In this document: positions 1 through 50,899 of the stretch, one piece after another
Layout of the letters: each line of letters opens with the position of its first letter
Position numbering within the stretch: position 1 is the first letter of the stretch
NCBI RefSeq assembly: GCF_030532915.1
Contig: NZ_JAUNKD010000018.1
Coordinates: 6,396 to 57,294 of the forward strand
Source of the DNA: Capnocytophaga sp.
GTDB lineage: Bacteria > Bacteroidota > Bacteroidia > Flavobacteriales > Flavobacteriaceae
DNA: 50,899 nucleotides
Reading direction: 5' to 3'
Made by a program: the position numbers and the translations under genes
The notes under the pieces: generated by a model
What the model was told of the DNA's origin: nothing
The model's database searches: none
What the model saw: the letters and a program-made list of their open reading frames with translations, nothing else

Positions 1-47
1 ATAACGCCAAACTTTGGCTTAAAACCATCGGACGAACGGAAAAATAA
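1..47 (+). CDS. 3' end of an unidentified CDS (partial)
   Basis: One frame is open from the window edge and stops with TAA at 45-47, encoding NAKLWLKTIGRTEK. It lies 64 bases before the next gene on the same strand, so it may be the last gene of a unit feeding the array that follows, possibly a toxin or another array member. Fourteen residues are too few to identify a family, and an accidental open frame cannot be excluded. Confidence 0.3.
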   Translation, partial: NAKLWLKTIGRTEK

Positions 48-111
48 ATCGGAAATATCATTAAATCAAAACCTATTGATTTTTAGTAATTTAAAACAAA
101 CTTTTTTCGCA

Positions 112-480
112 ATGAAAAAACGAAATCCTTTGGAAGTTTTATTGTTTGAAAGCACCTTGACCGATTTTGATTTTTCGGAATTTAATCAACGACTTGAAAT
201 TTCTTTTTTGGCAACTTGGGAAATAGTTGATAATGAGATATTTCCTTCGTATATTCATAAAAAACTGATACTAAACGAGGTATGCGAATTTCAGTTTTCA
301 GCCCCCAATTCGGATACTAAATTGCCATCGTTTGCGTTATCAAATCGGGGCGTGATTGTCGTGGAAGCGAGCGTTTTACAGACCCAAAGCAAGACCCATT
401 TACGCCTTGATTTGGAAGGAAATCATCACCTTGAAATTAGTTGCAATTCACTGGAAATCAACGAAATAAACAAAAAATAA
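112..480 (+). CDS. Small hypothetical protein, array member (122 aa)
   Basis: The ATG at 112 is preferred over an upstream TTG at 76 because it is preceded by an A/T-rich leader and begins a lysine-rich MKKRNP start. The product is small and cytosolic, with no signal peptide or membrane segment and with alternating polar and hydrophobic stretches that suggest a beta-rich fold. I do not recognise the family. The next gene starts two bases after its stop, so the two are probably co-transcribed. Its place in a tandem array of small proteins with SUKH-like and Imm33-like members suggests an immunity-type role, but that rests on context only. Confidence 0.7.
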   Translation: MKKRNPLEVLLFESTLTDFDFSEFNQRLEISFLATWEIVDNEIFPSYIHKKLILNEVCEFQFSAPNSDTKLPSFALSNRGVIVVEASVLQTQSKTHLRLDLEGNHHLEISCNSLEINEINKK

Positions 481-482
481 TT

Positions 483-1416
483 ATGCAATATATTGATTTA
501 AATACACTTAGCCCTGATACGATTAACCAAACCGAGCCGCTTTATGTCAGTTTGAAAAAACACATCGACGCTGAAAAATTACGCCTTGTCAATGCCAAAG
601 CGGCGGCAGGGAGTGAGGTTTTTGTGCTGATTTTTTTATCGGCGGAGGTGAAAATGTCCGTTTTGGCTGAATTGCCAAACGTTCGGCATATTTCGGTGTC
701 ACCAAATTATGAAAATCCGTTGGAAAGTTTGACGGAACTCGCCGATTTTGATTTAAAATCGTTAAAATTAGGGCAATTTGTCAAAAAAAACGCTATCTTT
801 CAACCCAATTTCAGCAAGAAATATTGAAAATTTTGAGTTTTTGGAAGGTTTAGGCAATAAATCACAGCACGATTTTATCAATTTGCAACAAAATTTGAAA
901 AAATTACATCTAAAATCGCTGGATTTGGCGTTGATTGCCCTGAATTTGCATCTGACCGATTTGTACATTCACAGCACTTTAAAGTCGGAAAATTTGCTGG
1001 GCGAGAAATTTCCGAATTTGGAGCGATTGCATTTACACGGCTTGTCAAAATTAGTAAATCATTCATTTATAGAGAGTTTGGAACATTTGACGAGCGTAAA
1101 TATCAGTTACAACAGCCATTTGGAAAGTTTTCCGAAGTTGAAAAATCCTGAAAAAATCACGCAAATAATGATGTATACCTGTCCGAATTTTTGCGATGTG
1201 GCGAGTTTGCTTCGCTATGAAAATTTGGAAACTTTGGTGCTGACAAGCCACGATAAACCACTGAAAATGAGTGCAGATGATTTTACCAAACTCAAACAAT
1301 TGCCCAAACTCAAAACCGTTTATACAGCTTGGGGCAGAAAACCCAAAGCCGAACTGGACAAAATTGAGCAACTTTACGCCGAAACCAATTGGATAAATTC
1401 TTCGTTAGAAATATGA
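483..1416 (+). pseudogene. LRR protein interrupted by a frameshift in an A8 tract
   Basis: The ATG at 483 opens a frame that ends at 827. From about 778 a second frame continues to 1416 with leucine-rich-repeat-like text such as FPNLERLHLHGL and LEHLTSVNISY. Both frames are open across a run of eight A at 783-790. Removing one A would join them into one protein of about 310 residues (FVKK then TLSFNP). The second half resembles the intact LRR protein at 4356-5006, including a NISYN/SISYC segment followed by FPKL/FPNL. It is therefore one gene with a +1 homopolymer shift. A true mutation, slippage-based phase variation, transcriptional slippage and a sequencing error cannot be told apart here. 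Its end overlaps the next gene (ATGA). Confidence 0.7.
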
Positions 1417-1793
1417 TATATAGCTTTGATTGTCAGGATATAAGAATTGAAAAATACAGCTCGGTGAAGTTTGCCGCCGAGGTATTTCCGCTGGAACAAA
1501 ATTGTGATTTTTTGGAACTTTATAAAATCCACCAGCACAACGAATTACGATTTTTTTACAATGACGGTTCGCGACGGGTGGTGTATGCTCCGGCTTTTGA
1601 TACGCTCTTTGTGGACAGCCAAAGTCAAATCGTAACTATTTGGATTTCAGAAGATAACCTAACATATGACAGCTCCAAAAACGGTTTTTCAACGGTGCAA
1701 ATTCGTATCAAAAATCCGCAAGTTTTTCATCGTCTAACGGAAATTTTCGCTTTGGATAAAATGATTACTTTGGAAGATTGGCTAACGACTTAA
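1413..1793 (+). CDS. Small hypothetical protein, array member (126 aa)
   Basis: The ATG at 1413 overlaps the TGA of the preceding LRR gene in an ATGA arrangement, which indicates translational coupling and sets this start over a TTG at 1389. The protein is soluble and acidic-aromatic, with no signal peptide, helix-turn-helix or recognisable motif. It contains a segment (FFYNDGSRRVVYAPAFDTLF) that looks like beta strands. I do not recognise the family. Position and size match the other members of the array, so an immunity-like role is possible but not shown. A gap of 126 bases with a promoter follows. Confidence 0.65.
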   Translation: MIYSFDCQDIRIEKYSSVKFAAEVFPLEQNCDFLELYKIHQHNELRFFYNDGSRRVVYAPAFDTLFVDSQSQIVTIWISEDNLTYDSSKNGFSTVQIRIKNPQVFHRLTEIFALDKMITLEDWLTT

Positions 1794-1856
1794 TTTTTAC
1801 GATTTACTAAAATAAAGCGTAATTTATTGTCATTTTATTAGAAAAACACATAAAAT

Positions 1857-1887
1857 TTTGAAAAGAAATAATATTCGTCTAAATTTG
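1857..1887 (+). promoter_or_regulatory. Bacteroidota-type promoter, TTTG-N19-TAAATTTG
   Basis: TTTG at 1857-1860 and TAAATTTG at 1880-1887 are separated by 19 bases. This fits the known Bacteroidota consensus (TTTG about 19 bases before TANNTTTG). It lies 32 bases before the ATG at 1920, so the second half of the array probably starts a new transcript here. Confidence 0.7.
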
Positions 1888-1919
1888 GCGGAAAATAATC
1901 ATCTAGTAAAACAAAATCT

Positions 1920-2438
1920 ATGAGCGATAAAAACTTGACTAACAACGAATTAACTTACCTTGAAGCCTTACAAAAATTTTGGAAAAGCGACCAAAAGAAA
2001 TTACCGCCTACCAACTGCATTATTTACGCCGATGGCAGAGTTACCGTGCTGGATTTCATTGTGTTATACGACCCAAACACCCGAGAAAGTTCTGCCCGAG
2101 TATCGCCTTTGTGCGACACCACCATCGGCAGTTTGCTGAAATACAATGCGTGGGAGGATTGGACTTGGGTAGATGTATGGAATGAGTTGATTATCAGTGA
2201 TAAACAAAAATTTGTCTGTGGCGATGGCAGTTACGGCAACGAGGGTTTTGTGGCGTGTGAGGACGGCGAGGGCAACTTGCTTTGGGCGTTATTTTCAGAC
2301 CGAACCAATCCGATAAAATCGCTAAAAGTTGTTGAAAATCATTTGATTGGCATCACCGAACACGGAACATCACAAATTGAAATCAATTTAGACGATTTGA
2401 CCGACATCAAATTTAATTTTATAACAAAAAACACCTAA
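1920..2438 (+). CDS. Hypothetical cytosolic protein, array member (172 aa)
   Basis: The ATG at 1920 lies just downstream of a good promoter. The N-terminus is charged and helical (about residues 1-25), followed by a beta-rich body with an aromatic patch (WEDWTWVDVW, about residues 80-90) and a glycine-rich stretch (GDGSYGNEGF). No signal peptide or transmembrane helix is visible. I do not recognise the family. The aromatic, acidic composition is common in contact-dependent immunity proteins and the neighbours fit that reading, but no family assignment is claimed. The next gene starts five bases after its stop. Confidence 0.65.
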   Translation: MSDKNLTNNELTYLEALQKFWKSDQKKLPPTNCIIYADGRVTVLDFIVLYDPNTRESSARVSPLCDTTIGSLLKYNAWEDWTWVDVWNELIISDKQKFVCGDGSYGNEGFVACEDGEGNLLWALFSDRTNPIKSLKVVENHLIGITEHGTSQIEINLDDLTDIKFNFITKNT

Positions 2439-2552
2439 AAACAATGAAAAGAAACATCATTTTAATGGCATTTTTACTGATAACCGCTTTGGTTTCGGCA
2501 CAAAATCACTCGAAAAGCCTTTCTTCGGTGGAAAGTAAGCACGATTTTGAGC
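2436..2552 (+). repeat. 117-bp leader repeat, copy 1 (second copy at 3157-3273)
   Basis: This segment covers the translation start, signal peptide and first 36 or so codons of the gene at 2444. It matches 3157-3273 with only three differences that I counted, after which the two genes diverge completely. It looks like a duplicated expression and secretion leader. Confidence 0.9.
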
Positions 2553-3121
2553 CGAATTTTGAGCAGGTGGTGAGGTCGGTTATTGATTCGTACAACCGAA
2601 AAGATGTTAAAAAACTCAATCAACTGATTCATAAAGAGATAGGGCTGTATTTTATGTATCTGCCTGGTTCTGTGCCTCGTTGGACGCACCAAAAGGAAAT
2701 TTATTTGGACACCATTCAACGAGAAAATGTAATTTTGCCCTATTGGAACAGGGAAACACTTGCTTTTCAGAAAATTAAAGAAAATTTGCCTTTGAAAAAA
2801 GTACAAACGATAGATGTTTTGGAAGTGATTTCTTCTGAAAAAACGCCAACGGAAGGTTTGTTTTTTGTGGATAATCCTGATTTTCAGAAACAATTGTCCT
2901 TTTGCATTAAAACGGAATTGAAATATGAAATTTCGGACATCGAAACAAAACGAAAATACTTGACGGAACTCAAAAAAGTCCAAAAATTTGAGCAAAATAC
3001 GCGTTGCATCGTCGCGATTTGGCAGAAAAATGACGGAGATTTTGACATTTTTATCTTTTATGTAACGAAAATGGATAAAAAATGGTACTTGACGATGATT
3101 GATTTTTCGAGTCTTCCGTAA
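2444..3121 (+). CDS. Secreted protein with shared leader, function unknown (225 aa)
   Basis: The N-terminus MKRNIILMAFLLITALVSAQ is a clear Sec signal peptide with probable cleavage after VSA, so the product is periplasmic or exported. Residues 37-70 (VVRSVIDSYNRKDVKKLNQLI) resemble the first helix of SnoaL/NTF2-like folds, where secreted proteins often start with 'sYnrkD', but the resemblance is weak. A polar beta-rich part follows and ends in a YVTKMDKKWYLTMIDF strand pair typical of that fold class. It shares its first 36 or so residues almost exactly with the next gene, although the mature parts differ. It is placed within the immunity-like array. Confidence 0.7.
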   Translation: MKRNIILMAFLLITALVSAQNHSKSLSSVESKHDFEPNFEQVVRSVIDSYNRKDVKKLNQLIHKEIGLYFMYLPGSVPRWTHQKEIYLDTIQRENVILPYWNRETLAFQKIKENLPLKKVQTIDVLEVISSEKTPTEGLFFVDNPDFQKQLSFCIKTELKYEISDIETKRKYLTELKKVQKFEQNTRCIVAIWQKNDGDFDIFIFYVTKMDKKWYLTMIDFSSLP

Positions 3122-3156
3122 GAAAAAAACGATTTTTATAGAAATAATTAAAAACT

Positions 3157-3273
3157 TAAAAACAATGAAAAGAAACATTATTTTACTGGCATTTTTACTG
3201 ATAACCGCTTTGATTTCGGCACAAAATCACTCGAAAAGCCTTTCTTCGGTGGAAAGTAAGCACGATTTTGAGC
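3157..3273 (+). repeat. 117-bp leader repeat, copy 2
   Basis: This is the near-identical partner of 2436-2552. It contains the start codon and signal peptide of the DUF302-like gene at 3165. The match stops abruptly after the codons for KHDFE, which points to recombination that joined one leader to two different mature domains. Confidence 0.9.
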
Positions 3274-3617
3274 AAACTTACGCTCGTTTGGTTCAAAAAT
3301 TGGAAGAACTACAACTACCTGTTTTTGCGGACTTTAACCATTATGAAAACGCACAGGGGGTCGGACTGGCGATGGGCAAAAGCAGGGTCGTCGTTTTTGG
3401 AAATCCGAAAGTGGGGACGCTCCTGATGCAGGAAAATCCCGCCATTGCCCTTGATTTACCGATGAAAATCGCCGTGATTGAGGACAAAAACCAAAAAATA
3501 CAGCTGATTTTCACCAACACCTCCGAACTTGCCAAGAAATATCGCATCAAAAACAAGTCTATTGCCGAAAAAATGCAGTTTTTATTGCAAAATATTGTCG
3601 ATTTTGCGGCGAATTAG
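3165..3617 (+). CDS. Secreted DUF302-family protein (150 aa)
   Basis: The start is the ATG at 3165, in the same context as the start of the preceding gene. A signal peptide (about residues 1-20) precedes a DUF302 domain. That family is recognisable from the 'RLVQKLEELQLPVFADFNHYENA' region, the GNPKVGT loop and the 'ENPAIALDLPMKIAVIED' strand, all hallmark positions. DUF302 proteins are small alpha/beta proteins of unknown biochemical role that are often periplasmic. The N-terminal 36 or so residues duplicate those of the upstream gene. It is followed by a 48-base gap and the SUKH-like gene. The family call is confident; the function is not known. Confidence 0.8.
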   Translation: MKRNIILLAFLLITALISAQNHSKSLSSVESKHDFEQTYARLVQKLEELQLPVFADFNHYENAQGVGLAMGKSRVVVFGNPKVGTLLMQENPAIALDLPMKIAVIEDKNQKIQLIFTNTSELAKKYRIKNKSIAEKMQFLLQNIVDFAAN

Positions 3618-3665
3618 CGTTTTTTAGTAATAAAAATTAATTTTAATAATTAAAAACGAAAAAAT

Positions 3666-4300
3666 ATGACCGATTTTACTTACATTAAAAAGCTGTTTGG
3701 TATCGAGAAAAGCGATGGATTTTCAGCGGAAGAAATGCAAAATTTGCTTAAAATGAGTCCGATTGTGCCAAAAGTGCTGTCCGATTATTACACCGAATTG
3801 GGCAAAATTACGCCCCTCAACGCCACGCAAGATGTGTTGCTTTCGCCCGACAAGGTGGAGTGGTTAAAAAATGGCGACCATCTGATTTTTTATGCTGAAA
3901 ATCAATGGACTTGCGTTTGGGCGATTCAAAAAACGGACTTGCCAAACGACAATCCGCCCGTGTATATGAGCTACGACCAAGAGGCGTGGGCAAAAGAAAA
4001 TCAGACACTTAGCGATTTTTTCAACGCAATGGCGACACTCCAAGCGGTTTTGCTTTGCCTTTTTCGTCCGAGGATTTTTTGTTTGTCAGTGGCGAGGAGC
4101 TTGTCGTCATTGAGCAACATTTTCAGAAAAAGCCCTATGATTTTTCGCAGTGGCTGGGAGCGAGATTCTACGGAAACGCTGATAATGAGGTGATTGCCAT
4201 TTTCAGAAACGATGGCTATTTCGATGTAATTTACGCCTCGTCAAGTGAGGAAAATTTTGCCAAAATAGATGCTCTTATCGGTCATTTGGGCAAAAAATAA
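3666..4300 (+). pseudogene. SUKH/SMI1-KNR4-like immunity gene with a one-base frameshift
   Basis: The frame from the ATG at 3666 encodes a SUKH-like N-terminus: an acidic start, then VPKVLSDYYTELGKI, then a WLKNGDHLIFYAENQWTCVWAI core, the usual 'l.eYY...G' and 'n.....w.i' positions of SMI1/KNR4 proteins. After about position 4045 it runs into unrelated text and stops at 4193. The frame beginning about 4046 gives the expected continuation (GFALPFSSEDF, then FRNDGYFDVIYASSSEE) and ends at 4300. Adding one G to the GG at 4046-4047 restores a 212-residue protein. SUKH proteins are known immunity proteins against polymorphic toxins. A sequencing error is the main alternative to real decay. Confidence 0.65.
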
Positions 4301-4355
4301 TCGTATTTTTGACAGAAAAATAATATATTATATTGATATTCAAAATTATAACGAT

Positions 4356-5006
4356 ATGAATAAAGGTTTTTACAAACAGGGTTCACGAGGTTTTATTGAC
4401 CTGCAATTAACTGAGGCAGATATTTCAGAAATGCAAAAGTATAAGCGAATTAAATCTTTTGCAATCAGTCATTTAAAAGTTACAAATTTGGATTTTTTAC
4501 TCCTTTTTCCAAACTTGGAAAGTGTGCAATTTTACGGTTGTACCATTGCTGACTATACCACCTTACGAAAAGTATCAAAACTTAAACTTCTGTTTTTCAA
4601 TACAATACGAACAAGCAACGACAATTTTAATTTTTTGTCGCACGGATTTGAAAATTTGGAATGGCTTAGCATTTCCTATTGTCCTAAATTTGAGGTTTTT
4701 CCGAATTTGTCGGCGTGTAAGAATCTGAAAATGTTGGAGATTCGTAGATGTAAAAGTTTAATGGAGGTACAAAATATTCGTAAGATTCCCAATTTGGAAG
4801 GCATTAGTTTTTCGGTGTATAGTAAGCTCGAACCCTCTGATTTAGAGTTTATTATACAAATGCCTGATTTGAAATTAATTTCGTGTTATTTTCCCATAAA
4901 AAAACAAGAACAGCTTTTTAATGAGTTGTGTTTAAAGCATGGAAAAACAAAGGATTATGATTTAGTCAATGATAAAGATTCGCCTAAATTTGTACGAAAA
5001 ATCTAA
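4356..5006 (+). CDS. Leucine-rich-repeat protein, array member (216 aa)
   Basis: The ATG at 4356 is chosen over an earlier TTG because it follows an A/T-rich leader and the LRR text starts soon after. Repeats run from about residue 20 to 190, with segments such as NLESVQFYGC, NLEWLSISYC, NLKMLEIRRC and NLEGISFSVY, spaced roughly 22-24 residues apart. There is no signal peptide, so it is likely a cytosolic binding protein. It is a paralogue of the frameshifted gene at 483-1416. LRR proteins occur as partners or immunity factors in toxin arrays, but this role is inferred. The next gene starts five bases after its stop. Confidence 0.75.
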   Translation: MNKGFYKQGSRGFIDLQLTEADISEMQKYKRIKSFAISHLKVTNLDFLLLFPNLESVQFYGCTIADYTTLRKVSKLKLLFFNTIRTSNDNFNFLSHGFENLEWLSISYCPKFEVFPNLSACKNLKMLEIRRCKSLMEVQNIRKIPNLEGISFSVYSKLEPSDLEFIIQMPDLKLISCYFPIKKQEQLFNELCLKHGKTKDYDLVNDKDSPKFVRKI

Positions 5007-5011
5007 AAAAA

Positions 5012-5359
5012 ATGAATTATTCTTATTATTACATTCAATCCGATGAAAATTTTAGCAAAAAGATAGAGCGAACGCAGTTGGTAGATTTTTTGCAAAGCGT
5101 CAAAGAATTGCAACAAAAAGACCATCAAACTTTTCAGAATTCAACTGATTTTCAGTGGTTTGATATGATTTTAACGGAAACGAAGGACGGCAATTTCGCC
5201 TCGTCCGATACGCCCATTGGCTGGGTTAGGCTCATTGCCGTTGTTTGTGATGAAAACGCTAATCAAAATGCTTATATACAGCTGTTTAGAAAAATCGCCG
5301 ACCATTTTGGTTGGCAACTTTACAAAGAAAATGACGACCGAGAAAACGAGTTGATTTAA
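5012..5359 (+). CDS. Small hypothetical protein, array member (115 aa)
   Basis: It starts at the ATG at 5012, five bases after the LRR gene, suggesting coupling. The protein is acidic and aromatic (MNYSYYY start, FQWFDMILTET, GWVRLIAVV, IADHFGWQLY). It has no signal peptide or membrane segment. The ending 'LFRKIADHFGWQLY' reads as an amphipathic helix, and the fold may be alpha/beta. I do not recognise the family; the size, acidity and position match immunity-type proteins. Confidence 0.65.
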   Translation: MNYSYYYIQSDENFSKKIERTQLVDFLQSVKELQQKDHQTFQNSTDFQWFDMILTETKDGNFASSDTPIGWVRLIAVVCDENANQNAYIQLFRKIADHFGWQLYKENDDRENELI

Positions 5360-5398
5360 AAATACAACCAATTGTTTTTAAGTAAATTACAAAGAAAT

Positions 5399-5734
5399 AT
5401 GACAAACGAAAAAACACGCATAGCGACCGACATCGAAACGGATTTGTTTTACAAAATCCTCAAATTTTTGAAGGAAAACGGTTGGAAGCTCACCGCCGAG
5501 TACGACCCTGAAATTTTCGACAAAGCCATTGATTTTGACCTGTACGAACTCACCAAAGGCGAGGCATCGGTGCTGATGGTTTGGGATATTTGGTTCGGTG
5601 GTGAAATCCGTACGCAAGAAGCTGTTTTTGAAGAACTTTCCGTTGTTTTACCTTGCGAATTTTCATTCGGAAAACCCGAGCATTTCCACAAAGACAATTT
5701 GCTACAAAAATCGCCTCTGGTGGTGAGGTATTGA
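5399..5734 (+). CDS. Small hypothetical protein, array member (111 aa)
   Basis: The ATG at 5399 is preferred over an earlier non-ATG start in the same frame. The protein begins with a helix (ETDLFYKILKFLKENGWKLTAEYD), followed by strands 'IDFDLYELTKGEASVLMVWDIWFGGEI' and an acidic C-terminal part. This layout is common in small immunity-like proteins that clamp a toxin, but no known family is evident. It is soluble, with no signal peptide. It is spaced 21 bases from the Imm33-like gene that follows and 39 bases from the gene before. Confidence 0.65.
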   Translation: MTNEKTRIATDIETDLFYKILKFLKENGWKLTAEYDPEIFDKAIDFDLYELTKGEASVLMVWDIWFGGEIRTQEAVFEELSVVLPCEFSFGKPEHFHKDNLLQKSPLVVRY

Positions 5735-5755
5735 TTTTTAAAATGAAATAAACCT

Positions 5756-6085
5756 ATGAACATCAAAAAGTTACAACTAAAAATTTGTAAAAAATACCAA
5801 TCCGAATTTGAGCAATTGCAATCCGATGAAATGGTGGCAGTGGCACTGGACACTTTGGGGCAAATGCCGATTTGTGGCGAACGCATCGTGCTGGAAGCGG
5901 GGCAAAATGTGTCGTGGTTTATCCATTGTGGGGAGCATTCTGACGCGGAGGATTTTTACAAACCTGTGCATTGGTATCACTTAATCGACTTATTACCAGA
6001 GGTTTTACCTTATTTGGGTCTGTCACAAGGCTTTCGCTTTATCATTGATAACGAGGGCTATGAAGATGTTTGGAGTGAGATTTAA
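5756..6085 (+). CDS. Imm33-like (DUF2185-type) immunity domain protein (109 aa)
   Basis: The second half matches a pattern I recognise from Imm33/DUF2185-type proteins: a 'G..PICGERI' strand, then VSWFIHCGEHSDAEDFYKPVHW, a PEVLPYLGL segment, and a closing FRFIIDNEGYEDVW motif. Family members are small cytosolic proteins found beside polymorphic toxin genes or as stand-alone immunity genes. The N-terminal helix (about residues 1-25) is lysine- and glutamate-rich. This is the last gene of the array and the strongest single argument that the array is made of immunity genes. Family recall is from memory and was not searched. Confidence 0.65.
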   Translation: MNIKKLQLKICKKYQSEFEQLQSDEMVAVALDTLGQMPICGERIVLEAGQNVSWFIHCGEHSDAEDFYKPVHWYHLIDLLPEVLPYLGLSQGFRFIIDNEGYEDVWSEI

Positions 6086-6291
6086 AATGTTCGTGAGGCT
6101 CGACTTTGAAACTTTTAATTTGAGAGAAATAAAGTATGAAAATTTACTTTTTTAACACTGAAAAAGACGATTTTAGTCCGTAATTTTCAGATGAAACTAA
6201 AATATTTCTTGTTTTAATAGGAAATTACCCTAAATTTGCACAGGTAAAAAAGATATTAAATCATCTGTTTTAGGGTTAAGAAATTGACAGA
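6086..6291 (+). other. Intergenic gap between array and housekeeping genes
   Basis: The gap holds two very short ATG frames (6087-6155, 22 codons; 6136-6183, 15 codons) with no recognisable family. They may be decayed array material. It also holds the promoter of the acyltransferase gene at its right side. Confidence 0.5.
6209..6238 (+). promoter_or_regulatory. Promoter, TTG-N19-TAAATTTG
   Basis: TTG at 6209-6211 and TAAATTTG at 6231-6238 are 19 bases apart and lie about 54 bases before the ATG at 6292. The match to the Bacteroidota consensus is good. Confidence 0.65.
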
Positions 6292-7044
6292 ATGAAATTA
6301 TTTAAAAGAAGTCCGTTCGGACAAATATTATGGATAAAACGCTGGTTAATAAGGCTTTTTGGTTTAATTACGCACAGTCGTTATAACGGATTTAATCAGC
6401 TGAAAATAGAAGGCTCGGACGTTATCAGAGCTTTGCCTGAAACCAACGTGCTTTTCATTTCCAATCATCAGACTTATTTTGCCGATGTTGCGGCGATGTT
6501 GCACGTTTTTAACGCCAGTTTGCAAGGTAGGGTCGATACTATTAAAAATATCGGTTATTTATGGAATCCGAAGTTAAATATCTATTACATAGCGGCTTCC
6601 GAAACGATGAAATCGGGTTTGCTACCCAAAATTTTGAGTTATGTAGGGGCAGTTCCGGTCGATAGAACTTGGCGTGAAAAAGGTAAAGAAATACAACGCG
6701 AAGTAAAGCAAAGCGACGTAGAAAACATCGGCATTGCACTCAATGACGGTTGGGTCATTACCTTTCCGCAGGGAACAACCTCGCCTTGGAAACCGATTCG
6801 TAAAGGAACGGCACACTTAATCAAGCAGTATAAGCCTGTGGTTGTTCCGATTGTCATTGACGGATTCCGCCGTTCGTTCGATAAAAAAGGTATCAACATT
6901 AAAAAGAAAGGCGTACAACAATCAATGGTTATAAAACAACCCTTACAAATTGATTATGAGAATGAAAGCATCGAGCAAATCGTTGAAAAAATTGAAATGG
7001 CGATTGAGCAACACGAGTCCTTTTTAAAAGTAAAAAATGATTAA
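6292..7044 (+). CDS. 1-acyl-sn-glycerol-3-phosphate acyltransferase-like protein (PlsC family)
   Basis: This is a lysophospholipid acyltransferase that would move an acyl chain onto the sn-2 position of lysophosphatidate (or a related acceptor) at the inner membrane. The 250 residues start with a basic amphipathic N-terminus. The catalytic block is NHQTYFAD (N58-D65), the second block is FPQGTTSPW (about residue 159), and a VVPIVIDGF strand follows. The first block has five residues between His59 and Asp65, whereas the classic motif is HX4D. The start at 6292 follows a good promoter. The gene stands alone between the immunity-like array and recO. The family is secure; the exact acceptor lipid is not. 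Confidence 0.85.
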   Translation: MKLFKRSPFGQILWIKRWLIRLFGLITHSRYNGFNQLKIEGSDVIRALPETNVLFISNHQTYFADVAAMLHVFNASLQGRVDTIKNIGYLWNPKLNIYYIAASETMKSGLLPKILSYVGAVPVDRTWREKGKEIQREVKQSDVENIGIALNDGWVITFPQGTTSPWKPIRKGTAHLIKQYKPVVVPIVIDGFRRSFDKKGINIKKKGVQQSMVIKQPLQIDYENESIEQIVEKIEMAIEQHESFLKVKND

Positions 7045-7050
7045 AAATTT

Positions 7051-7058
7051 TACCTTTG
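7051..7058 (+). promoter_or_regulatory. -7 box TACCTTTG before recO
   Basis: TACCTTTG fits TANNTTTG and lies 60 bases before the recO ATG. I see no convincing TTTG at the expected upstream distance, so the -33 part is weak. Confidence 0.5.
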
Positions 7059-7118
7059 TTAGCATTTTTGAGCTTTGGCAAAGATATAAAAACAAACAAC
7101 AACTTACCCCCAACTGCA

Positions 7119-7835
7119 ATGCTGATTAAAACCCAAGCCATTGTCATTTCTTCTTTGAAATACGGCGATAACAGCCTGATTGTGCGCTGTTTTACAAAAA
7201 ATTACGGCGTGCAGAGTTATCTGCTTCAAGGAGTGCTGTCTTCCCGAAAAAGCACATTGAAATCGGCTTTGTTCCAACCCTTTATGCAGTTGGAAATCGT
7301 TGCTACGCACAAAAACTCAGGCACGTTGGAACGCATCAAAGAAGCCAAAGTGCATCACGTGTATCGGTCGTTACACACCCACATTTACAAAAGTTCGGTG
7401 GCGTTATTTTTATCGGAAGTGTGTTCGCTGGTATGCACAACTGAACATCCTGAGCCTGAACTCTATAACTTTCTGTCGGAAAAACTCTGTTTTTTTGATG
7501 AAAATGATTTTATGGCTAATTTTCATCTGAAATTTTTGGTTGATTTAACCCGCTTTTTGGGTTTTTATCCCGACACTACGAATGATAACCACCTGTTTTT
7601 TAATCTGGAAGAAGGTATTTTTTCACATTTTGATGAGGTTAAATACACCATTTCAGGCACCGAATTGGTTTTATTCAAAAACATTTTAACGGCACAGTAC
7701 AGTGATTTACATCATATAAAAACAACCAAAACAGAACGCAATGCCTTAATTAATAAATTATTAAAATATTATCAGTGGCATTTTCCAAGCTTTCGCAACA
7801 CCAAATCGTTGGACGTGTTGCAAAGTTTATTTTAA
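7119..7835 (+). CDS. recO: DNA repair protein RecO
   Basis: RecO works with RecF and RecR in loading RecA onto single-stranded DNA during gap repair. The 238-residue product has the typical N-terminal OB-fold start (MLIKTQAIVISSLKYGDNSLIVRCFT, then GVQSYLLQGV) and a helical C-terminal part (KFLVDLTRFLGFYPD). I see no CxxC zinc motif, which is common in the flavobacterial branch. The ATG at 7119 was chosen because the conserved 'TQAIVI' strand begins right after it; the frame upstream to 7056 has no conserved text. It is not in an obvious operon; a promoter for the next gene follows. Confidence 0.9.
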   Translation: MLIKTQAIVISSLKYGDNSLIVRCFTKNYGVQSYLLQGVLSSRKSTLKSALFQPFMQLEIVATHKNSGTLERIKEAKVHHVYRSLHTHIYKSSVALFLSEVCSLVCTTEHPEPELYNFLSEKLCFFDENDFMANFHLKFLVDLTRFLGFYPDTTNDNHLFFNLEEGIFSHFDEVKYTISGTELVLFKNILTAQYSDLHHIKTTKTERNALINKLLKYYQWHFPSFRNTKSLDVLQSLF

Positions 7836-7863
7836 TTTTTCGGCAAAAAATATACGCAAATAA

Positions 7864-7894
7864 TTGCCATAGTTCATTTTTAATTTTACCTTTG
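7864..7894 (+). promoter_or_regulatory. Promoter, TTG-N20-TACCTTTG
   Basis: TTG at 7864-7866 and TACCTTTG at 7887-7894 lie about 66 bases before the ATG of the dihydroorotase-like gene at 7961. This probably drives the downstream set of co-directional genes. Confidence 0.6.
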
Positions 7895-7960
7895 CGGGTT
7901 AGAAGCCTGTTTGTAAAAGAAAAATACAAATTGATATTGATTTAAAACCATATTCCAACT

Positions 7961-9211
7961 ATGAAAATAGTCATTAAATCCGCAAAAATTTTAGATTCGT
8001 TAAGCGTTTTTCACAATAAAGTAAAGGATATCTTAATTTCGGACGGAATTATTGTAAAAATAGCAGACCAAATCGCTATTGATAATGCCGATAAAGTCAT
8101 TGAAAACGTTTGTGTTTCACAAGGTTGGGCAGACAGCAGCGTTTGCTTGGGCGAACCCGGTTTTGAAGAACGTGAAACGCTCGAAAACGGAATGAAAACA
8201 GCCCAAAAAAGCGGATTTACACACGTGTTAATCAACCCTTTAACCAATCCGGTAACCGACACAAAAACAGCGGTAACTTATATCAAAAACAAAACACGCC
8301 ACTTTGCCGTAACGGCGCACCCCATCGGGGCTTTAACCATTGAAAGCAAAGGGGAAGCCCTTGCCGAGTTGTTCGATATGCAAAGCGAAGGTGCCGTAGC
8401 CTTTGGCGACTATAAAAAGCCTATTACGAACAGCAACCTACTGAAAATAGCCTTGCAATACGCTCAAAATTTCGGAGGAATTGTAATTTCATTTCCGAAC
8501 GACCCCAAAATTATGGGTAAAGGAGTTGTAAATGAGCATATTTCGGCTACTAAACTCGGGCTGAAAGGCATTCCGGAACTGGCTGAAACCTTGTGTATTG
8601 CGCGCGATTTGGCAATTTTGGAATATACTGGTGGCAAACTACACATTCCTACCATTTCAACGGCAAAATCGGTGGCGCTTATCGGTGAAGCCAAAGCCAA
8701 AGGATTAGACGTAACGTGCAGCGTATCAGCACATCATATTCACTTTACGGACGAGGTTTTAGACGGATTTGACACCCGTTTTAAGGTGCTTCCACCCCTA
8801 CGCGATGCACAAAATGTACACGCCCTACGCGAAGGATTATGCAGCGGAATTATCGACTTTGTAACCTCTGACCATAATCCGTTAGATGTGGAACTTAAAT
8901 TTAAAGAATTTGACCACGCCGCTTTTGGCACTATTGGACTAGAAACTGTTTTTGGTATTCTGAATCAGTATGTTAACACGGAGCAAGCAGTAGCATTACT
9001 GACAGGCGCACGCAAACGTTTCGGCATCAAAACACAACCGATTGCTGAAAATACCCCAGCCGATTTAACCTTGTTCACCCCCGATGACTGCTATGTTTTC
9101 AAGCAGAAACATATCTTGTCAAGCTCAAAAAACACAGCGTTTTTGGGTGAAACCCTAAAAGGAAAGGCAATAGGTATCATCGCTAATAAACAATTGATTT
9201 TAAATAATTAA
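7961..9211 (+). CDS. Dihydroorotase-like amidohydrolase lacking the HxH metal motif (416 aa)
   Basis: Dihydroorotase closes carbamoyl-aspartate to dihydroorotate in pyrimidine synthesis. The amidohydrolase barrel is recognisable: start with a strand pair, the GWADSSVCLGEPGFEERE loop (residues 55-71), VSAHHIHFTDE, and ITSDHNPLD near residue 300. The canonical block is DxHxHLREPG. Here the two histidines are Ser60 and Cys62, and the substrate arginine is Gly64. The later His pair and Asp are kept. This degenerate version is, from memory, the flavobacterial paralogue annotated as dihydroorotase. It may be a non-catalytic subunit, as known for pseudo-DHOases that associate with aspartate transcarbamoylase, or a different hydrolase. 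Confidence 0.8.
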   Translation: MKIVIKSAKILDSLSVFHNKVKDILISDGIIVKIADQIAIDNADKVIENVCVSQGWADSSVCLGEPGFEERETLENGMKTAQKSGFTHVLINPLTNPVTDTKTAVTYIKNKTRHFAVTAHPIGALTIESKGEALAELFDMQSEGAVAFGDYKKPITNSNLLKIALQYAQNFGGIVISFPNDPKIMGKGVVNEHISATKLGLKGIPELAETLCIARDLAILEYTGGKLHIPTISTAKSVALIGEAKAKGLDVTCSVSAHHIHFTDEVLDGFDTRFKVLPPLRDAQNVHALREGLCSGIIDFVTSDHNPLDVELKFKEFDHAAFGTIGLETVFGILNQYVNTEQAVALLTGARKRFGIKTQPIAENTPADLTLFTPDDCYVFKQKHILSSSKNTAFLGETLKGKAIGIIANKQLILNN

Positions 9212-9224
9212 AACAAATTTTAGT

Positions 9225-9893
9225 ATGAAAACAAACAACGCACCTCACGAATTGCCATTGCACTGTATCATTCGTGAACCTTTGGTAAAAACAAAGCGTC
9301 CGCCGGTTATTTTTATGCTTCACGGCTACGGCAGTAACGAAGAAGATTTATTTTCGTTTGCCAATGAACTTCCTGCAAAATACGCTGTTGTGTCAGTGCA
9401 AGCCCCTCATAAGCTCGCCGACTTTGGGTATGCTTGGTACTCCATTGATTTTCAATCCGAACAAGGCAAATGGAGCGATGATGCGCAAGCGGTTGAATCG
9501 CGTGATTTAATTGTTGAATTTATTGACGCGACTTGTGAGCTGTACGGCTACGACACGAAGAACATTACACTAATCGGATTTAGTCAGGGGAGCATTCTCA
9601 GTATGGCTGTCGCGCTTTCTTATCCGGATAAAATACGGAATGTCATTGCATTAAGCGGCTACCTAAACACAAATATCCTCAAAGAAGATTACCGTGAAAG
9701 AACGCATTTTACCCCTAAATTTTACATATCGCACGGGCTTAGTGACCAGGTCATTCCGGTGGAATGGGCAAGGCAAACCGTGAATATTTTAAAAGAACTA
9801 AACGTAGATTACACCTATGAGGAGTTTCCTGTGGGGCACGGAGTATCTCCGCAGAATTTTTACTCATTTCGGGAGTGGCTTCCTCAACAGTAA
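9225..9893 (+). CDS. Phospholipase/carboxylesterase-type alpha/beta hydrolase (222 aa)
   Basis: This is a serine esterase of the alpha/beta hydrolase fold, close to the acyl-protein thioesterase / carboxylesterase group (about 220 residues, as here). The oxyanion segment MLHGYGSNEEDL is at residues 31-42. The nucleophile Ser120 sits in GFSQGS, with Asp174 in SHGLSDQVIP and His205 in VGHGVS, a complete triad. It has no signal peptide, so it is cytosolic. It starts 13 bases after the dihydroorotase-like gene and is very likely co-transcribed; this pairing is, from memory, common in flavobacteria. The natural substrate is unknown. Confidence 0.9.
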   Translation: MKTNNAPHELPLHCIIREPLVKTKRPPVIFMLHGYGSNEEDLFSFANELPAKYAVVSVQAPHKLADFGYAWYSIDFQSEQGKWSDDAQAVESRDLIVEFIDATCELYGYDTKNITLIGFSQGSILSMAVALSYPDKIRNVIALSGYLNTNILKEDYRERTHFTPKFYISHGLSDQVIPVEWARQTVNILKELNVDYTYEEFPVGHGVSPQNFYSFREWLPQQ

Positions 9894-9933
9894 GAGGCTT
9901 GTTTTCTCTGTTTTTCAACTAATATAGCGTGCA

Positions 9934-10854
9934 ATGCGAGGGGTTATAAAATCAAAGTATGATATTTTAAAACAAAAGGCATACGTAATTATTTACGGAA
10001 CCAACACACCGCTAGGAAAACTCTTTGACATTATTTTACTAGTGTTGATTTTTTTCAGCGTGATAATGGTAATGCTTGAAACGGTGGAAGATATTGACCA
10101 TCAGGCACACGGTTTTCTCGTTTTTTTAGAATGGGTTATTACCATTTTTTTTACGTTGGAATATATTTTAAGGATTATTTCAAACAAGCGCCCACTGCAA
10201 TATATTTTTAGCTTTTACGGGATAATTGACTTAATATCAATACTCCCGATGTATTTATCGTTTTTCATTCCGGGGTCAAAAGCCCTTTCGGTGGTTAGGG
10301 CATTACGCCTGCTTAGGATTTTCCGTATTCTAGACTTGGTTAGCTTTACCGATCAAGGTAACGAACTGAAAATGGCACTGCGAACCAGTCGCAATAAAAT
10401 CATTGTTTTTATTTATTTTGTATTGGTGATCTGTATTTTACTGGGTTCATTAATGTATGTAATTGAGGGTCAAGAGAGTGGATTCACGAGTATTCCGCGC
10501 AGTATTTATTGGTGTATCGTAACACTTACCACCGTTGGATATGGTGACATTGCTCCCGCAACCACACTGGGGCAGATGATAGCCTCGTTTGTAATGATTT
10601 TGGGTTACGGAATCATCGCCGTGCCCACCGGAATTGTTACTGCCGAGTACTCCCGAGCCAAGTCAAAAATCAAATTGGGAACACTCCAACGCAAATCTTT
10701 CCGAATGACTGCTTTCGAAAATTCGGATTATTCTGAAAATTTGTTAAGTTGTACAAACTGTGGTTATCAAAATCACCTACAAAATGCAAAATTTTGTTGC
10801 CAATGTGGTTCATCGTTAAGAAGAAAGAAAAATGGAACAAAAACAAAACGATAA
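9934..10854 (+). CDS. Voltage-gated potassium channel subunit with C-terminal zinc ribbon
   Basis: A six-helix ion channel. Helices S1-S3 lie in about residues 25-120. S4 is positively charged (VVRALRLLRIFRIL, about 117-130). The pore loop carries the K+ selectivity filter TTVGYGD (about 202-208), followed by S6 (GQMIASFVMILGYGIIAVPTG). The cytosolic tail ends in a zinc-ribbon-like pair of CxxC motifs, CTNCG (about 272) and CQCG (about 291). It would conduct potassium across the inner membrane; the gating role of the ribbon is unknown. The last 23 bases overlap the start of miaA, so the two are translationally linked. Confidence 0.9.
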   Translation: MRGVIKSKYDILKQKAYVIIYGTNTPLGKLFDIILLVLIFFSVIMVMLETVEDIDHQAHGFLVFLEWVITIFFTLEYILRIISNKRPLQYIFSFYGIIDLISILPMYLSFFIPGSKALSVVRALRLLRIFRILDLVSFTDQGNELKMALRTSRNKIIVFIYFVLVICILLGSLMYVIEGQESGFTSIPRSIYWCIVTLTTVGYGDIAPATTLGQMIASFVMILGYGIIAVPTGIVTAEYSRAKSKIKLGTLQRKSFRMTAFENSDYSENLLSCTNCGYQNHLQNAKFCCQCGSSLRRKKNGTKTKR

Positions 10855-11743
10855 CTTACTGATAACCATCGTAGGACCTACCGCAATAGGGAAAACCCGT
10901 TTGGCAATTGAACTGGCAAATTACTACCAAACCGAAATCGTTTCGTGTGATTCACGGCAATTTTTCAAAGAAATGTACATCGGTACGGCAGTACCTGAAC
11001 CCGATGAACTAATGGCTGCTAAACACCATTTTGTGCAACATAAAAGCATTTTTGAACCCTATTCGGTTGGTGATTTTGAACGCGATGCCATCGCTCTTTT
11101 AGAATATCTATTTGAAAATAAGAACATTGTGATTATGGTGGGCGGTAGCGGACTTTATGCCGATGCCGTGCTTCACGGGTTGGATTCCTTTCCGGAAGTT
11201 CCCGAAAAAATACGTACCAAACTCAACGCTCTTTTTCAAGAGAAAGGTATTGAATATTTGCAAGATAAACTCAAAACGTATGACCCCGAACATTTCCAAA
11301 AGGTTGATATTCAAAACCCACAACGAATGATTCGGGCTTTAGAGGTTTGTTTGGCAAGCGGACTCCCCTACTCTTCGTTTCTGAAAAAGAATAAAGCCCA
11401 ACGCCCGTTTAAAACTATTGAAATTGGATTAACGGCAAGCAGAGATATTGTTTATCAGCGCATTAACTTCCGTGTTGAACAAATGCTTGAAAAAGGATTG
11501 CTTCGTGAGGCTCAAAATTTATTTCCACACAGAAAACTAAACGCCTTACAAACAGTTGGTTACAGAGAATTATTTGATTTTTTTGAAAGAAAAACATCAC
11601 TGAACTTTGCCATCGAAGAAATCAAGAAAAACACACGCCGATTTGCCAAACGCCAGTACACTTGGTTCAACAAAAACCAAAAAATCCGTTGGTTTGACTA
11701 CCAAACACCTGTTCAGGAAATTATAAAAGACATAAATATTTAA
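10832..11743 (+). CDS. miaA: tRNA dimethylallyltransferase
   Basis: MiaA transfers a dimethylallyl group to A37 of tRNAs that read codons starting with U. The 303 residues contain the P-loop GPTAIGKT (14-21), the SCDSRQFF block with the substrate-binding Asp, VMVGGSGLYADAVLHG, the QNPQRMIRALEV segment and the C-terminal TRRFAKRQYTWFNK block, in family order and at the normal length. The ATG at 10832 lies inside the channel gene. Following bases 11744-11856 hold no gene, then the mscL promoter. The assignment is firm. Confidence 0.95.
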   Translation: MEQKQNDNLLITIVGPTAIGKTRLAIELANYYQTEIVSCDSRQFFKEMYIGTAVPEPDELMAAKHHFVQHKSIFEPYSVGDFERDAIALLEYLFENKNIVIMVGGSGLYADAVLHGLDSFPEVPEKIRTKLNALFQEKGIEYLQDKLKTYDPEHFQKVDIQNPQRMIRALEVCLASGLPYSSFLKKNKAQRPFKTIEIGLTASRDIVYQRINFRVEQMLEKGLLREAQNLFPHRKLNALQTVGYRELFDFFERKTSLNFAIEEIKKNTRRFAKRQYTWFNKNQKIRWFDYQTPVQEIIKDINI

Positions 11744-11856
11744 CATTTTTTTACATAAAAATAGAAATTAAGCGAATTTTAAAGCAAAAAATAGCCTCTA
11801 ATTATTAAAGTTTTATTAAAAAAAATATCTTCATTTTTTTGTGTAGTTTTTTTAAT

Positions 11857-11864
11857 TACTTTTG
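11857..11864 (+). promoter_or_regulatory. -7 box TACTTTTG before mscL
   Basis: TACTTTTG fits TANNTTTG and lies 45 bases before the mscL ATG at 11910. A TTTG at 11838-11841 lies only 15 bases upstream, shorter than usual, so the -33 element is uncertain. Confidence 0.55.
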
Positions 11865-11909
11865 CCCCATAAAATTAAATAAAAGTTAAAAACTAAAAGT
11901 CGATTAACT

Positions 11910-12293
11910 ATGGGATTTTTAAAAGAATTTAAAGAATTTGCCGTAAAAGGAAATGTGGTTGATATGGCAGTCGGTGTGATTATCGGTGGAGCTTTCGGGA
12001 AAATCGTAAGCTCTTTCATCGAAGATGTTGTTACACCACTTCTTCTTAACCCAGCTTTGGAGGCAGCAAACTTGAAAAACATTGAAGAACTTACCGCTTT
12101 TGGTGGTGTTAAGTACGGAATGTTCCTTTCAGCAGTGATTAACTTTGTAATTATTGCCTTCATTTTGTTTATGGTGATTAAAGGCATCAACAAAATGAAA
12201 AACGAAAAACCGGCTGAAGAGGCTCCGGCAGCTCCGGCAGGACCAACACAAGAGGAATTACTTGCTGAAATCAGAGACTTATTGAAAAAATAA
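11910..12293 (+). CDS. mscL: Large-conductance mechanosensitive channel
   Basis: MscL opens under membrane tension and protects cells during osmotic downshock. The 127 residues include the N-terminal amphipathic helix (MGFLKEFKEFAVKGN), TM1 with the conserved VDMAVGVIIGGAFGKIVSSFI block (residues 16-36), a periplasmic loop with PLL and FGGVKYG, TM2 (VINFVIIAFILFMVIKGINK, about 73-92) and the charged helical bundle at the C-terminus. The tail contains a short PAEEAPAAPAGPT linker. Length and order are normal. It is monocistronic: own promoter and a strong terminator 26 bases after the stop. Confidence 0.97.
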   Translation: MGFLKEFKEFAVKGNVVDMAVGVIIGGAFGKIVSSFIEDVVTPLLLNPALEAANLKNIEELTAFGGVKYGMFLSAVINFVIIAFILFMVIKGINKMKNEKPAEEAPAAPAGPTQEELLAEIRDLLKK

Positions 12294-12318
12294 GCCAAAC
12301 AGACAGTAAAACTTTACA

Positions 12319-12350
12319 AAAACAGGTTGCTTTTTCGAGCAACCTGTTTT
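12319..12350. terminator. Rho-independent terminator after mscL
   Basis: A perfect 12-bp stem (12319-12330 with 12339-12350; arm AAAACAGGTTGC) closes an 8-base loop and runs into T residues. The A-rich left arm makes it work in the other direction as well, for the hydrolase gene ending at 12379. Confidence 0.85.
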
Positions 12351-12378
12351 ATTTACATCGTAAATAACTCATTTAATG

Positions 12379-13062
12379 TTACTTAACCAAACTTTCATTT
12401 CCTCCTCCCACCAACGCTTCCGTGCTGAGATGCTCCCCAAAGTGATGGACAATTTCGTTTAGGACGTACTCCTGTTGGGTGCTGTTAAACGCCGAAGTGG
12501 CATCGGAAATCAAGAAAGTATTGTAGCCTTTTTCGTGGGCATCACGCAGGGTGCTTTCCACGCAAACGTGGGTGGCGTAACCTGCCAAATACAGATTTTC
12601 GACCTTGTTATTCCGAAGGTAAACATCTAAGTTTGAGCCTGTAAAGCCACTGGCTCCGACCCTGCCCGTAACCACAAATTCGCCATCGATGGGTTGCACG
12701 GTTTCATAAAATCGCGACCCAAATTCGTTGATAGGAAACGTTCCTGCCTTGGGAATCGCCTCCCGAAGTCCGCTTTTTCCGTTGGCAAGTTCGGGATAGC
12801 CCTTCTCGAAACGCAATCCGCAGTGAATTAACAAAATGTCGTTTTTTCGGGCAAAATCAACCAATTTTTCAATGTTTTTGATGGATTTTTGCATCATTTC
12901 TTCGTCTTGAATCAATAATTTGCGAAGTTTTCCGTCTGGGTGCATCCACTCGTTTTGGGTTTCAATAAGCAAAATTGCCGATTTCCCTTGGGTTTGTCCC
13001 TCCGCTTGATAGCTCATAATCAGTGTCATAAAAAATACAACGTTTAAAAATAATTGTTTCAT
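12379..13062 (-). CDS. Exported isochorismatase-family cysteine hydrolase (227 aa)
   Basis: The N-terminus (MKQLFLNVVFFMTLIMSYQAEG) is a signal peptide, so the enzyme is periplasmic or exported, unusual for this mostly cytosolic family. The fold is recognisable: AILLIETQNEW (residues 29-39), VVTGRVGASGFTGSNLD (130-146) and GYATHVCVESTLRDA (161-175), the last with the nucleophile Cys167. In the classical Asp-Lys-Cys triad, the Asp position is Glu34 and the Lys position appears to be Arg134. Related 'QNEW' members often carry Glu in the first position, but Arg in the second is odd. Substrate unknown; family hydrolyses amides or enol ethers. It is divergent from the lipoprotein at 13360. Confidence 0.85.
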   Translation of the reverse strand: MKQLFLNVVFFMTLIMSYQAEGQTQGKSAILLIETQNEWMHPDGKLRKLLIQDEEMMQKSIKNIEKLVDFARKNDILLIHCGLRFEKGYPELANGKSGLREAIPKAGTFPINEFGSRFYETVQPIDGEFVVTGRVGASGFTGSNLDVYLRNNKVENLYLAGYATHVCVESTLRDAHEKGYNTFLISDATSAFNSTQQEYVLNEIVHHFGEHLSTEALVGGGNESLVK

Positions 13063-13081
13063 TGTTCTGAATTTTCAATTT

Positions 13082-13098
13082 TTGTAAATAATTTTCAA
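13082..13098. promoter_or_regulatory. Operator-like palindrome, imperfect copy
   Basis: This is TTGTAAATAATTTTCAA, one mismatch from the perfect copy at 13140-13156. It sits 20 bases upstream of the start codon of the leftward hydrolase gene, where a regulator could block or activate it. Confidence 0.5.
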
Positions 13099-13139
13099 AA
13101 TGCAAAATAATCATTTTATTTTGAGATAAACAACAATAA

Positions 13140-13156
13140 TTGTAAATAATTTACAA
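13140..13156. promoter_or_regulatory. Operator-like palindrome, perfect copy
   Basis: TTGTAAAT-A-ATTTACAA is a perfect 8+8 dyad. Two copies with 58-base spacing in one divergent intergenic region suggest a dimeric regulator; its identity is unknown. Confidence 0.5.
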
Positions 13157-13264
13157 AATATTTTTGACAAAACTGATTGTCAGATAATTATAAAAAATCA
13201 ACATATTTTTTAAACGAAAAAAAATTTTCTAAAAAAACAGAAGAAATTTGGAATGCCTAAAAAA

Positions 13265-13294
13265 TTGTATTTCAGTCAAAAAGGTGTATATTTG
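13265..13294 (+). promoter_or_regulatory. Promoter, TTG-N19-TATATTTG
   Basis: TTG at 13265-13267 and TATATTTG at 13287-13294 are 19 bases apart. This gives a good promoter for the lipoprotein gene at 13360, with a leader of about 60 bases. Confidence 0.7.
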
Positions 13295-13359
13295 CCCAAT
13301 AAAAACCGTTTTTGGAGCATTGATTTCTTTTTTTCAAAAAACGAAAATGATTTAAAACT

Positions 13360-14418
13360 ATGCGAAAAATTATCCTTTTGGCAAGTGTCTTGATTTTGAG
13401 CAGTTGCCAGTTTTTTAACAAAAATAACAATGAAAATCAAGAAGTTACCGACACAGATATTCCTAGAGCGAAACTTGTTTGGCTTGATTTTATCGACCCA
13501 GCCTTAATCGAAAAGAAATTCGTAACCAACCGAAAGGGAACGACCCTCTTTCTGGGTGCTGACGAAAACACAAGGAAAATCGATACAGCACCCTACGGCA
13601 CAGGCTTGGAAGTGATTGAAGAATACGAGGATTGGTACGTTGTGCAGTGGTACGTAACCGAAGAATATGAGGAAGACGGCAAGGAAATCAGCCGAATGGG
13701 CTGGGCAAAGGCTTATGTCAAGAAAACTGATGTGGGTAATTTGGAAGATATAAAACTTAAAGAGTCAGACCTTTATGCTTTATATGAAGAATTAGAAAGT
13801 CCTATTTCCGAAGAAACGGTTCGTGATATGTTTCAAATAGAACTCATCGATCAAAAAACATATAACGAAGCTAAAAAACTGCGTGTGAGCCACTTACTTC
13901 AAGATACCCTTGCCGTACGAAAACTCAACGGAGCCTTATCGCTGACTTTTGAGGATTATTCCGTTGTGGTTCTGAAAGATAACGATACGGATAACGATGA
14001 GGGCGAAGTCTACGAATATATGGGGCAAATCGAAGCCTTACAAAAATATGTCGTTTATGCAAGTTATTTTGAATCAGGAGAATACATTTTATTTGATAAA
14101 AGAAACGGCAAAAGACAGGAATTTTCAGGATTTCCGTACCTATCGCCTGACAAAAAGCAAATTTTTGTGTTCCCTATTATAATGGAAGAACAAGTGTCGG
14201 GCGTTATTTTTTACGAAGTTAATGAAAATCAAGAGATTAAAGAGCTTATTTCTGCTCCTTTTAAAAATTGGATGCCTTATTTCGATGTGTACGAGGGCTT
14301 GTTTTGGGCAACGGACGAATATTTCTATATGCCTGTAAATCACACTGCTGTGTATTGGAACGAGTACGGAAATTACAATACTCAAAACTGCCAATATCTC
14401 CGAATTAAAAAGAAATGA
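13360..14418 (+). CDS. Lipoprotein with SH3-like domain, function unknown (352 aa)
   Basis: The N-terminus ends in the lipobox LSSC (Cys16), so the protein is a membrane-anchored lipoprotein. After an asparagine-rich linker, residues 45-125 look like a bacterial SH3-type beta barrel (LFLGADENTRKI, then YGTGLEVIEEYEDWYVVQWYV). The rest is a beta-rich domain with DNDTDNDEGEVYEYMG and the C-terminal TDEYFYMPVNH strand. I do not know the family of that part. The Cys is not followed by a C-x-K-D/E-D/E export signal (the next residues are QFFNKN), so it may stay periplasm-facing. Own promoter; the following gene has its own as well. Confidence 0.8.
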   Translation: MRKIILLASVLILSSCQFFNKNNNENQEVTDTDIPRAKLVWLDFIDPALIEKKFVTNRKGTTLFLGADENTRKIDTAPYGTGLEVIEEYEDWYVVQWYVTEEYEEDGKEISRMGWAKAYVKKTDVGNLEDIKLKESDLYALYEELESPISEETVRDMFQIELIDQKTYNEAKKLRVSHLLQDTLAVRKLNGALSLTFEDYSVVVLKDNDTDNDEGEVYEYMGQIEALQKYVVYASYFESGEYILFDKRNGKRQEFSGFPYLSPDKKQIFVFPIIMEEQVSGVIFYEVNENQEIKELISAPFKNWMPYFDVYEGLFWATDEYFYMPVNHTAVYWNEYGNYNTQNCQYLRIKKK

Positions 14419-14496
14419 TAATTCATTAACAATCAACTATTATACTTTTAATTAAGGAAATATTTTACTTATTTCATTGAAATGGATAAGTAATCA

Positions 14497-14528
14497 TTGC
14501 AAAATAGTTACAAAAATGGTTATATTTG
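14497..14528 (+). promoter_or_regulatory. Promoter, TTG-N21-TATATTTG
   Basis: TTG at 14497-14499 and TATATTTG at 14521-14528 lie 40 bases before the ATG of the monooxygenase at 14569. Confidence 0.6.
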
Positions 14529-14568
14529 CCATTCAGAAATAAACTTCTTATAATCAACATTTTAATTG

Positions 14569-15690
14569 ATGAAAATAGGCATTATCGGAGCAGGAATCGG
14601 CGGACTTACCACAGCCTTAGCCCTGAAAGGAAACGACCGACAAATAACAATTTACGAAAAAGCTACCCAAATTAAACCTGTGGGAGCCGGTATTGTTATG
14701 GCAAGTAACGCGATGCAAGTGTTTGATACACTGGGAATCCGAAAAGTCATCGAAAATTCGGGTCATATCGTCTCTGAAATATACATTGCTGATAATCAAT
14801 TAAAAACAATATCCAAAACGAATCTTACAAATTTAGAACTAAAATACGGCGTAAAAAACATTGCTATCCACCGTGCCGATTTACAAAAAATATTAACAGA
14901 AGCTATTGGTTATGAAACCATTAAACTTTCAAAGCGTTTGTTAAAAATTGAAGATAATAACAATTATAAACTCATTTTTGAAGACGGAAATTCAGAAGTT
15001 TGCGATGTATTAATTGGAGCTGACGGCATTCATTCTGTCATTAGAAATCAATTATTTGGGGGCGGAAAAATCAGAAATACCAACCAAAAATGTTGGCGAG
15101 GATTGTGCGATTTCAAATTATCCGAAGAGTACAAACACAAAGCATTTGAACTATGGGGGAAGGGAAAACGATTTGGTTTTGTACAAGTTAGCAACCAAAA
15201 AGTATATTGGTATGCCGTGATAAACAGCCATTTACAACAAGAAAAAAACAATCTTTTACATCTGTTCAGCGATTTTCATCACGATGTTTTAACCTTGATT
15301 GAAGCGACACCAAAAGAGGCTATCATTCTAAACGATATTATTGATTTACAACCCATTAACAAATGGTGCAAAAATAAGATATGTTTAATTGGAGATGCTG
15401 CCCACGCTACCACCCCAAATATGGGACAGGGAGCTTGTCAAGCAGTAGAAGATGCGTTTGTTTTGGGAAAATTGTTCAAAGAAAGTAACAATATTGAGCA
15501 AATTTTTGCCAAATATGAGCAATTACGAATGAAAAAAGCACATTATATCGCCAATATGAGTCAAAAAATAGGGAAAATAGCTCATTTTGAAAATAATTTG
15601 GCTATGTGGTGCAGAAATCAACTGCTGAAAACAGTACCTGATTCATTCAATGAAAAACAATTGGATAAGATTTTTAACATAACTTACTGA
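14569..15690 (+). CDS. FAD-dependent monooxygenase (aromatic hydroxylase type, 373 aa)
   Basis: A group A flavin monooxygenase that would hydroxylate an aromatic or heteroaromatic compound using NAD(P)H and O2. The FAD-binding motif GIIGAGIGGLTTALAL is at residues 3-18. The DG-type motif is DVLIGADGIHSVIRNQLFG (about 147-165) and the second FAD motif is LIGDAAHATTPNMGQGACQAVEDA (about 274-297). Length matches the family. From memory it resembles the 3-hydroxybenzoate/urate hydroxylase-like branch and could also act on antibiotics, but no close match is claimed. The ATG at 14569 is preferred over a TTG one codon earlier. MerR and Crp/Fnr regulators follow directly. Confidence 0.85.
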   Translation: MKIGIIGAGIGGLTTALALKGNDRQITIYEKATQIKPVGAGIVMASNAMQVFDTLGIRKVIENSGHIVSEIYIADNQLKTISKTNLTNLELKYGVKNIAIHRADLQKILTEAIGYETIKLSKRLLKIEDNNNYKLIFEDGNSEVCDVLIGADGIHSVIRNQLFGGGKIRNTNQKCWRGLCDFKLSEEYKHKAFELWGKGKRFGFVQVSNQKVYWYAVINSHLQQEKNNLLHLFSDFHHDVLTLIEATPKEAIILNDIIDLQPINKWCKNKICLIGDAAHATTPNMGQGACQAVEDAFVLGKLFKESNNIEQIFAKYEQLRMKKAHYIANMSQKIGKIAHFENNLAMWCRNQLLKTVPDSFNEKQLDKIFNITY

Positions 15691-15696
15691 AATTAA

Positions 15697-16005
15697 ATGA
15701 ACAAAGAGAACAACGACCTTGGTTTTGATTTTGAATTTTTAGAGAAATTGGTGGTGGGCATTGGTGAGGTGTCGCAAATCACGGGCATTCCAACGCGACA
15801 AATTCGCTATTGGGAAGACAAGGGTATCATCAAAAGTCTGACCGAAGAGGAGGGCAAAAACCGCCGATACAATTATCAGAATATCAAAAAAATGCTACTC
15901 ATCAAAGAACTGATGGATGAAGGCTACACCCTTGATGCTTCCGCTGAAAAAGTACAAAAACGAATGGAGATGATCAGTCAAATGTTGGAAAAATTAAAGA
16001 AATAA
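15697..16005 (+). CDS. MerR-family transcriptional regulator (102 aa)
   Basis: It starts six bases after the monooxygenase, so the two are likely co-transcribed. The helix-turn-helix with the MerR signature (GIGEVSQITGIPTRQIRYWEDKGIIKS) lies at about residues 22-48, followed by NRRYNYQNIKKMLLIKELMDEGYTL and a coiled-coil tail. It has no long ligand-binding C-terminal domain, so it is a minimal MerR protein. A role in controlling the monooxygenase operon is plausible and not shown. Confidence 0.88.
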   Translation: MNKENNDLGFDFEFLEKLVVGIGEVSQITGIPTRQIRYWEDKGIIKSLTEEEGKNRRYNYQNIKKMLLIKELMDEGYTLDASAEKVQKRMEMISQMLEKLKK

Positions 16006-16052
16006 CGGATTGGGAATTACTATTTTTAATTAAAACTCATACGGTTACCGCA

Positions 16053-16616
16053 ATGCAGAAACTTGTAAATCACATACAATCAACGCTTTCTGGCTGTATT
16101 ATTACCGCATCGGATTTGGAAGAATTCTTCATCTTAAAGCCGGTAATGAAAGGAGCGGTTTTACTTCCTATAGGAAGCGTGTGCAAACACTATTACTTTG
16201 TAAATCAAGGTATTTTACGGATTTTCTACTTTGATGAAAACGGCGATGAACACACCAGTTGGGTGGCTTTTGAAGGCTATTTTTTCACTGAAACAGAGAG
16301 TTTTACACGCCAAACGCCCTCAAAATACGGCATCATAGCTACGGAAAACACCGAAATTTTGCAAATCAAAAAAACAGACCTTGACAAACTCCTCCATACG
16401 CAACCTTGGTTTTCCAAATATATGATAATCAACCAGCAAGAAACAATTCTGAATTTGATTAAAACCATTGAATTGTTTCAAAATCAGTCTGTGAAAGACC
16501 GTTACCAAGCCCTTTTTGAACACCCCGAGTTCATTAAAAAAGTAAAACAAAAAGACCTCGCCTCAATGCTCGGAATGAGCAAGTTTTCAATTAGTAGAGT
16601 AAAAAGGGGGCGATAA
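16053..16616 (+). CDS. Crp/Fnr-family transcriptional regulator (187 aa)
   Basis: The N-terminal cyclic-nucleotide-binding-like barrel spans about residues 20-125 (VLLPIGSVCKHYYFVNQGILRIFYF, SWVAFEGYFFTE). The C-terminal helix-turn-helix is short (KQKDLASMLGMSKFSISRVK, 164-183), which is typical of the Bacteroidota Crp group that senses unknown ligands. It lacks the cysteines of Fnr, so it is not an iron-sulphur oxygen sensor. It follows the MerR gene by 47 bases. About 380 bases without a gene come next. Confidence 0.85.
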   Translation: MQKLVNHIQSTLSGCIITASDLEEFFILKPVMKGAVLLPIGSVCKHYYFVNQGILRIFYFDENGDEHTSWVAFEGYFFTETESFTRQTPSKYGIIATENTEILQIKKTDLDKLLHTQPWFSKYMIINQQETILNLIKTIELFQNQSVKDRYQALFEHPEFIKKVKQKDLASMLGMSKFSISRVKRGR

Positions 16617-16999
16617 TGGATTTAAACAGCAATAAAGTCCTATCAACAACATTGTTTTGTATCACACCAAACAATAGTACAAAATTCGCCCCCTCAAACA
16701 CCACTTCCTTACGCTTACATATCCTAAAAATACAGTACAAATTAGGGTGCTAACTAAGCATATTATTTAATTGTGAAGCTCAATTCATTGGTATTATCCG
16801 TTCCTAAAATACCTTATCAAGAGATATTTAATACATTACAGAAAGACATTGAGTATATCATTAAAATACAAAAAAACACCTTATTTCCTGTCTAATTCTC
16901 TTTATATAAATAATTTATCATCATAAAAACGGTCATTTTCACATTGTATTACAATTATTAACGAATTTAACGTACCTTTGCCCACCAAAAACCTTGCTT
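16617..16999 (+). promoter_or_regulatory. Intergenic region with uvrD promoter box TACCTTTG
   Basis: TACCTTTG at 16973-16980 fits TANNTTTG and lies 20 bases before the helicase start. I see no convincing TTTG at the normal distance; a TTG at 16944-16946 is 26 bases away. The rest (16617-16940) holds no frame I can defend and no clear hairpin; it could contain decayed sequence. Confidence 0.5.
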
Positions 17000-19342
17000 A
17001 TGGAACAATATTTATCGCTGCTTAATGATGCGCAAAGAGCTCCCGTACTGCAAAAAGACGGTGCGTTAATGGTCATCGCCGGTGCCGGTTCGGGCAAAAC
17101 GCGCGTGCTTACCTACCGCATCGCCAATCTGATGCACCAAGGGGTTGATGCTTTCAACATTCTGGCACTGACCTTTACCAACAAAGCCGCCAACGAAATG
17201 AAAAAACGAATTGCGGAAATTGTGGGCGGTAGCGAAGCTAAAAACCTGTGGATGGGAACGTTTCATTCCGTTTTCGCAAAAATTTTACGCATCGAAGCCG
17301 ATAAATTGGGTTATCCGCAAAACTTTACCATTTACGACACCCAAGATTCACAACGCCTTATCAGTGCCATCATCAAAGAAATGGCACTAGACAAGGACAT
17401 CTATAAATACAAACAAATTCAGTCCCGCATTTCGTCCTTTAAAAACAGCTTAATCACCGTTCAGGCATACTTCAACGACCCCGAATTGATGGAAGCCGAT
17501 GCAATGGCAAAACGCCCGCGTATGGGTGAAATTTACCAAGCCTACGTTGAACGGTGCTTCAAAGCCGGCGCAATGGACTTTGACGATTTACTACTGAAAA
17601 CCAATGAATTACTAAACCTTCACCCCGATGTGTTGGCAAAATATCAAAATCGGTTTCGATACATTTTGGTTGATGAGTACCAAGACACCAATCACTCGCA
17701 ATATCTTATCGTTAAGGCACTTGCCGACCGTTTTCACAACATCTGCGTGGTGGGCGACGATGCTCAAAGTATTTATGCTTTCCGCGGGGCGAATATCAAC
17801 AATATTTTAAACTTCCAGCGTGATTATCCAAACGTTCAGGTGTACCGATTGGAACAAAATTATCGCTCCACCAAAAACATTGTCGAAGCCGCCAATTCGG
17901 TTATCGAACACAACAAAACCCGCTTGGATAAGGTTGTTTGGACAGCCAACGAAACGGGCGAACCCATCAAAGTACACCGCAGCCCGACCGACTCCGACGA
18001 GGGGCGTTTCGTGGCGGGTTCCATCTTTGAAACCAAAATGCAAAAACAGCTCCCCAACGGGCATTTTGCCGTGCTTTACCGAACCAATTCCCAATCACGA
18101 GCCATTGAAGATGCCTTGCGAAAACGCGATATTCCATACAGAATTTACGGCGGATTGTCTTTCTATCAACGGAAGGAAATTAAAGATATGTTGGCTTATT
18201 TACGCCTGATTATCAACCCCAATGACGAAGAAGCCCTTATCCGAATTATTAATTTTCCGGCAAGGGGAATCGGGGCAACCACCATTGAAAAACTAACTTT
18301 CACCGCCAATCATTACAAAAAATCAATCTTCGAGGTGATGTACAACATCAACCGAATCGAAGGGCTGAGCATCAGTTCGGGTATCAAACAACGCCTCACT
18401 GAATTTGTGGTGATGATTCGTAACTTTCAGGATTTCAGCAAACAAGCCAATGCTTTTGAAGTAGCCGAACAAGTTGCCCGAAAAACGGGATTATTACAAG
18501 AATTTAAGAAAGACGGCACACCCGAAGGCATCGCCAAAATGGAAAATATCGAGGAAATGCTTAACGGAATCAAGGATTTTGTGGAAGGACAGCAAGATGT
18601 TGCCGACAGCACCGCCAGCCTTTCCGAATATTTGGAAGACGTATCGCTCGCCACCGATATGGATAAAGAAATTGAGGACGATGACCGCGTGGCACTGATG
18701 ACCATTCACCTTGCCAAAGGATTGGAATTTCCGCACGTGTATATCGTTGGTATGGAGGAAGATTTGTTCCCGTCGGCGATGAGCGTGCATTCGCGTTCGG
18801 AACTGGAAGAAGAACGTCGCTTGTTTTACGTTGCCCTGACCCGAGCCGAAAAGCAAGCCTACCTCACGTATGCCGAAAGTCGTTACCGTTGGGGAAAACT
18901 CACTGATGCCGAACCGAGTCGCTTTATTGATGAAATTGATTCGCAATTTTTGCAGTATTTAACCCCGCCGGTTTCTAACCCGAATTATCGTTACAAACCG
19001 CTGATTAACAGAGATATTTTCGGTGAAGTGGACAAAAGCAAATTACGCCTTCAAAAGCCGATAAGCTCCACACCACCGCCTAGCCACGCCCCTACGGGTG
19101 ATGCCCTACAACGACTGCGGAAACTAAAACCCGTAAACAGCCAAAACGGCAATCAATCGGGCGTTTCTTCTTCCGTAAGTAGCTCATTACAAATTGGTTC
19201 TATTGTGGAACACGAACGCTTCGGACGCGGAAAAGTACTAAACTTGGAAGGTGCCGGCAACGACCGAAAAGCGGAAATCAATTTTGAAGTGGGCGGCATC
19301 AAAAAGATTTTACTAAAATTTGCCAAACTGACCGTCGTTTAA
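17000..19342 (+). CDS. UvrD/PcrA-type superfamily 1 DNA helicase (780 aa)
   Basis: A 3'-5' DNA helicase for excision repair and clearing of replication obstacles. Motif I is GAGSGKT (28-34). Other blocks are LTFTNKAANEMKKRI, DEYQDTN (motif II), VVGDDAQSIYAFRGA (motif III), QNYRSTKNI (motif IV), MTIHLAKGLEFPHVYIVG (motif V) and RRLFYVALTRAEKQAYLTYA (motif VI). A C-terminal Tudor-like element starts near residue 730 (GSIVEHERFGRGKVLNLEG), as in PcrA and UvrD, which links the protein to RNA polymerase. Length is normal. The ATG at 17000 follows a promoter; a TTG two codons earlier is less likely. A strong terminator lies after the stop. Confidence 0.93.
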   Translation: MEQYLSLLNDAQRAPVLQKDGALMVIAGAGSGKTRVLTYRIANLMHQGVDAFNILALTFTNKAANEMKKRIAEIVGGSEAKNLWMGTFHSVFAKILRIEADKLGYPQNFTIYDTQDSQRLISAIIKEMALDKDIYKYKQIQSRISSFKNSLITVQAYFNDPELMEADAMAKRPRMGEIYQAYVERCFKAGAMDFDDLLLKTNELLNLHPDVLAKYQNRFRYILVDEYQDTNHSQYLIVKALADRFHNICVVGDDAQSIYAFRGANINNILNFQRDYPNVQVYRLEQNYRSTKNIVEAANSVIEHNKTRLDKVVWTANETGEPIKVHRSPTDSDEGRFVAGSIFETKMQKQLPNGHFAVLYRTNSQSRAIEDALRKRDIPYRIYGGLSFYQRKEIKDMLAYLRLIINPNDEEALIRIINFPARGIGATTIEKLTFTANHYKKSIFEVMYNINRIEGLSISSGIKQRLTEFVVMIRNFQDFSKQANAFEVAEQVARKTGLLQEFKKDGTPEGIAKMENIEEMLNGIKDFVEGQQDVADSTASLSEYLEDVSLATDMDKEIEDDDRVALMTIHLAKGLEFPHVYIVGMEEDLFPSAMSVHSRSELEEERRLFYVALTRAEKQAYLTYAESRYRWGKLTDAEPSRFIDEIDSQFLQYLTPPVSNPNYRYKPLINRDIFGEVDKSKLRLQKPISSTPPPSHAPTGDALQRLRKLKPVNSQNGNQSGVSSSVSSSLQIGSIVEHERFGRGKVLNLEGAGNDRKAEINFEVGGIKKILLKFAKLTVV

Positions 19343-19388
19343 TCGGCTTTTTTAGCAATTTCCCTAATTAAGAATATACCAAAAACAA

Positions 19389-19416
19389 GGCGGGCGATTC
19401 AAAAGAATCGCCCGCC
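19389..19416. terminator. Bidirectional terminator between uvrD and the T9SS protein
   Basis: A perfect 12-bp GC-rich stem (arm GGCGGGCGATTC, loop AAAA) lies between two convergent genes. It ends the helicase transcript to the right and, with an A-rich left flank, the adhesin transcript to the left. Confidence 0.9.
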
Positions 19417-19440
19417 TATTTTGATTTTATGAGATTTCAC

Positions 19441-22400
19441 TTAGCGCATTAGCGTAAAATTACCGACAAACTTACGCGTGTCACGGAACTCGTTAGTTTC
19501 AATGGTGTACCAGTAATCACCCGACGGAAGCGGCGTTCCGTTGTAAGTACCGTCCCACGATTCGCCCTCGCGTAACAACTTGATAAATCGCCCGTTACGG
19601 TCATAAATCTGCGTAATCATCTTCGGATACGATTTGGTGTTTTTAGGGCTCCATCGGTCGTTATTCCCATCATTATCAGGCGTGAAGAAATTCGGTACGT
19701 TAAAATCAACAAATACTTTTTCAAGTTCCAAAATAACTTCACAGCCCAAAGCATCACGCACCTCAGCCCGCACTTGCTTCACGGTTCTTCCTTGTGCGTC
19801 CACATAGCCGGCATCTGAAAACAACATCACATAAGTAGGTGTATTTGAAGGTTTTCCGTTAAATACATATTGATAAGGTGCACGCCCTCCTGTTGCTTGA
19901 ATTGCCACAACTGACGGGTCAGCGTGCGGAACTTCCGTTACCGAAAGTGGCTGTAAATGCGTTATCGAAAAGGTATCGGCAAGCGTGTACTGACAAGTTT
20001 CATAGAAAAACGTCAAGGCAATAGGCATATTTTCAGGAAGTTGGCTTGTTTCAATATATCCCGTTTTATTTTCAAACCGAACAAACGGAACGCTTTGCGA
20101 TAGTTCGGTGCTGTTCACCGCATAACGCAACCTGCCAAAATCCAGATTGTTACTTTCAAACCGAATCACCGCAACGCTTGATGCCGTGTTGTTTTCACAA
20201 GCCTCTTCAACAGATACCGATGCTTTCAACGACGGAATCGTACGCAACGAAACCCGAGCAATGGCAATACAACCATTGGCATTTTCAACTCGTGCGAATA
20301 AAACGCTTTGCTGATGAGGCGGCACCTGATAAAGTGTTGTTTTTAAAACGGAATTAATACCTTGTTTCGCCTCATCTTCACTCATATAATAGCTAACCGA
20401 TACGCCGGCAGTGGTCGTTACCTGGCTGTCAAGTGTATTTAAATCAAGCGGATACTGCCCGTCGGCATCATCATCACACAGGGTTAAATCCACTGCCGTT
20501 GCCACAGGACTTCCGACTTTTTCAAGCGTAAGCGAACGTACTTGTGCGCAACCTTCGGCATTGGCAAAACGCACCCAAACGACCTTCTGCCCTACCGCAA
20601 AATCGTAATCGGTAAGGTTACCCGTAATGGGCAAAAGTCCGTTTTCGGCATCGGTTTGTGAGTTGTGGAAAGTAACCGCAAGTGAACTCTGCAAAGGATG
20701 TTGCGTAAGTTGCATCGCTTGGGCTTCTTGCAACAGATTGACAGTTACCCGATTTCCGTTATTGTCAAACTCACAAATGGTTGCCCCTACCCTATCGGTA
20801 GCCTGAATATACGGATGTACCACAAGCCGAATTTCTGCCCAATCATCACAAAAACCACCGGCACTAAGTCGGGCAAACACCGTTTCGGAATAGGGATTCA
20901 CATTGGTATAGATCGTCGGGTTTGGTATGGGATTTGTTTGGTTTTGCGCATCGGCATAGGTTGGGTAAAATACAAAATTAACGCCCGCTTGTGAGGAAAT
21001 AACGCTCTGTGCCTGCGTTAAATCAAACTGTTGTAACCCGTTATCTGAACTGCCATCGCAAAGGGTAAGCGTGGCGGTTCGGGCTTGAATGGCGGGTTTT
21101 AAAAGTGCATCAAAATTGATAATCGCTTGTGAGGCACAACCAATACCGCCGTTGGCAACCACCCTGACAAAAACACTATGGCGAAGCTGATTCGGCACAA
21201 GAGGATTCGGGTAAAAATCGGCATACGAAAAGCCGTAATTTTCAGGTTGAGCGATGGCGTTCGTTCCGTTTTGGGCATCAGTCAGCGTGTTGTGATACGT
21301 AAAGGTGTACAACAACGCCACATTGGGTTCGTTGGTTATGATTCGCGACATATATCGGGTTAAATCTTCCGTGAACGAACCCGAAAGGTCGGTATCACAA
21401 CGATTTTCAAACACGGTGTTCACTTTGGGCGACGGATAAATCGAAACCGCCAATCGCTTAATGATAAAACAGCCCGTGCTTTTGCTGACGAATTTTATCC
21501 AAACCACCGATGTCGGGATTACGTAATAATCCGTAATATCAGACGTAATTGCCACATCGTTTACCGCATCGGTGTGCGATTCGTGGTAAGTTACGGTATA
21601 TTGGGTTGTATCCGAAACCATTTTTGCCGGATAGGTTGTCAGGTCAATGCGCCCGTTAAGCTGTCCGTCGGCACAAAAAGCGATACTCGTGTCAGTAACA
21701 GCAAGTTGCGGATGCTCAGTGAACGTTATTGATGAAACCGAAAAGCAGTTCGTGGCGTTATTTTCGGTTCGAACATAAAGCGTAACCGGAAAACCGGAAA
21801 TGGTGTAACTCGTTCCGATGGCGTTTGTGGCAGTAAGAGCCTCGTTTTCGGTGGCAAAAAATTGGAAATTATCATTAAGGGTAAGCGCTCGCCCGATAAT
21901 TTCTTCGCGATAGGCATTCAAATTCACTACTTCGGAGGTATTCCCTGCCGGATTGCGACTGCTGTTATTACAAATAACTTTTGTCAAATTCGTTACCTCA
22001 GGCGACTTCACCAAATCAAACACCACATCTTTAACATAGAAACAATCCGTACCAACGGGTGTAATGCGCACCCAAGCCGTTTGGTTTTGCGTGGCAGTTA
22101 GGGTGGTCTGTGAGGCTGTGTTTGCCAGTGCATCGGCTTGCGTGCCATACAACGCAAAATCCATCGTGGCGTTAAGCGTTGTTGGGTTATTTGCAACCAA
22201 CTGATTTTTAACTTCGGAAAGAGAAACCGCCTCTTGCCCGTCGTTAGCAAAATCACACACAGCCACTTTGTTGCTTGTTATTTCGGGGAACGACACCAAA
22301 TTAACAACCAAAGGCAGCACTTTCACGCAGCGCGTTTGCAAATCAAGCACACGCACATAAACCGTAGTGGAAGCCGTGGTAAGGGTCATCAAAACCGATT

Positions 22401-25341
22401 GTGTAGGGCTGTATGTACCGATTAAAAAGTTAGCATCATCAGCTTCGGCTGCCGCTTCGTTATTAAAAAACCGAATGGTTGAACTAACGCTCGCACCGCT
22501 TATTGCCGTGTTTAAATCTGCCGATTCGCTTCCGTCATTGAGAATATCACAGACGTTCAGGTCGGTTACTTGGGGCAAATCCACCGCTGTGGTAAAGGAA
22601 AATTGCAAATGCACAAGCACCGGACAGCCGTCAGAAAATTCCACACGTGCAAAAACCGACATTTGCCCCGCACGCACCTGCGCCTGCGTTACATCGGTTA
22701 TCGGGTTGGTTTTGTTATGCGCATCGTTTTCCGAATAGTAATAACTTACCGAAGTGGTGTTTGAGCGCTGTTGCGCAGTGAGTTGTACCCGAATTTCGGT
22801 TTCGTATTTGGTCATATTAACCACTTCCTGTTTGTCGTCGTTAAAATCACAAATCGTTTGAGCAACCAACGGAACAGCAATGCGTTCCAATACAAAATGA
22901 AGGTCGTACTTATAATGACATCCTTCAACGGAAACCAAGGCATAAACCGTATTGGTATGCGTACCCGTTACGTCTATAAAAGCAGTGGTAAGAGTTTCGT
23001 TTCTGGGGCTGGAAGCCAAATACAAATCTCGGTTTACGGGCGTTAAAAAGAAACGAACCGACGGATTAGCGCCTGTATACAATTCTTCCAACATTTTTTG
23101 ATACTCAGGAATGAGTTCCACCCGCTCGGTTGCGTCATTCATCGTATCGCAAATCGAAAACGTATCTTTGGGTAGCGACCTTCTTTCCGAAGCGTTCACC
23201 ACAAACGACAACGAAGTTTCGATATTATTGGCATTAACGCGGTATTTTACGTACACCGTTTTGGGCGTATTGGCATCGGTAAGCTGATAATTAGTGGGCG
23301 TTGCAATCACCGAAGTCATCGCCGCATCATCATAAAAACCTAAAACGGTAACATTTGCCGGTGTAATTCCCACAGGAAGGTAATGCGGAAAATAATCTCG
23401 TTCCAGATTCACATTTAACGGGAAGGTGACATCACAAAGCGCAGGGGCACCACCGCCTCCGCCGGCGCCACCTCCACCGCCGCCTCCGCCACCTCCGGCG
23501 CCGTCACAATCGGTATCGGCAGTGAGTTTGAGTGTGGTTCGCGACGAACAAAAATTCGGATAACTTACCTCAACATACACCGTGGCGTTCATCACAATGG
23601 AGGCGTTTGCCGGATTGGTTATCTGACCGGTATAACTTGGGTATTGATAGAATTTAGCCGTAAGATCACTCGGGTTGTACGAAAGCGTTCCGGAAACCAA
23701 ATCGGTTATGTACTGCGTCAGGTCGTGATTAATGGCTTGCCCTTCCAGCACGTAGCACACCAAGGCTTCGTGCGCAACGGTTTCAACGAAAGGTTTCAGC
23801 ACCAAACGTATGGGGACAACCGTAGCGCAGGCAGCATCGTTAAATGCTCTGTTCCAAATCCGTACATAAAGAGTTCGCTGCATACTTGCCGGAACGGTTA
23901 ATGTGTAATTCGCAACGGCAATAATGGCATTTGTGTTGTTTTGCGCATCGGTTTGGGTTTCAAAAAAAGCTTTATTGTGCAAATGACCCACCACCCCCGG
24001 AATGGTAATCGTATTGAGATCAATCACTTCCTGTCTATTATTCCCCGCATCGCAAAATTCAAACGGGGTTGTCGGGATTGTTATGTTGGGGCGTATGTTA
24101 GTGCGCAAATCAAGCTGCGAAACGGTGTAACAAATTCCGCTTCGCAGGGTGCGCACGTAAAGGGTTTGGTCGGAACTCAACGTATAATTACTCACAGCTG
24201 CAATCGGATTTTGATTGTTGTGCGCCTGCGCAGCCGTGGTATGGTACGAAAAGGTCAATGTGGTATCGCTGTTAATCGCCGTTTGAAAAGCGGTTAAATC
24301 AACCGTTTGGGTTTGCCCCGGATTAAGACAATATACGCTCTCGACATTATTCGCCGTAGGGAAATCGGTTGAGAATGAAACTTGTATGGTATCGGTTACC
24401 GTAATGGGCGTACATAAATTGTAGGTCACCCGCACTTCATAACGCGTATTGATGGTGGGTGCTTGGGTAATGCTGTTTCCTGAGCCTAATAAAACTCCGG
24501 TATCGGCGTTGTACCACTGCACGTTGATGGTGGTCGTACCTGACGGAACAAACCGCCACGCCTCTTGCGTTGCCGACCAAATACCCGTGTTGCGGTTGGG
24601 GGGCGACACGCCTTCCGTTCCCGTGCCATTGATAACCCCAATAAGCGACTGACGCCGAAGTTCTGGAAGGGCAACATCATCATTCTCGGGTTTTTCCTTA
24701 ACATATACGTCAATTATGTTAGTCGTTTCATACAACACAATTTGGGTAGTACTTGTACGCTGGCTGTTGTACTGCTCAATATCATCGTAATTAATAATAA
24801 ACTGACGATACGGTGCCGTGCCTTGCGTATGGACTTTCACCTTGTTTAAGTTCTTCAAATCGTGATAAACACCGAAAACGGCATTTTTGGTCAGCCCCAA
24901 ATTTGGATTTTGTCCCGCGATGGTGTACGGACTGTCACCACTGCTGTTACTCGCTCCGAAACTCACCACGCCGTTATCACTTATCACTACCTCGTTAAAA
25001 GTATTTCCGTAGAAACAAAATTCAAACGGAAGTGATTGCACTTGGCTGAACACATCGTCATTCTTTCCGGTATTGCTCACGATGTTCACGGTCGTTCCTG
25101 TCGAAAAAGGCGCTACCGGCGCGTAAGGTATAGACTCCACGGCGTAACTTTGCGTTTGATGGATGATAGGATAATCCGCCGTAAGAACAACGCTTCTGTT
25201 AGGTGCAAAATTATAATCGCAATCGATGTTCACATTGGTGGTATTTCCGTTGTGATCAGAAATACGCACCGTTGGGGTTACTTGGGCGTACGTTACGAAA
25301 AAAGCCCAAAAACTCAAACAGAAAGTAATTATTTTTCTCAT
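19441..25341 (-). CDS. Giant T9SS type B-secreted repeat protein (1966 aa)
   Basis: It starts with a signal peptide (MRKIITFCLSFWAFFVTYAQ). Residues 20-275 form a lectin- or nidogen-like domain (LPFEFCFYGNTFNEVVISDNGVVSFG). About 13 repeats of roughly 85-110 residues follow, each opening with a 'xxxCDxxNDGxxxxDL' motif and closing with 'T/VYVRVxxxxxGC'. A glycine-alanine linker sits at residues 614-632. The C-terminus (FFTPDNDGNNDRWSPKNTKSYPKMITQIYDRNGR, then GDYWYTIET and KFVGNFTLMR) is the T9SS type B, CHU_C-like sorting domain. It should be secreted through the outer membrane and held on the surface as an adhesin or gliding-related protein. Cargo or ligand unknown. Promoter TATTTTTG overlaps its leader. 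Confidence 0.93.
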   Translation of the reverse strand: MRKIITFCLSFWAFFVTYAQVTPTVRISDHNGNTTNVNIDCDYNFAPNRSVVLTADYPIIHQTQSYAVESIPYAPVAPFSTGTTVNIVSNTGKNDDVFSQVQSLPFEFCFYGNTFNEVVISDNGVVSFGASNSSGDSPYTIAGQNPNLGLTKNAVFGVYHDLKNLNKVKVHTQGTAPYRQFIINYDDIEQYNSQRTSTTQIVLYETTNIIDVYVKEKPENDDVALPELRRQSLIGVINGTGTEGVSPPNRNTGIWSATQEAWRFVPSGTTTINVQWYNADTGVLLGSGNSITQAPTINTRYEVRVTYNLCTPITVTDTIQVSFSTDFPTANNVESVYCLNPGQTQTVDLTAFQTAINSDTTLTFSYHTTAAQAHNNQNPIAAVSNYTLSSDQTLYVRTLRSGICYTVSQLDLRTNIRPNITIPTTPFEFCDAGNNRQEVIDLNTITIPGVVGHLHNKAFFETQTDAQNNTNAIIAVANYTLTVPASMQRTLYVRIWNRAFNDAACATVVPIRLVLKPFVETVAHEALVCYVLEGQAINHDLTQYITDLVSGTLSYNPSDLTAKFYQYPSYTGQITNPANASIVMNATVYVEVSYPNFCSSRTTLKLTADTDCDGAGGGGGGGGGGAGGGGGAPALCDVTFPLNVNLERDYFPHYLPVGITPANVTVLGFYDDAAMTSVIATPTNYQLTDANTPKTVYVKYRVNANNIETSLSFVVNASERRSLPKDTFSICDTMNDATERVELIPEYQKMLEELYTGANPSVRFFLTPVNRDLYLASSPRNETLTTAFIDVTGTHTNTVYALVSVEGCHYKYDLHFVLERIAVPLVAQTICDFNDDKQEVVNMTKYETEIRVQLTAQQRSNTTSVSYYYSENDAHNKTNPITDVTQAQVRAGQMSVFARVEFSDGCPVLVHLQFSFTTAVDLPQVTDLNVCDILNDGSESADLNTAISGASVSSTIRFFNNEAAAEADDANFLIGTYSPTQSVLMTLTTASTTVYVRVLDLQTRCVKVLPLVVNLVSFPEITSNKVAVCDFANDGQEAVSLSEVKNQLVANNPTTLNATMDFALYGTQADALANTASQTTLTATQNQTAWVRITPVGTDCFYVKDVVFDLVKSPEVTNLTKVICNNSSRNPAGNTSEVVNLNAYREEIIGRALTLNDNFQFFATENEALTATNAIGTSYTISGFPVTLYVRTENNATNCFSVSSITFTEHPQLAVTDTSIAFCADGQLNGRIDLTTYPAKMVSDTTQYTVTYHESHTDAVNDVAITSDITDYYVIPTSVVWIKFVSKSTGCFIIKRLAVSIYPSPKVNTVFENRCDTDLSGSFTEDLTRYMSRIITNEPNVALLYTFTYHNTLTDAQNGTNAIAQPENYGFSYADFYPNPLVPNQLRHSVFVRVVANGGIGCASQAIINFDALLKPAIQARTATLTLCDGSSDNGLQQFDLTQAQSVISSQAGVNFVFYPTYADAQNQTNPIPNPTIYTNVNPYSETVFARLSAGGFCDDWAEIRLVVHPYIQATDRVGATICEFDNNGNRVTVNLLQEAQAMQLTQHPLQSSLAVTFHNSQTDAENGLLPITGNLTDYDFAVGQKVVWVRFANAEGCAQVRSLTLEKVGSPVATAVDLTLCDDDADGQYPLDLNTLDSQVTTTAGVSVSYYMSEDEAKQGINSVLKTTLYQVPPHQQSVLFARVENANGCIAIARVSLRTIPSLKASVSVEEACENNTASSVAVIRFESNNLDFGRLRYAVNSTELSQSVPFVRFENKTGYIETSQLPENMPIALTFFYETCQYTLADTFSITHLQPLSVTEVPHADPSVVAIQATGGRAPYQYVFNGKPSNTPTYVMLFSDAGYVDAQGRTVKQVRAEVRDALGCEVILELEKVFVDFNVPNFFTPDNDGNNDRWSPKNTKSYPKMITQIYDRNGRFIKLLREGESWDGTYNGTPLPSGDYWYTIETNEFRDTRKFVGNFTLMR
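23446..23502 (-). repeat. Poly-glycine/alanine linker coding tract
   Basis: Nineteen GC-rich codons encode G-A-G10-A-G5-A on the leftward strand (residues 614-632). This is strikingly GC-rich in an AT-rich genome. It is built from mixed GGN and GCN codons rather than a single-codon run, and probably acts as a flexible spacer between the first and second repeat blocks. Confidence 0.9.
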
Positions 25342-25361
25342 TTTTATTTTGTTATAAGCCC

Positions 25362-25392
25362 CAAAAATAGTACATTATTTCTAAAAAACAAA
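25362..25392 (-). promoter_or_regulatory. Promoter of the T9SS protein, TTTG-N19-TATTTTTG
   Basis: On the minus strand, TTTG at 25392-25389 and TATTTTTG at 25369-25362 are 19 bases apart, a good Bacteroidota consensus, about 21 bases before the start codon. Confidence 0.7.
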
Positions 25393-25421
25393 AATCACCC
25401 GTAATAATTCATTTTTTATTG

Positions 25422-25429
25422 TATCTTTG
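25422..25429 (+). promoter_or_regulatory. -7 box TATCTTTG before the gene at 25513
   Basis: TATCTTTG lies 84 bases before the ATG at 25513. I do not see a TTTG at the expected distance, so it may be a weak promoter. Confidence 0.5.
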
Positions 25430-25512
25430 TTCAAATTTGCTGATTTTTTAGAAAGACAAAAAATACCGACAATATATTACTATCCAAATGTAAGGACGAC
25501 AAATTATAAAAA

Positions 25513-25929
25513 ATGACGATTAAAAAGTTTTTAATAAGTGTTTCGGTAGGATTATTTTTAATAGGTGGATATTTTCATATAAAGTATATAAAAGAAATTA
25601 ATATTGAAGAGCAAAATTCTCCAATAGAAAACTACTTTATAATAGATAAATATTGTTCTTCATCTTATAAAGGAAGTAGTTTTGTTAAGATACACTTTAA
25701 TGGACAAAAATATGATGTTGATGTGCCAGTCTCAGATTGCTCTAATATAACAGATGAATATTTTCAATCAAAACTCTACTATATAAATGGTTCAAATAAA
25801 ATTATTTATAAAGATTATTCCGTTAGCAGAGGGATTTTATGCTTATGTTATACTTTTGCATTATTAATTCCATTAGTTGGGTTTAGAATATACAGAAAAG
25901 AGTTAGATAATCATTATTCGACAATGTAA
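25513..25929 (+). CDS. Small two-TM membrane protein, function unknown (138 aa)
   Basis: The protein has hydrophobic helices near both ends (about residues 5-24 and 107-127), with a polar loop between them that carries two cysteines (CSSSYKGSS and SDCSNI). This suggests an inner-membrane protein with a periplasmic loop or the reverse. I do not recognise the family. The A/T-rich sequence and lack of neighbours in an operon set it apart from the flanking genes, which hints at recent arrival. The 147 bases after it hold no gene before the tandem leader repeat. Confidence 0.65.
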   Translation: MTIKKFLISVSVGLFLIGGYFHIKYIKEINIEEQNSPIENYFIIDKYCSSSYKGSSFVKIHFNGQKYDVDVPVSDCSNITDEYFQSKLYYINGSNKIIYKDYSVSRGILCLCYTFALLIPLVGFRIYRKELDNHYSTM

Positions 25930-26061
25930 GAAAGGAAACTTGGTTGATTGTTTTGAAATTTTTATATGTATATTGTAGTGCCCCAAGACAAATCTGAAAC
26001 TTGTTTTTGACTACGAGTACACAAAAAATCACGCAAATGATTAAAATAAATTAATTTTTCA

Positions 26062-26069
26062 TATATTTG
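26062..26069 (+). promoter_or_regulatory. -7 box TATATTTG before the duplicated leader
   Basis: TATATTTG lies immediately upstream of the first copy of the tandem leader, so a transcript would contain both copies. Confidence 0.55.
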
Positions 26070-26076
26070 TTGCTGA

Positions 26077-26222
26077 TAACAAAAAAAGAAATAAAATGAA
26101 AAAAAATGTTTTTAAAATGTTCCTGTTAGTGGCTTTTGTAACCCTTATTTAACAAAAAAAGAAATAAAATGAAAAAAAATGTTTTTAAAATGTTCCTGTT
26201 AGTGGCTTTTGTAACCCTTATT
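26077..26222 (+). repeat. Perfect 73-bp tandem duplication of a lipoprotein leader
   Basis: Two identical 73-bp units (26077-26149 and 26150-26222) cover the untranslated leader, start codon and 17 or so codons of the signal peptide. 73 is not a multiple of three, so copy 1 opens an ATG frame at 26096 that ends at a TAA at 26150-26152. Copy 2 runs on into the intact lipoprotein gene at 26169. Confidence 0.95.
26096..26152 (+). other. 18-codon upstream frame created by the duplication
   Basis: The frame encodes MKKNVFKMFLLVAFVTLI and then stops; it is the same signal sequence as the real gene. It could be translated, inserting a signal peptide fragment, or act as an upstream frame that lowers expression of the downstream lipoprotein. 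Nothing shows that it is functional. Confidence 0.6.
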
Positions 26223-26918
26223 TCTTGTGGAAAAGACAGTGATAGTATCAAACCTAATGAAAATGGTTCAACCAATAGTGTAAAACTCATCAAATCAATA
26301 AAAATCAGTGGCGGACAAGAAAAATTAAAAGATGTTGTGATAAATTACACGTATGACACTGATAATAAAATCATTAAAATAGCTAATGAATTAGATGTTT
26401 CGTACCAAAACAATAAAATTGGGATTGAAAAACTCAAAATAACAGCCACAACCAACGACAAAGGGAATGTTACTCACTTGACCAGAACCGAATCTCGGGA
26501 TAAAAACTATGAATATCAATATAATACGGCTAATCAATTGATTCAAGAAACCAAAAAAGCTAATCAGGGAACGATTGATACAGATGAAGTGTATGCTTAT
26601 CACTGGGAAAACGAAAATCTTGTGATTATGGGAGATAAAAACGACCCTTCCGTACGAGTTGAATACGGAAAAGATACCAATAAAAATAATTTCTCGTTGG
26701 TTTTGAGTCGGTTTTCATATCATAAAATGCTGTTTTACTTGCCTTTCCCAATGGGAAAAGCCTCAAAAATGCTTCCCGTAAAAGCCTTTTCTTCTGAATA
26801 TTCTTACCATTACGAGTATACACTTGATAATGAGGGCTATGTTACCAAAATTATTGAACGTTATGAAAATACCAGAAGCAAAGAAAATTATATAACTACT
26901 TTTGAAATAAGCTATTAG
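26169..26918 (+). CDS. Lipoprotein with YD-like strand repeats (249 aa)
   Basis: The signal peptide MKKNVFKMFLLVAFVTLI ends in a lipobox LISC (Cys19), so it is a lipoprotein. The mature part has repeated 'Y.YDTDNKI.KI', 'Y.YNTANQLI.E', 'Y.YTLDNEGYVTKI' strands. This looks like DUF4595-like or RHS/YD-type beta strands, found in Bacteroidota surface lipoproteins. Residues after the Cys are GKDSDS, partly matching the Capnocytophaga-type surface export signal (K, D). The start at 26169 is set by the second copy of the leader. A terminator follows. Confidence 0.8.
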   Translation: MKKNVFKMFLLVAFVTLISCGKDSDSIKPNENGSTNSVKLIKSIKISGGQEKLKDVVINYTYDTDNKIIKIANELDVSYQNNKIGIEKLKITATTNDKGNVTHLTRTESRDKNYEYQYNTANQLIQETKKANQGTIDTDEVYAYHWENENLVIMGDKNDPSVRVEYGKDTNKNNFSLVLSRFSYHKMLFYLPFPMGKASKMLPVKAFSSEYSYHYEYTLDNEGYVTKIIERYENTRSKENYITTFEISY

Positions 26919-26940
26919 CGTATAAAATTTTCAAAAAATA

Positions 26941-26979
26941 AAAGTTTGTCAATCGCTGAAATTGACAAACTTTTTTGTT
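26941..26979 (+). terminator. Rho-independent terminator
   Basis: A perfect 13-bp stem, AAAGTTTGTCAAT / ATTGACAAACTTT (26941-26953 and 26961-26973), with a 7-base loop and following T residues ends the lipoprotein gene. Confidence 0.85.
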
Positions 26980-27109
26980 TCTTATTTTTAAGAATTTTGG
27001 AATTATCTCGTAAAAATAATCTATTGTTTTACAATTGTTTACGAATAATAAAAAACTCTAAATACAGAAAATTGTGTTTAGAGTTTTTTGATATGTTTTT
27101 CGTAAAAAA

Positions 27110-28787
<1,678 letters not shown>

Positions 28788-28821
28788 AGTTTGTCATTAA
28801 AATAATTGCCTTTTCTTTTAA

Positions 28822-29433
28822 TTATTTGATATGCAGGGTGAAAAGTTTTTGATTTTCGAGAAAACCTTCAAGAGTGTCGTTGGCTGAAACGCTTGCCACG
28901 CCCGCCGGTGTTCCGGTAAAAATCAAATCGCCTTTGCGAAGGGTAAAGAATTTGGAAGCTTCGGCAATGATTTGATTAAAATTCCAAATCATCAGTCGGG
29001 TGTTGCTTTGCTGTACTACGGACTGATTTTTTTCCAATCGGAAATCAAGCGTGTTTAAATCAGCAAATGCCGATTTATGCACAAAATTCCCCACAACAGC
29101 CGAACCGTCAAAGGCTTTGGCTTTTTCCCACGAAAGCCCTTCTTGGCGCAATTGTGCTTGCAGGTCACGCGCCGTAAAATCAATCCCCAGACCAATTTCG
29201 TCGTAGTATTTATGTGCAAATTTCTCAGCGATGTGTTTTCCGTTCTGGTTGATTTTCAGAACAATTTCCACTTCGTGATGTAAATTTTGCGTAAAATCGG
29301 GAATGTAATACGGAAGTTCGGTATTGTGAATGGCGGTATCGGGTTTCAAAAACAACACAATGCTTTTGGGTGGCGTTCCGTCAAACTCCTTGATGTGGTC
29401 GAGGTAATTTTTTCCAACGCAAATTATCTTCAT
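28822..29433 (-). CDS. Fumarylacetoacetate hydrolase family protein (203 aa)
   Basis: A FAH-fold hydrolase or decarboxylase of the short form. It begins MKIICVGKNYLDHIKEF, then has the FLKPDTAIHN segment, and the metal-binding acids in HHEVEIVLKI (E-x-E) followed by GLGIDFTARD. It ends with FTGTPAGVASVSANDTLEG, all family hallmarks. The usual substrates are acylpyruvates and related diketo acids; the exact one is not evident. It starts 21 bases after the DUF4230 gene on the same strand, so the two are probably co-transcribed. Length is normal for the short group. Confidence 0.9.
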   Translation of the reverse strand: MKIICVGKNYLDHIKEFDGTPPKSIVLFLKPDTAIHNTELPYYIPDFTQNLHHEVEIVLKINQNGKHIAEKFAHKYYDEIGLGIDFTARDLQAQLRQEGLSWEKAKAFDGSAVVGNFVHKSAFADLNTLDFRLEKNQSVVQQSNTRLMIWNFNQIIAEASKFFTLRKGDLIFTGTPAGVASVSANDTLEGFLENQKLFTLHIK

Positions 29434-29454
29434 AATTATCTGATAATTAAAATA

Positions 29455-30072
29455 TTATTGTTTTTCAATTCTTTTTAAATCGTTTGTATTTTCAATGGGA
29501 AGGCTGTTGTATTCCAACGTCCAACCAACGGATTTTGTCAAGAAAACAATATGTGCCAGTTCTGAAATCAACCGATTTTCAGCATTGGATTTCAGCGTTG
29601 ACTGAGCAATTTTTTTCTCCAATTCGGCATACACCCGCTTTTGAATTTTATTTACATCATCGGTCGAGAAAGGATTTACCTGACTTTGGCTGATGTCATA
29701 ATATTTCAGCTTTGGGTAAATTTTAATCTCAGCTTCCGGAATATACTTGATAATCACCTTTTTACTTGTCTGGTCAATATCGTAAACAATTTTATGCAAA
29801 TCATAAGCCACCGTAACATCGGCATTGACAACCGTCAAGATTTTTTTATCGAACGAAAGTAAATCCATAAAATACTTTTGGCTGTCGGTGTATGAAATCA
29901 CTTCGGCAAAATGCCCCTCGGTAACAATGAGTTTGCTAACGTTGGCAATTTGGGTTTGAATCAATGCCGAATCGGCTTCCAGCGTTTCTTTTTCTTGCTT
30001 TTTGTTAATAAAATAGTTGATTGAGAGAAACAAAGCCAATGCGGTGAGCATTCCAAAAACAAACTTTTTCAT
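29455..30072 (-). CDS. DUF4230-family membrane-anchored protein (205 aa)
   Basis: An N-terminal transmembrane anchor (about residues 5-23) precedes a periplasmic domain of the DUF4230 type, recognisable by VVNADVTVAYDLHKI and IKYIPEAEIKIYPKLKYYDISQS. The function is not known; it is a conserved Bacteroidota family. The gene lies between the FAH-family gene and the exonuclease gene on the same strand and may belong to the same transcript. Confidence 0.8.
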   Translation of the reverse strand: MKKFVFGMLTALALFLSINYFINKKQEKETLEADSALIQTQIANVSKLIVTEGHFAEVISYTDSQKYFMDLLSFDKKILTVVNADVTVAYDLHKIVYDIDQTSKKVIIKYIPEAEIKIYPKLKYYDISQSQVNPFSTDDVNKIQKRVYAELEKKIAQSTLKSNAENRLISELAHIVFLTKSVGWTLEYNSLPIENTNDLKRIEKQ

Positions 30073-30125
30073 AGATTTTCTTTTTTGATTTTTTTTGACG
30101 AATTGCTAACAATTACCGACTTGCT

Positions 30126-30893
30126 TTATTGTGTTAATTTACGTAACTTGATGGCTGTGAGCACTTTTTTTGTATATAACGGAAAATCAGCATTTAAAAT
30201 CCAACCGAAATAACCGGGTTCTTCCTGCAAAATATCTTCAACCTTGCGCCCTTTGTGCTTGCCGAAAGTAAAAATCTCTTCGCCTTGGTCATTCAATGCG
30301 ATAAAACCCGCAAAATCAACCGTTTGTTTTCGTGAAGTAAATTCACTGAGTTTCTTCATATTGTTTTCCAACTCGGGATAACGGTCAAGTTGTGATTTTA
30401 AAATTTCATAAGTGGCGTTGGTATCGGCAGCGGCGGAGTGTGCGTTGTCAAGCGTTTTTCCGCAGTAAAATTTGTAGGCAGCGCTGAGGGTTCGTTGTTC
30501 CATTTTATGAAAAATAGTCTGAATATCAACGGTTACGCGATTGCCTAAATCAAAATCCACTTCAGCACGAAGCATTTCTTCTGCCAAAAGCGGAATGTCA
30601 AAACGGTCGGAATTGTAGCCCGCCAAATCCGAATCTTTTATCATATTGTGAATGGTTTTGGCAAGTTCCCTAAAAGTAGGTTCGTTGGCAACGCGCTCAT
30701 CAGTGATACCGTGCACATCGCTTGCCGCCTTTGGTATTGGAATTGTGGGGTTTACAAGCCACGTTTTGCTTTCACGATTTCCGTTAGGGAATACCTTTAA
30801 AACGGATATTTCAACAATGCGGTCTTTGGAGATGTCAGTTCCGGTGGTTTCCAAATCGAAAAAACAAATAGGTTTCGATAAATTTAATTCCAT
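30126..30893 (-). CDS. DnaQ-family 3'-5' exonuclease with DUF3820 tail (255 aa)
   Basis: A DEDDh exonuclease: Exo I is FFDLETTG (about residues 12-19), Exo II lies in GYNSDRFDIPLL, and Exo III is HSAAADTNAT, ending in the conserved His and Asp. Residues 200-250 (EIFTFGKHKGRKVEDI, then GYFGWILNADFP) resemble a DUF3820 or quorum-sensing-regulated-like tail, a combination I recall as common in Bacteroidota. It likely proofreads or processes DNA ends. It may be the first gene of the leftward set ending at 28822. Confidence 0.88.
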   Translation of the reverse strand: MELNLSKPICFFDLETTGTDISKDRIVEISVLKVFPNGNRESKTWLVNPTIPIPKAASDVHGITDERVANEPTFRELAKTIHNMIKDSDLAGYNSDRFDIPLLAEEMLRAEVDFDLGNRVTVDIQTIFHKMEQRTLSAAYKFYCGKTLDNAHSAAADTNATYEILKSQLDRYPELENNMKKLSEFTSRKQTVDFAGFIALNDQGEEIFTFGKHKGRKVEDILQEEPGYFGWILNADFPLYTKKVLTAIKLRKLTQ

Positions 30894-31051
30894 AAACGTA
30901 TTTTATGTTTTTTTGATGTTTTTATCAGTTTAAAAAGATGAAATTGTTTTTTTGCGGATAAAAAAGCCTGTTTACAGCTGTTTTTTATTAAAAATCATCT
31001 GCAAAATCTTGTTTTCTGATAGAAAAAAGTACTTTTTTTGGGTGTTATTTT

Positions 31052-31092
31052 AAAAATACCATCTGTATTTTGACATAACAGATGGTATTTTT
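31052..31092 (-). terminator. Terminator after the DeoR gene
   Basis: A perfect 15-bp stem (arm ACAGATGGTATTTTT on the + strand) with an 11-base loop lies 28 bases beyond the stop of the DeoR gene in its direction of transcription. Confidence 0.8.
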
Positions 31093-31119
31093 GTTAAAAC
31101 TCTAATTATTTTCCGAATG

Positions 31120-31887
31120 TTAGTGAGCAATTACCACTTCAACACCGCGTTTTTCGAGTTCTTCACGGAATTCAGGATCGATACCTTCATCGGTGATTAA
31201 CACATCGATTTTTTCCACGTAACAAATAAAACCAAATCCGCGTTTATGAACTTTTGACGAATCGGCAAGTACGATGGTTTTATCAACGCGCTCCAACATT
31301 TTTCGGTTCAGATGTGCCTCCCCGGCGTTGGTAGTACTGATTCCAAAATCAAGGTCAATACCTTCGATGCCCAAGAAAAGTGTTGTACAAGAAAATTTAT
31401 TCAACGTTTCCTCAGCCATTGAACCTACGGTTGCCGTTGAATTTTTTCTAACCTCACCACCTAAGTGTATCGTACTGATATTCTGTTTTTTACAAACATC
31501 CAAAGCCACCCGCAACGATGGGGTAAGCACTGTGATGTTTTTATGGTCGGGCAGGCGTTGTGCAAAAAGATGAATGGTTGTTCCGGACGAAAGTATGATA
31601 AAATCACCGTCTTTCACAAAATCAAGTGCGCGAGCCACGATTTTTTGTTTTTCCTCCACATTAACGGTTTCTTTTTCTGAAACGGTTTGGTCAAAAACAT
31701 ATCTTCCGTGCTTGCTTGCCCCGCCGTGTGATCTGTGTAGGTAACCTTCTTCTTCCAACAGATTTAAATCTTTTCGGATGGTTACCACCGATACGCCTAA
31801 AGTCTCACTCAGTTTATTAACACTGATGTAGCGCGTTGTTTCTAACGCTTCTACGATTTTCATTTGTCGCTCATTAAGTGCTCTCAT
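31120..31887 (-). CDS. DeoR/GlpR-family transcriptional regulator (255 aa)
   Basis: The N-terminal helix-turn-helix is at about residues 6-56 (RQMKIVEALETTRYISVNKLSETLGVS, then TIRKDLNLLEEEGYLHRSHGG). The sugar-phosphate-sensing domain follows, with ILSSGTTIHLFAQRL, NITVLTPSLRVA, HLGGEVRKNS and DSSKVHKRGF blocks. DeoR-type proteins repress sugar or nucleoside catabolism genes until a phosphosugar binds. No such genes are adjacent here; it stands next to prfC, so its targets are probably elsewhere. Confidence 0.93.
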   Translation of the reverse strand: MRALNERQMKIVEALETTRYISVNKLSETLGVSVVTIRKDLNLLEEEGYLHRSHGGASKHGRYVFDQTVSEKETVNVEEKQKIVARALDFVKDGDFIILSSGTTIHLFAQRLPDHKNITVLTPSLRVALDVCKKQNISTIHLGGEVRKNSTATVGSMAEETLNKFSCTTLFLGIEGIDLDFGISTTNAGEAHLNRKMLERVDKTIVLADSSKVHKRGFGFICYVEKIDVLITDEGIDPEFREELEKRGVEVVIAH

Positions 31888-31940
31888 AAATATCTTTTTT
31901 AGGAATCTTTATTGTTATTACTCATTTAATGTTTTACTAT

Positions 31941-33530
31941 TTAAAACTCCGAAGTGAAATGTAGCTTCACGCTCGGATATTTTTGTTTTACCATTTCGAT
32001 GGAAAACGCCGAATCTGCCAAGAAAACCCGTTGCCCTTGCTTGTCGCGTGCCATATATTTTTGCTTCACGCGAAGGAAATCCTGAAACTCGGCATCTTTC
32101 GGATTTTCAGGATCTTCCACCCAACAGGCTTTATAAATCGGGAAACTCTCGTAACTACATTTTGCTCCGTATTCGTGTTCCAATCGATATTGAATTACCT
32201 CGTATTGCAACGCCCCGACCGTTCCGATTACTTTTCGTCCGTTGAAATCCAGTTTGAAAAGCTGTGCCACACCTTCGTCCATCAGCTGGTCGATGCCTTT
32301 TTCCAACTGCTTGGATTTGAGCGGGTCGGCATTATTGATATACCGAAAATGCTCGGGCGAAAACGACGGAATTCCTTTAAATTGCAGATTTTCGCCTTCG
32401 GTGAGCGTGTCTCCGATTTTGAAATTTCCCGTGTCGTGAAGCCCCACAATATCACCCGCATACGAAATATCCACCACTTCTTTCTTTTCGGCAAAAAAGG
32501 CATTCGGGCTTGAAAATTTCAGTTTTTTTCCGTGCCGAACGTGCAAATACGGCTTGTTTCGCTCAAAAGTTCCCGACACGATTTTCACAAACGCCAAGCG
32601 GTTGCGGTGGTTCGGGTCCATATTGGCGTGAATTTTAAAAACGAATCCGCTGAACGTTTTTTCATCGGGATTTACCACGCGTTCATCGCTGGCTTTGGCA
32701 CGGGGCGACGGAGCGATTTCCACAAAACAATCTAATAACTCTCTCACTCCAAAATTGTTAAGTGCCGAACCGAAAAACACGGGTTGTTGCGTTCCGTTCA
32801 GATACGCATCGCGGTCAAAAGGCGGATACACCTCGTACACCAACTCCAATTCGCTACGCAAATTTTCAGCCGATTTTTCACCGATAATTTTATCAAGTTC
32901 GGGGTCGTTTACGTTGTCGAAAGCGATGGTTTCTTCGATATTCCGACGGCTGTCACCCGAAAACAGATTGATATTTTTCTCCCAAATGTTGTAAATTCCT
33001 TTAAAATCATAGCCCATTCCGATAGGGAAACTCAACGGCGTAACCGAAAGCCCGAGCTTTTGTTCCACTTCGTCCAAAAGGTCGAAAGCGTCTTTCCCCT
33101 CGCGGTCTAACTTATTGATAAACACTATCATCGGAATGTTTCGCATACGGCAAACTTCCACAAGTTTTTCGGTTTGTTCCTCAACCCCTTTGGCAACGTC
33201 AATCACCACAATGACGCTATCAACGGCAGTTAAGGTTCGGAAAGTATCCTCGGCAAAATCTTTATGCCCGGGCGTATCTAATATGTTGATTTTATAGTCT
33301 TTATAATTGAATGCCAGTACCGATGTGGCTACCGAAATTCCGCGCTGGCGTTCGATTTCCATAAAGTCGGACGTGGCTCCTTTTTTGATTTTGTTACTTT
33401 TAACGGCACCTGCCTCTTGAATCGCCCCTCCGAAAAGCAATAATTTCTCAGTAAGGGTGGTTTTCCCCGCATCGGGGTGGGCAATTACGCCGAAAGTTCT
33501 GCGTTTTTGTATTTCTTGCAGTATTGACAT
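31941..33530 (-). CDS. prfC: Peptide chain release factor 3
   Basis: RF3 is a translational GTPase that recycles RF1 and RF2 from the ribosome after termination. The 529 residues carry G1 (AHPDAGKTTLTEKLLLFGGAIQEAGAVK, residues 17-44), the 'RGISVATSV' switch I, DTPGHKDF (G3) and NKLDREGKDAFDLLDE (G4). Domains II and III follow with the RF3-specific FNGRKVIGTVGALQYEVIQYRLEHEYG block. Length is normal. Promoter-like TACCTTTG lies 35 bases upstream. It is followed by the DeoR gene on the same strand, with about 50 bases between. Confidence 0.95.
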   Translation of the reverse strand: MSILQEIQKRRTFGVIAHPDAGKTTLTEKLLLFGGAIQEAGAVKSNKIKKGATSDFMEIERQRGISVATSVLAFNYKDYKINILDTPGHKDFAEDTFRTLTAVDSVIVVIDVAKGVEEQTEKLVEVCRMRNIPMIVFINKLDREGKDAFDLLDEVEQKLGLSVTPLSFPIGMGYDFKGIYNIWEKNINLFSGDSRRNIEETIAFDNVNDPELDKIIGEKSAENLRSELELVYEVYPPFDRDAYLNGTQQPVFFGSALNNFGVRELLDCFVEIAPSPRAKASDERVVNPDEKTFSGFVFKIHANMDPNHRNRLAFVKIVSGTFERNKPYLHVRHGKKLKFSSPNAFFAEKKEVVDISYAGDIVGLHDTGNFKIGDTLTEGENLQFKGIPSFSPEHFRYINNADPLKSKQLEKGIDQLMDEGVAQLFKLDFNGRKVIGTVGALQYEVIQYRLEHEYGAKCSYESFPIYKACWVEDPENPKDAEFQDFLRVKQKYMARDKQGQRVFLADSAFSIEMVKQKYPSVKLHFTSEF

Positions 33531-33564
33531 TTACAAATTTTCAGTTTATTGCGAAATTAAATTG

Positions 33565-33572
33565 CAAAGGTA
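33565..33572 (-). promoter_or_regulatory. -7 box TACCTTTG upstream of prfC
   Basis: On the minus strand TACCTTTG lies 35 bases before the start at 33530. The -33 part is only CAA-like, so medium support. Confidence 0.55.
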
Positions 33573-33623
33573 ACGCATTTGGTTCAGTTAAACAACATTA
33601 TTGCGATTATTTTTGTAACAAAA

Positions 33624-33659
33624 AAAATATTGTCGGTCAAAAAAGACGGACAATATTTT
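33624..33659 (-). terminator. Terminator after the PAS-domain gene
   Basis: An 11-bp stem (AAAATATTGTC with GACAATATTTT) with a further inner GTC/GAC pair and an A-rich loop lies 27 bases beyond the stop of the PAS gene; T residues follow on the minus strand. Confidence 0.75.
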
Positions 33660-33685
33660 CGTTTTATTACGGAAAAGTATGATTT

Positions 33686-34378
33686 TTAATTGATTGAAAA
33701 CAACCGTGCGAAGAAATTTTTACGTTTAATATTTTCAGTGTCTTCGGTTTCGTTGAAAATAGTATCCGAAACTTCGGTTACGGGCATTATATTTTCAACT
33801 ATTGCCGGTTCAAAATCAGTATCTTCATACATATATTTGGTTTTATTTCCATCGCCAACGATGTCAAAAATATAATCGATGTATGATTTCCCTTCCTTTT
33901 GCAAAAAACCTTTAAAATAACGACTGCTCAACTCGATACCACCAATAGTTTCTAATTTCAGTAGAGTTTGGTAAAGCGGTTCAATATGTTCTTTTATGAT
34001 GGTTTCGTTTACAGCTCGGCGTCGGGCGGTATACGAAAGGATTTCACCCTTAGGGTCTTTATTAACATCAAAATCAGTGATAACCCAATAAAACTCACCT
34101 GATTTTGACATATTTTTTAAAATGGCGTGAAAGTTTCTGCCTGTTGAAATATTGTCCCAAAGTATTTTGAAAAGTAATTTAGGCGTATCGGGATGCCGAA
34201 TGAGGCTGTGAGGTTGCCCGATTACTTCGGTCATCAAGTATCCACTGACGTTTAAAAAAGTTTGGTTTACGTAGGTTATCGTTCCGAATTTGTCGGTAGT
34301 AGAAACAATAGTTTGTGTTTTGTCCCAAATAACTTCTTGATTGATAGGCTCCGGTTTTTGAATTGATAGTTTTACCAT
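33686..34378 (-). CDS. Single PAS-domain protein, Aer-like sensor fold (230 aa)
   Basis: Residues 20-135 form a PAS domain of the kind found at the N-terminus of Aer-type redox receptors (TDKFGTITYVNQTFLNVSGY, IGQPHSLIRHPDTP, LWDNISTGRNFHAILKN, GEFYWVITDF). No transmembrane helix, kinase, GGDEF or methyl-accepting domain follows. The C-terminal part is charged and ends in KRKNFFARLFSIN. It may sense FAD or haem redox state and pass the signal by protein contact. It stands alone between prfC and dps. Promoter-like TACTTTTG lies 27 bases upstream. Confidence 0.85.
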   Translation of the reverse strand: MVKLSIQKPEPINQEVIWDKTQTIVSTTDKFGTITYVNQTFLNVSGYLMTEVIGQPHSLIRHPDTPKLLFKILWDNISTGRNFHAILKNMSKSGEFYWVITDFDVNKDPKGEILSYTARRRAVNETIIKEHIEPLYQTLLKLETIGGIELSSRYFKGFLQKEGKSYIDYIFDIVGDGNKTKYMYEDTDFEPAIVENIMPVTEVSDTIFNETEDTENIKRKNFFARLFSIN

Positions 34379-34404
34379 ATACAGTTAGTTAAAATTCACC
34401 GAAG

Positions 34405-34412
34405 CAAAAGTA
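34405..34412 (-). promoter_or_regulatory. -7 box TACTTTTG upstream of the PAS gene
   Basis: On the minus strand TACTTTTG lies 27 bases before the start at 34378. No clear TTTG lies at the expected distance. Confidence 0.5.
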
Positions 34413-34600
34413 GTAAATGGAAGTAAAATTGCCAAGTGTTATTTGTTAATTTTTTTAACAAAATAATTTGAAACTTGTTAATAACCTTTTGTGAAACATT
34501 AATAGTTATATAAAAATCAACTGGATAAGCAAATGAAGAAATATTTCATAAAAGTATTTATTGGCATAAAATTAACAATTCTAACATTTTCTTTTATACA

Positions 34601-34637
34601 AAAATGGCTTTAAACATTGGGTGTTTAAAGCCATTTT
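34601..34637 (-). terminator. Terminator after dps
   Basis: A perfect 16-bp stem (AAAATGGCTTTAAACA paired with its complement at 34622-34637) with a 5-base loop lies 11 bases beyond the dps stop; T residues follow on the minus strand. Confidence 0.85.
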
Positions 34638-34647
34638 TTATGCGTGA

Positions 34648-35127
34648 TTATATCGCTTCGTTTAAGTATGCTTTTAGCATCCAGATGTTTTTCTCTTGCT
34701 CGGTGATAAGCCCGCTTACTAAGGCGTTTGTACCCTCGTCATTTGCCTCATCAGAAGTGTCAAGCAAGGTTCGTTCAATTTTCAAAAGTTCCGAGATACT
34801 ATCAACGATTAAACGTACGGTTTTATCATCGTCCGAAACGTTACGACCCACAGGTACTTTTGAGTTTTTTACGTACTCCTCAAAGGTGTGGAAAGGCGTG
34901 AAGCCCAAGGTCAAAATACGCTCGGCAATTTCATCAACCTGCATTTGAGCCGCGTTGTAAAGCTCTTCAAATTTAACGTGTAATTCAAAAAAACGCTTTC
35001 CTTTGATGTTCCAGTGAACACCTCTCAAATTTTGGTAATACGTCTGAAAATTAGCCAATAAAACATTTAACTCGTTGGCGACTTTTTCCGTTTTTGACTT
35101 GTCAAGTCCTAATGCATTATAACTCAT
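34648..35127 (-). CDS. dps: DNA starvation/stationary phase protection protein Dps
   Basis: Dps forms a 12-subunit shell that oxidises and stores iron and protects DNA under oxidative stress. The 159 residues form the expected four-helix bundle. Ferroxidase ligands are His38, His50, Asp65 and Glu69, in the family spacing (12, 15, 4). The N-terminal tail is short, with two or three lysines that may contact DNA. It is a single gene with its own promoter box and terminator. Confidence 0.95.
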   Translation of the reverse strand: MSYNALGLDKSKTEKVANELNVLLANFQTYYQNLRGVHWNIKGKRFFELHVKFEELYNAAQMQVDEIAERILTLGFTPFHTFEEYVKNSKVPVGRNVSDDDKTVRLIVDSISELLKIERTLLDTSDEANDEGTNALVSGLITEQEKNIWMLKAYLNEAI

Positions 35128-35161
35128 ATTGTTGTAATTTAATGGAATAAAAATTTTGATG

Positions 35162-35169
35162 CAAAGGTA
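35162..35169 (-). promoter_or_regulatory. -7 box TACCTTTG before dps
   Basis: On the minus strand TACCTTTG lies 35 bases before the dps start at 35127. A TTTG at the usual distance is not evident, so a regulator such as OxyR may help. Confidence 0.55.
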
Positions 35170-35563
35170 CGAATCTTATTCATTTGCACCCCTAATTAGC
35201 AATTGATTTTACTTATAATTGTATAAATTGTGGAAATAGTGTTTGAAAGAATCGCACTAAAATTTCGTTTTTTATCTAAGCCGATTTGCCGCTTAAAACA
35301 AAAAAAGCAACGCAAAAGTTTTGTAATTTTGTTGAACCATTAAAAAGACAGTTCCAATTCTTTGCAAAGGCAAAATTATGGCATTTTTTTGTACTATTGA
35401 TAACACTTTAAAATAAACAATTGCGAAATCATCACAACAATCATCATTACAGCCGAATATAATTCGGTGTTCATAACAAAAACACACTATTTTTTATTTT
35501 TCTTTAAAAAATAGTATGTTTTATCAAATATTTTTTCTAATTTTACAAAATAAATTCAAGAAA
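35170..35563. other. Intergenic region between dps and tadA with promoter box and hairpin
   Basis: About 390 bases without a large gene. TAATTTTG at 35324-35331 is a rightward -7 box. ACTATTTTTT at 35487-35496 pairs with AAAAAATAGT further right (to 35515), a terminator-like hairpin before tadA. A leftward 26-codon hydrophobic frame lies at 35474-35394. These could be a short RNA or a leader of tadA. Confidence 0.45.
35394..35474 (-). CDS. Possible small hydrophobic peptide (26 aa)
   Basis: The leftward frame encodes MNTELYSAVMMIVVMISQLF followed by ILKCYQ, with a single hydrophobic stretch from about residue 8 to 22. That is the shape of a type I toxin or small membrane protein. Codons 3-7 form a perfect small hairpin (CCGAAT/ATTCGG). 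I see no clear promoter for it, and Bacteroidota starts have no Shine-Dalgarno to test. A chance frame is the main alternative. Confidence 0.25.
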   Translation of the reverse strand: MNTELYSAVMMIVVMISQLFILKCYQ

Positions 35564-36022
35564 ATGTTTCAATTATTTGATGACGAATATTTTATGCGAA
35601 AAGCCTTGCAAGAAGCTGAAACGGCATATGATGTCGGAGAAATTCCGGTGGGAACTGTTATAGTGATCGAAAATCAGATTATCGCGAAGGCTTATAACCT
35701 AACTGAACGACTTACTGACGTAACGGCTCACGCCGAGATGCAGGCAATTACGATGGCGGCAAGTTATTTAGGTGGTAAATATTTGAAAAACTGTACATTA
35801 TATGTAACTTTGGAACCTTGCGCAATGTGTGCAGGTGCATTGTATTGGAGTCAAATTTCACGAATCGTGTACGGCGCAAGTGACCCACATCGCGGTTTTA
35901 GTGCAATGAACGGAAAGCTACATCCTAAAACCGAAATAAAAACAGGGGTACTCGAAACCGAATGTGCCGAACTTTTGAAATTATTCTTTACCAATAAACG
36001 AAAAAAAATAAGTCGCATATGA
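35564..36022 (+). CDS. tadA: tRNA-specific adenosine deaminase
   Basis: TadA converts A34 to inosine in the anticodon of tRNA-Arg(ACG). The zinc-binding sites are His56-Ala-Glu58 and Pro-Cys86-Ala-Met-Cys89, in the usual TAHAE and PCAMC motifs, with the N-terminal helix EYFMRKALQEAETAYDVGEIPVG. The start at 35564 is chosen over an ATG at 35516 because the conserved protein begins at MFQLFDDEYF and the earlier 16 codons are hydrophobic filler. The stop overlaps the next start (ATGA), linking it to the outer-membrane protein gene. Confidence 0.93.
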   Translation: MFQLFDDEYFMRKALQEAETAYDVGEIPVGTVIVIENQIIAKAYNLTERLTDVTAHAEMQAITMAASYLGGKYLKNCTLYVTLEPCAMCAGALYWSQISRIVYGASDPHRGFSAMNGKLHPKTEIKTGVLETECAELLKLFFTNKRKKISRI

Positions 36023-37869
36023 ATAGAAAGTTGTGTTTCAGTATCGGGATGTTTTTTTGGGGAACGGTCTTTCTGTTTTCTCAAATTTCTGATTCTCTGA
36101 ACATAACAATCAAAGATACGGCACAGGTTCAAAAAGATCAAGATTTTTATGGTCGGTTGAAATCACACTTAAAAAAACATAAATTAACTAAAAATTTAGT
36201 AAGTTTTTTTTCGGATTCACCCAATCAACCGGCTACATCTAAGCAAATCAGAAAAGAATTAAATATTGATTATCAAACTTATCAAGGCAAAATCATTCGG
36301 AAAATAAACATCGTTACCTTAGACCCTTTTGGTTATGATGAAAAAGATTTATCGAAACATCCTGACAGTAAGTTAGATAGATACGGAAACGCCTTACACA
36401 TAAAAACTAAATCGCGAACGATAAAAAAACAACTTCTGTTTCACGAAAATAAGCCGATGGACTCGTTATTGCTCAAAGAAACGGAACGTATTTTACGGAA
36501 TCAAAATTATATCCGGCGGGTTTTAATTCGCCCCGTTGCGGTTTCGGCAGTGTCTGATTCTGTGGATGTTCAGGTAGCGGTTTTGGATAGTTGGTCAATG
36601 TTTTTTGCCAGTGACCTTGCCGGCAGTCGGGGGTGGTTACGCGTGAGTGAGCAAAATCTTTTTGGATTAGGACACGAGGCATATATGCTTTATCGTCAGT
36701 ATTTTAACGGATTTAATGAAAATGGGAAAGGATTTGGCTATCGGGCAAAAAATATGTGGAATTCACAAATTAATCTCTTAACCTCATATTACACCGATTA
36801 TGAAAATTTGTATTCAAAACAACTGGCAATAGAACGCCCTATGTTTTCACCCTATGCACGTTGGGCAGGACGAATAGGTTATTTTGAAGAGCGCGACAAA
36901 AAAGATATTTACCTGATAGACAGCCTATACCGACCTCCATTAAGTACAAAAATTTTTGATGGCTACGGAAGTTATATCGTGCCTACTACGCAAAAACGAC
37001 CTGACAGAATTAACAATTTAATTTTTTCACTGCGATACCAAAATTTGAAGTACACTGAACTGCCTCCTGATTTTTTAAATGCAGAAAATTATTTTGCTGA
37101 TCAGCAGCTCTATCTTGCAAAAATCAGCAAAAACAGCACCGGATTCGTGCAAGACAGATATATTTTCAGGCAAGGTGATATTGAGGATGTTAGCGTAGGA
37201 AACTCATTGTTTTTGGTCTCGGGGGCGCTTCGCAAACACAATGCTTTTTATCCTTATTTAGGTTTGGGATTTTCGTGGGCAAAATACAGTTCCAAAGGGT
37301 ATTATTCCTTTAATTTGGAGGCAGGGTCTTTATTTGGGCAAAACAATGCAAAACAACGTGTTATACGCGGTGAAGGCATTTTCTTTTCCAATCTTTTTTC
37401 ACTGAATAATTGGCATTTTAGGCAGTTTTTCAAAACCTCATTTGTGTTGGGGCTTGACAGAACTTCGCACCCCAATGACCGTGTAAGCCTTAATGAAAGA
37501 GACGGAATATTAGGATTTTACAGCCACGTTTACGGCAGCCGAAAGCTCATTTTAAGCTCGCAAACCCAAGCCTATAACCCATTTTATTGGTTAGGTTTTC
37601 GTTTCAATCCGTTTCTTAGTATTGATGTTGGCTTTTTGGGGCAAGAAAAAACGGCTTTTTTGAAAACCGATGTGTACTCTAAATTCGCTATCGGGTTTCA
37701 AATTTCAAATGATTTTTTGATGTTCCCGAGTTTTCAGTTTGCATTTTGTTATTTTCCGAGAATTCCGAGAGACGGAACGCACATTTTCAAAATAACAAAC
37801 ATTCAAAACGATGATTTTAGATTGCAAAGTTTTCAATATAAACCACCCAATATGGTTCATTATCGGTAA
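36019..37869 (+). CDS. Outer-membrane protein with POTRA-like domain and beta barrel (616 aa)
   Basis: It has a signal peptide (about residues 1-22) and a POTRA-like segment at about residues 90-190 (IIRKINIVTLDPFGY, then KNQNYIRRVLIRPV and SVDVQVAVLDSWSM). The rest has repeated aromatic-ended strands (YRQYFNGFNENGKGFGYRAK, YKPPNMVHYR) that read as an outer-membrane barrel. It resembles the Omp85/ShlB class but is shorter than BamA, with only one POTRA. The role might be secretion or assembly of an outer-membrane partner. The start overlaps the tadA stop, so the two are translationally coupled, which is odd for their unrelated jobs. Confidence 0.75.
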   Translation: MNRKLCFSIGMFFWGTVFLFSQISDSLNITIKDTAQVQKDQDFYGRLKSHLKKHKLTKNLVSFFSDSPNQPATSKQIRKELNIDYQTYQGKIIRKINIVTLDPFGYDEKDLSKHPDSKLDRYGNALHIKTKSRTIKKQLLFHENKPMDSLLLKETERILRNQNYIRRVLIRPVAVSAVSDSVDVQVAVLDSWSMFFASDLAGSRGWLRVSEQNLFGLGHEAYMLYRQYFNGFNENGKGFGYRAKNMWNSQINLLTSYYTDYENLYSKQLAIERPMFSPYARWAGRIGYFEERDKKDIYLIDSLYRPPLSTKIFDGYGSYIVPTTQKRPDRINNLIFSLRYQNLKYTELPPDFLNAENYFADQQLYLAKISKNSTGFVQDRYIFRQGDIEDVSVGNSLFLVSGALRKHNAFYPYLGLGFSWAKYSSKGYYSFNLEAGSLFGQNNAKQRVIRGEGIFFSNLFSLNNWHFRQFFKTSFVLGLDRTSHPNDRVSLNERDGILGFYSHVYGSRKLILSSQTQAYNPFYWLGFRFNPFLSIDVGFLGQEKTAFLKTDVYSKFAIGFQISNDFLMFPSFQFAFCYFPRIPRDGTHIFKITNIQNDDFRLQSFQYKPPNMVHYR

Positions 37870-38004
37870 TTCGAATTGATATTTTAATCTATTTATATTA
37901 AACGACTTACAACACACTTTTTCCTATTTGTTTTTTCTGAAAAATAATTTCTGACAAAAAATAAATGGCTTTGAAGAAGTTTTTTGCTAAAAAAAAGCAC
38001 TTTT

Positions 38005-38037
38005 TTTGGAAACCTAAACAATAAATGCTTATTTTTG
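38005..38037 (+). promoter_or_regulatory. Promoter of fabH, TTTG-N21-TATTTTTG
   Basis: TTTG at 38005-38008 and TATTTTTG at 38030-38037 lie 57 bases before the fabH ATG. It probably drives the fabH-accB-accC unit. Confidence 0.65.
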
Positions 38038-38093
38038 CCAAGATTTATGCAATGTTTTTTTCAAAAAAAACAGATAACTAATTAAGACTAATT

Positions 38094-39083
38094 ATGACAA
38101 AAATAACCGCTGCCATCACAGCTATTGGAGGATATGTTCCTGATTTTGTGCTAACAAATCAAATGCTGGAAACAATGGTTGACACCAATGATGAGTGGAT
38201 TTATACCCGCACCGGAATTAAAGAAAGACGAATTTTAAAGGAAGAAGGCAAAGGCGCTTCATATATGGGAATTAAAGCGGCGCAAGACCTTATCAAAAAA
38301 AGAGGATTAGACCCCAAAGAAATTGATTTGGTCATTTTAGCAACGGCAACACCCGATATGCCCGTGGCACTTACAGGTCCTTATGTAGCCTCAGAAATTG
38401 GTGCTGTGAACGCTTTTTCTTTTGATTTACAAGCGGCGTGTTCCAGTTTTCTGTTCGGTGTTTCGGTTGCTGCAAAATACATAGAATCAGGAAGGTATAA
38501 AAAAGTTCTGTTGGTAGGAGCTGATAAAATGTCATCAATTGTTGACTATACTGACAGAGCTACGTGCATCATTTTTGGCGATGGAGCCGGAGCGGTTTTG
38601 TTTGAGCCTAATTACGAAGGATTGGGTGTTCAGGACGAATTATTACGAAGTGACGGAATTGGCAGAAATCACCTGTATATCAAGGCAGGAGGTTCTATAA
38701 GCCCAATAACCGAGCAGGCAATTCAAAACAAGGAACAGTTTGTTTTTCAAGACGGAAAAACGGTGTTCAAGTATGCCGTTTCAGGTATGTCGGGTGTTGC
38801 GGAAGAAATTTTAAAGCGTAACGGGCTTACCAAAGACGATGTGCAGTGGTTAGCACCGCATCAAGCCAACAAACGAATTATTGATGCCACAGCGGAACGT
38901 ATTGGCTTAACCGATGATAAAGTGATGGTAAACATCCACAAGTACGGGAACACAACATCAGCTACTATTCCGCTGGTAATCAATGAATATGAAAAGAAAT
39001 TAAAAAAAGGAGACAATATCATTTTAGCGGCTTTCGGAGGGGGATTCACTTGGGGGGCTGTATACCTAAAATGGGCTTATTAA
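38094..39083 (+). CDS. fabH: 3-oxoacyl-ACP synthase III
   Basis: FabH condenses acetyl-CoA or a branched starter with malonyl-ACP to begin fatty acid synthesis. The catalytic triad is Cys116 (LQAACSSFLFG), His (WLAPHQANKRI) and Asn (HKYGNTTSATIPLV). The start TAAITAIGGYVPDFVLTNQMLE and the 329-residue length are standard. It is followed by accB and accC, giving a starter and carboxylase set for fatty acid synthesis. Confidence 0.95.
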   Translation: MTKITAAITAIGGYVPDFVLTNQMLETMVDTNDEWIYTRTGIKERRILKEEGKGASYMGIKAAQDLIKKRGLDPKEIDLVILATATPDMPVALTGPYVASEIGAVNAFSFDLQAACSSFLFGVSVAAKYIESGRYKKVLLVGADKMSSIVDYTDRATCIIFGDGAGAVLFEPNYEGLGVQDELLRSDGIGRNHLYIKAGGSISPITEQAIQNKEQFVFQDGKTVFKYAVSGMSGVAEEILKRNGLTKDDVQWLAPHQANKRIIDATAERIGLTDDKVMVNIHKYGNTTSATIPLVINEYEKKLKKGDNIILAAFGGGFTWGAVYLKWAY

Positions 39084-39129
39084 CAAATGAAAGTATATAA
39101 ATTACGATAACAACCTAATAACGAGTATT

Positions 39130-39621
39130 ATGGATTTAAGAGACATTCAAAATTTAATTAAATTTGTTGCTAAATCAGGGGCAAGTGAGGTGAAACTTGA
39201 AATGGAAGATGTTAAGATTACAATCAAAACAAACCCCGAAGAAGGCAAAGAACAGGTTTACGTTCAGCAAATGCCTATCGCAACAATGCCTCAACTACCT
39301 GTTCAACAACCGGTTATTCCTTCGGTTCAACCCGTTGAAACAACAGAGGTAAAAGCATCTGAAAGTGCTGATGACAACAAATATATAACAATCAAATCAC
39401 CTATGATAGGCACGTTCTACCGACGTCCGGCGCCTGACAAGCCTTTGTTTGTTGAAGTAGGTTCAACCATTAAAAAAGGAGACGTGATTTGCATTGTTGA
39501 AGCAATGAAACTTTTCAATGAAATTGAATCGGAGGTATCCGGTAAAATTGTTAAAGTTTTGGTGGACGACTCGTCACCGGTAGAATTTGACCAACCTCTT
39601 TTCTTGGTTGATCCGTCCTAA
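39130..39621 (+). CDS. accB: Acetyl-CoA carboxylase biotin carboxyl carrier protein
   Basis: The 163 residues have an N-terminal helical part (MDLRDIQNLIKFVAKSGASEVKLE), a proline- and valine-rich linker (about 48-75) and the C-terminal biotinyl domain with the modified lysine Lys127 in VEAMKLFNEIESE. The biotin swings between the carboxylase and carboxyltransferase sites. It lies 46 bases after fabH and 60 before accC. Confidence 0.95.
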   Translation: MDLRDIQNLIKFVAKSGASEVKLEMEDVKITIKTNPEEGKEQVYVQQMPIATMPQLPVQQPVIPSVQPVETTEVKASESADDNKYITIKSPMIGTFYRRPAPDKPLFVEVGSTIKKGDVICIVEAMKLFNEIESEVSGKIVKVLVDDSSPVEFDQPLFLVDPS

Positions 39622-39681
39622 AAAGTGTAATTTCAGCAAATTACATAATTTAAAATTTTATTCATAATTTAACAGAAATTT

Positions 39682-41031
39682 ATGTTTAAGAAAATATTGA
39701 TAGCCAATCGTGGTGAGATTGCTTTGCGCATTATCCGCACGTGTCGCGAAATGGGAATAAAGTCCGTAGCGGTTTACTCAACTGCCGATGCCGATAGTTT
39801 ACACGTCCGTTTTGCCGATGAGGCGGTTTGTATCGGGCCTCCGGCAAGCAAAGATTCATACCTTAAAATACCAAATATCATCGCAGCAGCGGAAATTACC
39901 AATGCCGATGCCATTCACCCCGGATACGGATTTTTATCCGAAAATGCTAAATTTTCAAAAATTTGTGCCGAACACGGAATTAAATTTATCGGAGCTTCGC
40001 CTGAAATGATTGAAAAAATGGGTGATAAAGCGACTGCCAAAGCCACTATGAAAGCCGCAGGAGTGCCTACCGTACCAGGCTCGGACGGACTTATAGAATC
40101 ACTAACACACGCAAAAAAGGTAGCCAAAGAAATGGGGTATCCGGTAATGCTCAAAGCTACTGCCGGTGGCGGTGGACGCGGAATGCGAGCCGTTTGGAAG
40201 GAAGAAGACCTTGAAAAAGCGCTTGAAAGTGCCAAACAAGAGGCCGGAGCCGCTTTCGGGAATGACGGTATGTATATGGAAAAACTCATTGAAGAACCTC
40301 GACATATTGAAATTCAGATTGTTGGCGACCAATACGGGAAAGCCTGCCACTTATCGGAAAGAGATTGCTCCATTCAGCGTCGTCATCAAAAATTAACCGA
40401 AGAAACGCCTTCGCCTTTTATGACGGAAGATTTACGTAAACGAATGGGAGAAGCTGCCGTAAAAGCCGCTGAGTTCATCGGTTACGAAGGCGCCGGAACC
40501 GTTGAGTTTTTGGTAGATAAACACCGAAACTTCTATTTTATGGAGATGAATACCCGTATTCAAGTAGAACACCCCATTACAGAGCAAGTTATTGATTATG
40601 ACTTAATTAGAGAACAGATATTGGTAGCCGCAGGTGTGCCGATTTCGGGTAAAAATTATCTTCCGAAACTTCACTCAATAGAATGCAGAATCAACGCAGA
40701 AGACCCCTATAATGATTTTCGTCCTTCACCGGGAAAAATTGCAACGCTTCACGCACCGGGCGGACACGGAGTTCGCTTGGACACCCACGTTTACAGTGGT
40801 TATGTGATTCCGCCAAACTACGATTCAATGATAGCGAAACTTATCACTACGGCACAAACCCGAGAGGAAGCCATCGCTAAAATGAAGCGTGCTTTGGAAG
40901 AATTTGTAGTTGAGGGGGTTAAAACAACCATTCCATTTCACTTACAACTAATGGACGACCCCGATTATTTGGCAGGAAATTACACCACCAAGTTTATGGA
41001 ATCGTTTAAAATGAATCCACCACAGAATTAG
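39682..41031 (+). CDS. accC: Acetyl-CoA carboxylase biotin carboxylase subunit
   Basis: AccC carboxylates biotin on AccB using ATP and bicarbonate. The 449 residues show [21 protein letters not shown], the ATP-grasp glycine loop ([12 protein letters not shown], about residues 158-169), the [15 protein letters not shown] block and [18 protein letters not shown]. Length is normal. It ends the fabH-accB-accC unit with a terminator 19 bases after the stop. Confidence 0.96.
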
Positions 41032-41049
41032 TAAGCAATAATTTTATAG

Positions 41050-41087
41050 AAACACCCTGAAAAGTTGATTTTTGGGGTGTTTTTTTG
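41050..41087 (+). terminator. Terminator after accC
   Basis: An AAACACCC / GGGTGTTT stem (41050-41057 and 41075-41082) with a 17-base loop and a run of T ends the fatty-acid gene unit. Confidence 0.75.
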
Positions 41088-41121
41088 TGTGGAGAAGTTT
41101 GAGGAATGTAAATTTGTACAA

Positions 41122-41191
41122 CAAAAAAAGGCGAGTTGCCCCGCCTTAAATGTTTTCACAACGGAATAATCCTTATTGTAAATTGCCTCCA
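41122..41191 (-). ncRNA. Candidate small RNA (about 70 nt)
   Basis: A complete leftward transcription unit without a reading frame. The promoter TTTG-N19-TATCTTTG ends at 41198, giving a predicted start near 41191. The unit ends in a 6-bp GC-rich stem (AAGGCG/CGCCTT with 8-base loop) followed by T7 at 41127-41121. There is no ATG in between. It sits between the accC terminator and the SusCD locus. I do not recognise it as a known RNA family (not SRP RNA, tmRNA or RNase P). A trans-acting small RNA is the best guess. Confidence 0.6.
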
Positions 41192-41197
41192 ATGGCG

Positions 41198-41228
41198 CAA
41201 AGATACAATAAAAAAAATAATTTGCAAA
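41198..41228 (-). promoter_or_regulatory. Promoter of the candidate small RNA, TTTG-N19-TATCTTTG
   Basis: On the minus strand TTTG at 41228-41225 and TATCTTTG at 41205-41198 are exactly 19 bases apart, a full consensus match although no reading frame lies to the left. Confidence 0.75.
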
Positions 41229-41705
41229 ATTAATTGTGAATTATCAATTCAAAATAAACACAAACATCACACATTTAACTGATTATCAAATCACTAAAAA
41301 CAAGCAGTTGTATTTAAAATTTTAGAAAAAAGGGTCATGAATGGATGGTTCTTGCAATATTATCATCAAAAATCATATAGTTACAATCTAAATTGTATTC
41401 AAATATTAAATTAAAACTTGCTTATTAGAACATTTACTACTAGCAAAGCGATTAAAACAACAAGAACCGAATTTATATTAACCACAATAATAAATGGTGG
41501 TTAATTTTTTTCCAATTGTATTATTATTAAGTAAAGGCAAATAAATGAATTAATTTAAAATTTTTATATTTTATACGTAATTATTTTGTTAAAAAAGAAA
41601 AGATAAACTTTTATTTTAACTGTTTTAATAAATTTTTAATCTTCTATCAGCTTTATAATGAATAAATATATCTCGAAACAATTCGGTATATATCAAAAAA
41701 ATCTG
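41206..41705. other. About 500 bases without a gene upstream of susC
   Basis: Very A/T-rich. The stem ATTAACCAC/GTGGTTAAT (41477-41485 and 41497-41505) followed by six T is a good rightward terminator, listed separately, although no rightward gene lies before it. A 25-codon frame at 41337-41414 has no recognisable family. No operator or long inverted repeat was seen. Confidence 0.5.
41477..41510 (+). terminator. Orphan rightward terminator in the susC upstream region
   Basis: A 9-bp perfect stem with an 11-base loop and a T6 tail. A rightward -7 box, TAAATTTG, lies at 41109-41116 with TTTG at 41084-41087. A transcript from there would run about 370 bases to this terminator, antisense to the candidate small RNA. 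Confidence 0.55.
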
Positions 41706-41713
41706 TAACTTTG
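41706..41713 (+). promoter_or_regulatory. -7 box TAACTTTG before susC
   Basis: TAACTTTG lies 28 bases before the susC ATG at 41741. No TTTG is visible at the usual distance, so the promoter may need an activator, as many Bacteroidota polysaccharide-type loci do. Confidence 0.55.
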
Positions 41714-41740
41714 TACTTGAAAAACCAACAAAACTTAAAT

Positions 41741-44700
41741 ATGAGAATAAAAATTTTACTACAGTTTATTTTTGTGTTTTTAGGAATGAGTCCTATGGTA
41801 GCACAAACATTATCTGTCAAAGGAGTTGTAACTGATGGTGGAGGCGTCCCTTTACCAGGGGCTAGTGTCGTAATTAAAGGCACTTCCAAAGGTGTCGCAA
41901 CAGATTTTGACGGCAATTACGAAATACAAGCCAAGAATGGCGATGTTTTAGAATTTTCTTCAATAGGATTTACCTCACAAACAAAAAAAATAGTTACTAC
42001 GGGGGGGGGTAAAACACTGATTATCAACACATCTCTTATTGAAGAAGCCAGTCAAATCGAAGAGGTTGTTGTGACAGGGTATGGAGGTATTCAGAAAAAA
42101 GCTAGTATTGTTGGCTCAATTCAAACAATCAGCCCGTCCGATTTAAAGGTACCTTCCGCTAATTTATCTACCGGATTTGCTGGGCGTATGGCAGGGGTTA
42201 TTGCTTTTCAACGAGGAGGACAACCCGGCGCTGATGGTGCTAATTTCTACATACGTGGTATTGCTACAATGAGTGGTGTAACCAGTCCACTTATTATTGT
42301 TGACGGGGTTCAGGTTTCAGCGAGTGATTTGAATGCCCTTGCTCCTGAGGTAATTGATAGTTTTACCATTTTAAAAGACGCTACGGCAACCGCTATCTAT
42401 GGGTCGAGAGGAGCTAACGGAGTAATGATTGTTACTACGAAATCGGGAGCTAATTTAGATAAACCGATTATAAACTTCCGTGTAGAGGGAACGATGTCGC
42501 AACCTACCACACTTCCTAAAATGGCTGATGGACCTACCTATATGAGATTGTACAATGAAGCTGCAAATAATCTCAGTTCGGGGGCTTTTCGATATACACA
42601 AGATCAAATACGCGGAACGGAACAAAACCTAAATCCGTATGTGTATCCCAATGTAAATTGGTATGATGAAATTTTCAAAAACCGCTCTTTCGGACAAAGA
42701 GTAAACTTCAATATTCGTGGTGGAGGTAAAAAATTAGATTACTTTATGAGTATCAATGCCACTCACGATGATGGAATGGTTAAAGGATTGAGCAAAGAAT
42801 ATTTTTCATTTGATAATAATATTAGTTTGAAAAAATATACTTTCCAAAATAATATTAATGCCCGATTAACAGAAAGCAGTAAAATTTCCTTACGTTTAAA
42901 CGCTCAATTACACGATTACCGAGGTCCCATCACTAATTCAGGAAATAAGGGACAGATAAGCATTAATGAGCTATTCGGAAAGGTTGTTGAACTACCTTCG
43001 GTAGATCACCCTATCAAATTTCCTGCCAAAGAGGGTGATGAACACGTAAGATGGGGAACGAATAGTGAACGATATGTCAAAAAGAACCCAATTGCTGAAT
43101 TAGTAAGTTCATATAAAGATAACTTCCAAAACACGGTAATTGCCAATTTGGAGTATGACCAAAAGTTAGATGTCCTTACACAAGGATTGCGTTTCAACGC
43201 CTTGGCATCATTTAAAAACTGGTCATCATCTTCTGTTTACAGAACAGCGCCTTACAATATGTATCTTCTAAATGGTTTTACGCTAACACCCAATGGAGAA
43301 TATGATTTAGATTTGGGGTTGGTAGGAACCAATCCTGAAAACATAGTATTAACCTCATCAGCGGGTACTTCCGGAGATAGAAAAATTTATTTGCAAGGAA
43401 TGTTCGATTATGCACGTACTTTCGGAGGAGTTCACGCAATCAATGCAATGGCAGTATATAACCAAGAACAATATGATTTGAATAATATTCACGCAGATAG
43501 TTCTTTCAAAATTTTGGTAAACTCTTTGCCTAAGCGTAAACAGACCATAGCAGGACGAATTTCGTACGCTTATGACAATCGATATATGATAGAGGTAAAT
43601 GCCGGATACAATGGTTCTGAAAACTTTGCTCCGGGTAAACGTTGGGGTTTTTTCCCGTCAGTAGCCGTTGGATATAATTTAAGTGAAGAACCTTTCTTTG
43701 CCGAACTCAAAGATATTGTTCAAGTATTTAAAATACGAAACTCTTGGGGGCTAGTAGGTAATGACCAAATTTCCAATAATCGTTTCCTTTATCTTTCAAG
43801 TATTGATTTAGGCTCTAATGACAGAAAATTTAGAACCGGAGTTGAACAAGATTATGAACTAAAAGGTCCTAAATACAATCGTTTTCAAAACAATGACCTT
43901 ACTTGGGAGGTTGGTGAAAAATTGAATTTTGGTATCGATTTAAGATTATGGAACAGCCTTGATTTTCATTTTGATATGTTCCGTGAACATCGTCGTAATA
44001 TATTTGAAAAACGAGGAACAATTGCTAAATATTTGGGTTCTGACGGAACTGATGTGTATGCAAACTCCGGAGAGGTTATCAATCAAGGGGTGGATCTATC
44101 AGTTAATTACGATAAAACTATCGGAAAAGATTTCAACTTGTCATTAAAAGGAACCTTTACGTATGCCCACAACCGCATCGTAAAAACGGATTTAAAATTT
44201 GTTGATTACCCTAATTTGTCAAAAGTTGGGCACAGTATAGGAATGCCGGGGATAACCAAAAATGGAATTGATTACGGGGTGCTGATTAGCGAGGGATTAT
44301 TCATCGACCAAGCAGAAGTACAAAATCGTGCACAACAGAAAATTAGTAGTAACGTAGCCGCCGGTGACCTGAAATATAGAGACATTCCTAACAAAGATGG
44401 CGTAGTTGACGGACAGATTGATGATAATGACCGTGTTTGGACAGGATATCCTACAACGCCTGAAATTATATATGGTTTAGGTATAAATGCTTCTTATAAG
44501 GGTTGGGATGCAGGAATATTTTTCCAAGGGGCTGCAAATACTTCGTTATTGATGAGTAATTTACATCCTTTCGGAACAAACAACTCTCGAAATATATTCC
44601 AGTGGATAGCCGATTCACATTGGAGTCCTGACAACCAAAATTTAAATGCGGCTTACCCTCGTTTGACAAAAGATGACCACGCAAATAATACCACGGCTTC

Positions 44701-44917
44701 AACGTTTTGGGTGCGAGATGCCTCTTTCTTAAAACTAAAAACGGTTGAGGTAGGGTACACCTACAAAAATATGCGTTTATTTGTAACGGGCTCTAACCTA
44801 CTTACTTTCAGTAGTTTCAAACTTTGGGATCCGGAGCAAGGAGGTGGTAACGGACTTAAATATCCTACCCAACGTGTATTTACCCTTGGTTTCCAAATGA
44901 CAATTAACAATAAATAA
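41741..44917 (+). CDS. SusC-family TonB-dependent outer-membrane transporter (1058 aa)
   Basis: SusC proteins import glycans or glycopeptides together with SusD. After a signal peptide (about residues 1-22), a CarboxypepD_reg-like domain occupies about residues 23-100 (VSVKGVVTD-type start, LPGASVVIKGTSKGVATDFDGNYEI). The plug follows (EEVVVTGYGGIQKKASIVGSI, IYGSRGANGVMIVTTK) and a 22-strand-type barrel ends in the VFTLGFQMTINNK strand. The ATG at 41741 is preferred over a TTG at 41711. Codons 87-90 contain a run of nine G (42001-42009), so slippage would shift the frame just before the plug. The ending is nine bases from SusD. Confidence 0.94.
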   Translation: MRIKILLQFIFVFLGMSPMVAQTLSVKGVVTDGGGVPLPGASVVIKGTSKGVATDFDGNYEIQAKNGDVLEFSSIGFTSQTKKIVTTGGGKTLIINTSLIEEASQIEEVVVTGYGGIQKKASIVGSIQTISPSDLKVPSANLSTGFAGRMAGVIAFQRGGQPGADGANFYIRGIATMSGVTSPLIIVDGVQVSASDLNALAPEVIDSFTILKDATATAIYGSRGANGVMIVTTKSGANLDKPIINFRVEGTMSQPTTLPKMADGPTYMRLYNEAANNLSSGAFRYTQDQIRGTEQNLNPYVYPNVNWYDEIFKNRSFGQRVNFNIRGGGKKLDYFMSINATHDDGMVKGLSKEYFSFDNNISLKKYTFQNNINARLTESSKISLRLNAQLHDYRGPITNSGNKGQISINELFGKVVELPSVDHPIKFPAKEGDEHVRWGTNSERYVKKNPIAELVSSYKDNFQNTVIANLEYDQKLDVLTQGLRFNALASFKNWSSSSVYRTAPYNMYLLNGFTLTPNGEYDLDLGLVGTNPENIVLTSSAGTSGDRKIYLQGMFDYARTFGGVHAINAMAVYNQEQYDLNNIHADSSFKILVNSLPKRKQTIAGRISYAYDNRYMIEVNAGYNGSENFAPGKRWGFFPSVAVGYNLSEEPFFAELKDIVQVFKIRNSWGLVGNDQISNNRFLYLSSIDLGSNDRKFRTGVEQDYELKGPKYNRFQNNDLTWEVGEKLNFGIDLRLWNSLDFHFDMFREHRRNIFEKRGTIAKYLGSDGTDVYANSGEVINQGVDLSVNYDKTIGKDFNLSLKGTFTYAHNRIVKTDLKFVDYPNLSKVGHSIGMPGITKNGIDYGVLISEGLFIDQAEVQNRAQQKISSNVAAGDLKYRDIPNKDGVVDGQIDDNDRVWTGYPTTPEIIYGLGINASYKGWDAGIFFQGAANTSLLMSNLHPFGTNNSRNIFQWIADSHWSPDNQNLNAAYPRLTKDDHANNTTASTFWVRDASFLKLKTVEVGYTYKNMRLFVTGSNLLTFSSFKLWDPEQGGGNGLKYPTQRVFTLGFQMTINNK
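42001..42009 (+). repeat. Poly-G tract (G9) inside susC, candidate phase-variation site
   Basis: Nine G residues read as T-G-G-G-K in the on state (codons 87-91). Losing one G leads to ...GGG GTA AAA CAC TGA; gaining one leads to ...GGG TAA. Both give a stop within a few codons. It is the longest G run I saw in the window and lies in an AT-rich gene. Confidence 0.85.
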
Positions 44918-44925
44918 GATTTAGT

Positions 44926-46824
44926 ATGAAAAAAATAATATATACACTCGGAACTGCATTATTGCTATCGGTTACCTCTTCGTGTAATTTTTTAGATGTT
45001 GTTCCTGACGAAGCAGCTACTGAACAACAAGCATTTGCAACGGCGCGTGCGGCAGAGCAGTATTTATACTCTTGTTATTCTTTTATGCCCAATCCTCGTG
45101 CGGGAGTGCCAAGTTCACTTGATGCTTTCACGGGTGATGAGGTAATTACAGCTTTCGAACACGAAACTTTTGCAAAATTTCCCAAAGGAAACTTTACAGC
45201 TTCTGATCCGGTAATTTCTTATTGGAATACGCTATTTGGTGGTATTAAGCAATGTTACATATTAAAGAATAATATAGATAAAGTGCCTAACTTGGAACCA
45301 AGCAAAAAAGAAGATTATAGAGCACAAGCTGACTTTTTGATTGCTTATTTCCATTATTTGCAACTTCGTTGTTACGGACCTATTATCTTGGTAAAAGAAG
45401 AACCTAAAATTGACACGCCTGCCGAGTTATATTTAGGAAGAACCCCGCTTGACGAATCAGTGGAGTGGGTAGCGGCCTTGTTTGACAATGCAGCAGGAAG
45501 ATTACCTGCCAGAAGAGAAGGAACAAGTTTTGGTTTGGCAACATCAGTGGCAGCCAAAGCCTTGAAAGCCCGATTATATTTATTAGCGGCCTCTCCTCTT
45601 TTCAATGGAAATCCGGATTATGCAGGTTTCAAAAATTTGGACGGGGCATCAATGATTCCTACAAATTTTGATGCTAATAAATGGACAAAGGCAAAAATTG
45701 CTTACAAAGAAGCTATTGATTTGGCAGAAGCAAACGGATATCGTTTGTACGCCACAACCGATACGGCAGACCCTTCACAACAAGAGCCTACTAACCCAAC
45801 AGAGCGTGTGTTGCGTTTTAACATTACTGACAAATTTAGTAAAGAAACTATTTGGGCTGATACACGTCAAGAGGGACCTTATGAATTGCAAAACAAAGCG
45901 CGCCCACACTGGGAAGGACGCACTTGGAATGGAGTTGCACCTACTTTGACAATGTTAGATCGTTTCTACACCAAAAATGGATTACCTTTGCAGGAAGACA
46001 CCAACTTGGGATATTCTTATTCAGAACGCTTCAATGTGGTAGATATTCCGGCGGGAACAGCCTATGCCGAACCGGGGCAAAAAACATCTCAAATGAATAT
46101 GGATAGAGAACCTCGTTACTATGCTTGGATTTCTTTCCATAACGGATACTACGAAACCAAAGGAACGGCAACCGACAATAACGCAAACAAAGAGGCTTAC
46201 CAAGACCGTTTTAAAAGAGGAACTGATAAAGCCAAAATTTTGACTCAGTTTATGAAAAACGATAATTGTGGTAAAAAAGGACGTGTTAATAATTATTCTC
46301 CTTCGGGATTTTTGGTAAAAAAAGGTGTAATGCCTAAACTTACCCAAAACGCTAACAATTCAGGCTTGCAACACTATCCTTGGCCTGTAATTCGTTTAAC
46401 AGAGTTATATTTGGGGTATGCAGAGGCTTGTATAGAGTCAGGTGATTTGGCTGAGGCTAAAAGATACATTGATCCTATACGAACACGTGCGGGCATTCCT
46501 ACCGTAGATGCAGCTTGGGCTACTATAAGTGTAGTTCCTGACCAAACAAAAATGAGAGAAATTATTCGTCAAGAACGACAAATAGAGTTGTTTTTAGAAA
46601 ATCAAAACTTCTGGGATATGCGTCGTTGGAAATTGGCAGGGCATTATTTCAATGTTTTACCTCGCGGATTGAATGTTGAAGCTACTTCAATTGAGGCTTT
46701 TTCAAAAGAAACTGAGTTATCAACCATCATTCGTAAGTTTGAGTCGCCTACACACTATTTATTGCCAATTCCACAAGGGGAAGTTCAGGTTAATAGAAAA
46801 TTAGTTCAAAATCCTGGTTATTAA
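44926..46824 (+). CDS. SusD-family outer-membrane lipoprotein (632 aa)
   Basis: SusD caps SusC and binds substrate at the cell surface. A lipobox ends at Cys20 (TSSC). The TPR-like SusD fold follows, with the conserved 'FLDVVPDEAATEQQAFATARAAEQYLYSCYS' start, 'DYRAQADFLIAYFHYLQLRCYGPIILV', 'RLTELYLGYAEACIESGD' and the end 'RQERQIELFLENQNFWDMRRWKL' with the typical PIPQGEVQVN near the C-terminus. It starts nine bases after the SusC stop, so it is in the same operon. Confidence 0.94.
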   Translation: MKKIIYTLGTALLLSVTSSCNFLDVVPDEAATEQQAFATARAAEQYLYSCYSFMPNPRAGVPSSLDAFTGDEVITAFEHETFAKFPKGNFTASDPVISYWNTLFGGIKQCYILKNNIDKVPNLEPSKKEDYRAQADFLIAYFHYLQLRCYGPIILVKEEPKIDTPAELYLGRTPLDESVEWVAALFDNAAGRLPARREGTSFGLATSVAAKALKARLYLLAASPLFNGNPDYAGFKNLDGASMIPTNFDANKWTKAKIAYKEAIDLAEANGYRLYATTDTADPSQQEPTNPTERVLRFNITDKFSKETIWADTRQEGPYELQNKARPHWEGRTWNGVAPTLTMLDRFYTKNGLPLQEDTNLGYSYSERFNVVDIPAGTAYAEPGQKTSQMNMDREPRYYAWISFHNGYYETKGTATDNNANKEAYQDRFKRGTDKAKILTQFMKNDNCGKKGRVNNYSPSGFLVKKGVMPKLTQNANNSGLQHYPWPVIRLTELYLGYAEACIESGDLAEAKRYIDPIRTRAGIPTVDAAWATISVVPDQTKMREIIRQERQIELFLENQNFWDMRRWKLAGHYFNVLPRGLNVEATSIEAFSKETELSTIIRKFESPTHYLLPIPQGEVQVNRKLVQNPGY

Positions 46825-46843
46825 TTTTTAATATATTATCGTG

Positions 46844-47752
46844 ATGAGAAGATTATATACATTATTGACTATTATGCTCGTTGCTTCTTTAACGCTGGTT
46901 GCGTGTAAGAAAGATGAGCCAAAGATAAATCCTTCGGGAATTAAAAATTTACAATCCGAAGAACTGCCCGGACAAATTAAAATCACTTGGGAAAAGGAAG
47001 AACCTGTTACCTTTGAACATTTGAGATTCACTTACTTCGATAAACTTACTAAAAAAGAAGTATTACGTTTGGCAAGTATTTACAGTAATGAAATTATCAT
47101 ACCTAACACTCGAAAAAAATACGGAGAGTATGAGTTTAAAATTCAACCTGTAAGTGCTACCGGTACCGAGGGGCAAGTTTATACTTTCAAAGCAACTTCC
47201 GGTGCCGCTCCTGCCACATATCAACTGACAGAAGGAGATGATGCTGTTAAAGTAAATTTGAGTGTCGATATGTTGGAAACCAACGCACAAGAGCCTAGTG
47301 AAGGTCATATCGCCAATTTGATTGATGGAAATAATTATACATATTTCCACACAAAATGGTCTGGCTCACCAATTAATGCCCAACATTACTTTCAAATAAA
47401 TTTAACCGAATCTTTGCAGGGCTTTAAGTTTAATATTTCAACAAGACATAACGGTAACGGTAGCGGAGATGTTAAACGAATGAAAGTTGAGGCAAGTAAC
47501 GACGGAGAAACTTGGGTAGAAGTAGGTATTCAAACTTATGACTTGGCATCAAGAGCGGCAGATGACAGACGTAGAACATTCAACGGAAATCCTATTTTGA
47601 TGAATGCAAAATATTCAAAACTGCGTTTTACACCATTAGCTCGCAGAAATGCTGACCCACTAAACAAGAGCTTTTTTGATATGGGAGAGTTCAGTTTGTT
47701 TAATGAACCCGTATTGATTACTGATCCGGAAGCCCCAGCCGAGGGAGACTAA
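46844..47752 (+). CDS. Surface lipoprotein, DUF4959-like plus discoidin-like domain (302 aa)
   Basis: The signal peptide ends in a lipobox at Cys21 (LVAC). The next residues KKDEP match the C-x-K-(D/E)2 surface-export signal known from Capnocytophaga canimorsus lipoproteins. Residues 25-125 look like a DUF4959/Ig-like module (NLQSEELPGQIKITWEKEEP). Residues 135-290 resemble an F5/8 type C (discoidin) fold that binds carbohydrates (EGHIANLIDGNNYTYFHTKWSG, then VEASNDGETWVEVG). A GTG at 46841 could be the start; the ATG at 46844 is taken. It probably tethers glycan for the M60 protease. Confidence 0.85.
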   Translation: MRRLYTLLTIMLVASLTLVACKKDEPKINPSGIKNLQSEELPGQIKITWEKEEPVTFEHLRFTYFDKLTKKEVLRLASIYSNEIIIPNTRKKYGEYEFKIQPVSATGTEGQVYTFKATSGAAPATYQLTEGDDAVKVNLSVDMLETNAQEPSEGHIANLIDGNNYTYFHTKWSGSPINAQHYFQINLTESLQGFKFNISTRHNGNGSGDVKRMKVEASNDGETWVEVGIQTYDLASRAADDRRRTFNGNPILMNAKYSKLRFTPLARRNADPLNKSFFDMGEFSLFNEPVLITDPEAPAEGD

Positions 47753-47808
47753 TGTTCTTGTTTGAGCAATATTTCTTTTAAGAACAACTTAGTAAATATG
47801 TAAATGAT

Positions 47809-47873
47809 AGACTTGCTATAACGTTTCAAAACATCTTTTTAATGCTTTTTTAACCGTATAGCAAGTCTTTTTT
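47809..47873 (+). terminator. Hairpin with T-run between the lipoprotein and M60 genes
   Basis: AGACTTGCTATA (47809-47820) pairs perfectly with TATAGCAAGTCT (47857-47868), with a 36-base loop and T6 following. It could end most transcripts before the protease gene or act as a processing or attenuation site that sets a lower dose of the enzyme. Confidence 0.65.
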
Positions 47874-47887
47874 AATAAAGAAAGTGT

Positions 47888-50659
47888 ATGAAAAAAAAAC
47901 AGCTGCTTAAAATGATTATGTTTTTTGTTGTGGTAGTATTTACCGCAATAAATTGTAAAAAAGAAGTTCAAGAGGAACCTTTTTTGCGAGTTGAAAATGT
48001 CAATTTTGGAAAAGAAGCTACTTCACGAAAGGTGATTGTAGAAACCAATGTTCAAAATTGGACGGTTACTGCCCCTACGGAAATGTGGTTGGAAGTAAAA
48101 AAAGAAGGTAATGGCATAAAGGTGAGTGTTTCCGAAAATAAAGATCTCACTCGGAGTGCCAAATTTGTTGTTCAAGGCGGCGGACTATCCAAAGAAGTAA
48201 AAGTCACCCAAATAGGAGCAGCGCCTGATATAGCTATTGATAAAGACAATTTCAAGGTAGAGAAAATCGCCAATGATATTACAATAATTATCACAGCTAA
48301 TGTGTCGTATGAAATAACACTTCCTGATTGGATAACCAAAAAAGGTGAGGAAGTTTCAGGGCATACAACAAAATATATTTTCAGTATTGCTAAAAATGAA
48401 AGCGATAAGGACAGAAACGGAAAGATTGAGTTGCTTTCCAAAGGAGTAAATCCCGTAATTAGTAAAACAATACAAATCGTACAAAAAGGGCAATATACAA
48501 ATGATAATGTTTCCGCCATTGAAGGTGATATCAAACTAAAAATAGCCAGTGGTTCAGCTAGTTCTTCCCATCAAGGAGAAGATATTGAAAAATCGTTTGA
48601 TGGAGATATGTCCACAATCTATCACTCGCATTGGACTAATACCGGAACGAATTACTTCCCAATTACCCTCGAATATGTGTTAGAAAACGCTCAAAATGTC
48701 GATTATATGATGTATTATCCACGTACCGAAGGTTCCAATGGACATTTTAAAGAAGTGGAAATACACGTAAAAACAGAAGGTAGCGCTGATTACACAAAAA
48801 TTAAAGATTTTGACTTTCGAGGTAACGGAAAAGTAACTCGTGTTACATTTAATCCAATCTCTAATGCCAAATCGTTTAAATTGGTAATCAAATCGGGAAT
48901 AGGTCATCAAGAGCCTGGCTTTGCCGCAGCTGCCGAAATTGAGTTTTACAGAAAAAATACTGAAAATTTTGACCCCTCGGCAATTTTTACTGACATAACT
49001 TGTTCTGAATTAAAAGCGGGCATCACCGATGGGCAAATCCAAAATATTAGCAATCCATTCTATAAGGACATAGCTCAATATATGAAATTGGGGCAATATC
49101 CCTCTGAATTCCGTATTCAAGAATATCGTGCTTGGCCCAACCCAGATGAGTACCGCGACAGATATCGTATGCAGTATTCGTACAGTAATTTGGATAACCC
49201 CACAGGAATGAGTGCTATCGAAGGCGAAGATTTGGTCGTTTTTGTTGGGCCAACACAAGGCAGACAAATCCAGATTAAAATACAAAATTTAAATAAACCC
49301 GGTGGTGATGGCTTTAACGAAGCTTCGTATCATCCGCTGTATGAAGGTGTTAATAAATTCAAAGCTGGAAAATCCGGATTGATTTACTTGCAATACCAAA
49401 CTACTGATTATCAAAATGCTCCAAAAATCAAAGTGCATTTTGCCACCGGCAAAGTAAACGGCTATTTCGATAAAACTAAACACAATGCCGCTGATTGGAA
49501 TCGTTTAATCAACGCTGCTACCAACACTTATTTTGACGTAATTGGAGAAAAAGCGCATCTTTGTTTTCCGGTAGAAAGCTACAAAACCCATACCGGTTCA
49601 AGAGGAAAAGATCTTATCGACCAGTTTGATAAGCTTCTTGGACAAACTCACAAATTTATGGGGCTTACCAAAGAAAGAAATAAGGAACTTCCTAATAGAT
49701 CTTATTTCCAAGTAATGTACACCAGTTTTATGTATTGCACAGCTTACCGTACTTCTTATAACGTTGGCACGATGGAAACACTTTGTAATCCTGATAAAAT
49801 GGGTGCAGCAACCGATAAAACGCAAACATCTATTTGGGGTCCAGCCCACGAAATTGGACACGCGCATCAGGTAAAACCTACTTTTATGTGGATTGGTATG
49901 ACCGAATGCACGGTGAATATGAATTCAATGAATATTCAAACCGCTTGGGAAATCCCTACCCGTTTGGAAACCGAATCAATGCAAGGGGAAGGAGGATACA
50001 ACAACCGCTACGAAAAGGCTTACAACATAGGGATTGTTCCTAAAAAAGCCTTTGGTGATATAGGTGACGTATTCTGTAATTTAGTCCCTTTTTGGCAGTT
50101 GAATTTGTATTTTTCAAAAGCTAAAAACGACCCTGAGTTTTCTGTAAAATTATACGATAAGGTTCGTGAAGTTCCTGTGCAAAATCCTATCAATGATGGT
50201 AAGTGTCAGGTAGATTTCACCAAAATCATTTCCGAATTAACAGGAACTGATTTGACTTCATTCTTTGAAAAATGGGGATTTTATGTGCCGATAAACAAAC
50301 AAATACACGATTATGATAGGAGAAATCTTATAGTAACAGATGCGTATGCCGGTCAAATTAAAAACGAAATTACGGCTTTAAAATTGCTTGAAATTACGGA
50401 TAAAATAGAATATATTTGTGATAGCAACTGGACATATTTCAGAGATCAATCCCCAGTAGTGAAAGGAAATGCCACTAAAAACGGTAGCCGAGTGACTACT
50501 ACGGGTTATCAGAATGTAGTTGCCTACGAGGTGTATGAAGGCAATGAATTGATTTACGTTTCTAATAAAAATTCGTTTGATATAAAACGCTCCTTCGGTG
50601 CTGACACTCGTGTTTATGCCATTGCTTACAATGGAGAACGAACAGAGGTTACGTTTTAA
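47888..50659 (+). CDS. M60-family metallopeptidase lipoprotein with BACON and discoidin-like domains (923 aa)
   Basis: M60 peptidases cut proteins next to O-glycans, such as mucins. The signal peptide ends at Cys23 (INC, an unusual -1 Asn), so it should be a lipoprotein. Residues 35-115 and 117-200 are BACON-type modules. Residues 215-360 look like an F5/8 type C domain (HQGEDIEKSFDGDMSTIYHS). The catalytic domain starts near 370. The zinc motif is H654-E655-I-G-H658, with Glu673 14 residues after His658, matching HEXXH(8,28)E. With SusC/SusD next to it, this is a classic mucin- or O-glycoprotein-foraging locus. It likely sits on the cell surface. A strong terminator follows. Confidence 0.9.
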   Translation: MKKKQLLKMIMFFVVVVFTAINCKKEVQEEPFLRVENVNFGKEATSRKVIVETNVQNWTVTAPTEMWLEVKKEGNGIKVSVSENKDLTRSAKFVVQGGGLSKEVKVTQIGAAPDIAIDKDNFKVEKIANDITIIITANVSYEITLPDWITKKGEEVSGHTTKYIFSIAKNESDKDRNGKIELLSKGVNPVISKTIQIVQKGQYTNDNVSAIEGDIKLKIASGSASSSHQGEDIEKSFDGDMSTIYHSHWTNTGTNYFPITLEYVLENAQNVDYMMYYPRTEGSNGHFKEVEIHVKTEGSADYTKIKDFDFRGNGKVTRVTFNPISNAKSFKLVIKSGIGHQEPGFAAAAEIEFYRKNTENFDPSAIFTDITCSELKAGITDGQIQNISNPFYKDIAQYMKLGQYPSEFRIQEYRAWPNPDEYRDRYRMQYSYSNLDNPTGMSAIEGEDLVVFVGPTQGRQIQIKIQNLNKPGGDGFNEASYHPLYEGVNKFKAGKSGLIYLQYQTTDYQNAPKIKVHFATGKVNGYFDKTKHNAADWNRLINAATNTYFDVIGEKAHLCFPVESYKTHTGSRGKDLIDQFDKLLGQTHKFMGLTKERNKELPNRSYFQVMYTSFMYCTAYRTSYNVGTMETLCNPDKMGAATDKTQTSIWGPAHEIGHAHQVKPTFMWIGMTECTVNMNSMNIQTAWEIPTRLETESMQGEGGYNNRYEKAYNIGIVPKKAFGDIGDVFCNLVPFWQLNLYFSKAKNDPEFSVKLYDKVREVPVQNPINDGKCQVDFTKIISELTGTDLTSFFEKWGFYVPINKQIHDYDRRNLIVTDAYAGQIKNEITALKLLEITDKIEYICDSNWTYFRDQSPVVKGNATKNGSRVTTTGYQNVVAYEVYEGNELIYVSNKNSFDIKRSFGADTRVYAIAYNGERTEVTF

Positions 50660-50676
50660 TAAGTTTTTCATATACA

Positions 50677-50714
50677 AAAAAAGAAGATTATCTCAGTAGA
50701 TAATCTTCTTTTTT
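50677..50714 (+). terminator. Terminator after the M60 gene
   Basis: A 17-bp stem (AAAAAAGAAGATTATCT and its complement at 50698-50714) with a four-base loop CAGT and T residues closes the SusCD-M60 locus. Confidence 0.9.
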
Positions 50715-50767
50715 CTTCCGATTGTCTTATCCTGAAATAGCGATACAAAAAAATTATATATCCTTAA

Positions 50768-50881
50768 TCATTTATAAGCGATAATATTCGCCAAAACCAA
50801 TCTGTCAAACAAATGCTCTCCAAAATATCGATGATTCAGCTTGTAAACAAATTCATCTATAGCTAACCCATTATAATCTGT
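50768..50881 (-). pseudogene. Fragment of a transposase C-terminus (IS1595/ISXO2-like)
   Basis: On the minus strand a 37-codon frame ends with TGA at 50770-50768. It contains DEFVYKLNHRYFGEHLFDRL, which resembles the closing 'EFVYKLNRRYFGERLFDRL' of IS1595/ISXO2-type transposases as I remember them. Upstream a TAG at 50884-50882 closes the frame, so the element is broken (or the true frame shifts here); it also runs off the window. It marks the right edge of the M60 locus as a site of past mobile DNA. Confidence 0.5.
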
Positions 50882-50899
50882 CTATTTTTTATATCTTTG

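Follow-up and report, generated by a model that had tools for sequence, protein, structure and literature searches.

The stretch of DNA analysed here (the window) is 50,899 nucleotides long and corresponds to G000:C50:6396-57294 in a Capnocytophaga genome of 2.66 Mb. It encodes a TonB-linked outer-membrane transporter of the SusC type, followed on the same strand by a susD gene, a gene for an F5/8 type C domain protein and a gene for an M60-like peptidase (Table 1). SusCD importers are surface-exposed and determine the range of host and dietary glycans that is usable by a Bacteroidota cell. The assignment of the transporter to the SusC/RagA family is supported by its signature region (TIGR04057, 65.3 bits against a cut-off of 46.2, G000:C50:48748), an N-terminal CarbopepD_reg-like domain, a plug (PF07715, residues 120-228 according to Pfam) and the adjoining SusD partner recognised by PF07980. 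SusC structures also appear among the PDB matches of the transporter.

TAnnTTTG is a promoter element of Bacteroidota, and a match to it, TAACTTTG, is found shortly upstream of susC. The window contains 95 such matches where 70 are expected, hence TAACTTTG is weak by itself.

Table 1. Coordinates of the features at the locus and of related tracts in SusC genes (window positions unless a contig is named)
Feature	Position	Strand	Basis or remark
TAACTTTG, match to TAnnTTTG	41706-41713	+	27 nt 5' of ATG
susC, TonB-linked outer-membrane transporter, 1058 aa	41741-44917	+	TIGR04057, CarbopepD_reg_2, Plug
CarbopepD_reg_2 (PF13715), residues 26-111	41816-42073	+	Pfam; contains G9
G9 tract	42001-42009	+	
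Out-of-frame stop TAA	42010-42012	+	directly abuts G9
Out-of-frame stop TGA, third frame	42018-42020	+	8 nt past G9
susD	44926-46824	+	PF07980, PF14322; begins 8 nt past susC
F5/8 type C domain protein	46841-47752	+	Pfam; DUF4959 match under its cut-off
M60-like peptidase with BACON and F5/8 type C domains	47888-50659	+	Pfam
SusC turn tracts of the window's genome (G000)	C50 (window), C24:45091, C5:75050, C8:28292, C17:72444		sequence at turn
Out-of-frame turn tracts (L166, L167, L183, L235)	G000:C5 (G8), G000:C8 (G8), G003:C143 (G9), G017:C178 (G10)		

The G tract in the N-terminal domain of SusC

The window holds a single run of nine G (G9). The run begins with the third base of codon 87 (ACG), includes the two GGG codons 88 and 89 and ends at the second base of codon 90 (GGT), so that the residues encoded are T-Gly-Gly-Gly. 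The only allele of this susC at hand is in frame, and with nine G the frame stays open for another ~2.9 kb. Both other frames end early, 0 and 8 nt past the run; a homopolymer of about eight or more within a reading frame and an early end of the alternative frames are both properties of slipped-strand (SSR) phase-variable loci. The preliminary description had reported the run at codons 87-90 in an open frame and a stop within a few codons upon loss or gain of one G, as the sequence confirms. It had also placed the tract between the N-terminal regulatory-like domain and the plug, and here it needs correction, as the tract lies inside CarbopepD_reg_2. According to an AlphaFold2 prediction for residues 22-230 (mean pLDDT 74, pTM 0.40; about 79 near the turn), the encoded glycines fall in a turn, with strands at residues 80-83 and 92-94 on either side. 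According to alignments, solved SusC chains are shorter by 4-7 residues in this region.

The length of the run is by itself only mildly unusual and constitutes weak evidence. Dinucleotide shuffles of the window gave an expectation of 0.08 G9, with 7 of 100 shuffles containing one, and Markov estimates range from 0.03 to 0.09; runs of seven G are not unusual (3 matches, 2.16 expected). The genome as a whole contains 12 distinct tracts of eight or more G, two of them copies of one repeat, and five of the 12 lie in SusC loops (binomial 5e-16), which places the position of the tract beyond chance. A chance run was rejected as an explanation, since position and codons argue otherwise in spite of the weak evidence from length.

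Tracts at the same turn across Capnocytophaga

Every SusC gene scoring over the TIGR04057 cut-off in five genomes (G000, G003, G006, G010 and G019) was included, and its N-terminal DNA was read. Nineteen of these 92 genes have G8 or G9 at the turn, distributed over the five genomes as 5/20, 4/13, 4/17, 3/22 and 3/20, respectively. The turn was placed by motif in 67 of the 92 genes. In the 25 others the longest G-run is at most 7 in the 750 nt 5' of the signature, and at most 5 in 23 of them. Nine further turn tracts are found in G004 (3), G015 (1) and G017 (5), giving at least 28 in 8 of the 20 genomes of the genus; this is a lower bound, as G8 tracts beyond the five surveyed genomes are included only in part. 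The count leaves out G009:C4:161972, which falls within a DNA match to the SusC N-terminus. G017:C151, whose DNA resembles a SusC N-terminus, was excluded for having stops in all frames. The next gene encodes SusD in all 22 tract genes examined out of the 28, the window gene included. A second type of SusC tract, located just after the N-terminal signal-like segment, was observed in G004:C9:22825 (L185, G10) and G017:C113:11832 (L232, G9), both in frame.

Codon choice at the turn differs from that in the rest of the same genes. Selected on the protein sequence, Gly-Gly-Gly turns make up 22 of the 67 loops placed by motif; 19 of these are encoded by an unbroken run of G8-G9, and in three (L297, L338, L348) other glycine codons interrupt the run. 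Over the remainder of these genes, two adjacent GGG codons occur in none of 25 Gly triplets (Fisher 2e-10 against 19/22 at the turn), GGGGGG makes up 2 of 194 Gly pairs and GGG 413 of 2454 Gly codons. The codons beside the tract vary from gene to gene. Two tract-less SusC genes of the window's genome have GCGGGAAGGGGT and ACAGGCAAGGGT at the turn, and these may be decayed tracts.

Twenty-four of the 28 turn tracts are in frame. The four that are out of frame (Table 1) are each followed by a barrel frame that stays open for 2.7-3.2 kb past the tract, with a SusD gene next. As the flanks vary, so does the in-frame length: G8 preserves the frame in G000:C17 and in three G003 genes, and so does G12 in G004:C16:43300, where it encodes four glycines. 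The out-of-frame G8 copy in G000:C8 differs by one G from its in-frame orthologue in G006:C3 (G9), the two being 81% identical over 1563 nt, tract included. The out-of-frame copy in G003:C143 also has in-frame orthologues, in G006:C7 (80%) and at G019:2080670 (79%). The in-frame fraction exceeds the one third expected of free drift, and the SusC tracts may thus have a low slippage rate or be maintained in the on state.

In all 19 tract genes of the survey both other frames are shut within 28 nt, and in 15 of them within 11 nt. The median distance to closure of the other frames is 41.5 nt in the 48 located tract-less genes (p 4e-6), a contrast between related genes in which the reference point is approximate for the 48. 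For these reasons we take the close out-of-frame stops beside the tracts as a hint of selection, not as proof of it.

Relatives of the tract genes and other G tracts

The nearest N-terminal relative of the window susC, G006:C9 (81% over 64 columns), reads SGSN at the turn and is without the tract, as are the relatives in C. cynodegmi and G005. DNA identity around the tract is mostly 72-85% among tract genes, and the N-terminal segments of two tandem G010 copies are 95% identical. Separate trees were built for the pieces on either side of the tract. They require 13 changes of the tract label for the piece before and 10 for the piece after, of which 3 and 6 (the latter in the plug tree), respectively, are forced by well-supported branches. 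The tract thus comes and goes in the SusC family, with gain and loss indistinguishable as the trees of the short N-terminal pieces have poor resolution. The best DNA matches of the window susC in G002 and G004 (positions 41741-42060 against L098 and L099) start past the N-terminal domain, at query positions 319 and 325; the N-terminus in G002 is of a different kind, a hint at exchange of N-terminal segments among SusC genes.

A scan of related SusC loci, made among the best 80 of 408 candidates, returned 77 loci, of which six from Capnocytophaga were set apart; one locus, L012, starts past the loop. None of the 71 loci of other genera carries G8 or longer at the loop, and three of the six Capnocytophaga loci do. 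G9 followed directly by TAA is present in 34 of the 397 genomes of the family sample. Thirty such loci were read, one per genome, and none of the 28 outside Capnocytophaga is in a SusC loop. Judged from these sequences, and within a sampling of one genome per species, the SusC-loop tract is a trait of Capnocytophaga. Two other genera of the family are rich in the G9TAA motif, namely g216 (G234 and G393; 7 and 32 matches, with 5 and 13 in reversed controls) and g42 (G060 and G280; 3 and 7 matches, with 0 and 3 in reversed controls); none of the loci read there is a SusC loop.

The 20 genomes of the genus contain 77 tracts of G9 or longer, 20 in SusC loops and 57 elsewhere. Many of the latter are intergenic or lie in frame within ordinary-looking genes, and G9 alone therefore proves nothing. 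Two tracts of G10, at G004:C18:118244 (L188) and G019:C1:1230672 (L237), separate halves of type I specificity (HsdS) genes that are in different frames, with Methylase_S on either side. These split HsdS genes look like a phase-variable restriction system. G-runs located 8-15 nt 5' of TAnnTTTG were observed at G010:C1:1093744 (G15), 1457952 (G12) and 1460932 (G10) and at G015:C124:27941 (G9). Three of the four are upstream of small secreted or lipoprotein genes with signal peptides, and these runs are possible promoter-spacing switches.

Further tracts were noted in other contexts. A homologous gene carries G9 in G001:C13:435878, G13 in G009:C14:40727 and G21 in G011:C23:124420, the last two out of frame, and the G009 copy gave no Pfam match. 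An MBOAT acyltransferase gene at G015:C34:2808 (L221) carries G17 close to its end, with differing frames. Two related genes of G019 (C1:2581021 and 2593265, L241) have G9 and G10, both in frame, and Pfam returned no match for the one searched. A 186-bp intergenic repeat with one G9 per copy is found at G000:C61:52230 and G000:C67:20225, the copies being 99.5% identical.

A candidate multi-gene phase switch

We consider it probable (about 0.8) that the G9 of the window belongs to a set of slipped-strand contingency tracts distributed over multiple SusC genes in Capnocytophaga. Support for this reading, all of it from sequence, consists of the tract itself, its position at a turn shared by 19 of 92 genes, the G-only codons, the out-of-frame copies and the orthologue pair differing by one G; also counted in its favour are the G12 tract that keeps its frame, the early closure of the other frames, the SusD gene next to every tract gene examined and the presence of poly-G in other Capnocytophaga genes of a typical switch kind. 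The preliminary description had proposed an on/off phase switch for a single SusCD-M60 locus, while allowing that the run might be fixed and neutral. The proposed switch is thus supported, and its scope is better described as a multi-gene SusC set. The same description had named a tract broken by synonymous changes in relatives as an argument against switching. Such breaks do occur in three of the 22 Gly-Gly-Gly loops, and the nearest N-terminal relative has SGSN and no tract, observations that count in part against the switch.

According to this proposal, replication slippage in living cells would add or drop a G in the tract. In-frame lengths would give the full SusC with three or four glycines in the turn. 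Other lengths would lead to a stop a few codons on and leave a stub of ~90 residues, made up of the signal peptide and the larger part of a small periplasmic domain; with such a stub there would be no transporter and transport would presumably be lost, until reverse slippage restored it. The downstream susD and M60 genes might be affected as well, through polarity. As several SusC genes per genome each have a tract, a population would consist of cells with different working sets of SusCD importers, that is, importer expression would be combinatorial. We lean slightly towards an extended form of this proposal, a combinatorial importer phasome. It envisages a G-run cassette at a permissive SusC turn, repeatedly gained and lost and accompanied by close out-of-frame stops, with 3-5 independently slipping SusC genes in each of the five surveyed genomes giving each cell its own importer set. 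Such a phasome would allow hedging of nutrients, through glycan or protein importers, and possibly of phage or antibody attack on SusC.

An explanation without a switch, which we regard as improbable, is that the G-run is a fixed neutral spelling of the glycine turn, spread as the N-terminal segment of SusC was duplicated or exchanged. It agrees with the preponderance of in-frame tracts (24 of 28), with N-terminal segments that are at times very similar, such as those of the tandem G010 copies, and with in-frame G9 in ordinary-looking genes. It agrees less well with the retention of the G-run in 19 of 22 triplet loops while DNA identity is mostly 72-85% and the codons beside the tract differ, or with the existence of out-of-frame copies. 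Moreover, the at least 10-13 label changes on the trees, six of them forced by well-supported plug-tree branches, imply that the tract did not spread as one unchanged block. The out-of-frame lengths could also be sequencing or assembly errors at homopolymers, every copy being truly in frame. Assemblies do break at G-runs, and two G003 contigs start with the run, but errors would account neither for the single turn position nor for the use of GGG codons, and G8, G9, G10 and G12 all occur, between flanks that differ in the tract length needed to stay in frame. We hold this account to be quite unlikely.

Long homopolymers can provoke transcriptional slippage. Slippage at the RNA level, by polymerase or ribosome, would yield some full-length protein at any tract length and make the tract a dimmer instead of a switch. 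The barrel frames of the out-of-frame copies are open, in keeping with this, yet the tight stops in both other frames fit an on/off outcome, and we give the dimmer little credence. An invertible promoter, with the G-run incidental, seems highly improbable as the switch. DNA-invertase phase variation of SusC/SusD is known from Bacteroides fragilis (cited in PMC11868660), but upstream of the window susC we found only imperfect, A+T-rich inverted repeats, the best with arms 72-84% complementary, and no good inverted repeats around the promoter.

The slipped-strand reading of the SusC tracts finds its closest parallel in Neisseria meningitidis, where hmbR is on at 9G within a range of 7-15G and hpuA is on at 10G (excerpt of PMC3352162). 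In both cases poly-G lies inside the reading frame of genes for TonB-dependent outer-membrane receptors or their partners. By analogy, the best reading is that the SusC tracts would work like these switches. The neisserial examples concern one or two haemoglobin receptors of a proteobacterium, whereas here many SusC paralogues of a flavobacterium, known from their sequences, share the tract at one homologous turn. In B. fragilis, too, SusCD importers vary between cells, by DNA inversion and not by the tract slippage proposed for Capnocytophaga. In a literature search at title and abstract level, no paper described phase variation in Capnocytophaga or a SusC gene switched by poly-G, consistent with the preliminary description, which knew of none for such a locus; Bacteroidota terms are absent from the excerpt of PMC2831843. 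If correct, a slippage-based multi-gene switch at one protein turn would represent a second route to SusCD phase variation, and apparent SusC pseudogenes in Capnocytophaga genomes would be resting states. The poly-G phasomes of Campylobacter and Neisseria, as far as excerpted accounts describe them, likewise comprise several G-tracts per genome that are independent of one another and lie in restriction systems and surface genes. The Capnocytophaga tracts differ from these in belonging to another phylum and in the prominence of one transporter family at one position, which accounts for 20 of the 77 tracts of G9 or longer.
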